A stretch of DNA of 40,904 nt, taken from Actinomycetota bacterium (GTDB lineage: Bacteria > Actinomycetota > Acidimicrobiia > Acidimicrobiales > Ilumatobacteraceae). This document shows positions 1 to 40,904 of the stretch, in pieces. Both the position numbers and the translations under genes were made by a program. The first letter of the stretch is position 1. Every line of letters begins with the position of its first letter. Below the pieces are notes generated by a model. It made no database searches, was not told the origin of the DNA, and was given only the letters and a program-made list of their open reading frames with translations. The DNA lies in contig VFZD01000006.1 of NCBI GenBank assembly GCA_016871295.1, positions 1 through 40,904 on the forward strand. The letters run 5' to 3'.

Positions 1-2
1 GC

Positions 3-767
3 GGTCGCGGCGGCGGAGGTCGCGGCGGCGGCGGTGGCGGCGGTTCTGGTCGCGGTGGTGGCGGCGGCGGCGGCTCTGCACCAACTACAACCTTGCCGAC
101 CACAACAACCACGACGGTGCCTGCGGGCAATACAGGAGGGGTTGCGGGTGATGGCAACAACCCGGGCAACAACCCGGGCAACAACCTCGGTAACAACTCG
201 GGCAACAACCCGGGCAACAACCTCGGTAACAACTCGGGCAATTACCCGGGGAACAACCTGGGCAATAATCCGGGCAACAACCCGGGGAACAACCCGGGCA
301 ACAACTTTGGCAATTACTCGGGTAACAACCCTGTCAACCCGAGCGGCAACCCATTTACTCGACCTGTTCTGGGTCAGCCAGTTCCACCGATTTTGCCCAA
401 TACCCCTCGCGTGTTGCCGACAACTCGTTCGACGAGAGACTCGATTACGTTCAACGTGCCGGCGAAGCCGGGTGCGACGGTGAACATTTATCGCAATGGC
501 ATCTTGGTCAGTTCGGTGCCGGCCTCGGCCGCTGCCGCCGTGAAGGTTTCAGATAATCCGACAGGCGCCAATTCGTATCAGGTCGTCGTTGTGCAACCAG
601 ACGGCGAGATTGTCGTTTCAGAAAAGACAACTGTCGTCGTAGGCAACAAGTCCGGCGCGACGAACATAAACGGGGCTCCGGCGAAAAATTCGTCGAATGG
701 CCAGACAAAAGCTGGAGGGAAAAAATCCAAGTCCTCGAAGGCCTCGACTAGCAAAAATTCGAAGTAG
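3..767 (+). CDS. Low-complexity, probably exported protein, C-terminal part (5' end outside window)
   Basis: The reading frame is open from the first bases, so the true start lies upstream of the window. The visible part begins with a Gly/Arg-rich stretch of about 25 residues, then a Thr/Pro-rich linker. Next come 15 tandem four-residue units of the form GNNx (x = P, L, S or F, with two GNY variants), starting near base 153. A compact region of about 75 residues with alternating beta-like pattern follows (from about base 430) and resembles an Ig-like or carbohydrate-associated beta-sandwich by pattern only. The tail is rich in Lys and Ser. Gly-, Thr- and Asn-rich linkers like these are typical of secreted or wall-associated actinobacterial proteins, but no signal peptide can be seen because the N-terminus is missing. 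Function is unknown. Confidence 0.7.
   Translation, partial: GRGGGGRGGGGGGGSGRGGGGGGGSAPTTTLPTTTTTTVPAGNTGGVAGDGNNPGNNPGNNLGNNSGNNPGNNLGNNSGNYPGNNLGNNPGNNPGNNPGNNFGNYSGNNPVNPSGNPFTRPVLGQPVPPILPNTPRVLPTTRSTRDSITFNVPAKPGATVNIYRNGILVSSVPASAAAAVKVSDNPTGANSYQVVVVQPDGEIVVSEKTTVVVGNKSGATNINGAPAKNSSNGQTKAGGKKSKSSKASTSKNSK
153..332 (+). repeat. 12-bp coding tandem repeat (15 units, GNNx)
   Basis: Fifteen in-frame copies of a 12-base unit close to GGCAACAACCCG encode GNNP-type tetrapeptides. Third-position and fourth-codon variants (ctc/ttt/tcg for the last residue, aat/tac for Asn) are scattered along the array, and a GNNP-GNNL-GNNS three-unit block recurs. This suggests growth by slippage or duplication of multi-unit blocks. 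It lies inside the partial coding region. Confidence 0.9.
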
Positions 768-812
768 CGCTCGTTTTAGTGCAAGGTTGAATGCGCCGCT
801 AACCTCAGGCAG

Positions 813-2252
813 ATGGTCTTGACGAGACAATTCAATAGCCAAGATGATTTGCCGAAAACTTTGGGGGAGTTGAAGAGGTCGGGTTGGCGATCACGAAGCG
901 TGAAAGAAGAAATTCGCGCCAACACCGTGAACACAATTCAGTCGGGTCAAGAACTGATCAGTGGTGTGTTCGGGTATCAAGACACGGTGATTCCGCAGCT
1001 TGAGAACGCTCTGCTGGCGGGTCACGACATCGTGTTTCTGGGTGAACGCGGTCAGGCCAAAACCAGGATCATTCGCTCGTTGGTCCACCTTCTCGACGAA
1101 TGGATGCCGGTCGTCGGCGGAAGTGAGATCAACGATGACCCTTGTTCACCCGTCTCAAGACAGGCGCGCGAACTCGTCGCCGAACAAGGTGATGCGACAC
1201 CGATTGATTGGATTCACAGGTCAAATCGATACGGCGAGAAACTCGCGACACCCGACACGTCGATCGCCGATCTGATCGGTGAGGTCGATCCGATAAAGGT
1301 CGCCGAAGGGAGATATCTGAGCGACGAATTGACCCTGCACTACGGGCTCGTGCCGCGGTGCAATCGGGGTATTTTTGCGATCAACGAATTGCCCGACCTC
1401 TCGGAGCGAATTCAAGTCGGCTTGCTGAACGTGCTTGAAGAAAGAGATGTCCAGATTCGTGGTTACAAAATTCGTCTGCCCCTAGATATTTTGTTGGTCG
1501 CCTCGGCCAACCCCGACGATTACACCAATCGCGGTCGCATAATCACGCCCCTCAAAGATCGATTTGGCAGCCAAATTCGCACCCACTACCCGCTCGAGAT
1601 CGAAACCGAAATCGATGTCGTTCGTCAAGAGTCGCGCAACGCGAGCATCGGCAATATCAAAGTCAGAACCCCGCAATTCATGGAAGAAATCATCGCCACG
1701 ATCAGTCACTTGGCGCGGGCGAGCACGAAGATCAACCAGCGCAGCGGTGTCAGTGTGCGACTGACGACGAGCAACCACGAGTTGATGTGCGCGAATGCGA
1801 TGCGTCGCGCGCTCAAGGCCAAAGAAACCGAGGTTGCCCCCAGGATCAGCGATTTGGAGGCATTGACCGCTTCTGCGTCCGGGAAGATTGAAATCGACGT
1901 GATCGACGATGCGCGGGAGGGTCAAGTTTTCGATCAACTGGTCGGCGTCGCCGTCTTGCAGGTGACCAAACAACGCGTTTCTCCCGAGAAATTCAGGCTG
2001 GTTACCGATGAATTCGCCGATGGCAAGGTCGTGCAGACGGGCGAAGATATCTCGTCGAAAGACCTCGTGACCGTGTTGCAGACCATGCCCAATCTGAAAC
2101 ATGTCGTGGCCGAATTGGTCGATGGTGACGAGTCGGCTGCGGTTATCGCCAGCGCGGTCGAGTTTGTACTCGAAGGTCTGCATCTGGCCAAGCGCCTGAA
2201 CAAAGATGCGTCCGGCGGCCGGGCGATTTATCGATCGAAGATAACTAGTTGA
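813..2252 (+). CDS. MoxR/Mg-chelatase-I-like AAA+ ATPase
   Basis: A 479-residue AAA+ ATPase of the magnesium-chelatase subunit I/MoxR clade. The Walker A motif GERGQAKT is at residues 77-84. The Walker B region reads IFAINELPDL with Asn191-Glu192, so the usual first Asp is Asn. A sensor-1-like SANPDDYTNRGR segment and an arginine-containing LKDRFGSQ segment follow. The C-terminal third is helical. Such ATPases work with a VWA-domain partner as chaperone-like remodelling or metal-insertion machines. The partner here is the VWA gene at 2838. The pair recalls the mycobacterial Rv0958/Rv0959 genes (from memory), so a true Mg-chelatase role in chlorophyll synthesis is unlikely. The start at 813 lacks a strong ribosome-binding site, but homologous-looking sequence (LPKTLGELKRSG) begins soon after it. 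The 3' end overlaps the convergent cyclase by 8 bases. Confidence 0.88.
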   Translation: MVLTRQFNSQDDLPKTLGELKRSGWRSRSVKEEIRANTVNTIQSGQELISGVFGYQDTVIPQLENALLAGHDIVFLGERGQAKTRIIRSLVHLLDEWMPVVGGSEINDDPCSPVSRQARELVAEQGDATPIDWIHRSNRYGEKLATPDTSIADLIGEVDPIKVAEGRYLSDELTLHYGLVPRCNRGIFAINELPDLSERIQVGLLNVLEERDVQIRGYKIRLPLDILLVASANPDDYTNRGRIITPLKDRFGSQIRTHYPLEIETEIDVVRQESRNASIGNIKVRTPQFMEEIIATISHLARASTKINQRSGVSVRLTTSNHELMCANAMRRALKAKETEVAPRISDLEALTASASGKIEIDVIDDAREGQVFDQLVGVAVLQVTKQRVSPEKFRLVTDEFADGKVVQTGEDISSKDLVTVLQTMPNLKHVVAELVDGDESAAVIASAVEFVLEGLHLAKRLNKDASGGRAIYRSKITS

Positions 2253-2796
2253 GAAAAGGCTGACGAGTCCAGATTTCGCTGGTGTCGTTGCGATCGTTGA
2301 TGATCGGGTGACCTGAGAGCACCGAAACCTCGATCGCTTTTGTGAAACCGTGCAGCTTCAGCGGTCGATATGGTCTTGCCGAAACGCCCTCTGGCAGTTC
2401 TTCGATGTGCTCGGTGGGTATCAGCACGCCGGTGTCGGCCGCTTCGTCGCAGAGTCTCGCCGCAAGATTCGGGGCGCTTCCGATGTAGTCGTCGCCCTCG
2501 AACAAGATGGTGTCACCCGTATCGATGCCGATGCGCAAGGTGAGCGGAGCACAAACCGTTTGAGCCCGCCGTTCGAGTTCTAGTGCGAAGGTGATGCCAT
2601 CGATCTGTTCGACGGCCACCGCCATCAGTCCGTCACCCAAATATTTGTCGATGCGAACACCGCGTTCCGACGCCACCGCGCGTGCCACGGCCCGGAACTC
2701 ACCCAATAGTCTGGTCGCGCGACGGTCGCCGTTGGTTTCGGTGTAGTTGGTGAAACCGGAGAGATCGACAAAGATAAACGTTCGAGGAAAGCGCAT
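2245..2796 (-). CDS. Minimal class III adenylate/guanylate cyclase
   Basis: A 183-residue protein that is almost entirely a class III nucleotidyl cyclase catalytic domain. The key residues are all visible: metal-binding Asp11 (FVDLSGFT) and Asp55 (KYLGDG), purine-selecting Lys51 and Asp103 (DDYIG), and transition-state Asn110 and Arg114 (NLAAR). The Lys/Asp pair is the one expected for ATP, so cAMP synthesis is the likeliest activity. There is no membrane segment, HAMP or other sensor domain, so it should be a soluble homodimer. It lies on the opposite strand between the AAA+ ATPase and its VWA partner. It overlaps the ATPase 3' end by 8 bases and starts 41 bases from the divergent VWA gene. 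A role in the same process is possible but unproven. Confidence 0.88.
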   Translation of the reverse strand: MRFPRTFIFVDLSGFTNYTETNGDRRATRLLGEFRAVARAVASERGVRIDKYLGDGLMAVAVEQIDGITFALELERRAQTVCAPLTLRIGIDTGDTILFEGDDYIGSAPNLAARLCDEAADTGVLIPTEHIEELPEGVSARPYRPLKLHGFTKAIEVSVLSGHPIINDRNDTSEIWTRQPFLN

Positions 2797-2837
2797 TGCA
2801 ATAAACAGTCTACGGTCGGTGGTACTAGCGTGCGCTT

Positions 2838-4856
2838 ATGGCCGGACGGTTCACCTACTCACGATGGGATGGAACGCAGCGCGGATTCGAATTCGACGCG
2901 CAGATTTTGATCGACGAGTTGACAGATGACCTGGTTCATCACGGCGATGTGAACGCGGCACTTCGTCGCATGATGCAGGATGGTATTCGGAACGGTCGCG
3001 GCGAGCAACTGATGGGTTTGCGCGAGATGCTGCAGAAATTGCGCCAGAAGCGCGCCGAAATCAAAGAACGCGGCGACCTGCAGGGTGTCTACCAGGAGAT
3101 CGCCGACGAATTGAACGACATCATCGACGAAGAGCGTCATGCGATCGCCGACATTCTGCGGGACGCCGAGAAGTCGCAAGACGAGAGACGGCGAGAAATC
3201 GCCGGCAAGTCGGCCGAAGAGAAAAACTTCAGGCTCGACATGTTGCCCAAAGATCTCGCGGGCAAGATCGGTGAACTGGAGCACTACGACTTTCAATCCG
3301 AGCAGGCGCAAAGGCGCTTCGAGGCGTTGCTCGAAAAACTTCGCAATCAGCTGATGCAGCAATATCTCGACCAGGCGTCGAGTGCCGTCGAGCAGATGAC
3401 CCCCGAGATGATCGGCCGAACCAAGGACATGTTGGCGGCGTTGAACGAGATGCTGGATCGAAAACAAAGGGGTCAAGATCCGGAGTTCGAAATATTCATG
3501 GAAAGATTCGGCGACTTTTTCCCGGAAAATCCGCAGAGCCTCGACGAACTGCTCGAAATCATGGCCAAACGAATGGCCAATGCACAGGCGATGCTCAACT
3601 CGATGACCCCCGAACAGCGCGAACAGATGCGCCAACTCAGCGAAAAACTTCTGCAAGACATGGACTTGCGCTGGCAGATGACCGAGTTGGCCGAAAGACT
3701 GCAGGGCATGTTTCCGCAACTTGGTTGGGGTTCGAAACAAGAGTTCACGGGACAGGATCCGATGGGTTTTGGTCAAGCCATGAACTCAATGCAGGAACTT
3801 GGCGACCTCGATGAGCTGGAAAATTTGATGCGAAACGCATCGTCGCCTTCGGCTTTGGCCGAGGCCGATCTAGATCGTGTCGCCGATTTGCTGGGCGACG
3901 ACATGGCGAAATCTCTGCAGAAGATGGCCGAGGTGACCCAAAAATTGAAGGATGCGGGACTGATCGAACAGACCGAAGGACGGCTTGAGATGACCCCACG
4001 AGGGCTGCGCAAGATAGGTGAAAAGGCCTTGCGCGACGTGTTCGGTTCGCTCGAAAAAGATCGTCTCGGCCAGCACCAAGTCGAGCGAATCGGGGTCGGG
4101 CATGAGCGAACCTACGAGACCAAGGGCTACGAATATGGTGATCCGTTTCAGCTCGAGATTCAACGGACTTTGCGCAACGCGTTGAGGAGACAAGGTGGGG
4201 CCAAGCCGCTGAAACTGTCTCCCGAAGATTTTGAGATCGAACAGACTGAGCACCTGACGCGGTCTTCGACGGTGCTGATGCTCGATTTGTCGTTGTCGAT
4301 GCCGATGCGCGATTATTTTTTGCCCGCGAAAAAGGTCGCAATGGCGCTGCACTCTCTGATGAGCTCGCAATTTCCGCGCGACTACCTGGGCATCGTCGGC
4401 TTCAGCAAGACCGCCCGGGCCCTCAAACCGCACCAATTGCCCGAGGTCTCATGGGACTTTGTCTACGGCACGAACATGCAACATGGTTTCATGTTGGCCA
4501 GGGAAATGTTGGCGCGCCAGAGCGGAACCAAGCAGATCATCATGATCACCGATGGCGAGCCGACCGCCCACATTTCGGGTTCGGGCGAGGTTTTTTTCAA
4601 TTACCCACCGGTGCGCGAGACGATCGAGTCAACGCTGCGCGAGGTCATGCGGGCGACCCGCGAGGGCATAAGAATCAACACTTTTATGCTCGACGACTCG
4701 CGCGCCCTGCAATCGTTTATCGAGCAGTTGACGGCGATAAACAAAGGTCGCGCATTTTTTTCGAGTCCAGAAAGTTTGGGCGAGTATGTGCTTGTCGACT
4801 TCATCGAACATCGCCGTCAACTTTCGCGACTCGGGGGCTCGCGAGGAATCGATTAG
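2838..4856 (+). CDS. VWA-domain protein, partner of the MoxR-like ATPase
   Basis: A 672-residue protein. The N-terminal two thirds is highly charged and helical, with probable coiled coils rich in Glu, Gln, Arg and Met. The C-terminal third is a von Willebrand A domain. Its MIDAS metal site is visible as DLSLS (Asp483, Ser485, Ser487), and a second acidic loop lies at ITDGEPT (Asp572). The architecture matches the helical plus VWA subunit (BchD/CoxE-like) that couples to a MoxR/ChlI-type ATPase, here the gene at 813. No signal peptide or membrane segment is seen, so it should act in the cytoplasm. The ATG start at 2838 is followed by MAGRFTYSRWDG, a conserved-looking N-terminus. The substrate of the complex cannot be read from sequence. 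Confidence 0.85.
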   Translation: MAGRFTYSRWDGTQRGFEFDAQILIDELTDDLVHHGDVNAALRRMMQDGIRNGRGEQLMGLREMLQKLRQKRAEIKERGDLQGVYQEIADELNDIIDEERHAIADILRDAEKSQDERRREIAGKSAEEKNFRLDMLPKDLAGKIGELEHYDFQSEQAQRRFEALLEKLRNQLMQQYLDQASSAVEQMTPEMIGRTKDMLAALNEMLDRKQRGQDPEFEIFMERFGDFFPENPQSLDELLEIMAKRMANAQAMLNSMTPEQREQMRQLSEKLLQDMDLRWQMTELAERLQGMFPQLGWGSKQEFTGQDPMGFGQAMNSMQELGDLDELENLMRNASSPSALAEADLDRVADLLGDDMAKSLQKMAEVTQKLKDAGLIEQTEGRLEMTPRGLRKIGEKALRDVFGSLEKDRLGQHQVERIGVGHERTYETKGYEYGDPFQLEIQRTLRNALRRQGGAKPLKLSPEDFEIEQTEHLTRSSTVLMLDLSLSMPMRDYFLPAKKVAMALHSLMSSQFPRDYLGIVGFSKTARALKPHQLPEVSWDFVYGTNMQHGFMLAREMLARQSGTKQIIMITDGEPTAHISGSGEVFFNYPPVRETIESTLREVMRATREGIRINTFMLDDSRALQSFIEQLTAINKGRAFFSSPESLGEYVLVDFIEHRRQLSRLGGSRGID

Positions 4857-4963
4857 CCGATATTTGCATTTTTTGTGAAAGTTTGGCAGAATACCCCCGC
4901 TGTAATTACACCGTTGTTAACGCCCCCCGCGTTGGTTGACGGAATGTTGGGAGGGTTTCAAAA

Positions 4964-5242
4964 TTGGAAGATCGCATGTACATACCGGTGATTACTGACC
5001 GTGCATGGCAGGACAAAGCAAATTGCCTCGGTGTCGACCCAGACCTTTTCTTCCCTGAGCGGGGAGCATCAACCCGTGAGGCAAAGGAGGTTTGTCGGGG
5101 CTGTGAGGTCAAAGATAACTGCCTTGAATATGCGCTCGAGAACGGCGAAAAATTCGGAATTTGGGGCGGTCTGTCGGAGCGCGAGCGACGAAGGCTTCGT
5201 CGGCAACGAGCCCAGAGTTCTCGCAATACGGCCAGCGCCTAG
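4964..5242 (+). CDS. whiB: WhiB-family iron-sulfur regulator (WhiB2/WhmD type)
   Basis: A Wbl protein of 92 residues from the TTG start, or 88 from the ATG at 4976. The four cluster-binding cysteines are C21, C44, C47 and C53 (TTG numbering), in the usual C-x(22)-C-x2-C-x5-C layout. They are followed by the GIWGGLSERERRR turn and a basic tail. The segments STREAKEVCRGCEV and EYALENGEKFGIWGG resemble Streptomyces WhiB and mycobacterial WhmD/WhiB2 more than WhiB1. That subfamily works with WhiA in septation and cell-division control. A GGGAGGG stretch at 4949-4955 fits the TTG start. GGAAG at 4966-4970 fits the ATG. A possible promoter is TTGCAT (4864-4869), an 18-base spacer and AGAATA (4888-4893), which is a weak assignment. 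WhiB proteins are confined to actinobacteria and their phages. Confidence 0.95.
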   Translation: MEDRMYIPVITDRAWQDKANCLGVDPDLFFPERGASTREAKEVCRGCEVKDNCLEYALENGEKFGIWGGLSERERRRLRRQRAQSSRNTASA

Positions 5243-5252
5243 TCGCGCGGAT

Positions 5253-6068
5253 TCACGAATTTCGATCGGACTCTTGTAGCGCGCGGTTGCGCAGAGCGAG
5301 ACACCATTCGATCGTTTTTTCCCTGCTCAAGTCCAGCTCGACCCATCGACTCTTCCGAATGGTCGCCAGAACTCTGGCGGGCGCCAGACCAACCAGTTCG
5401 GCACGGGCGATTTCGGCCCGCTCGGCGATTTGGTCGAAAACTTGTTGCGGTCCGACCTCGTCGGGTCTGATCAGGTTCATGCTCACCTGAATTTCATCAC
5501 CAAGTTGCAGACCCAAGGTGCGCACCTGCTTGCTGCGAATCTCTTTGGCGATTCTTCTGCCGTCGGCGATGGTGGCATTTTTCAACCAAACGTTGTAGGC
5601 GACGAGCACGTCTCGCGCACCGACACAGATGGCCCCCGCCGTCGGGTGCGGTGACTGTGGCCCAAAATCAGGTTTCAGATCGATGAACGCACGCTTGCGA
5701 ATTTCGGGCAGGTCGCGTTCTGGCCCGTAGATAAAACTCGGTATTCCGAGTTCGCTCGCGGCGAACTCGGCGAACTCGTTTCGCGCGGCGACGGCATGCT
5801 CGAATGTCGCGTTTTCGAGAGGCACGAACGGAACGACATCAACAATGCCGATTCGTGGGTGCATACCGGCGTGTTGACGAAGATCGAATCGCTCCGCGCT
5901 CAACCTGGCGAGGGTTCTTGCCGCCTCGGGTCTTGCCAATGTGAAGACGCTTCGGTGATGGTGAAAATCGCTGTGAATATCCAACACGTCGTGTCCGATC
6001 GCGCGACGAATATCGGCTATTTCGTCGAGGCGACGACCTTCGCTGATATTGATCACGCACTCGAGCAC
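5253..6068 (-). CDS. Glutamate formimidoyltransferase, stand-alone domain
   Basis: A 271-residue protein matching the formiminotransferase N- and C-subdomains of FTCD. These transfer the formimino group from N-formimino-glutamate to tetrahydrofolate at the end of histidine breakdown. Visible family features include the N-terminal CVINISEGR, the His-rich IHSDFHHHRSVFTL segment, and GMHPRIGIVDVVPF with the probable catalytic His70. The cyclodeaminase domain found in the animal enzyme is absent, and no histidine-utilisation (hut) gene is nearby. The protein is slightly short for the domain. It is convergent with whiB, with a gap of 10 bases, and divergent from tatA. Confidence 0.85.
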   Translation of the reverse strand: MLECVINISEGRRLDEIADIRRAIGHDVLDIHSDFHHHRSVFTLARPEAARTLARLSAERFDLRQHAGMHPRIGIVDVVPFVPLENATFEHAVAARNEFAEFAASELGIPSFIYGPERDLPEIRKRAFIDLKPDFGPQSPHPTAGAICVGARDVLVAYNVWLKNATIADGRRIAKEIRSKQVRTLGLQLGDEIQVSMNLIRPDEVGPQQVFDQIAERAEIARAELVGLAPARVLATIRKSRWVELDLSREKTIEWCLALRNRALQESDRNS

Positions 6069-6114
6069 GTCTATTGCTTAGCGCATTCTTGGCACGCGGT
6101 GCTAGGGTTGGCTC

Positions 6115-6294
6115 ATGTTCAACGGCCCAGAAATCTGGATCATCGTCCTTTTGGTTGTGGTGCTCTTCGGCGGATCGCGTCTTCCGAAAATCGCCCGCAA
6201 CCTCGGCAAAGCCCAGAGCGAACTCAAAAAAGGTCTCGCTGAAGGCATGGCCGAGTCGAAAAAAGACGAAACGCCAAAATCAGACTCGAACTAG
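6115..6294 (+). CDS. tatA: Twin-arginine translocase subunit TatA
   Basis: A 59-residue protein. It has a short periplasmic N-terminus (MFNGPEIW) and one transmembrane helix (about residues 7-18, IWIIVLLVVVLF). The hinge FGGSRLPKIARNLGKA follows, then an amphipathic helix (to about residue 45) and a charged hydrophilic tail. Together these are diagnostic of TatA/TatE. In the Tat pathway this subunit oligomerises with TatC to move folded proteins across the membrane. No tatC is in the window. The gene is monocistronic and its stop codon overlaps the convergent ppx gene by 4 bases. Confidence 0.93.
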   Translation: MFNGPEIWIIVLLVVVLFGGSRLPKIARNLGKAQSELKKGLAEGMAESKKDETPKSDSN

Positions 6295-7853
6295 TCTCGC
6301 GATCGGTCGAGGGCGAGCACTTTAACTTTCGTCCCGAGAATCTCTGACAACAGGCTGCGTCGCTCGTTCGCGGCATAAAGGTTGAGTTCAAGATCGGCTT
6401 TGGCCGAAGCCTTGGCGAAAATCAAGAACTGCTCGTCTTCGGCGCGCACGCTGACCGATTTGACCCGACCGTCTTGGGTTCGATCGAGACCGATTGCAAT
6501 TCGCAGGATCGCCGCCAAAGACTTGACGAGTTGCTGGTCGGAGTCAGACAAGTTGGCGAACTCGGGATGCGACTGCTTGGGTGCACTCTTGCGGTGATAT
6601 CGGGCAATCACGGCGATCAATTCGATCTCGCGATCGGTCAACCCGACAAGCTCTGAATTTCTGATCACATAGTAAGAGTGCATGTGATGTTTCGAATGCG
6701 ATATCACCACGCCGACGTTCGCCAAGATCGCGGCGGCCTCGAGATATCGACGCGACGCGGCGGGAAGATTGAGGCGTTTCTGCAGGCTGTCGAAGAGGGA
6801 GATCGCAATCTTTGCGGTGTGCATCGAATGTTCGGGCCGATCGTCGCATCGATCGGCCAACTGTTTGATGCTTTGCATCGCCGGGTCGACGTCTTCGGGG
6901 TGGGTGAGCAGGTTCTCGCGGGCGAGGGTGTCGAACAACACCCCCTCGCGCAATGCATAGTCGGAGTAGGTGAACTTGTTGATGTCGAACGAAAGTGCGA
7001 CGCCCTCGAGAATTATCGCGCCGGCGAGGATGATGTCGGCGCGCGAAGCCTCGAGGTCGAAACGCTTTGCACGATCCTTGACGGTCGGAGAATCGGCCAG
7101 CAATTCGAGTGTCTTGGTGAGGTCGGCGACGCTGAACTCGAAACGATTGAATGTTTTGGGTTCGGGTTCTTTATTGAGGCGCCGTATCAACTTGGCGAGG
7201 GCTTCGATGGTGCCCGAAGATCCCACGGCGATTTCAAATCCGAGTTCGTTGACTTCCGGCTTGATCGTGGCCAGCATCGATCGCACGAATTTTCGGCAAC
7301 TGCTCACGGCGCTCGGGTGCAGGGCATCGGTGCTGAAAAAGCGGTCGGTCAGTCGAACTGAGCCGAGCTTGAAACTGCGGGAAAGAAGTATCTCGCCGCT
7401 TGAGGCGATGACAATTTCGGTCGAACCGCCACCGATATCGACCAACAACATTGGTTGGTCGCCAACTGCGACCGCATATTTCGCCCCCAAATAAATGAGA
7501 CGGGCCTCTTCAACGCCCGAAATGATCTCGATTTCGACCCCAGCCTCCTTGCGGGCACGCTTGATGAATTCTCCGCGGTTCTTCGCTTCCCGAACCGCGC
7601 TTGTGGCCACCGCGCGCAACTCGGCATTGTTTGTGGCGGCAATTTCGCGCATTCTTTTTAGTGAGGCCAAACCGCGCTCGATTGCGTCGGGCTCAAGTTG
7701 TTTCATGTCGCCAGCGCCGTGGCCCAAACGCACCACCTCTTTTTCTGTTGTGATCACCTCGAATCCTGTCTCGACTGGTTTGGCAACCACGAGGTGAAAA
7801 CTATTCGTACCGACATCGAGCGCGGCAATGACCGTTTTCGAATCAGCCCCCAC
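6291..7853 (-). CDS. ppx: Exopolyphosphatase / guanosine pentaphosphate phosphatase (Ppx/GppA)
   Basis: A 520-residue Ppx/GppA enzyme that degrades polyphosphate, or pppGpp in GppA-type members. The N-terminal half has the actin-like ASKHA fold: phosphate-1 loop ALDVGTNSFHLVV near residue 12, ISGVEEARLIYLGA, and phosphate-2 loop VDIGGGSTEIV. From about residue 330 the C-terminal part is HD-like and helical (HSMHTAKIAISLF, HSKHHMHSYYV, IARYHRKS). This is the long bacterial form rather than the short two-domain actinobacterial one. It starts with GTG at 7853. It sits next to ppk1 and phoU on the opposite strand, so genes for polyphosphate breakdown and synthesis face apart across a small unknown gene. 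Confidence 0.92.
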   Translation of the reverse strand: MGADSKTVIAALDVGTNSFHLVVAKPVETGFEVITTEKEVVRLGHGAGDMKQLEPDAIERGLASLKRMREIAATNNAELRAVATSAVREAKNRGEFIKRARKEAGVEIEIISGVEEARLIYLGAKYAVAVGDQPMLLVDIGGGSTEIVIASSGEILLSRSFKLGSVRLTDRFFSTDALHPSAVSSCRKFVRSMLATIKPEVNELGFEIAVGSSGTIEALAKLIRRLNKEPEPKTFNRFEFSVADLTKTLELLADSPTVKDRAKRFDLEASRADIILAGAIILEGVALSFDINKFTYSDYALREGVLFDTLARENLLTHPEDVDPAMQSIKQLADRCDDRPEHSMHTAKIAISLFDSLQKRLNLPAASRRYLEAAAILANVGVVISHSKHHMHSYYVIRNSELVGLTDREIELIAVIARYHRKSAPKQSHPEFANLSDSDQQLVKSLAAILRIAIGLDRTQDGRVKSVSVRAEDEQFLIFAKASAKADLELNLYAANERRSLLSEILGTKVKVLALDRSRD

Positions 7854-7926
7854 GAATGCTCATCTTAGAATGCGATGGTTTGCCGATAGCATCAAAGAGT
7901 TCGAGAGAACTTTTGAAAGGTGCAAG

Positions 7927-8229
7927 ATGTCGAGTTTTTCAGAAGCCCCAACCTTGAGCGAACCACCGCGGGGTCACGCTCGAATCGTCTATTTGGGCCC
8001 GGCTTCGCCACATTGGGAGGTCTACGGTGACTACGGCGACCAGAATTTGCTCGAAGATTTTCGTGCTCGCACCCTCGCCCGACTCATCTTGCTGCCGCGC
8101 AACGACCCGCAGTTTCGTCGGAACCAAGAGCGTGTCAACAAAGACGCCGAGCGCGAACGCATCAGCATTGAATGGGAGCTCGGCTACGCGGTGACCGCAG
8201 AGACGCCGAAGTCGTCAACCGTCGAATAG
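7927..8229 (+). CDS. Unknown 100-residue protein between ppx and ppk1
   Basis: I do not recognise this family. The frame is open from 7828, but the ATG at 7927 is preceded by GAAAGG at a spacing of 6 bases and removes overlap with the divergent ppx start, so I prefer it. The predicted protein is soluble. It has a central segment with many aromatics (RIVYLGPASPHWEVYGDYGD) and then a charged helical part rich in Arg, Asn and Glu. No Cys, no signal peptide and no membrane segment are seen. It lies 57 bases upstream of ppk1 in the same direction and may be co-transcribed with it. Possible roles include a small partner of polyphosphate metabolism, but only position supports that. Confidence 0.65.
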   Translation: MSSFSEAPTLSEPPRGHARIVYLGPASPHWEVYGDYGDQNLLEDFRARTLARLILLPRNDPQFRRNQERVNKDAERERISIEWELGYAVTAETPKSSTVE

Positions 8230-8286
8230 TTCGCCGAAAGAAGTCGCCGTGATTTCAAGAACGAGTGACTTTGTAATGAGGATCAG

Positions 8287-10398
8287 ATGACGTTCTGGCG
8301 AAACCGCTTCTCGGTCGCTCACCGAACGCCGACCGATTCTTACGCCGTTGGCATCGGAAGAAGATACATCAACCGCGAACTGAGTTGGCTCGATTTCAAC
8401 GACCGGGTTCTGACGCTTTCACGTAACAAGAAGGTGCCTCTTCTCGAGCGGTGCAGATTTTTGGCGATTTGTAGCTCGAACCTCGACGAGTTCTACCAAA
8501 TCAGGGTCGCGGCTCTGAAAGACCAGGTGGCTGGTGGTATCACCACTGCGACACCCGATGGTTTGACGCCACTCGAGCAACTAAGACAAATCATTCTGCG
8601 CACGCAGGGTTTCGTCGACATCCAGCACGAAATTTGGTCGAAGGAGTTGTTGCCTGAGTTGGCGGAGGCCGGTATCCGCATCACCGCCTGGTCCGACCTC
8701 GACGATGCCGAAAAAACGAAGCTCTCCACTGATTTTGATCAGAGAATGTTTCCCGTGTTGACGCCATTGGTGGTCGATCCGGCGCATCCGTTTCCGTACA
8801 TCTCAAACTTGGCGTTGAATCTGGCCGTGGTTGCACGCGACCCGAACTCGGGGGAGCAGAGGTTCGCCCGCTTGAAGGTGCCGAAAAATCTGACCCGTTT
8901 CGTCCGGGTCGGCGACGGTCAAAAATACGTGTTGCTGGAAGATGTCATCTCGGCGAACATGGGTCGGCTGTTTAAAGGCATGACCATCGAGCAATGTTTT
9001 GTTTTCAGGGTGACCCGTAACGCCGACCTGTCGCTCGACGACGAAGACGCCGAGGATTTATTGGCCGCCGTCGAGATGGAGCTGCGTCGGCGACGCTTCG
9101 GTCGAGCGGTGAGGATAGAGATTCCAAGGGGCACCTCTCAAGAGGCTCTCGACCTGATGTGCGAAGAACTCGAGTTGGAGGCAGACGACGTCACATTTCA
9201 TCGCGGGATGATCGAAATGAATGCGTTGAACCAACTCGCCTCGCTGGATATACCCGATTTGCGTTACAGACCTTGGCCACCGCTGACCGCAGGTCGGTTG
9301 GTCGCCGCCGAGCTGAACGGCCAAAGCATTTTTCAGGTGATCCGAGAGCGTCAATTGCTCGTTCATCACCCGCACGAGTCGTTCTCGTCGTCGGTCGAGG
9401 CGTTCGTCGAGCAGGCGACCAACGATCCGAAAGTTCATTCGATAAAAATCACGCTTTATCGAACCTCGGGCGACTCTTCGATCGCCAAACAATTGGTGCG
9501 CGCGGCCGAGGCAGGCAAGCAAGTGGCGGTAGTTCTCGAAATCAAGGCCAGATTCGACGAAGCACGCAATATTGCTTGGGCCAAAGAACTCGAATATGCG
9601 GGTGTTCATGTCACCTACGGGATCGTCGGCCTGAAGACGCACTCGAAGTGCATCTTGGTGGTGCGCGAAGACAACGACCAGATGCGAAGATACGTGCACA
9701 TCGGCACGGGAAACTACAACTCGGTGACCGCACGGTTGTATGAAGACATCGGGTTTTTCACCTGCGAAGAACAGATAGGCGCCGACGCGACCGAGCTGTT
9801 CAATTATTTGACTGGTTACGCGAAAGAACCCGACTATCTGCGATTGTTCGTCGCGCCGCACCAGTTGCGTCCGCGAATTCTCGAACTGATACATCGTGAG
9901 GCGAGCTACGGGTCAGACGGGCGTATTGCGCTGAAATTGAATTCAATTTCAGACCCTGCGGTGATCGATGCCCTGTATATGGCCAGCAATGCGGGAGTGA
10001 AGATCGATCTGGTTGTGCGCGGTATCTGCTGTCTTCGGGCCGGCGTTGCAGGTATGTCCGAGAACATCAGGGTTCGATCGATTCTTGGGCGATATCTCGA
10101 ACACTCGCGGATCTACCGGTTCGAACACGGTCTTGAAGATGGTTCGCCGTTGCACCTGATCGGTTCAGCCGATTTGATGGGTCGCAACCTTGATGGTCGT
10201 GTCGAAGTTCTGGTACCGCTGACTCACCCAAAGCATCGTGCTTGGTTGGACAAGGTGCTTGGATTCCTGCTCGATGAAGGAGTCGAACATTTTGCCCTCG
10301 GCGACGACGACCTCTGGCGCAAGAATGGTGTCGGCGACGAGGTGGGCGACGCTCAGCAACGTCTGCACGAGTGGGTTGTCGCGACCCAGGTTCGATAG
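8287..10398 (+). CDS. ppk1: Polyphosphate kinase 1
   Basis: A 703-residue PPK1, the usual length. It reversibly polymerises the ATP gamma-phosphate into polyphosphate. The N-terminal domain begins with YINRELSWLDFNDRVL, followed by the conserved CSSNLDEFYQIRVAALKDQV. The central phospholipase-D-like domains contain the autophosphorylated histidine in GLKTHSKCILVVR (His452) and the second conserved histidine in YRFEHG (His614), followed by SADLMGRNLDGRVE. VHIGTGNYN is also present. The ATG at 8287 has a GAGGA ribosome-binding site. Downstream phoU begins 124 bases later. With ppx just upstream and divergent, the region codes for both making and breaking polyphosphate. Confidence 0.97.
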   Translation: MTFWRNRFSVAHRTPTDSYAVGIGRRYINRELSWLDFNDRVLTLSRNKKVPLLERCRFLAICSSNLDEFYQIRVAALKDQVAGGITTATPDGLTPLEQLRQIILRTQGFVDIQHEIWSKELLPELAEAGIRITAWSDLDDAEKTKLSTDFDQRMFPVLTPLVVDPAHPFPYISNLALNLAVVARDPNSGEQRFARLKVPKNLTRFVRVGDGQKYVLLEDVISANMGRLFKGMTIEQCFVFRVTRNADLSLDDEDAEDLLAAVEMELRRRRFGRAVRIEIPRGTSQEALDLMCEELELEADDVTFHRGMIEMNALNQLASLDIPDLRYRPWPPLTAGRLVAAELNGQSIFQVIRERQLLVHHPHESFSSSVEAFVEQATNDPKVHSIKITLYRTSGDSSIAKQLVRAAEAGKQVAVVLEIKARFDEARNIAWAKELEYAGVHVTYGIVGLKTHSKCILVVREDNDQMRRYVHIGTGNYNSVTARLYEDIGFFTCEEQIGADATELFNYLTGYAKEPDYLRLFVAPHQLRPRILELIHREASYGSDGRIALKLNSISDPAVIDALYMASNAGVKIDLVVRGICCLRAGVAGMSENIRVRSILGRYLEHSRIYRFEHGLEDGSPLHLIGSADLMGRNLDGRVEVLVPLTHPKHRAWLDKVLGFLLDEGVEHFALGDDDLWRKNGVGDEVGDAQQRLHEWVVATQVR

Positions 10399-10404
10399 TC
10401 AGCA

Positions 10405-10444
10405 GTTCACTCGTCGGCAACCTTAAAGACAGCCAGGGTTCACC
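10405..10444 (+). promoter_or_regulatory. Possible PHO-box half-sites upstream of phoU
   Basis: The 124-base gap before phoU contains GTTCACT (10405-10411) and GTTCACC (10438-10444). They are 33 bases apart, which is three 11-base steps. GTTCACC-like units at 11-base spacing are the known binding pattern of actinobacterial PhoP/RegX3-type regulators. The intervening steps are poorly conserved, so this is only a candidate for autoregulation by the RegX3-like protein encoded downstream. Confidence 0.25.
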
Positions 10445-10522
10445 CGTTTCGGGCTACCGTTAGACGCAAGAAACGCAATTTTCCAGTCGGGGTCTGCGAG
10501 TTTTAGGCGAGAGGTCGAGTTC

Positions 10523-11254
10523 ATGGATGAGATTCGCAAGAGTTTTCACAATGATCTCGATTCTGTTCGTTCCGAGATCATTCGGCTCGGCGCCTCGCTG
10601 ACCGAGTCGATACCAAGAGCGACCGCCGTGTTGCTGAGCGGTGACCTGGAGGGTGCCGACTACCTCGTTCAGGCAGATGACGAATTTGATGGTCGTAGCG
10701 CCGAACTCGAGGCTTCTTGTTTTGAGATTTTGGCGCTGCAGTCGCCCGTGGCGGCCGACCTGCGTCAGATAATCGCGATTATCAAGATCACCGGTGAACT
10801 CGAGCGTTCCGCCGATTTGGTCGTGAATATTTGCAAGGCCGCCCGACGGATCTACGGCCATGACGTCGACCCGATGTTGCGCGGAGTCATTTCGAAAATG
10901 AGTGAACAAGCCCAAAACTTGTTTGCCGCCACGATGGAGGCCTTCGAGCAGAACGACTCGGCCAAGGCCGCCGCAATCGACGATATGGACTCATATCTCG
11001 ACAGCCTGCACCGACAATTCATCCAACAAATTTTTGAATCTCACTCGAGATCCAAAATCGATCTGCAGGTTGCTGTTCAACTTGCGGTCGTGGCTCGTTT
11101 TTACGAGCGCATCGGCGACCATGCGGTAAATGTGAGCGAGAAGACAAGGTTCATCGTGTCGGGTTGGGTTCGCGAACGTGGGGGCATCGAAAGATACAAG
11201 GCCCGAATCGGAGACATGACCGGAGATTTGCCGCGCCCGTCGCCAGAAAGTTGA
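10523..11254 (+). CDS. phoU: Phosphate transport/signalling accessory protein PhoU
   Basis: A 243-residue protein with two three-helix PhoU repeats. Family signatures include the N-terminal FHNDLDSVRSEIIRLG, ALQSPVAADLRQIIAIIKI, GELERSADLVVNI and, in the second repeat, ARFYERIGDHAVNVSE. The acidic E/DxxxD metal motifs sit in these last two segments. PhoU links the Pst phosphate transporter to the phosphate-sensing histidine kinase. Here the kinase gene follows after only 12 bases, but no pst genes are in the window. It acts on the cytoplasmic side of the membrane. Confidence 0.95.
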   Translation: MDEIRKSFHNDLDSVRSEIIRLGASLTESIPRATAVLLSGDLEGADYLVQADDEFDGRSAELEASCFEILALQSPVAADLRQIIAIIKITGELERSADLVVNICKAARRIYGHDVDPMLRGVISKMSEQAQNLFAATMEAFEQNDSAKAAAIDDMDSYLDSLHRQFIQQIFESHSRSKIDLQVAVQLAVVARFYERIGDHAVNVSEKTRFIVSGWVRERGGIERYKARIGDMTGDLPRPSPES

Positions 11255-11266
11255 CACGCGAGTTCC

Positions 11267-12424
11267 GTGAACCTGTTCTACTTCGTGTCGGGGGTGTTGA
11301 TTGCCTTGATTGCGTCGGCATTGATCAAGAGGATTGTGCGAAAGTCGAAGTTGGTTGACGAAAAGAAAATGCCCGTCGTCGTCGCGGCCGAAAGGGATAA
11401 CCAACTGGAAAGTTTGATGCACGCGCTCGACATGCTCGCCACCGGCGTCGTGGTCGCCGAACTCGCCACGGGTCGCACATTGCGAAACAAGGCGGCCAGG
11501 TCGATGACCGGTGTTCGGTTTGTCGACGTATTGGTCGAGCAGGCGGCAGATGAGATGATCGACGAAGTCAAGAAAGGTTTTTCGGGTGAGCGCGTGCTCG
11601 AGACCGTGTCGGGCACGACGCGGTTCTTCAAGATCCAGGGTCAAGCCACCAGCGGTCAGCGGGCGATCGTGACGATTGAAGACATCACCGAAAAGTCGCG
11701 CATCGATACGGTGCAGACCGATTTTGTGGCCAATTTGAGCCACGAACTCAAGACCCCGATCGGCGCGGTTGCGGCGTTGGCCGACTCGTTGAACGGCGAG
11801 ACGGAAACAGAAGTGGTTGGGCGACTGGCGGAGAGAATCGTCACCGAGTCGCACCGCATGTCGAGGATCGTTGACGACCTTTTGGATCTCTCGAGAATCG
11901 AGTTCGGGGGCACCGAAGAATGGAGCGAATTCGACCTGGCCCAGGTTTTGGTCGAGGTCGTGAGCACCCATCAACACTCTGCCAAACGCCAGGGTCTCGG
12001 ACTGTCGCTCACGGGTTCGGCCGAACTTTGGGTGCGCGGAGACAGATCGCAACTCAACTCGATGTTTTCGAATTTGGTCGACAACGCCATCAAATACAGC
12101 GAGTCGGGCGGAGTGGTCATGGTCGAAGGCACGATCAAAGACGACGAGATTGTCGTGTCGGTCAAAGACCGCGGTATCGGAATATCCGAGCGCGACCAAA
12201 AAAGAATCTTCGAGCGTTTTTATCGGGTCGACAAGGCTCGAAGCAGGGCGACGGGCGGCACGGGGCTCGGGCTTTCGATCGTCCGTCATATCGTGCTCGA
12301 ACATGGCGGGTCGATCGACGTCAAGTCAGAAGAAGGCCTTGGTTCTACCTTCATGGTCACATTGCCCAAGTTTGCGAAAACCGAAGTCAAACAGGTTCCG
12401 GATGAAACAGGGGTCATGGCATGA
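11267..12424 (+). CDS. senX3: SenX3/PhoR-like sensor histidine kinase
   Basis: A 385-residue membrane kinase starting at GTG. One hydrophobic segment is visible at about residues 2-21 (LFYFVSGVLIALIASALI), followed by a basic stop-transfer end. A degenerate PAS-like region follows (about residues 45-130). The dimerisation domain carries the phosphorylated His159 in NLSHELKTPIGAV. The ATPase domain shows the N box (NLVDNAIKYS), G1 box (DRGIGISE), F region (IFERFYRVDKARS) and G2 box (GTGLGLSIV). No extracellular domain exists, so the signal is probably received in the membrane or cytoplasm, for example through PhoU. It shares an ATGA overlap with the response-regulator gene. The symbol is by analogy with the SenX3-RegX3 system. 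Confidence 0.9.
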   Translation: MNLFYFVSGVLIALIASALIKRIVRKSKLVDEKKMPVVVAAERDNQLESLMHALDMLATGVVVAELATGRTLRNKAARSMTGVRFVDVLVEQAADEMIDEVKKGFSGERVLETVSGTTRFFKIQGQATSGQRAIVTIEDITEKSRIDTVQTDFVANLSHELKTPIGAVAALADSLNGETETEVVGRLAERIVTESHRMSRIVDDLLDLSRIEFGGTEEWSEFDLAQVLVEVVSTHQHSAKRQGLGLSLTGSAELWVRGDRSQLNSMFSNLVDNAIKYSESGGVVMVEGTIKDDEIVVSVKDRGIGISERDQKRIFERFYRVDKARSRATGGTGLGLSIVRHIVLEHGGSIDVKSEEGLGSTFMVTLPKFAKTEVKQVPDETGVMA

Positions 12425-13140
12425 GCATCGCCAATTCTCTTCCGACCGTTTTGGTCATCGATGACGAGGAGTCGTTCATCGAGGCGCTTCAGGTCGGTTT
12501 GAAACGGGAGGGGTTTCGAATCGAAATTGCGCGTGACGGCGCCGAGGCGCTATCCGTGTTTGATTCCTTGCGACCTGACGCCGTGCTGTTGGACGTGATG
12601 TTGCCCAAGGTCTCCGGAACCGACGTCTGTCGCGAAATTCGAAAGAAGAGCGCCGTGCCGATCATCATGGTCTCGGCCAAAGGTTCCGAAATTGACACCG
12701 TCGTTGGTCTTGAAGTTGGTGCGGACGACTACATCGTGAAGCCTTACCGGTTGCGCGAGTTGGTGGCTCGGTTGAGGGCGGCCCTGCGTCGCGGCGAATT
12801 GTCGAAAAGTGATGACGATGTCTCGGGTGTCGGGTCGGTATCGATCGGCTCGATTTCGATCGACCCCGAACAGCATGTTGTCACCATCCGTGGCCAGGTC
12901 GTCAAACTTCCATTGAAAGAGTTCGAGTTGCTGTATCTGTTGATGGCCAACGCCGGTCGAGTCATGACTCGCGAGACCTTGATCGACCGCGTCTGGGGCA
13001 CCGATTATTTCGGCGATACAAAGACCCTCGACGTGCACATCAAACGTCTTCGTGCCAAAATTGAACAAGAACCCGCAGAACCGAAACTTGTGGTCACCAT
13101 CCGCGGTCTCGGCTACAAATACGAGAAGATGGGTGCATAG
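12421..13140 (+). CDS. regX3: RegX3/PhoB-like OmpR-family response regulator
   Basis: A 239-residue response regulator. The receiver domain has the acidic pocket Asp14-Asp15, the phosphoacceptor Asp58 (VLLDVMLPKVSG), the Ser of VSAKG, and the Lys of DDYIVKPY. The C-terminal winged-helix DNA-binding domain shows LPLKEFELLYLLMANAGRVM and RVWGTDYFGDTKTLDVHIKR, as in PhoB/RegX3. It should bind PHO-type direct repeats upstream of phosphate-starvation genes once phosphorylated by the kinase encoded just upstream. The 4-base overlap implies translational coupling. Downstream is an MFS gene after about 50 bases. Confidence 0.92.
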   Translation: MSIANSLPTVLVIDDEESFIEALQVGLKREGFRIEIARDGAEALSVFDSLRPDAVLLDVMLPKVSGTDVCREIRKKSAVPIIMVSAKGSEIDTVVGLEVGADDYIVKPYRLRELVARLRAALRRGELSKSDDDVSGVGSVSIGSISIDPEQHVVTIRGQVVKLPLKEFELLYLLMANAGRVMTRETLIDRVWGTDYFGDTKTLDVHIKRLRAKIEQEPAEPKLVVTIRGLGYKYEKMGA

Positions 13141-13193
13141 CACTACCTAGATCTGGTCTCGCACCCGCGTCGCCGCTCAGGCGACTTGGCAGG

Positions 13194-14333
13194 GTGCATG
13201 CGCTGATCGCCTGTGGCGAGGCGGCATTCGCCGTCGCCTTGGCTGATTCACTGTTTCTTTCAATCGACCCGGATGCGGCTAGAAGCCAAGTGCTGTTGTT
13301 TTTGGCCGTCAGCCTCGCCCCGTTCGCGGTTGTCGCCCCGTTCATCGGACCGATAATTGATCGAATACCGGGGGGTCGAAGACTCACCGTGCTCGTCGTC
13401 AGTCTGCTGCGATGCCTGACGGTACTAATGATGATCTCGAGGCTCGAGTCACTCACGCTCTTTGCCTTGGCGTTCGTTTCTTTGGTTTTGGCGCGTACCT
13501 ACAGCGTCAGCAAAACCGCGTTGGTCCCGAGCCTGGTCGAAGATGGCGACGAATTGGTGGCGGCCAACGCAAGATTGGGTCTGTTGTCGGGGTTGACGGG
13601 TATCGCCGCGGCCGTTCCGGCGGTGCTGCTGCAGCTTGTCGACGCCCGAGCGACTCTGATGATGTCGGCGGTGATGTTTGGTTTGGCGGGCGCGTTCGCC
13701 CTGAAGTTGCCGCGCAAGGTTGCCACCGTGCAGACACCCATCGAACCGATCGAAACCGTGGAGTTGCATAGTTCTGCGATTCGCCAAATCTCGGCGTTGA
13801 TGATGGTCTTGCGGGGCATCATCGGCTTTTTGTTTTTCCATGTGGCGTTTTGGTTGCGTGATGAGCTCGCCGGAACCGCGTGGTTCGGTTTGGCGCTCGG
13901 TCTCTCTTCGTTGGCGACGATGATCGCCAACTTGGTGGCGCCAGTGTTGCGACGAACCATGTCGGAGTGGGCGATGATGATTTTTGTCTATCTCGTGGTC
14001 GGCCTCGTCGGTGTCTTTGCGGGGGTCGTGGGCGGAATAACGGCGGGCATCGTGTTGATTGCCGTGACGAATGGAATGGGTTCTATCGGTCGATTGTCGT
14101 TCGAGTCTTTCGTGCAGAGAAATGCCCCTGACGCGAACCGTGCGCGTGCATTGGTCAGATTTGAAACCCGAAATCAACTCGCATGGGTCGGGTTTGGTTT
14201 GTGTGCGGTGCTTTTGACTCTCCCGGGCGCCGTTGGTTTTGGCTTTGTCGGTGCGATCGGAATTCTCGGCACGATCTATTCGTTCTACATTGTCTATTCG
14301 GCCACGAGGCGGGGCGACGCGACTAAAGGTTGA
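13194..14333 (+). CDS. Major facilitator superfamily transporter
   Basis: A membrane protein of about 379 residues with ten to twelve hydrophobic segments. It contains the MFS loop GPIIDRIPGGRRLTV between helices 2 and 3. Its overall look is that of the EntS-like MFS_3 group, which contains exporters of small molecules. The substrate is unknown. The GTG at 13194 is only a provisional start. The frame is open upstream back into the regX3 end, the sequence before it (SPLRRLGR) looks coding, and no ATG or strong ribosome-binding site is present, so a non-ATG upstream start is possible. The 3' end overlaps the convergent zincin-like gene by 11 bases. Confidence 0.8.
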   Translation: MHALIACGEAAFAVALADSLFLSIDPDAARSQVLLFLAVSLAPFAVVAPFIGPIIDRIPGGRRLTVLVVSLLRCLTVLMMISRLESLTLFALAFVSLVLARTYSVSKTALVPSLVEDGDELVAANARLGLLSGLTGIAAAVPAVLLQLVDARATLMMSAVMFGLAGAFALKLPRKVATVQTPIEPIETVELHSSAIRQISALMMVLRGIIGFLFFHVAFWLRDELAGTAWFGLALGLSSLATMIANLVAPVLRRTMSEWAMMIFVYLVVGLVGVFAGVVGGITAGIVLIAVTNGMGSIGRLSFESFVQRNAPDANRARALVRFETRNQLAWVGFGLCAVLLTLPGAVGFGFVGAIGILGTIYSFYIVYSATRRGDATKG

Positions 14334-15510
14334 TTCTTTCCAGCCACAAACCTGGGGCAGAAATCTCGTTTGGAGTCGGCAGGTTGCCTTCCTTTGACCA
14401 GAGGCGAGCCAGACCCGATTCGCCGGCGCGATCGACGACACCTTTGATGAATTGGTCTCCGCGCGTCAGTTGGGCATCGGTCAGGTGAATCCCGAAGAGC
14501 TCTTCGACATACAGGTCTTGGGCGCCCGCCTCGACGCGTCGTCGTCTGACTGCCTCTGAAATCTGGGCGCCCTTGCCGAGAATTCGGCCTGCGACGACAT
14601 CGACAACACGATCGACGTAACAAACGATGGCGCAAATGATCGCATCAAGCACCGGCGCCAACGCTTTTTGCCGAGCAGTTCGATCGGCGCCCAACAGAAT
14701 CGTCGGGTCACCGAGCAGTTTCTGAATAATTTCTGCCGGATTTGTATCGGTGAGGTCGACATTGCTGAGTCGTTGACCGAGGGCGTTGGGGTTTGGCCTG
14801 AAACCCGCAACGTGCTGTTTCACCGAGTCGACTATCAGTTCGCGAACATGGTCGACGCCAAATACGGCATGAAAAGCGAGTTCTTGAATCAACAACCACA
14901 TCTGCATGTCCTCGACTTTGATCGACCAGTCTTTCGCGAACTCTTCACAGTTGCGCGCCAGAAAAATCAATTGAGTTTTCGGCAGGCGGGGGAGCGGCAG
15001 GTCGTATTGCCCGAACGCCCGAAGCGACAATTGCCCGACCATTGATCCGACCGACATGCCGAGCATCGCGGGAGTCATCAACTTGGTGAGGTTCATCATC
15101 ATCGCGTCCATATCGTTCGTGTCGCTCGCCGCAAGTTCTGAACCGATTTCGTCGTTCGGGCTGTCGATCGATGGAGCCGAAAAATCGGAGAAATAGAATT
15201 TGAACGCCGCGAGCGTGTGGTGAATCCATGTTGAGCGGTGCACGACCTCGATGTTCGGTGATTGCATAGATGTCGTCGTTGGCAGTCCGGTGACATCGCG
15301 GACGTGAAGATCGGCGACTTGGGCCAATTGGTTCACCGAGATTCTGGTGGTCGGCTCGACATTCGGTTCGGGTGACGAAATGTTTGTCGACATCATCGCG
15401 AATTGTCGGGCCAAATCCCACTGCACGGGACCGCTTGCTGACATCGCCTTGGCGATTTGATCGAAGAAGGGTATGCCTGACGACGAGAAGTCGCTCGGAT
15501 TTTCGGGCAT
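14323..15510 (-). CDS. DUF2342/zincin_2-type protein with degenerate zinc motif
   Basis: A 395-residue protein recognised as a member of the actinobacterial zincin_2 (DUF2342) group, often annotated as zinc-dependent metalloprotease or F420-associated protein. Supporting segments are the N-terminal WDLARQFAMM, the Gly/Met-rich GMSVGSMVGQLSLRAFGQYD, PLPRLPKTQLIFLARN, and the C-terminal RRRRVEAGAQDLYVEELFGI. In family members known to me the helix after this reads W-x3-HExxH. Here the equivalent is IQELAF, with Gln209, Glu210 and Phe213. Both zinc-binding histidines are therefore replaced while the Glu stays. Unless my alignment is off by a residue (His214 follows directly), it should not be a classical zinc protease. 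No signal peptide is present. It stands alone on this strand. Confidence 0.72.
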   Translation of the reverse strand: MPENPSDFSSSGIPFFDQIAKAMSASGPVQWDLARQFAMMSTNISSPEPNVEPTTRISVNQLAQVADLHVRDVTGLPTTTSMQSPNIEVVHRSTWIHHTLAAFKFYFSDFSAPSIDSPNDEIGSELAASDTNDMDAMMMNLTKLMTPAMLGMSVGSMVGQLSLRAFGQYDLPLPRLPKTQLIFLARNCEEFAKDWSIKVEDMQMWLLIQELAFHAVFGVDHVRELIVDSVKQHVAGFRPNPNALGQRLSNVDLTDTNPAEIIQKLLGDPTILLGADRTARQKALAPVLDAIICAIVCYVDRVVDVVAGRILGKGAQISEAVRRRRVEAGAQDLYVEELFGIHLTDAQLTRGDQFIKGVVDRAGESGLARLWSKEGNLPTPNEISAPGLWLERINL

Positions 15511-15599
15511 GCTCAGATGATACGCACCAGAGCGCAGTCTTCATTCGCGCGAGAAGCGTGTCGAAGGGCTGATTGGGCCACGCGGATACACTAAAAACG

Positions 15600-16094
15600 A
15601 TGTCAGCGACTCGAGGTCAGGGTGTTTCCGAAACTCGACTTGAGTTGACCAAAGATGAGTTAGATATCGGGCAGATCTACAACTGGGCGATCATGCCCTC
15701 GTGCGGAGCAGTGGTCGTATTTTCGGGTATCGTGCGCGACAACGCCGAGTCGCGAAAGGGCGTGACATCGCTGACTTACGAAGCGTATGAAGATCGGGTG
15801 ATTGAAAAGTTGGAAGTTATCGCCACAGAGATGCGCAAACGCTGGGTCGACCTGGGACGCATAGCGCTGATTCATAGGGTCGGTCAGTTGCAGTTGGGAG
15901 AGTCGTCGGTGGTCGTCGCAGTTTCTTCGCCGCATCGGCCCGAAGCATTTGCGGCCGCGCAGTTCGGAATTGATGCACTCAAGTTGAGCGTCCCAATCTG
16001 GAAGCAGGAGCACTGGGCCGAGGGCACCGATTGGAGTACGAACAGTCACCCGATTTCCGACGCCCGAAACGTTGGCAAGGTGACGCAGCGATGA
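15600..16094 (+). CDS. moaE: Molybdopterin synthase catalytic subunit MoaE
   Basis: A 164-residue MoaE, starting at the ATG at 15600; an in-frame TTG at 15573 is less likely. MoaE inserts two sulfurs, delivered by the MoaD thiocarboxylate, into cyclic pyranopterin monophosphate to make molybdopterin. Diagnostic segments are GAVVVFSGIVRDN, LTYEAYED, IHRVGQLQLGESSVVVAVSS, PHRPEAFAAAQ and the active-site lysine region VPIWKQEHWAEG. No moaD, moaA, moaC or molybdoenzyme gene is near. Its TGA overlaps the ATG of the next gene, so it is translationally coupled to a small membrane protein and mreB rather than to other cofactor genes. Confidence 0.93.
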   Translation: MSATRGQGVSETRLELTKDELDIGQIYNWAIMPSCGAVVVFSGIVRDNAESRKGVTSLTYEAYEDRVIEKLEVIATEMRKRWVDLGRIALIHRVGQLQLGESSVVVAVSSPHRPEAFAAAQFGIDALKLSVPIWKQEHWAEGTDWSTNSHPISDARNVGKVTQR

Positions 16095-16309
16095 TCATCG
16101 CTGCGTCGTTTCTCGCCGTGATTTTTGCGACGATCTCGATCGTCTCGGGCATAAGTTTGATTTTCCTGATTTTTTCACAGGAACGAAAGACGAGTTCGAC
16201 AGAAAGCATGGCGGCGTTTCATCGTCACCTGAATGCGCTCTCAGACGAGTCACGAGAACACTTGCGCAGTCAATTGCGCGAGGCCAAACAACGTCAGACG
16301 AGAAACTAG
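16091..16309 (+). CDS. Small single-pass membrane protein between moaE and mreB
   Basis: A 72-residue protein of no family I recognise. It starts at the ATG that overlaps the moaE stop (ATGA at 16091-16094) and ends two bases before mreB. One strong transmembrane helix covers about residues 2-28 (MIIAASFLAVIFATISIVSG and the following residues). It is followed by a hydrophilic helical tail rich in Ser, Glu, Arg and Gln that could form a coiled coil. With the helix at the extreme N-terminus, the tail is probably cytoplasmic. Its position immediately before mreB suggests a membrane anchor or regulator for the MreB filament. That is inference from position alone. Confidence 0.75.
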   Translation: MIIAASFLAVIFATISIVSGISLIFLIFSQERKTSSTESMAAFHRHLNALSDESREHLRSQLREAKQRQTRN

Positions 16310-16311
16310 AC

Positions 16312-17316
16312 ATGGCCCGCGACCTTGCGATCGACCTCGGTACGGCGAACACGCTCGTCTATATGCAGGGCAGGGGCATCGTGATCAACGAACCCTCGGT
16401 GATAGCCGTGAATCGCCGAACCGGCGAAGTCTTGGCGACGGGGGAAGAGGCGTGGCAAATGATCGGGCGCACACCCGGGTACATAGTCGCGGTTCGTCCG
16501 TTGCGGGGTGGTGCGATCACAGACTTTGAAGTGACCGAAAAAATGATTCGGTTGTTGTTGCAACGCGCCGGAGTTTCGAAGTTTTCGCGACCAAAAGTTC
16601 TGGTTTGCGTGCCGTCGGCGATCACCGAAGTTGAACGACGGGCGGTCACCGATGCGGCACGTCGGGCGGGCGCGGCGGACGCCCAGCTCATCGAGCAGCC
16701 GGTCGCCGCGGCGATCGGTGCAAATCTGCCGATCGATGAACCCGTGGGAAACATGGTTGTTGATATCGGTGGTGGCACCACCGAGACGGCGGTCTTGAGC
16801 CTTGGCGGTATCGTCGCCCTTGAAGCGGTGCGAGTCGGAAGTTTCGATATCGACACGGAGATCCAGTTGTATGTGCGACGAACCCACGGGATCGCGATCG
16901 GTGAAAGAACCGCCGAAGAGATCAAGAAGTCGATCGGTAGCGCGATGTCGATGCCGGGAGACACCGATGCCGAGGTCAGGGGTCGTGATCTGGTCACGGG
17001 ATTGCCAAAAACTGTGATCTTGACGGCACAAGAAATTCGCGACGGGATCAATCCCGTGGTCGCCCAGATGATCGATTCGGTGATCAAATGTTTGAGGGTC
17101 GCACCACCCGAATTGTCGCAAGATTTTTTGAGGCGTGGAATATACCTCGTGGGGGGCGGCTCGTTGTTGCGCGGCATGGCAGAGCGAATTTCTAACGAGA
17201 CGCAGGTTCCCGTGATCATGAGCAACGAGCCGCTCGAGGCGGTCGTGCTCGGCGCCGGTCACTGCATCGAAAATTATGCGGCACTTCGCGGTCTGTTCAT
17301 GGACTCGCGACGCTGA
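16312..17316 (+). CDS. mreB: Actin-like cell-shape protein MreB/Mbl
   Basis: A 334-residue bacterial actin. Phosphate-1 motif AIDLGTANTLVY is at the N-terminus, VRPLRGGAITDFEVTE follows, then VCVPSAITEVERRAV, phosphate-2 DIGGGTTETAVLSLGG, and the adenosine motif LVGGGSLLRGMAER near the end. MreB filaments guide lateral wall synthesis under the membrane. Usually mreC, mreD and rodA follow, but none is here. The gene begins two bases after the small membrane-protein gene and ends directly beside the convergent tesB stop. Many actinobacteria lack MreB, which makes its presence informative about lineage. Confidence 0.95.
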   Translation: MARDLAIDLGTANTLVYMQGRGIVINEPSVIAVNRRTGEVLATGEEAWQMIGRTPGYIVAVRPLRGGAITDFEVTEKMIRLLLQRAGVSKFSRPKVLVCVPSAITEVERRAVTDAARRAGAADAQLIEQPVAAAIGANLPIDEPVGNMVVDIGGGTTETAVLSLGGIVALEAVRVGSFDIDTEIQLYVRRTHGIAIGERTAEEIKKSIGSAMSMPGDTDAEVRGRDLVTGLPKTVILTAQEIRDGINPVVAQMIDSVIKCLRVAPPELSQDFLRRGIYLVGGGSLLRGMAERISNETQVPVIMSNEPLEAVVLGAGHCIENYAALRGLFMDSRR

Positions 17317-18183
17317 TTACTTCTTGTCGATAACGCGGGTTAGTCCCTCTTGCACGACGGTCACGACCAGTTCACCTTTTTCAGAGAAGATGTAGCCGCC
17401 GGCGATGCCGCGCGCATTTGAAGTCGAGATAGCGGTTTGGTCGTAGAGCAACCAGGCATCCGACCTGAAGGGTCGATGAAACCACATCACGTGATCCAAA
17501 CTGGCCATTTGTATACCCTGCTCGGTCCATGATCTTCCGTGCGGCAGCAAAGTCGTATCGAGCAAAGACATGTCGCTCGCATAGGTGACGATGCAGGCGT
17601 GAAGCACCGGATCATCGGGGAGGGTCCCGTCGGCGCGCATCCAGAGTTTTTGCCCTCGGCTCTTCTGGTTTTTTCGAGTGAGCGGATCGGCGTCGATGTA
17701 TCGCAAGTCGATCGGTCGCGGTCGGTCGTACCATTCGCCGATCATTTCTTTGTACGGCTCCATGCGGGTTTTGAAATCTGGAAGCGTCTCGGGTTTCGGC
17801 AGATTCTGCGGCATTTCAATGTGGTGCTCGAGACCCGGCTCGGGGATCTGAAAACTGGCCTGCAGGTTGAAAATTGCCTTGCCATGTTGGATCGCGATCA
17901 CCCGTCGTGTCGTGAAACTCTTGCCATCACGAATTCGGTCGACTTCATAAAGAATCGGAATAGACGGATCACCAGGGCGCAAAAAATAGGCGTGAAGAGA
18001 GTGAACGCGCCTGGATTTGTCGTCGACGGTGCGGGCTGCGGCCACTAGTGCTTGGCCCGCAACTTGCCCGCCGAAAACTCTTTGTCGATTCTCTTGGGGC
18101 GAAACGCCCCTGAAAATGTTTACTTCTATGACCTCGAGGTCGAGCAGCGCGACGAGATCTTTCAACGCCGAAGTCATGGACAT
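17317..18183 (-). CDS. tesB: Acyl-CoA thioesterase II (TesB)
   Basis: A 288-residue double-hotdog thioesterase that hydrolyses acyl-CoA to free fatty acid and CoA. Visible family segments are RVFGGQVAGQALVAA, VHSLHAYFLRPGD and the proposed catalytic residues: Asp and Thr in YASDMSLLDTT and Gln in VVQEGLTR near the C-terminus. DHVMWFHRPFR and RGIAGGYIFSEKGEL are also typical. Two ATGs lie two codons apart (18183 and 18177), and either may be used. Its stop abuts the mreB stop with no gap. The gene is monocistronic. Confidence 0.93.
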   Translation of the reverse strand: MSMTSALKDLVALLDLEVIEVNIFRGVSPQENRQRVFGGQVAGQALVAAARTVDDKSRRVHSLHAYFLRPGDPSIPILYEVDRIRDGKSFTTRRVIAIQHGKAIFNLQASFQIPEPGLEHHIEMPQNLPKPETLPDFKTRMEPYKEMIGEWYDRPRPIDLRYIDADPLTRKNQKSRGQKLWMRADGTLPDDPVLHACIVTYASDMSLLDTTLLPHGRSWTEQGIQMASLDHVMWFHRPFRSDAWLLYDQTAISTSNARGIAGGYIFSEKGELVVTVVQEGLTRVIDKK

Positions 18184-18243
18184 ATTCTTGCATCTGACTT
18201 GCCGTCGATTTGATTAATTCTTGTCACCTATAAGATTCGATGA

Positions 18244-19833
18244 GTGACGATCGTCTGGAATGCCCAATGCGTCAGCGAGGGTCTCGAGAAAATTGACGAG
18301 GCACGACCAAAGGTTTTGGCGAAAGTCAAACAAATGCTCGATGCCTATCATCGAACCGAGAAATCCCCAAGATATTACGACATTCTCCTCGGTGATTGGG
18401 TCGAGAGGTATCTGCATCTCGTCTATGTGGCGGTGCAAAAACACTCGGTCGACTCGAAGATTCAGGTCGGTGGCGTCGACGCCGAAGAAAAATTGGAAAT
18501 CACCCCGAGCCGGGATCTCGCCGAGTTCTTCTCGGCACACCAAACATTGCCTGATCTCGTGTTGGCGACCCTGCAGACGATTTCGCTCCACGGCCCAGGA
18601 TCGCTGAAAATCCTCGGCGGAGAAGCGACGATCAAGAATTCGAACGAATCAAACCGACTCGATCTGTTGATTGCGAGTTTGATGCGGGTTCTTGCGCCCG
18701 GTTCTACGCCGAAGATCGTGTTCGTCAAGCCGTTCTCCGGTCGAACGCCTGGCTCATGGAGATCGGCAATGTGGTCATGGCGAAAATGGGCGAGACAAGA
18801 CGACATGGGTTTCGGTTTTTCTGTGCGAGCGAAGATCGACACGCAGTGGCGAAGCAACAATCTTTCAGGTTTTTCGACGCACGGCCACTTGGGTGAAGTC
18901 GCCAACGCGATGCTCTCGGCCTTTTTGCCTGTTTGCCTGGTCGAAGGTCTGGATCAAATCAAATCTCAGATGCTTTCGCATCGTGCAACGCGACCAGCGC
19001 ACGTCTATTCGGCGCAGTCGCTCTGGACCCACTTGGCGTTCAAAGTCTTGGTCGCGCAGTGGTGCGAAGACGGGAGCAAACTTCACTACCACCAGCATGG
19101 TGGCTGGTATGGCTTGGACGAGTCGCACGTAGCCGAGAAGTACGAATCACGCGTCGCCGACTACTACTACACATGGGGTTGGAGTCGAGGCTCGACGAAC
19201 ACGATTTCTTTGCCGCCAGTATTGCCGGCGCTCAAACGAAGCGGCGCAAGCCAAGACTCGCTGATTTGTTTCGATCAACCAAAAGAGATCTATCGCCTGC
19301 AGTACTTCCCTTTGCCTGGCACGATCCAAACGATGTACGAGCAGACTGCCGAGTTTGTCAAAACACGGCGAAGCGAGACGAATCTGGTCGTGCGACTTTT
19401 TCCGGGTGATTTTGGTCAAGCCCAGAGACAGGCGATCACAGCGGCGGGAGCCGCGACCAGTTTCGACAATTCGACGCCGATATTCGAGCAATACGGTTCG
19501 AGTCGAATTGTGTTTCACAACTATCTCGGCACTTCATGGTTGGAGACGATGGGCCTCGATATTCCGACGATTTGTTTCTACGACGTCGACGCCTACAGAT
19601 TCAGATCTGACGCCAAGAGCCTGCTCGAAGATCTCGTCGAAGCCGGAATTCTCCATTTGTCGGGTGAAAGCGCGGCCGACCACGCAAATTCGATCGAAAA
19701 CGATGTCGCCAAATGGTGGCTGCGAGACGATGTGCAGACGGCCAAAAGAAACTTCACTCGACAATACGCGAATTTCTCGCAGGATTGGAAAAGTGCTTGG
19801 GAGACCAACTTCGCCAGGTTTCTGATTCGCTGA
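18244..19833 (+). CDS. LIC12162-family putative carbohydrate transferase
   Basis: A 529-residue protein resembling the LIC12162 family of putative transferases found in surface-polysaccharide loci. It shows the family-like motif HYHQHGGWYGLDE in the middle and, near the C-terminus, the glycosyltransferase-B-like donor-site segment FHNYLGTSWLETMGLDIPTI followed by FYD. There is no signal peptide or membrane helix, so it should act in the cytoplasm on a nucleotide-sugar or lipid-linked acceptor. It starts at GTG (18244) and is followed after 4 bases by a methyltransferase gene. The glycosyltransferase-rich minus-strand block beyond suggests a common glycan product. Exact substrate unknown. Confidence 0.75.
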   Translation: MTIVWNAQCVSEGLEKIDEARPKVLAKVKQMLDAYHRTEKSPRYYDILLGDWVERYLHLVYVAVQKHSVDSKIQVGGVDAEEKLEITPSRDLAEFFSAHQTLPDLVLATLQTISLHGPGSLKILGGEATIKNSNESNRLDLLIASLMRVLAPGSTPKIVFVKPFSGRTPGSWRSAMWSWRKWARQDDMGFGFSVRAKIDTQWRSNNLSGFSTHGHLGEVANAMLSAFLPVCLVEGLDQIKSQMLSHRATRPAHVYSAQSLWTHLAFKVLVAQWCEDGSKLHYHQHGGWYGLDESHVAEKYESRVADYYYTWGWSRGSTNTISLPPVLPALKRSGASQDSLICFDQPKEIYRLQYFPLPGTIQTMYEQTAEFVKTRRSETNLVVRLFPGDFGQAQRQAITAAGAATSFDNSTPIFEQYGSSRIVFHNYLGTSWLETMGLDIPTICFYDVDAYRFRSDAKSLLEDLVEAGILHLSGESAADHANSIENDVAKWWLRDDVQTAKRNFTRQYANFSQDWKSAWETNFARFLIR

Positions 19834-19837
19834 ACCG

Positions 19838-20509
19838 ATGGCATCGAAAATTCCAAGAGCATTGCGCGAGTTGGCGCTTGCGACCAAGGGTTTCATGCCC
19901 CCCGACGAGGGCGATGCGTTGTTCGACGCGGCATCCGAAGCGTGTCGTGCGAAGCCGGGTCTTCCGTTGGTCGAGATCGGCACATACTGCGGTCGCTCGA
20001 CGGTCTGGCTCGGCGCGGCGGCGAAGAAGAACAACTCGGTTTTGTTTTCGGTAGATCATCACTTCGGCAGCGAAGAAAACCAGCGTGGATGGCCGTGGCA
20101 CGATGACTCGTTGGTCGATGCGCAAACCCAAAAACTCAACACCCTGCCCGAATTCTTGCGAACCCTCAGACAATCTGCGCTCGGGGATGCGGTGGTTCCG
20201 GTTGTCTCAGATTCTGGATTGTTCGGCGGTCAGTTTTCGACGCCGCTGGCATTCTTGTTCATCGACGGTGGTCACGGCGACACGCCGACCCGGCGTGATT
20301 ATCAGACCTGGACGCCAAAGATTGCGGTTGGTGGATACCTGGCGATTCACGACGTGTTCGCCGACCCGAAAGATGGCGGTCAAGCGCCCCATGATTTTAT
20401 TTATCGGCCCGCCCTTGATTCGGGCCTGTTCACCCAAGTTTCGGCCGCGGGTTCGCTTCGCGTATTGCGTCGCCGAAGCGCAGATCATCCATCGAGCTCT
20501 TCGTCGTAG
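19838..20509 (+). CDS. Class I SAM methyltransferase (Methyltransf_24-like)
   Basis: A 223-residue Rossmann-fold methyltransferase. SAM-binding motif I is LVEIGTYCGRSTVWLG (about residues 44-59), followed by the acidic FSVDHHFGSEE. A metal/substrate-site segment LFIDGGHGDTPTRRDY and then GGYLAIHDVF match the cephalosporin-hydroxylase/CmcI-like Methyltransf_24 group. It is coupled to the upstream LIC12162-type gene (4-base gap). Its last 25 bases overlap the convergent toroid-protein gene. Probable role: methylation of a sugar or polyketide-like group in the neighbouring glycan pathway. This is inference from context. Confidence 0.8.
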   Translation: MASKIPRALRELALATKGFMPPDEGDALFDAASEACRAKPGLPLVEIGTYCGRSTVWLGAAAKKNNSVLFSVDHHFGSEENQRGWPWHDDSLVDAQTQKLNTLPEFLRTLRQSALGDAVVPVVSDSGLFGGQFSTPLAFLFIDGGHGDTPTRRDYQTWTPKIAVGGYLAIHDVFADPKDGGQAPHDFIYRPALDSGLFTQVSAAGSLRVLRRRSADHPSSSSS

Positions 20510-21525
20510 CGAAAAATTCTCGAGGCCGGAGAGATCGAATACAAAGAGTCCGAAGCGAGAATTATCGCCGCGCCGGTGTATGCCGAGGTTTCTTCGGCGG
20601 GAAACACGATTTTGCCGGGGTAGACAAGGCCGGTCAGATACGAGCCGTCGGCCGTGCGATGGTGCGATGTCGAGTTGAGCAATAACTGCGCGGTGTCGAC
20701 ATCGCCGATCGCGGCGAATGCCATCGAACACTCGGCTGTTTCCGAGGCGGTGACCCACGGTTCGTCGCTGACGCACCGAACACCGTGATCGTGCATCACG
20801 AAAGTGTCGAAATTCTCTTCGAGGCGCGACTTTGCGGCTGCACCAACAAGCGATCCGCTCAAAACGGGGTAGTACCAGTCCATCGCCCAGCGTGTCTTGG
20901 GCTCGAAGACTTCGGGATGTTCGGCGATCATTGCGTCGATTGTCGCCGCGGCTTGCGACCACTCGGGTCGTGGTGACTTGATCAAGTCGGCGATCTTCGC
21001 CGCCGACACAAGCGCATGTCGAATCGACGCACATCCGGTCAACAGCGCATAAGACCAGGGCTTCGCGCTTTCTTCTCGGGCCCAAAGCACCGTGCCGTCG
21101 GCAAGCCGCATCGAGAGAACCCAGGTCATCGCCTTTTCGAGCATCGGCCAGAATCGTTTGAGCGCAGCAAAATCGCCGGTGCACAACCAGTGGTGCCACA
21201 GACCCGTGCCGATATAGGCGCAGACATTGCTGTCGAGTTTTGGGTCTTTGAGCGTGCCGTCGAAATTGAAATAGTTCGACCATGAGCCGTCGCTCTTCTG
21301 GTTTTTGCGCAACCATTCGTAGGCGCGATGCGCGTTTTCGTGCATGCCCATTACATCGAGAGCCATCGCCGTCTCGACATGGTTCCACGGGTCGCAGTGG
21401 CCGTTGACGAACCAGGGGATCATGCCCGAATCTCGTTGAAGATCGGCGATCGAAGCGGCGGTTTGCATCAATTGAGCGTGCGTCAAAACCCCTTCGACCG
21501 AAAGAGTTTTTTGGAGCGAGTTCAT
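20485..21525 (-). CDS. Alpha/alpha-toroid protein (prenyltransferase/terpene-cyclase-like)
   Basis: A 346-residue protein starting at the ATG (21523-21525) that overlaps the upstream methyltransferase stop. A longer open frame back to 21891 lies inside that methyltransferase and is not used. The sequence is a series of helical repeats rich in Trp. One clear QW-like motif is visible (WLRKNQKSDGSW), and NGHCDPWNHVETAMAL and DWYYPVLSGSL are striking. No DxDD cyclase motif is present, so it is not a functional squalene-hopene cyclase. Such proteins are often annotated prenyltransferase, but a six-hairpin glycosidase-like role is equally possible. The surrounding genes point to glycan processing. 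Confidence 0.7.
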   Translation of the reverse strand: MNSLQKTLSVEGVLTHAQLMQTAASIADLQRDSGMIPWFVNGHCDPWNHVETAMALDVMGMHENAHRAYEWLRKNQKSDGSWSNYFNFDGTLKDPKLDSNVCAYIGTGLWHHWLCTGDFAALKRFWPMLEKAMTWVLSMRLADGTVLWAREESAKPWSYALLTGCASIRHALVSAAKIADLIKSPRPEWSQAAATIDAMIAEHPEVFEPKTRWAMDWYYPVLSGSLVGAAAKSRLEENFDTFVMHDHGVRCVSDEPWVTASETAECSMAFAAIGDVDTAQLLLNSTSHHRTADGSYLTGLVYPGKIVFPAEETSAYTGAAIILASDSLYSISPASRIFRYDEELDG

Positions 21526-22265
21526 CGTCTTGCACCCACCAGTCGCCCAGATGGTTTGGTCGCATACACGACATAACTCTTGCCAATCATCGGACTCAGC
21601 GCCTTGTCGATCGCGCGGGTGATCGGCGGCGCGGAGATGATGTCCCATTCCAGAAATTTTTTGTAGATGGCGACGGCCTTGTTGTCTTCGCGTTGGGGGC
21701 CGACGGCGCAACGCAGCCACCAATAGGGAGAGTGCAGACCGTGAGCCTTGTGCGTCGAGTCGATTTCGAGACCTGCCCGCGAGATTTTTCGGCGCAACTC
21801 GCCACCTCGATATATCCGGACATGGCCGCCCGCGACGAACGGTGCATGATATTCGTCGGAGAGAGCCCAATTGATTTTTTCCGGAAACCACGCGGGAACC
21901 GTAGCCGCCAAAACGCCACCCGGTCGCAAGACCCGTTCGAACTCGGCGAGCGCGGTGGTGTCGTCATGAATGTGCTCGAGAACTTCGGAGGTCACGACGC
22001 AGTCGAAAGTCGAGTCGTTGAACGGCAGGCGCGTGGCGTCGCCGCGAACCACGCCCGCGAGCGACTCGGCGGTGAGTTCACCGGCTTCGTACATTGCGGC
22101 GAAAGTCGCCCGAGTGCCGGTTACTTCCGGTGCGGCATAGTCGAGAGCGACCACCCTGGCACCTCGTCGTGCCGCCTCGAAAGCGTGTCGACCAAAACCC
22201 GTGCCGGCGTCCAAAAACAGGTCACCTGGCTTGAGTCTCAGCCTGTCGAATTGGACGGTCAACAT
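21522..22265 (-). CDS. Class I SAM methyltransferase (Methyltransf_11-like)
   Basis: A 247-residue methyltransferase. The ATG at 22263-22265, one base after the glycosyltransferase stop, is the likely start. The frame is open further upstream, but that part overlaps the glycosyltransferase gene and reads as nonsense. Motif I is FLDAGTGFGRHAFEAARRG, with VVALDYA, then GDATRLPFNDSTFDCVVTSE, VLEHIHDD and LRPGGVLAATVP, all standard for UbiE/Methyltransf_11 enzymes. The C-terminal third (WWLRCAVGPQ and on) is specific to its subgroup. It is coupled on both sides, to a GT4 glycosyltransferase and the toroid protein. Confidence 0.88.
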   Translation of the reverse strand: MLTVQFDRLRLKPGDLFLDAGTGFGRHAFEAARRGARVVALDYAAPEVTGTRATFAAMYEAGELTAESLAGVVRGDATRLPFNDSTFDCVVTSEVLEHIHDDTTALAEFERVLRPGGVLAATVPAWFPEKINWALSDEYHAPFVAGGHVRIYRGGELRRKISRAGLEIDSTHKAHGLHSPYWWLRCAVGPQREDNKAVAIYKKFLEWDIISAPPITRAIDKALSPMIGKSYVVYATKPSGRLVGARR

Positions 22266-22266
22266 C

Positions 22267-23556
22267 TCAGGATTCTCTTTTCGCGAGTTTGGCGAGGTTG
22301 TGCGGCATTGAAAGCACCTCGCGGTACTGGTCGACGGTGAGTTGCGCGCAATGACGCCAACTCCATCTTTCGGCGACCCGTTGTCGACCTGCCTGACCGA
22401 TCTTTTCTCTGAGTTCGGCGTCGTCGAGCCCGCGCCGAATTGCCGATGCCAGAGCGTCGGCGTCGGCGGGGCCGCACGACAAGACCGTTTCGCCGTCGCG
22501 CCCGGTGACTTCGGGCAGTGCGCCACCGGTCGTGGCGACAAGGCAGATGCCGGTGCTCATCGCCTCGATCGCGGGCAAACTAAAACCCTCATAGAGGCTG
22601 GGCACAATTGCCAACTCTGATTCGGCGTAAAGCTCGACAATCTCTTCGTCCGAAACCCCGGAAACAAAACTGATGCAGTCTCGCAAACCGAGCGAGTCGA
22701 TCAAATCGGCGCTCGCACCCTCGCGCGCCCTGCCGATGATTGTCAAGTGAATCTCGCGCTCGGTGCGAAGTTTTGCCAGCGCCTCGAGCAAAAAAGAAAG
22801 ACCCTTGAGTGCGACGTCGGCGGACGCCGTGGTGATCAGGTGACCGGGTTTTCGGCGGATCGAAGTTATCGGTTTGAACAAATCGGGATCGACCCCGACT
22901 GGCACCAGGCGCATGCGATCTTTGGAGACACCCATGTCGGTATGAATGTCGTTGATCGAGTTCTCGCTGACAACGACAACGCGCGGCAGTTTGCTCGCGA
23001 CACGACTTTGCATCCACACGAATGAATACCATCTGCCGATTGCGCGTCGTTTCCACCATGATTTCGTGTGCGACATTTCGAGCATGCGATCTCTGGTGAT
23101 CGGGTGATGCAAAGTGACGATCGTCGGAATGATCTTTTCGATCTTGAGAATCGATGTGCCGAGGCACTGGTTGTCGTGAACCAAGTCGAAGTCGTTGATG
23201 CGCCCACGCAAAGCGCGGTGCGCCCGCATGCTGAACGTGAGCGGCTCGGCGAATGTGCCTTTGAGAAGCATCGCCGCCTCGACGAGATTCGGCCAAGTGT
23301 TCAATTCCCAGTAGGCGGGAAACCGACCCGGGTGATGGTCATTGAAGATGTCGAGACTCGGCAACTTGTGCATGGTGATCCGCGGGTCGATGATCGGGTA
23401 TGGCTGGCCACTGAAAACTTCGACGTGGTGACCCAGGTCGACGAGGGCTTTGGTCAGGTGCCGCGAATAGACGCCCTGACCACCGACATGGGCTTTGCCG
23501 CGATATGTCAGGTACGCGAGCCGAATCGGACCGTTGACATCAAACGGTTTTTTCAT
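22267..23556 (-). CDS. Family 4 glycosyltransferase (GT-B)
   Basis: A 429-residue retaining glycosyltransferase of GT4. The N-terminal Rossmann domain has AYLTYRGKAHVGGQGVYSRH, the acceptor-side Gly-rich loop. The C-terminal donor domain has VPVGVDPDLFKP, the VALKGLSFLLEALAKL segment, and the E-x7-E motif in YEGFSLPAIEAM that binds the nucleotide sugar. Cytoplasmic, perhaps membrane-associated. It heads a three-gene set (glycosyltransferase, methyltransferase, toroid protein) with gaps of +1 and -4 bases, so their products very likely act together. The start ATG at 23556 has an AGGA ribosome-binding site. The aldose epimerase gene lies 43 bases upstream on the same strand. Confidence 0.92.
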   Translation of the reverse strand: MKKPFDVNGPIRLAYLTYRGKAHVGGQGVYSRHLTKALVDLGHHVEVFSGQPYPIIDPRITMHKLPSLDIFNDHHPGRFPAYWELNTWPNLVEAAMLLKGTFAEPLTFSMRAHRALRGRINDFDLVHDNQCLGTSILKIEKIIPTIVTLHHPITRDRMLEMSHTKSWWKRRAIGRWYSFVWMQSRVASKLPRVVVVSENSINDIHTDMGVSKDRMRLVPVGVDPDLFKPITSIRRKPGHLITTASADVALKGLSFLLEALAKLRTEREIHLTIIGRAREGASADLIDSLGLRDCISFVSGVSDEEIVELYAESELAIVPSLYEGFSLPAIEAMSTGICLVATTGGALPEVTGRDGETVLSCGPADADALASAIRRGLDDAELREKIGQAGRQRVAERWSWRHCAQLTVDQYREVLSMPHNLAKLAKRES

Positions 23557-23599
23557 CAGGAAATCCTACCCGTGCGCTATTTGGATCTATTTGGAAGAT

Positions 23600-24385
23600 C
23601 TATCTAGTTATTGCTAGGCGCATGTATCTGGTCAAGGGTGAATCGGGCGTGATGCAAAACGGTTCGAGATTGAAGCCATCGGGCGGACCAGATTGCGGCT
23701 CGACACAAATCGCGTGCTCGGGCTGGTCGTAGATCACCCAGTGCGAGCAGTCGCTTTCGAGCGCCACACAAATCAACTCATCGAAAATGATTCGCGGCGC
23801 ACGAAGCGCCCCGCGAAAGCAGTCGTCATACGGCGGGGGTGGAGGTGCAATCGTCTTTCCGGTGGGGATACCCGCGGCATCGCGGACATACATTTCTGAA
23901 AACTCGGCCTCGAGACGACACGGACGCGCGAACCACGGGTGCCAACCGACCTGAGCCGGCATTTTCGGCGAGCGGGTCTGCACGGTCAGCGAGCAATTCA
24001 ATACATCATCCACGAGCGAGATTGTTTGCGTGACGGAACCGTCAAACGCGAAACGGTCGCCAAGTTCGACCTGCATGGTCAGACCTGTCGTCGTCGCATC
24101 GAGGACTTTGAACGGGCGATCCAGCACCGTGCCGTGAATCGCGTGGGGCGGCATGCTCAGTTCCAACTGGTGCTCGACACCGTCGAATTTGAATTTGCCG
24201 TCGCGAACTCTTCCCGCATACGGCACCATCGGATAAGAGCCCCATCGTTGCGGATTCATCTCGGAGTTTTTGCCGATCAGCAATTCGCGACCAAAGGCAA
24301 CCAGCGAAGCGAGACGGCCGCCGTTTGCCGCGTCGACTTCGCAACGCGTGTTCTCGCCGGTCAATACGAACGATTCTTTACTCAC
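23600..24385 (-). CDS. Aldose 1-epimerase-like protein
   Basis: A 261-residue galactose-mutarotase-fold protein, somewhat short for GalM. Features: N-terminal DAANGGRLASLV, the substrate-site GSYPMVPYAGRVRDG, His in PPHAIHG, the second His in VGWHPWFARP, and the candidate catalytic Glu in CVEPQSGPPDGFN. It should interconvert alpha and beta anomers of a hexose or hexose phosphate. Its ATG overlaps the stop of the upstream lnt homologue (ATGA at 24382-24385), so the two are translationally coupled. This is an unexpected pairing that puts it in the same transcript as lipoprotein and glycan genes. Confidence 0.87.
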   Translation of the reverse strand: MSKESFVLTGENTRCEVDAANGGRLASLVAFGRELLIGKNSEMNPQRWGSYPMVPYAGRVRDGKFKFDGVEHQLELSMPPHAIHGTVLDRPFKVLDATTTGLTMQVELGDRFAFDGSVTQTISLVDDVLNCSLTVQTRSPKMPAQVGWHPWFARPCRLEAEFSEMYVRDAAGIPTGKTIAPPPPPYDDCFRGALRAPRIIFDELICVALESDCSHWVIYDQPEHAICVEPQSGPPDGFNLEPFCITPDSPLTRYMRLAITR

Positions 24386-25875
24386 ACATTTGCGGGTTTT
24401 CGAGTTTTGACGAGCACGATTGCGAAGAGGGCGATGAGCAGGCCGGCGATGAATGGACCGTCGCCGATTATCGAATAGACGGTTCGGCCAGTTCGCAGCG
24501 GCACATCGATGATCGATGTTTGACCGACACCGATCGGCACCCGATTCGTGATTCTTCCCGACGGCTCGATCAGCGCACTGAAGCCCGTGGTTGCCGCTTG
24601 CACCACATACCTGCCCGTTTCACGCGTGCGCAACGAATTCGCCGCGAGTTGCTGGGTTTGCAGCACGGTGCCCGTGAAAGTCGAACCGTTCGTCGGGTTG
24701 AGCAGAACTTGACCACCCGCTTCGACACCGCTGTTTGCGCGACCGGCAAAAAATGCCTCCCATGAGATCACTACGGCGACTTTTTCGCCCTTGACTTCGA
24801 GAATCGCCGGTTCGTTACCCGCCACCGCATCGTTCGGAACTTGATCCATCGGGGCACCAATCGCGCTGAGCACCCTGCGCAGACCGACGGGGACATATTC
24901 GCCGAAGGGCGCGCGACGAACCTTGTCGTAGCGAGAATTGATTTCACCTGTTGGTCGAACCACGAGTTGGGCGTTGGTGAACTGGTTTGGCCCAGCGTCC
25001 TCGGTGATGCCGACGATGAATTCGGCGTTCAAGCGTCGCGCTTCGGCGAGGATCTCCTCGTATTCGACGCTGGAAACGAATTTGGCGACATCGATGACGT
25101 TCTCGGGCCAAAGCACAGCGTCCAGTTGGTCGCCGACTTCGAGAGTTTTTGTGACCGCCAAGTGGCGGTCGACCGCGTCACGCGCCCGGGTATTGATCGC
25201 CAACACGCCCTGAGGCCCGCCGCCTTGCACGATCGCCAAGCGCAAGTTTTCACCCGTGTTCTTGACGGGCGAGATGTTCAGCGCAAGAAGAATCAAGCAA
25301 CCGAGCGCCACAGCCAGACAAAACACAGTTGGTCGTGATTCACGATGATCGAAGTGGGCACGAATGGTCGCCGCGGTCTGCAAGACAAACCAAGTCGTCA
25401 AGACGGGGCCACCCAAGGTGGCAATTGAGGCGAGCCATGTTTGCGAAATTGCGATCGGAATCGTGGCCAGGGGTACGCCGCCAAACGGAACAGAAAACCG
25501 CAACGCTTCGGCCAAACAATGGGCAATTGGTCGAGACAACACGGGGTTGCCGACCCGACCAGCGACGGCCGCGGCGATGCCGTGTAATGTCGCGAACAAG
25601 AACACCACTATCAGATAACCGGGCGCGGTGAGCCACCACATCCACGACATGCCGAGGCTGAACCACGGCGCCGCAAAGAGCATGCCGAGTGCGAAAAGTT
25701 CGCGAGTGCTCGTCGTCGCGTTGGATATCGCGAAAAAAACGGCGATCCCCAAGATTGCCAGCGGCCACCAACCCCACGGGGGCAAGCTGAAGCCGACGAG
25801 TATTCCGCAAACAAGTGTGCCGAGTTTTCGTCCGCGGCGTGATTTCATGGACGCCAATTTGTTCAACACGCGCAA
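24382..25875 (-). CDS. lnt: Apolipoprotein N-acyltransferase homologue with Cys-to-Ser nucleophile
   Basis: A 497-residue membrane protein with the Lnt layout: about six N-terminal transmembrane helices (to about residue 200), a nitrilase-like domain (about 212-465) and a final helix. Lnt transfers an acyl chain from phospholipid to the N-terminal Cys of lipoproteins. The triad positions are Glu258 (LWPENV), Lys318 (YDKVRR) and, where E. coli Lnt has the nucleophilic Cys, Ser371 (VVISWEAFF; codon TCA at 24763-24765). Glu326 (FGEYVP) and Glu373 are kept. No cysteine occurs after residue 193. The enzyme is either inactive, altered, or uses Ser. Start at 25875; an in-frame ATG at 25848 is also possible. 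It lies 7 bases after the M48 protease gene. Confidence 0.88.
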   Translation of the reverse strand: MRVLNKLASMKSRRGRKLGTLVCGILVGFSLPPWGWWPLAILGIAVFFAISNATTSTRELFALGMLFAAPWFSLGMSWMWWLTAPGYLIVVFLFATLHGIAAAVAGRVGNPVLSRPIAHCLAEALRFSVPFGGVPLATIPIAISQTWLASIATLGGPVLTTWFVLQTAATIRAHFDHRESRPTVFCLAVALGCLILLALNISPVKNTGENLRLAIVQGGGPQGVLAINTRARDAVDRHLAVTKTLEVGDQLDAVLWPENVIDVAKFVSSVEYEEILAEARRLNAEFIVGITEDAGPNQFTNAQLVVRPTGEINSRYDKVRRAPFGEYVPVGLRRVLSAIGAPMDQVPNDAVAGNEPAILEVKGEKVAVVISWEAFFAGRANSGVEAGGQVLLNPTNGSTFTGTVLQTQQLAANSLRTRETGRYVVQAATTGFSALIEPSGRITNRVPIGVGQTSIIDVPLRTGRTVYSIIGDGPFIAGLLIALFAIVLVKTRKPANV

Positions 25876-25882
25876 TGACTCG

Positions 25883-26776
25883 TCACCTGAACGGGTCGTC
25901 GGTGCGGAGCAAAACTTTCAGATTGAAAATTCGCTCGCGCGCCGGCGGATGAGATGAAACGATCAATGCATTGTCGGGTTTGAGGTCGCCGGTCTCTGCG
26001 TCGTCGGCGACATGTTTGAGGGCCGCCAAAAGTTCATTGCCGAAACCCATCCGCACCACCCGATGGTCGGCTTGAAACTCTGAAGCGTGGCCTACGGCGC
26101 TGCTCAAAGCTTGGGCGACAAGCAGGCCGGCGACGAACATCGACGAGATCACGGTGAGAGCCGAGGCGACGAGCAGACCAAAAAACCTCAGCGCGGAAAA
26201 TTTCGACGAGAATGCGTTCGAGACTCGCTCTGCGAACCTCTGCAATGCGAAACCCAGGCGCGCGAGCAAAAGAATCGGCAGGCTCAACCATTGGGCGATG
26301 GTCAAAGCGACCGTGTGCGAGCCGAGGTGGTGACTCAATTCGTGCGCCAGAACACCCGCCAATTCATTTTCATCCAGTTCGTTGATCGCGTAGGACGAGA
26401 CAACGACGAGATGTCCGCCCGAGGCGAATGCGTTGATCTCGTTGCTGTCGACCACCGCCAAGACGAAACTTTCGCCGGTGACATGATTTGCCTGTGCGAC
26501 CCGACGCCACGACTTGTGCAAGATCGCCGCCTCTTTTGTCGAGGGTTTGCGGGCGTTGAGCAATCGCGAGAGGAACATCCGCTGGATCGACCTCGAGAAT
26601 AGAACCACGCCGAGAGCCAACGATGCGAACGCAAACAGCGGGTATGAGACGTCGGTGAACCGCCAGAACGGAAGCCAAAAAATCGCGATTGCGATCAGCC
26701 AAATCGGGATCAGTGCGGCGACGGGTGCCAGTGCGCTGATCGCCGCCGAGTCGATTTGGCGCCGTGCGGTGGACAT
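25883..26776 (-). CDS. M48-family membrane metalloprotease (HtpX-like)
   Basis: A 297-residue membrane protease. Two hydrophobic N-terminal helices lie at about residues 18-36 and 46-62. The zinc motif HELSH is at 145-149 (LAHELSHHLGSH), and the third ligand Glu233 is in ASEFQADHR. Two more hydrophobic segments lie at about 155-175 and 197-222. The NAFASGGHLVVVSSYAI segment before the motif is typical of M48. HtpX enzymes cleave misfolded membrane proteins in quality control, with the active site facing the cytoplasm. It is the first gene of a minus-strand run reaching 20485 and is divergent from lgt. Confidence 0.9.
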   Translation of the reverse strand: MSTARRQIDSAAISALAPVAALIPIWLIAIAIFWLPFWRFTDVSYPLFAFASLALGVVLFSRSIQRMFLSRLLNARKPSTKEAAILHKSWRRVAQANHVTGESFVLAVVDSNEINAFASGGHLVVVSSYAINELDENELAGVLAHELSHHLGSHTVALTIAQWLSLPILLLARLGFALQRFAERVSNAFSSKFSALRFFGLLVASALTVISSMFVAGLLVAQALSSAVGHASEFQADHRVVRMGFGNELLAALKHVADDAETGDLKPDNALIVSSHPPARERIFNLKVLLRTDDPFR

Positions 26777-26851
26777 CCATTAAGTAGACCAGCAAAAAGC
26801 GCGAGAAGGCAACCGAGCCCCGATTTGGGCGCAACAACTAACCTGAAAACG

Positions 26852-27655
26852 ATGTTGTCGGTGATTCCGAGTCCGTCTGCGGGTTCGCTCGAACTCGGTC
26901 CGTTGAAGTTCAACGCCTACGGATTGATGATTGCTCTCGCCGTGCTCGCCGCGGTTTGGTTGTCGAAGAAGCGGTTCGGTGATCGCGGAATCGGCAAACC
27001 CGAAGATGCCGGATCGATCGCGATGGTCGCCGTGCCGATCGGCATCGTCGGCGCGCGTCTGTACCACGTGCTCACCGATTGGGAGAAGTTCGATGGTCGG
27101 TTGATCGACACGATCAAAATTTGGCAGGGTGGACTCGGAATTTGGGGAGGTATCTCGGTCGGGGTCGTCGCCGGGGTGTTCGCGGCAAAGGCGAGGCAGA
27201 TGCCGGTCGCCGCAGGTCTGACATGCGTCGCACCGGCGTTGGCGCTCGCGCAGTCGATTGGTCGATGGGGAAATTGGTTCAATCAGGAACTCTTCGGAAA
27301 ACCCACCGATCTGGTGTGGGCTCTGCAAGTTTCGGCGGCAAAAGCGCAAGCCGCCGGCTTCGAGGCGGGAACAACTTTTCATCCGACGTTTCTCTACGAA
27401 TCGATTGGCTGTCTTGTGATCTGCCTTGGTTTGCTCAAGGCCGATAAGCGGTGGCGCTTCAAGGACGGAACATTGTTCGCGATGTATGTCGCGGCATACA
27501 CATTTTTGCGGTTCTTCGTCGAGTCGCTGCGCATCGATTCGACGAAAAATGTCGGGGGTTTGCGTCTTAATCAGTGGACATCGATCGTCGTGTTCGCATG
27601 CGCCGTGATCTATCTGGCGGCTTCGAACAAGAAATCTGGATCACGGCAGGCTTAG
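26852..27655 (+). CDS. lgt: Prolipoprotein diacylglyceryl transferase
   Basis: A 267-residue multi-pass membrane enzyme that attaches diacylglycerol to the lipobox Cys of prolipoproteins. Motifs: FNAYGLMIALAVL near residue 22, VPIGIVGARLYHVLTDW, the IWQGGLGIWGG loop (the Trp form seen in actinobacteria instead of the E. coli His), and the signature SIGRWGNWFNQELFGKPTDL. RFFVESLRID near the end carries the second essential Arg. The ATG at 26852 fits the family N-terminus; the frame is open to 26756 but that part is not conserved-looking. The gene is near the lnt homologue but in the opposite direction, and just upstream of gatC (43-base gap). Confidence 0.95.
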   Translation: MLSVIPSPSAGSLELGPLKFNAYGLMIALAVLAAVWLSKKRFGDRGIGKPEDAGSIAMVAVPIGIVGARLYHVLTDWEKFDGRLIDTIKIWQGGLGIWGGISVGVVAGVFAAKARQMPVAAGLTCVAPALALAQSIGRWGNWFNQELFGKPTDLVWALQVSAAKAQAAGFEAGTTFHPTFLYESIGCLVICLGLLKADKRWRFKDGTLFAMYVAAYTFLRFFVESLRIDSTKNVGGLRLNQWTSIVVFACAVIYLAASNKKSGSRQA

Positions 27656-27698
27656 CGAACCGACTTCGCTGATTGACTTCGCTCATAGAATTGTCGTC

Positions 27699-28001
27699 GT
27701 GACCGAGAAAATTTCCCGAGAAACGGTGATTAAGGTTTCGCGTCTGGCGCGGCTGAGTCTGGGCCCGGAACAAGCCGAAAAAATGACGGCACAACTCGCC
27801 GGCATGCTCGAGCATTTTCGCGACATCGACGCGCTTGATCTCGCGGGGGTCGAGCCGATGACCCAGCCGTATCCGATCAAAAACGTGTTGCGCGAGGATG
27901 TCGAAGTCGAGTCATTGAACCGTGAAGAAGTTCTGGGTCAAGCCCCCGCGGCCGAGAGCGGTCGATTCAGGGTGCCACCGATAATCGGATTCGACGTTTA
28001 A
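27699..28001 (+). CDS. gatC: Asp/Glu-tRNA amidotransferase subunit C
   Basis: A 100-residue GatC with the typical pattern: VIKVSRLARLSLGPEQAEKM, then LDLAGVEPMTQP and the C-terminal LREDVEVESLNREEVL and FRVPPIIG. GatC wraps around GatA and stabilises the GatA-GatB contact in the complex that converts Glu-tRNA(Gln) or Asp-tRNA(Asn) to the amidated form. It starts with GTG at 27699, and gatA follows 3 bases after its stop. Confidence 0.95.
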   Translation: MTEKISRETVIKVSRLARLSLGPEQAEKMTAQLAGMLEHFRDIDALDLAGVEPMTQPYPIKNVLREDVEVESLNREEVLGQAPAAESGRFRVPPIIGFDV

Positions 28002-28004
28002 CCG

Positions 28005-29420
28005 ATGAAAAAACTTGTTGAAATTGTCGCCGGTGTCGGCGGTGGTTCGTTGACGGCAACAAGTGTCGTCGAAGAACACCTCGACCGAATCAGAACGCGA
28101 GACGGCGAGATTCACGCATTCAATCTGGTCACCGCAGACCAGGCCCGAAAAGATGCGGCGAAAATCGACGCCGATATCAAGGCGGGCAAGAAAGCGGGCC
28201 CGTTGGCCGGCGTGCCGATCGCGCTCAAAGACAACATGTGCACGCGCGGTGTCGAGACCACTTGTTCGTCGAAGATCTTGCAGGGTTGGAAACCCCCATA
28301 CGACGCGACGGTAGTCGGCAAACTTCGTGAGGCCGGGGCGGTGATCGTCGGCAAGACGAATCTCGACGAGTTCGCGATGGGTTCGAGCACCGAAAACTCG
28401 GCGTTCGGGCCGACGAAAAATCCGCTTGATGTTTCTCGCGTTCCCGGTGGTTCGAGCGGGGGAAGCGCCGCCGCTGTCAGCGCGGGCTTCGCCGCGGCGT
28501 CGTTGGGCAGCGACACGGGGGGCAGCATTCGTCAACCGGCCGCACTCTGCGGTGTGGTCGGCGTCAAGCCGACATATGGCACCGTCTCGCGCTACGGGTT
28601 GGTCGCATTCGCCAGCAGCCTCGACCAGATCGGCCCGTTCACGCAAGATGTGCGCGACGCCGCGACTTTGCTCGAAGTGATCGCGGGCCACGACCCGCTC
28701 GACTCGACTTCGATTCCGCAACCCGCCATTTCGTTGGTCCCGGTGCTCGATCACGGGGTCAAGGGCATGCGAGTCGGCCGCGTCACTGATTTGCCCGAAG
28801 GCTGCGAACCAGACGTGCTCGAACGACTCGAGGCGGCGTTTGACGCGTTGCGAAACGCCGGGGCGACGATCGTCGATGTCGAGTTGCCATCTCTGCAATA
28901 CTGCCTCACTGCCTATTATCTGATCGCGCCCGCGGAGGCGAGCAGCAATTTGGCCCGCTACGACGGCGTTCGTTACGGCAACCGAGTCGACGCCCCCGAT
29001 TTGAACGCGATGTATGCGGCGACCCGCGAATCTGGTTTCGGCGAAGAAGTCAAGCGTCGCATCATGCTCGGTACTTACGCACTTTCTGCGGGTTACTTCG
29101 AAGCCTATTACGGCAAGGCGTTGAAAGTGCGCCGCTTGATTTACGATGATTTCGCGCGCGCATACACGAAAGTTGACGCGATCTTGACGCCGACTTCGCC
29201 ATCGGTGGCGTTCAAGTTCGGTTCAAAAACCGACAATCCATTGGCGATGTATTTGTGCGACGTGTTCACGATTCCGACCAATTTGGCCGGCCACCCCGCG
29301 ATGAGCGTGCCGTTCGGGTTGGGTGCCGATTCGATGCCCGTCGGCATTCAAGTTTTGGCCACGACCTTGGGTGAACAGTCGATGTTCAAGGTGGCGGCCG
29401 AACTCGAGCGGGCATCATGA
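28005..29420 (+). CDS. gatA: Asp/Glu-tRNA amidotransferase subunit A
   Basis: A 471-residue amidase-signature enzyme that releases ammonia from glutamine for tRNA amidation. The Ser-cis-Ser-Lys triad is visible: Lys75 (PIALKDNMCT), Ser150 in VPGGSSGGSAAAV, and Ser174 in GSDTGGSIRQPA. These are each four lower than the S. aureus numbers, as I recall them. The tail contains TNLAGHPAMSVPFG, also typical of GatA. The stop overlaps the gatB start (ATGA at 29417-29420), giving the contiguous order gatC-gatA-gatB. Confidence 0.97.
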   Translation: MKKLVEIVAGVGGGSLTATSVVEEHLDRIRTRDGEIHAFNLVTADQARKDAAKIDADIKAGKKAGPLAGVPIALKDNMCTRGVETTCSSKILQGWKPPYDATVVGKLREAGAVIVGKTNLDEFAMGSSTENSAFGPTKNPLDVSRVPGGSSGGSAAAVSAGFAAASLGSDTGGSIRQPAALCGVVGVKPTYGTVSRYGLVAFASSLDQIGPFTQDVRDAATLLEVIAGHDPLDSTSIPQPAISLVPVLDHGVKGMRVGRVTDLPEGCEPDVLERLEAAFDALRNAGATIVDVELPSLQYCLTAYYLIAPAEASSNLARYDGVRYGNRVDAPDLNAMYAATRESGFGEEVKRRIMLGTYALSAGYFEAYYGKALKVRRLIYDDFARAYTKVDAILTPTSPSVAFKFGSKTDNPLAMYLCDVFTIPTNLAGHPAMSVPFGLGADSMPVGIQVLATTLGEQSMFKVAAELERAS

Positions 29421-30859
29421 GCGAAAATCCTGTCTTGCCGAATGGCTGGCAACTTGTCGTCGGTCTCGAAGTGCATGTCGAGTTGGCCACCAAAACAAAA
29501 TTGTTCAGTGCGAGCGTCAACCGGTTCGGTGACGAGCCAAACACAAACATCGACCCGATAACGCTGGGTTTGCCCGGGGCTCTGCCGGTTCTCAACAAGC
29601 ATGCCGTCGAACTGGCGATGCGAATCGGCCTGGCTTTGAACTGCAAGATTCGGCCCTGCGCATTTCATCGCAAAAATTACTTCTACCCAGACCTGCCGAA
29701 GGCATATCAGATCACCCAATACGATCACCCGTTGAATGTCGACGGTTTTTTGATGTTGCCGGGCGAGGTGCGCATCGGTATCGAACGCGCCCATCTCGAA
29801 GAAGACACGGGCAAATCAGTGCATTTTGGTGGATCATCAGGTCGCATTCATGGCAGCGACTATTCGTTGCTCGATTACAACCGTGCCGGCGTGCCGCTTG
29901 TCGAGATTGTCTCGCGTCCGGATATTCGAACCTCGGAGCAGGCCCGGCAATATGTGGCGGAGCTGCGCGCGATTTTGCTGGCCGTCGGGGCGAGCGACGC
30001 CAAAATGGAGGAAGGCTCGATGCGCTGTGATGTCAACGTCTCGGTGCACAGGTTCGGCACGCCGTTTGGCACGCGATGCGAGATCAAGAATGTGAACTCG
30101 ATTCGCTCCGTGGGTCGGGCGATCGATTACGAAGCGCGTCGTCAGGTCGAGTTGATCGAGGGCGGCGGTGTCGTGCGTCAGGAGACTCGTCACTGGGACG
30201 ACGCATCGGGTCGCACCGAGACGCTGCGCACCAAGGAAGACGCCGACGACTACAGATATTTTTTGGAGCCAGATTTGGTGCCGCTCGTACCTGAGCAATC
30301 GTGGATCGACCAGGTGCGTCTAGCCTTGCCACCGTTGCCCGCGGCACGACGCGAGATGCTGGCGGAACTTTGTGGCGTCGACAAGAACGGCGAGTCGGCG
30401 ATCGTCGTCGTCGAACGCGGACAAGACGATTATGTTCGCGAGGTCATCGCCAACGGTGGCGACCCGCGACGCTCGGTTGTCTATGTGCAACAGGCTTTCG
30501 CCGAACTCGGCCCGAAACCCAGGGTGCCGGCAAAAGATTTGGCGGCGCTGACGATTCTCGAACGCGACGCAAAAGTAACTTCGACCCAGGCCAAGACTTT
30601 GCTCACCGAATTGATCGAAGCCGGCGGCGGAGATGTCGCGGCGATGGCCGCCAAACGCGGTTTTGAAGCGCTCGACACGGGCGCGCTCGAAGCGATGGTT
30701 GACGCCGCGATCGCCGCCGAGCCGGGGGCGTGGAAGAAATATTGCGACGGCGAAGAGAAGGCTCTCGGGGCACTCGTCGGCGCGGTCATGAAGGCCTCAA
30801 AGGGCAAGGCCGACGGCAAAGCCGTGACGGCTTTGCTTCAGGCGAAAGCCAGCGCCTGA
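29417..30859 (+). CDS. gatB: Asp/Glu-tRNA amidotransferase subunit B
   Basis: A 480-residue GatB, the kinase subunit that phosphorylates the misacylated tRNA and binds it. Signatures: GLEVHVELATKTKLF at residues 15-29, LGLPGALPVLN, FHRKNYFYPDLPKAYQITQY, IERAHLEEDTGK, LLDYNRAGVPLVEIVS, and MRCDVNVSV. The C-terminal helical and YqeY-like domains (from about residue 300) recognise the tRNA. The 3' end overlaps the convergent ABC ATPase gene by 22 bases. Together with GatC and GatA it suggests that this organism makes Gln-tRNA and/or Asn-tRNA indirectly. Confidence 0.97.
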   Translation: MSENPVLPNGWQLVVGLEVHVELATKTKLFSASVNRFGDEPNTNIDPITLGLPGALPVLNKHAVELAMRIGLALNCKIRPCAFHRKNYFYPDLPKAYQITQYDHPLNVDGFLMLPGEVRIGIERAHLEEDTGKSVHFGGSSGRIHGSDYSLLDYNRAGVPLVEIVSRPDIRTSEQARQYVAELRAILLAVGASDAKMEEGSMRCDVNVSVHRFGTPFGTRCEIKNVNSIRSVGRAIDYEARRQVELIEGGGVVRQETRHWDDASGRTETLRTKEDADDYRYFLEPDLVPLVPEQSWIDQVRLALPPLPAARREMLAELCGVDKNGESAIVVVERGQDDYVREVIANGGDPRRSVVYVQQAFAELGPKPRVPAKDLAALTILERDAKVTSTQAKTLLTELIEAGGGDVAAMAAKRGFEALDTGALEAMVDAAIAAEPGAWKKYCDGEEKALGALVGAVMKASKGKADGKAVTALLQAKASA

Positions 30860-31872
30860 CCGGTAACTCGCAGCGCGACATCTGCACCGACCGTGGGCAG
30901 AAGTCGGGCGTGCAAACGAGCGATGACAATTTCGTCGTTGGGCAGTCGCACGTCGATTTCTCCGTCGTGCCCGTAGAAGCGCGAGGCGATCACTCGTCCG
31001 CGCGGTGAGGTCGCCGTCGGGGCGTCGTCAAGTTCGATCTGTTCGGGGCGCACGATGACCGTGACTTCGCCGACCACCTGTTGTGCCAGCGGCAATTCTC
31101 CCATCGCGCAAGCGACCGTTGTGCCGCTTGCGCGACCGCGTAGTTGCACCGCCTCGCCGACGAACTCGGCGACGGCCTGGGTGGCAGGCGATCGATAGAG
31201 CTCGACCGGGGCGCCGCGCTGCACGATGCGACGATCGAGCATCACCGCCACATGGTCGGCACACGACAGTGCCTCTTGCTGATCGTGCGTCACCCAAAGC
31301 GCCGTCGCTCCCGAGCGACGCAATGCTTCCACGATCTCTGCGCGCACACTCATTCGCAGAGCGGCGTCGAGTGAGGCAAAGGGCTCGTCCAACAACACGA
31401 CCGACGGATTCGGGGCCAGAGCCCGCGCCAAGGCGACACGCTGTTGCATGCCGCCCGACAATTCTTCTGGTCGTTGATCGGCGCATTGGGCGAGACCAAC
31501 AAGATCAAGCAAATGGCTCGTGCGTTCACGCGACTCGCGCGAGCGGCGTTGTTTCAAGCCAAACGACACATTGTTCGCCACGCTGAGATGCGGAAACAGA
31601 GCGCCCTCTTGTGGCACGAGACCAATACCGCGATGTTCGGCGGCAACCAGTGAAACACCGTCGCGTGCGACATCTCGACCACCGACGACGATACGGCCAC
31701 CCTGCGGGGTCTCGAAGCCGCAGATGACGCGCAGCAACGTGGTCTTGCCCACGCCCGAGGGCCCGAGTAGGGCGGTGATCGTGCCGGGTTCAACGACGAA
31801 GCTAACGTCGTCGAGCACCGTGGTTTCACCAAAGCGGTGCGTTACACCGACCAGTTCGAGCGCGGCGGTCAT
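30838..31872 (-). CDS. fbpC: ABC transporter ATP-binding protein (ferric iron type)
   Basis: A 344-residue ATPase of the FbpC/PotA class. Walker A GPSGVGKTTL is near residue 36, the Q-loop is in VPQEGALFPHLSV, the signature is LSGGMQQRVALARAL, Walker B is VVLLDEPFASLD, and the H-loop is WVTHDQQEAL. A C-terminal TOBE-like regulatory domain follows (from about residue 240). It energises import together with the permease and binding protein encoded just upstream on the same strand (43-base gap to the permease). The symbol is by analogy with FbpABC. The substrate is inferred from the operator and the binding protein. Confidence 0.88.
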   Translation of the reverse strand: MTAALELVGVTHRFGETTVLDDVSFVVEPGTITALLGPSGVGKTTLLRVICGFETPQGGRIVVGGRDVARDGVSLVAAEHRGIGLVPQEGALFPHLSVANNVSFGLKQRRSRESRERTSHLLDLVGLAQCADQRPEELSGGMQQRVALARALAPNPSVVLLDEPFASLDAALRMSVRAEIVEALRRSGATALWVTHDQQEALSCADHVAVMLDRRIVQRGAPVELYRSPATQAVAEFVGEAVQLRGRASGTTVACAMGELPLAQQVVGEVTVIVRPEQIELDDAPTATSPRGRVIASRFYGHDGEIDVRLPNDEIVIARLHARLLPTVGADVALRVTGQALAFA

Positions 31873-31915
31873 GCGGTTTTCACACTCGAAATCGGCGATT
31901 CATCGTGCAACCCAT

Positions 31916-33442
31916 TTACCGAGCAACCTTGGCGACTGCGACATGCGAAAGTAGCGCAGTAGGCAGCGCCGCGAGAAACATGAGCGCTACAGCGTACGGG
32001 CCGACGGCGCCGAAGTCGCTGACCACGCTGTATTTCCAAATGCTGGTGGCGAGTGTCTCCACCGAAGTGGGTCGCAGAATCAGCGTGGTTGGCAGTTCTT
32101 TCATCGCACCCAGCACTGCCAATGCACCACCCGCGGCAATACCCGGAGTCGCCAACGGAATCGTCACGCGAAACACGGTGGCCATGCGCGACACGCCGAG
32201 ACTTCGCGAGACATCTTCCAACGCAACTCGGGATTGTTCAATTGAGGTTCGCACCGCTCCGACGACCAATGGCAGAAAGATGATTACTTGACCAAAGACG
32301 AGCAGCGGCACCTGCTGATACAGCGGTCGTACGAGGTTGATCCCCAGGTAAACGACCGACAGCGCGACCACGATGCCCGGTAGCGAGTGCGTGACGAAAA
32401 CGGCGCCTTCGGTGACGTTCGCGAGATGTCCCTTGAATCTCGCAAGGAGAATGCCGACCGGCAGGGCAAGGAGCAAGGTCGCCAGTCCGGTCAAGAAGCC
32501 AATCCAAAACGAAGACATGATCGTTTCCAATACCGCCGACCAGTCGGTGATCGCGGTTCCGTTGCGAGTCCAACTTATTGAACTCACCAACGGCACGCCA
32601 ATCCCGAAACCGATAGATGTGAGCGCGACGATCAGTGCCGGAGCAACGAGTGTGAACGGCGCACGTCGCACCGACGAGCGTGCCGTGCCGGCACCGATTC
32701 TTTGGGTAACGCGCGTGCGGAAACGCCGCTCGAGCAAGATCAGGAGCAACGCCAGCGCGACGAGCATCAGCGCGAGCGTGGCCGCGCGCGCCGGGTTGAA
32801 TCCTGCGCGGTATGCCCCGTAGATCACCCACGTGAAGGTCTCGAGTCGCATCGCCGCCACCGCACCGAAGTCGCTCACGACATACAACGCCACCAGCAAA
32901 GAGCCCGCCCAGATGGCCGGTGCGACTTGTCGCAGCGTCACCCGCACGAGGGCGGACTGCGCGCTGACGCCGAGCGAACGAGCCACGTCTTCGAGCATCG
33001 GGTCGGCGCCGCGCAACATCGCGGCGACTGGCAGCATCACATACGGGTAACTGGCGAGGGTCAAGACGACGCTGGCACCGAGGAATCCACTCATCGTTGG
33101 GATCCACGAGACCCAAGCGAACGCCGAAAGATAAGAAGGGATGGCGAGGGGCATTGCGAGCAATATCAACCAAACGGGACGCAGCGGAAGTGATGAACGG
33201 ACCACCAACCAGGCGTTGATCGTGCCGACAATCGCGCACGCCGCGGTGACGACGAGCGTCAGCAAAAGTGTGCGAATCAGCAAGATCGTCGTGCGCGAGA
33301 CGATGACCTCGCGTACTGCGGCGTCAACGCCACGCGAGAGGCTGGCGTCGAAGAGATAGATCAGCGGCACAATGGCCACGACTGCCGCGAGCAACGCCGG
33401 CGCCGCAATCGCGACGGGTGCCCGCAGTAGTCGTGTCATCAC
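31916..33442 (-). CDS. fbpB: ABC transporter permease, fused FbpB type
   Basis: A 508-residue permease with about twelve membrane helices. It consists of two fused BPD_transp_1 modules, as in FbpB/SfuB/AfuB. Each half carries an EAA-like coupling loop: MLEDVARSLGVSAQSALVRV in the first and ALEDVSRSLGVSRMATVFRV in the second, both followed by P-rich segments. A GTG (33442) and an ATG (33439) are alternative starts. It begins 7 bases after the binding-protein stop. This fused form is typical of ferric iron importers, although thiamine and some phosphonate or sulfate systems look similar. Confidence 0.88.
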   Translation of the reverse strand: MMTRLLRAPVAIAAPALLAAVVAIVPLIYLFDASLSRGVDAAVREVIVSRTTILLIRTLLLTLVVTAACAIVGTINAWLVVRSSLPLRPVWLILLAMPLAIPSYLSAFAWVSWIPTMSGFLGASVVLTLASYPYVMLPVAAMLRGADPMLEDVARSLGVSAQSALVRVTLRQVAPAIWAGSLLVALYVVSDFGAVAAMRLETFTWVIYGAYRAGFNPARAATLALMLVALALLLILLERRFRTRVTQRIGAGTARSSVRRAPFTLVAPALIVALTSIGFGIGVPLVSSISWTRNGTAITDWSAVLETIMSSFWIGFLTGLATLLLALPVGILLARFKGHLANVTEGAVFVTHSLPGIVVALSVVYLGINLVRPLYQQVPLLVFGQVIIFLPLVVGAVRTSIEQSRVALEDVSRSLGVSRMATVFRVTIPLATPGIAAGGALAVLGAMKELPTTLILRPTSVETLATSIWKYSVVSDFGAVGPYAVALMFLAALPTALLSHVAVAKVAR

Positions 33443-33449
33443 TGAGTGC

Positions 33450-34544
33450 TCACTTCGTGAGCAAACCTACTTCCTCGAGCAGTTCTTGCGTCTCTTCGAG
33501 TGTCTTTAGGTCGGCAAGGTCGACCGACGGCGGGTTGAGTTCCGCCAGTGCGGGCAGCGACACGAATTGAATCACGCCTGGGATCATCGGGTACTCGAAT
33601 GTCTTGCCGGCGAAATATGACTGACCAGCCACCGACAACAGATACCTAACGAGGACCAGCGCGGCGTCGGACTTCTTGCTCGATGCCAGCACCCCGACGC
33701 CAGCAATGTTCACGAGACTGCCTGCGTCACCATCTCTGAAGAAGTGGTTCTTGGCGACCACCTTGTCTGCGCCAATCTTCGAAATCAACTCGTACAAGTA
33801 GTAGTGATTGATCAGACCCATTGATATTTCGCCCGAGTTCACGGCGTCGCGCACGACACCGTTCTTCTCGTAGGCGACCGGTTCGTTCGCGGCAAGACCC
33901 GTCAACCAGGCGCGTGCACCATCTTCGCCTCGCGTGAGTCGCAACGCGGTGACGAACGACTGCCATGAAGCATTCGACGGCGCATAGCCGATCTTGCCCT
34001 TCCACTGCGGATCCAGCAAGTCATCCAACGACGCTGGTGGAGTCGCAACGAGTTCGGGGTTGTACACCAGCACACGGGCACGACCACTGGTGGCCACCCA
34101 CGCTCCGCTTGTCGAGCGGAACTTCGCCTCGACTGCGTCGGTGACGTCGGCTGGCAGCGTGCTCAGCAAACCGGCGGATTCAACGGCGCCGAGCGCACCG
34201 GCATCTTGTGAGAAGTAGATGTCGGCCGGAGATTTGTCGCCCTCGGTCAAAAGCAGCGCGGCAAGTTCGCCGCTGTCGCCGTAGCGCACTTCGACCTTGA
34301 CGCCCGTGTCGATGGTGAATTGCGTGAAAAGCGCCGACATAAGCGCTTCACTGCGACCGCTGTAGATGGTGATCGTCTCGCCGCGCACGTCAACCGCGCT
34401 TGGTGCCTCGGTAGGGGCTGGCTCGGCAGTGTCGCCGGTGGTGTTAGTCGCGTTGCTCGAGCAGGCACCGATCATCGCTAGTGGCAGGGCAAGCGTGGCG
34501 ATCGTGAGTGCTGAACGACTCGAGATTCTTTTCAATTTCTTCAT
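33450..34544 (-). CDS. fbpA: Iron(III) ABC transporter substrate-binding lipoprotein
   Basis: A 364-residue lipoprotein. The N-terminus has a basic region, a hydrophobic stretch and the lipobox IGAC with Cys28, so Lgt should lipidate it. An acidic Thr/Pro-rich linker follows, then a periplasmic-binding fold (ITIYSGRSEALMSALFTQF at about residue 58, YGDSGELAALLL, SPADIYFSQDAGAL). The tandem Tyr248-Tyr249 in GLINHYYLYEL matches the Fe(III)-coordinating tyrosines of FbpA/FutA-type ferric binding proteins. An AGGAG ribosome-binding site lies 11 bases before the ATG. Two DtxR/IdeR-type boxes lie immediately upstream, supporting iron as the ligand. The order binding protein, permease, ATPase is transcribed as one operon. 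Confidence 0.9.
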   Translation of the reverse strand: MKKLKRISSRSALTIATLALPLAMIGACSSNATNTTGDTAEPAPTEAPSAVDVRGETITIYSGRSEALMSALFTQFTIDTGVKVEVRYGDSGELAALLLTEGDKSPADIYFSQDAGALGAVESAGLLSTLPADVTDAVEAKFRSTSGAWVATSGRARVLVYNPELVATPPASLDDLLDPQWKGKIGYAPSNASWQSFVTALRLTRGEDGARAWLTGLAANEPVAYEKNGVVRDAVNSGEISMGLINHYYLYELISKIGADKVVAKNHFFRDGDAGSLVNIAGVGVLASSKKSDAALVLVRYLLSVAGQSYFAGKTFEYPMIPGVIQFVSLPALAELNPPSVDLADLKTLEETQELLEEVGLLTK

Positions 34545-34563
34545 TACTTGGGTGACTCCTGAA

Positions 34564-34582
34564 TAATGTTAGGCTAACCTAA
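34564..34582 (-). promoter_or_regulatory. DtxR/IdeR-type iron box 1 (fbpA-proximal)
   Basis: Read on the minus strand this is TTAGGTTAGCCTAACATTA, which by eye differs at two of 19 positions from the DtxR/IdeR consensus TTAGGTTAGCCTAACCTAA. It ends about 20 bases upstream of the fbpA start, so an iron-loaded repressor bound here should block transcription of the importer operon. Confidence 0.85.
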
Positions 34583-34589
34583 CAACATA

Positions 34590-34608
34590 TTAGGTTAGCC
34601 TAACATAG
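34590..34608 (+). promoter_or_regulatory. DtxR/IdeR-type iron box 2 (ilvD side)
   Basis: The plus strand reads TTAGGTTAGCCTAACATAG, again two differences from the DtxR/IdeR consensus. With box 1 it forms a perfect 17-base inverted repeat (34566-34582 and 34590-34606) around a 7-base spacer. The centres are 26 bases apart, about two and a half helical turns. It lies 52 bases upstream of the ilvD start, so it could affect that promoter too. Confidence 0.85.
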
Positions 34609-34660
34609 GATTGTGGCCAACTCATCATTCGTTGGTTTTCTTGAGTTGTAGCGTGTCGGC

Positions 34661-36370
34661 GTGGCATCACCCAAGGGTACCCCTGTTGAGGTAAAGCCGC
34701 GCAGTCGCGACGTAACCGACGGCATTCAAAAAGCGGGTTCACGCGCGATGTTGCGCGCGGTGGGTTTGGGCGACGACGACTGGGTCAAACCGCAGGTCGC
34801 AATCGCATCTTCATGGAATGAGGTGACGCCGTGCAATGTTTCGCTGAAGCGTCTCGCTGCGCGCGCCAAAGTTGGGGTGCGCGAAGCGGGTGGTGTCGCC
34901 CTCGAATTCGGCACGATCACCGTGAGCGACGGCATCAGCATGGGTCACGAAGGCATGCGCGCATCACTGGTCAGCCGCGAGGTGATTTGCGACAGCGTTG
35001 AAACCGTGATGCACGCCGAACGCTTCGATGGTTTCGTCGGTTTGGCCGGCTGCGACAAGAGCATTCCGGCGATGTTGATGGCCGCGGCAAGACTCAATTT
35101 GCCGAGCGTGTTCGTCTACAACGGTTCGACCTTGCCCGGCGTGCACAACGGCAAGAACATCGACATCACCACCGTGTTTGAAGCGATCGGTGCGTGCGCC
35201 GCGGGAAAGATGTCGCACGAAGAACTGGGTGAAATCGAACGAGCGGCCTGCCCGGGCGAGGGTGCATGCGGCGGAATGTTCACCGCAAACACGATGTCGA
35301 GCATCGCCGAGGCGCTCGGCATGAGTTTGCCGGGCAGCGCGTCACCGCCGGCAATTGATCCACGACGCGACGACGATGCGCAGCGCGCCGGTGCGGCTGT
35401 CGTCAATCTGTTGCGACTCGGCATTTATCCGCGCGACATCATGACGAAAAAGGCGTTCGAGAACGCGATCGCGGTCGTCAACGCTCTCGGCGGCAGCACG
35501 AACGCGGTGCTACATCTTTTGGCGATCGCCAACGAGGCCGATGTGCCGCTATCGCTCGACGACTTCAACCGCATCGCGGCCAAGGTTCCGCATATCGCCG
35601 ACACCAAACCGGCGGGTAAATATCACATGACCGACATCGATCGAGTCGGCGGGGTGCCGGTGGTGATGAAGCATCTTCTCGACGCGGGCCTGCTGCACGG
35701 CGACGTTTTGACGGTCACCGGAAAAACCATGGCTGAAAACTTGGCCGAGATGAATCTGCCCGAGCCCGACGGCGAGGTCGTTCGTCCGCTGTCGAAGGCG
35801 ATTCACGCCGAGGGCGGCCTCAATATTTTGCGCGGTTCGCTCGCCCCGAACGGTGCGGTCGTGAAAGTCGCTGGTCTCTCGACCGAGCAGATGCACTTCG
35901 AGGGCCCGGCCAGAGTTTTTGAAGGCGAAGATGGCGCGATGGCGGCGATCATGGCGGGCGACATCAAACCCGGCACGGTGCTCGTGATCAGATATGAAGG
36001 GCCGAAGGGTGGCCCCGGCATGCGTGAAATGTTGGCGATTACCGGTGCGTTGAAAGGTGCGGGTCGTGGTGGCGACTGCGCGCTGATCACCGACGGTCGA
36101 TTCAGCGGGGGCACCTGGGGTTTTTGTATCGGCCATGTCGCGCCCGAGGCCACCGACGGCGGACCGATCGCTTTGGTCAAAGACGGCGACAAGATTCTGA
36201 TCGATGTGCCGTCGCTGAAACTGGATCTGCTCGTTTCCGAGGCCGAGTTGGCGACCCGCAAGAAAAACTGGAAGCCGAATCCGCCCCGCTATACGAGCGG
36301 CGTGTTGGCCAAGTTCGCCAAACTCGTGCAAGGTGCCGATCGCGGGGCGATCACCAACAGCCTCAACTAG
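34661..36370 (+). CDS. ilvD: Dihydroxy-acid dehydratase
   Basis: A 569-residue IlvD/Edd enzyme that dehydrates 2,3-dihydroxy-isovalerate and -methylvalerate in valine, leucine and isoleucine synthesis. Three conserved cysteines are visible: Cys58 (EVTPCNVSL), Cys131 ([11 protein letters not shown]) and Cys203 ([14 protein letters not shown]). This three-Cys set is that of [2Fe-2S] dehydratases. The C-terminal [18 protein letters not shown] holds the catalytic Ser. It starts at GTG (34661). The promoter region is shared with the divergent iron importer and contains two iron boxes, so expression of this iron-sulfur enzyme could follow iron supply. No other ilv genes are nearby. Confidence 0.96.
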
Positions 36371-36504
36371 CAAGCATCGCCATCGTGATGATCCACAACA
36401 CCGTGCCGATGACGGGTGATCGTGGAGCCCGCCATGCCTTGGTATCAATCCCGATTCGGGTGAGGGCGATTTAGAACGGCAACGCGACGCGTAGGCGTCA
36501 CCGC

Positions 36505-37842
<1,338 letters not shown>

Positions 37843-37908
37843 GATGCTCCTTCGCGCAACGACGCGACTCGTTTAGCCTACGCGCGTCGTAACAATAGCG
37901 TGAAAGCG

Positions 37909-38037
37909 ATGACCCGCAACGAAAGAATGATCGCGGCAGGTGTGGCGCCCGACGCAACCATCGCGGCAAGCACTCTGGGTGGGGCAACCGTGTTTGATCA
38001 CAACTCCTTGGCCGATCTAACTTTTGAGATCTGTTGA
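37909..38037 (+). CDS. Possible 42-residue protein in the ino1/DUF1330 gap
   Basis: The 205-base gap between ino1 and the DUF1330 gene holds a small open frame from the ATG at 37909 to the TGA at 38035-38037. It begins MTRNERMIAAGVAPDATIAA. The composition looks protein-like, but there is only a weak GAAAG ahead of the start and I recognise no family. It is divergent from ino1 and could be a real small gene, the leftover 5' end of a lost gene, or chance. Confidence 0.3.
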   Translation: MTRNERMIAAGVAPDATIAASTLGGATVFDHNSLADLTFEIC

Positions 38038-38047
38038 CGTTGATTCG

Positions 38048-38443
38048 TCAACGAACGTCGTAGGGCTTGCACGGGATCAAAGCCTGATAGGCGAGACCCG
38101 CTTCGCGGTCGCCGTGCGCCTCTTTGTATTTCGGGTTTGAGGTCATCTCGATGAACGCGTCTCGACTCGGATACTCGACGATCACGGCCATGTCCCACTT
38201 GTCGGACTCTTCGTCACCGATCAGCAATCCGTATGGTCGCCCCTGCCACACCACGCGGCCACCGCGCTCCTGCACCATCTTGACGACGTTCGCGCCGTAT
38301 TGGTTGTAGGAGTCCTGACCGCTACCGGTGCCGGTGGTCGACTTTTCGCGAAACTTCAGCAGGTTGATCATGTGGATCGGCCCGGAAATCGGCATCGCCA
38401 AAAACTCTTTGATCTGTTCTTTGGTCGGCAGAATGCTTTTCAT
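38048..38443 (-). CDS. DUF1330-family protein
   Basis: A 131-residue protein with the dimeric ferredoxin-like fold of DUF1330 (dabb-like). Typical segments are PIHMINLLKFRE, YNQYGANVVKMVQERGGRVV, DMAVIVEYPSRDAFIEM and the NPKYKEAHGDREAGL end. The biochemical role of the family is not established. An AAGGAG ribosome-binding site precedes the ATG. The gene lies 20 bases after the dehalogenase-like gene and is probably co-transcribed with it. Confidence 0.85.
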   Translation of the reverse strand: MKSILPTKEQIKEFLAMPISGPIHMINLLKFREKSTTGTGSGQDSYNQYGANVVKMVQERGGRVVWQGRPYGLLIGDEESDKWDMAVIVEYPSRDAFIEMTSNPKYKEAHGDREAGLAYQALIPCKPYDVR

Positions 38444-38463
38444 GGGTTTTCTCCTTGTGGTGT

Positions 38464-39396
38464 TTATGGTTTGACGGCTTGTGCACCGATGAACCGATTC
38501 ACGACGGCGGCAAATTCTTCACCCGCGTCTTCTTGCAAAAAATGTGCCGCATTGGCGATCGTCGTGTGCGCCTGCCCAGCGCAACCGGCGATCTCGCGCT
38601 GAAAATACTTGTCGCCGCCCGCCGTCACGGGGTCACTGTCGCTGAACGCGGTGAGAAACGGCTTGTCGAATTTTCGCAACGACTTCCAGGCTTCGACATT
38701 GGCCACGGCCGAGGGGTCGTCGGGAGAAATCGGCACAAGAGTCGGAAAAACTCTCGCACCAGATTTGAAAGATTCGTCGGGAAATGGTGCGTCGTAAGCG
38801 CGACGTACTTCGTCGGCGAGCGGTTTTATTTTGCAACCGCCCTGCACGATCGCGCCGACGTTGAACACCGGAGTTTCTTGGCTGTACTTGCGCCAAGCCA
38901 TGAACGCATCGCTCGGCGGGCGATCACCGGTATTCAAAAAAGTATTCGCCGCAACCACGCGAGCAAAGCGTTCGGGCATCGCCGCCACGAGGCGCAGACC
39001 AATCAACCCGCCCCAGTCTTGACAGACCAGGGTCAAATTGCCCAGGTCGTTGGCGACCAACCACTGCGACATCCAATCCACGTGCTTTTCATATGAATAG
39101 TCGGAAGTTTCCGCGGGTTTGTCGCTGCGACCGAACCCGACCAGGTCTGGCGCGACGACCCGATGACCCGCGTCGACGAACTTGCCGATCATCTTTCGAT
39201 ACAGAAAAGACCAACTGGGTTCGCCGTGCATGCACAGAACTGTTTCACCCGTTCGGTTCGAACCAGTGTCGATGTGGTGCAGTCGAAGTTTGGTCGAGTC
39301 GGTCGAGGAGTGCGCATTCACGAACGTGTAGTTCGGCGACCACGGCCAATCGGGCAGACCTGCGAATCGCTCGTCGGGGGTCCGCAAGATTTTCAT
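38464..39396 (-). CDS. Haloalkane-dehalogenase-like alpha/beta hydrolase
   Basis: A 310-residue alpha/beta hydrolase close to haloalkane dehalogenase subfamily I (DhlA-like). The oxyanion/halide motif HGEPSW is at 57-62. The nucleophile Asp127 is followed by halide-binding Trp128 (VCQDWGGLIG). A second Trp is in the cap (FMAWRKY, Trp168). The catalytic acid is likely Asp253 (FSDSDPV) and the base His285 (AAHFLQED). Asp-Trp after the nucleophile elbow separates dehalogenases from ordinary esterases, which carry Ser there. Such enzymes release halide from alkyl halides, but physiological substrates are often unknown. It is co-directional with the DUF1330 gene and has no signal peptide. Confidence 0.85.
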   Translation of the reverse strand: MKILRTPDERFAGLPDWPWSPNYTFVNAHSSTDSTKLRLHHIDTGSNRTGETVLCMHGEPSWSFLYRKMIGKFVDAGHRVVAPDLVGFGRSDKPAETSDYSYEKHVDWMSQWLVANDLGNLTLVCQDWGGLIGLRLVAAMPERFARVVAANTFLNTGDRPPSDAFMAWRKYSQETPVFNVGAIVQGGCKIKPLADEVRRAYDAPFPDESFKSGARVFPTLVPISPDDPSAVANVEAWKSLRKFDKPFLTAFSDSDPVTAGGDKYFQREIAGCAGQAHTTIANAAHFLQEDAGEEFAAVVNRFIGAQAVKP

Positions 39397-39514
39397 AAGC
39401 GCCTAAATTTCACAGTACTTGTTGTCGCCATTTCGACAGAAGTCAGGGCGACTTTACAAAAATAGTCGGCGCAAAGTTTCATGCACGATCGATGACGGTT
39501 CGTATTCTCGCGCC

Positions 39515-40904
39515 ATGTCCCGCAAATTCTTGCTGACAATGGTGACGTTCGTGGTGTTTGTCGGTGCGTTGATGAGTCATCGGGTCTTGGCTGAAATTGC
39601 CGGCGGTGGCGTGAGCACGTCTTCGGGTGCGGCCACGCAGACCCGAGCAATCATGAGATATCTCGACTTGGGAACGGCGCACACTTGCGCTCTGCTCGAC
39701 GACAGCACGGTCAAATGCTGGGGACTCGGCAGTTCGGGGCAACTCGGTCAGTCGGCGACGGCAAGTTTGGGTGACGGCGCCGGAGAGATGGGCGATTCAC
39801 TTTCGGCGATCGATCTCGGAACTGGTCGAACCGCGACGATGATCGTGACGGGAGCCTCGCACAGTTGTGCGTTGCTCGACAACAACACCGTGAAGTGTTG
39901 GGGTCTTGGTACCAACGGACGACTCGGCTATGGCGCGGTGACATCGTTGGGGCGAACGACGGGGCAAATGGGCGACGCTTTGTCGGCGGTTTCTTTGGGC
40001 ACGGGGCGAACTGCAACGGGTTTGAGCGCGGGGTCTGCACACACTTGCGCGTTGCTCGACAACGGCACCGTGAAGTGTTGGGGATTGAACACCGACGGCC
40101 AGTTGGGTTTGGGCGACACAGATGATCGAGGCGACGATGCCGGAGAGATGGGCGATTCGTTGGCGACAGTTTCTTTGGGCACGGGCCGAACCGCAATCGC
40201 AGTATCGGCGGGCGGCACGCACACTTGTGCGCTACTCGACAACGACACGGTCAAATGCTGGGGAGGGGGCGCGAATGGTCGCCTCGGCTACGGGGATCAA
40301 AACACTTTGGGTGACGATGCCGGAGAGATGGGCGACTCGTTGGCGACAGTTTCTTTGGGCACGGGCCGAACCGCCAAGGCGATTAGCGGCGGCGATGCAC
40401 ATTCGTGCGCAGTGCTCGACAACAACACGATCAAGTGCTGGGGCAATGGAGCCGATGGCCGACTCGGAAACGGTGCTTTAAATTCTCTCGGTGATAATGC
40501 GGACGAAATGGGCGACTCGTTGGCGGCAGTTTCTTTGGGCACGGGCAGAACTGCGAACGCAATTAGTTCGGGAACATCGCACACCTGTGTAGTTTTGGAC
40601 AACGGCGCTGTCAAGTGTTGGGGTTACGGCGTGAGTGGTCGTCTTGGGTCGGGCGCGACCATGAGTTTGGGTGATGCTGCGGGCGAAATGGGTGACGCCC
40701 TTGTTGCTGTCGATTTGGGCACGGGTAGAACCGCCAAGGCGATCAGCGCGGGTGATGCTCATTCGTGTGCGGTGCTTGACAACAACACGGTGAAGTGTTG
40801 GGGCAGTGGCTCGAATGGTCGCTTGGGCTACGCCGCCACCGCAAGTTTGGGTGACGAAGCAAACGAAATGGGGGATTCGTTGAGCACGGTTGCTTTGGGC
40901 ACGG
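39515..40904 (+). CDS. Exported RCC1-repeat protein (3' end outside window)
   Basis: The frame is open from the ATG at 39515 to the window end (463 complete codons), so the protein is truncated here by the window edge. A signal peptide is visible (MSRKFLLTMVTFVVFVGALM, then cleavage probably after SHRVLA). From residue 56 the sequence is built of 60-residue RCC1-type beta-propeller repeats. Seven copies of the H-x-C-A-x-L-D-x4-K-C-W-G signature are seen, each followed by G-R/Q-L-G, GEMGDSL and LGTGRTA. RCC1 propellers in bacteria are secreted or surface proteins of mostly unknown function, possibly binding proteins or carbohydrates. Each unit carries two Cys that could pair outside the cell. 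Confidence 0.9.
   Translation, partial: MSRKFLLTMVTFVVFVGALMSHRVLAEIAGGGVSTSSGAATQTRAIMRYLDLGTAHTCALLDDSTVKCWGLGSSGQLGQSATASLGDGAGEMGDSLSAIDLGTGRTATMIVTGASHSCALLDNNTVKCWGLGTNGRLGYGAVTSLGRTTGQMGDALSAVSLGTGRTATGLSAGSAHTCALLDNGTVKCWGLNTDGQLGLGDTDDRGDDAGEMGDSLATVSLGTGRTAIAVSAGGTHTCALLDNDTVKCWGGGANGRLGYGDQNTLGDDAGEMGDSLATVSLGTGRTAKAISGGDAHSCAVLDNNTIKCWGNGADGRLGNGALNSLGDNADEMGDSLAAVSLGTGRTANAISSGTSHTCVVLDNGAVKCWGYGVSGRLGSGATMSLGDAAGEMGDALVAVDLGTGRTAKAISAGDAHSCAVLDNNTVKCWGSGSNGRLGYAATASLGDEANEMGDSLSTVALGT
39680..40904 (+). repeat. 180-bp tandem coding repeat (about 6.8 units)
   Basis: The RCC1 units repeat with an exact 180-base period and no indels from 39680 to the window end. Copies starting near 40040 and 40220 share long near-identical blocks (for example around 40149-40194 and 40329-40374), so the array is kept homogeneous by recent duplication or gene conversion. 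The array continues beyond the window. Confidence 0.92.

Follow-up and report, generated by a model that had tools for sequence, protein, structure and literature searches.

The gene at 24382-25875 on the minus strand of the window, i.e. the whole stretch of 40,904 nucleotides from an Ilumatobacteraceae genome analysed here, raises the question whether an apolipoprotein N-acyltransferase (Lnt) can operate with a serine at the position of its catalytic cysteine. The gene starts with TTG and encodes a full-length protein of 497 amino acids, in which we identified an LNT_N membrane domain (PF20154, residues 24-169; 25369-25806, minus strand) and a nitrilase (CN_hydrolase) domain (PF00795, residues 260-462; 24490-25098, minus strand), with Glu258 located just upstream of the latter match. 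The open reading frame scored 204.9 bits against the NCBIfam Lnt equivalog TIGR00546 (cutoff 132.9), and the other TIGR00546 matches were weak, being either below the cutoff or restricted to the nitrilase part. An AlphaFold model generated from a 65-row alignment of the order reached a pLDDT of 93.9 and a pTM of 0.93, and a Foldseek search with this model returned Lnt entries at the top (E about 1e-21 to 1e-24), with TM-scores of 0.80-0.87 normalised on the query; the C387S mutants 8b0m and 5vrh were among them, and 8b0m, the C387S-PE complex, scored 0.87. Pfam matches and predicted model thus both indicate the two-domain Lnt fold of membrane and nitrilase domain, and a phmmer alignment with solved structures covered the Lnt proteins of P. 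aeruginosa and E. coli over nearly the whole length of the query.

Next to the fold, we considered the active site. Ser371 (TCA; 24763-24765, minus strand) corresponds to the nucleophile Cys387 of E. coli Lnt, and in the phmmer alignment it lies opposite the catalytic cysteine of P. aeruginosa Lnt 5n6m (query VISWEAFF versus YICYEVVY), so that the protein departs from an E-K-C Lnt in its nucleophile. The general base Glu267 of E. coli is represented by Glu258 (25102-25104), which is Glu in 100% of the order clade and of the cysteine enzymes, and the oxyanion stabiliser Lys335 by Lys318 (24922-24924; 100% Lys in all groups); Glu343 and Glu389 correspond to Glu326 within FGEYVP (24898-24900) and Glu373 (24757-24759), respectively, both 100% Glu in all groups (all minus strand). 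Translation and alignment confirmed the preliminary description with regard to Ser371 and its TCA codon, Glu258, Lys318 and the motifs FGEYVP, LLNPTNGS and TRETGRY. Its statement that no cysteine follows residue 193 holds for this open reading frame but not as a general rule, since some congeners contain one or two cysteines past column 193, never at the nucleophile; a nearby cysteine as substitute nucleophile was dismissed, because there is none at or close to position 371. Mapping on E. coli Lnt (row L197) further placed Trp372 at Tyr388 and Gln409 (24649-24651, minus strand) at His425, an active-site residue beside Cys387. Trp237, which is essential in E. coli, is missing, and it is not conserved in actinobacterial cysteine enzymes either. 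Compared to the Lnt proteins of E. coli and P. aeruginosa (5n6h, 5n6m), the homologue therefore shares the domain architecture, Glu, Lys, the second Glu and the post-nucleophile Glu, whereas it carries Ser for Cys387, Trp for Tyr388 and Gln for His425 and lacks Trp237. Judged by its sequence, it belongs to a serine variant lineage of Lnt rather than to the E-K-C enzymes and most likely works like Lnt.

A serine at this position could also reflect a sequencing or assembly error at 24763-24765 or the decay of the gene. Within the genus, a match was present in 25 of 29 genomes, as a single gene in each (one of them split over two contigs). At the family level, all 95 open reading frame reads that cover the nucleophile column carried serine (25 genera, some genomes being read twice), encoded by TCA, TCC, TCG or TCT. 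The 17 further rows of the order, from eleven other families, were serine without exception, and the same was true for 30 out of 30 loci in another sample of the order. In total, 27 family codes of the order have serine and no cysteine occurred among the orthologues read, many of the surveyed genomes being metagenome bins. Named serine relatives are Ilumatobacteraceae, Acidimicrobiales, Acidimicrobiaceae and Candidatus Microthrix; cysteine was found in Streptomyces, Klenkia, Microbacterium and all proteobacterial loci. The name Acidimicrobiales for the order is based on these relatives. Serine in all relatives of the order, the use of TCN as well as AGY codons and frames that are open throughout refute error and decay with near certainty, and we found no point in favour of either. 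That the gene is not decaying, as proposed earlier, is also borne out by the invariance of the rest of the catalytic set.

The alignment of the order allowed us to estimate the constraint on this set. Mean column identity among the 65 rows was 39%, with 41 invariant columns out of 497, and these include Ser371, Glu258, Lys318, Glu326, Glu373, Pro329 and Gly133. The chance that the five named catalytic positions all fall within the 41 invariant columns is about 4e-6. Since E258, K318, E326, S371 and E373 are invariant at such a low mean identity, the alignment argues for purifying selection on the complete catalytic set. We consider it likely that the product of 24382-25875 is the single Lnt of the lineage and follows the ping-pong mechanism of Lnt with a serine nucleophile. 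On the best reading, the serine version evolved naturally, and we infer catalysis, a lipid donor and, as the acceptor, the N-terminus of lipoproteins. Glu258 would deprotonate Ser371, and the diacylglyceryl-cysteine produced by Lgt and LspA would attack the resulting O-ester through its alpha-amine, so that the acyl chain would pass from the O-acyl enzyme to the lipoprotein amine and a triacylated lipoprotein would be formed. We know of no activity measurement for any natural serine Lnt, and our search of the open-access literature returned nothing on point for Lnt of Acidimicrobiia or serine nitrilases and no enzyme or lipoprotein data for the lineage.

In E. coli Lnt, the proton of Cys387 is taken by Glu267 and the oxyanion is stabilised by Lys335 together with Glu343, with His425 beside Cys387 suggested to accept protons as well (PMC5500888); all of these residues are kept in the homologue except the Cys and the His. 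The engineered E. coli mutant C387S (5vrh, 8b0m), which has the same nucleophile as the homologue, forms an O-acyl enzyme (PMC6828757). In vitro it was unable to transfer the acyl chain and was used as the inactive control (PMC6828757), which would fit a dead or acyl-holding pseudoenzyme with a structural or regulatory role, or an enzyme that stops at the acyl-enzyme. A cryo-EM study, in turn, reported conversion of diacyl FP2 to triacyl FP3 by the same mutant (PMC10313180). Formation of the O-acyl enzyme and of FP3 makes serine chemistry feasible; given the failed transfer in vitro, the second step from the O-ester is slow at best in the E. coli background, and a natural serine Lnt with tuned surroundings appears plausible. 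C387S was made in the laboratory, has low activity and retains His425, whereas the nucleophile of the natural enzymes is surrounded by other residues. A pseudoenzyme is also at odds with the five catalytic residues being invariant at 39% identity, and a non-catalytic role gives no reason for Ser specifically, in several separate lineages, instead of drift to Ala, Gly or Thr; we regard it as improbable. The earlier suggestion that a serine-based acyl-enzyme may operate is thus well supported by the fixation of serine, the invariant set and the data on E. coli C387S (PMC6828757, PMC10313180).

A natural precedent exists, which bears on the earlier question of whether family members with this serine are already known. 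The change of Cys387 to serine was reported in 2013 for mycobacterial BCG_2279c / Rv2262c-2261c, and BCG_2279c could not replace the cysteine enzyme BCG_2070c for the lipoproteins tested (PMC3850990), a result that likewise speaks for a pseudoenzyme. The substitution itself is therefore on record, but in a second gene copy, which failed to take over from the cysteine enzyme. BCG_2279c is a paralogue beside a working cysteine Lnt, whereas the serine form described here is the sole copy: the open reading frame at 24382-25875 is the only LNT_N match of its genome (91% complete), in which no hidden cysteine Lnt was found by this search, and a sole LNT_N gene is likewise the case in nearly every genome of the order that has one. 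Among our rows, L198, L199 and L312, the last being the serine Lnt of a named Mycobacterium sp., are probably of the BCG_2279c type, which has its own branch on the tree apart from the order clade (AGC codon in L198 and L199). To our knowledge, it is new that the serine form is the sole Lnt fixed throughout an order, that it extends into part of the class and that it originated repeatedly.

The residue at the His425 position differs between most serine and most cysteine enzymes. Column 409 holds His in 86% of the cysteine rows and Gln or Glu in the order clade; His is lacking in 46 of 47 serine rows, the exception being f42, versus 8 of 59 cysteine rows. The replacement of His425 in the serine rows suggests, as far as the alignment goes, a re-tuned pocket. 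A correlated loss of His425 with the gain of serine was set aside: there are not enough phylogenetically independent pairs to reach significance, and cysteine enzymes of the Ppm1 type lack the His as well. Ppm1-type Lnt proteins (M. tuberculosis Rv2051c, C. glutamicum, Streptomyces) resemble the homologue in having Gln at the His425 position but use a Cys nucleophile, and in some species they are fused to or located beside a polyprenol-phosphomannose synthase. A supported branch sets the tree rows with Gln at 409 and Cys, which we take to be Ppm1-type, and clade 1 apart from the remaining 69 rows.

An alignment of Lnt homologues from Acidimicrobiia and other actinobacteria at the nucleophile column, proposed in the preliminary description, placed serine in all orthologues read from the order, in 8 of the 28 further families that were sampled in the class (f14, f17, f19, f22, f25, f30, f33 and f34; cysteine in twenty) and sporadically in the rest of the phylum (f42, f72, f79 and second copies in f64, which is probably Mycobacterium). 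On a tree of 106 rows, from which the nucleophile column was left out, the order clade was serine in 31 of 31 rows (SH-aLRT 100), and six changes between Cys and Ser were counted, compared to about 35 with shuffled labels; well-supported branches make at least four of the six unavoidable. The tree thus indicates that serine arose several times. A single origin of the serine clades of order and class was rejected, at a borderline AU p of 0.0499. These Ser-type enzymes might in principle be a convergent branch of the nitrilase superfamily, whose O-acyl intermediate lets them acylate a new acceptor of the hydroxyl or glycan type, in place of lipoprotein N-termini or in addition to them, which we think has little likelihood. 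Family f28 (L110, L115) has a cysteine Lnt that is nested in serine clade 2 and still carries Phe at column 409, which suggests that this pair may represent a reversion from Ser to Cys, although AU tests did not reject alternative placements (p 0.21 and 0.15). AGY serine codons were found nested among TCN codons (14 versus 113). A switch between TCN and AGY takes two base changes and can run via Cys (TGY), and the nesting would fit an interchangeability of Ser and Cys.

The lipoprotein pathway is present in the lineage. Of 61 sampled genomes of the order, all had LspA, 60 had Lgt, 57 had the GT4 orthologue discussed below and 53 had LNT_N. The genome studied here has Lgt and LspA, and 5-6 lipobox candidates occur in the 441 kb that were sampled of it, namely the solute-binding lipoprotein at 33450-34544 of the window (minus strand; PF13343, lipobox IGAC), a likely substrate, and, within 400 kb from other contigs, five more candidates, of which one is doubtful. 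Lgt, LspA, lipobox proteins and the serine Lnt thus all co-occur in this genome. An LNT_N match was missing with Lgt and LspA kept in G178, G275, G206, G213, G449, G451, G458 and G464, which suggests repeated loss of Lnt within the order, although drafts are among these genomes. G040 (98% complete), the only one of the 61 genomes without an Lgt match, has LspA and a serine Lnt; its missing Lgt may be an assembly gap. A divergent type of Lgt, with E of about 1e-24 to 1e-34 and far lower-scoring than in the rest of the order, was observed in G178, G275, G206, G213, G217, G299 and G479, part of which lack Lnt.

The genes around lnt bear on a possible change of acceptor. On the minus strand, an M48 metallopeptidase (25883-26776; PF01435) lies upstream of lnt, which is followed by an aldose 1-epimerase-like gene (23600-24385; PF01263) whose GTG start overlaps the lnt stop, a GT4 glycosyltransferase (22267-23556; PF00534), a SAM-dependent methyltransferase (21522-22541; PF08241) and a protein weakly similar to oligosaccharide amylases (20485-21891; TIGR01577 44.4 bits, far under the cutoff), the last three being conserved neighbours. 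Lgt, the first enzyme of lipoprotein maturation, is encoded divergently upstream (26756-27655, plus strand; PF01790 215.5 bits). An active serine acyltransferase might pass the chain to a hydroxyl or an amine on a glycolipid, glycan or protein that the adjacent GT4, methyltransferase and epimerase genes produce or process. This would be in line with the run of GT4, methyltransferase and 20485-type gene adjoining the serine lnt in no fewer than six of the order's families (f1, f3, f6, f7, f8 and f12) and with a conserved NPTN motif and a change of Trp148 to Leu in the lid that are specific to the order clade. AatD, a Lnt homologue with the Lnt catalytic set, acylates an N-terminal glycine and thus sets a precedent for a changed acceptor, but it keeps its cysteine, Cys325 (PMC7943197). 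However, the GT4 orthologue (threshold E <= 1e-90) is retained in 8 of 8 genomes without an LNT_N match among the 61, so that an obligate coupling of lnt to the glycosyltransferase cluster is not supported, and their proximity argues only weakly for a role in glycan processing. Some families of the order do not have the GT4/methyltransferase neighbourhood and serine clade 2 lacks it altogether; the epimerase adjoins lnt in only some genera of the family and is often absent, and the full Lgt/LspA pathway is present. A changed role linked to the epimerase and the glycosyltransferase set, as envisaged in the preliminary description, is therefore weakly founded, and we hold a changed acceptor to be unlikely. 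The M48 and Lgt genes are located next to lnt in part of f1 only, and a 529-aa open reading frame at 18244-19833 (plus strand) had no Pfam match.

Large actinobacterial lineages appear to rely, for their only Lnt, on the residue of E. coli's inactive control. If the serine enzymes N-acylate lipoproteins, the Lnt branch of the nitrilase superfamily can do without a cysteine, Lnt inhibitors directed at thiols, for instance MTSES from a published assay, would be expected to fail on them, and a comparison of the several serine origins would show which residues allow the second step to start from an O-ester. Otherwise, an entire order has exchanged the function of an envelope enzyme that it encodes in a single copy.

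Two loci deviate in gene number. L028 (G052:C122) is a second, divergent Lnt-like gene with Ser beside the normal serine Lnt of the same genome, and it has Gln opposite the catalytic Glu column, where its alignment is uncertain. At L154 (G189:C7), two Lnt genes are arranged in tandem, with Ser at the nucleophile position in both.
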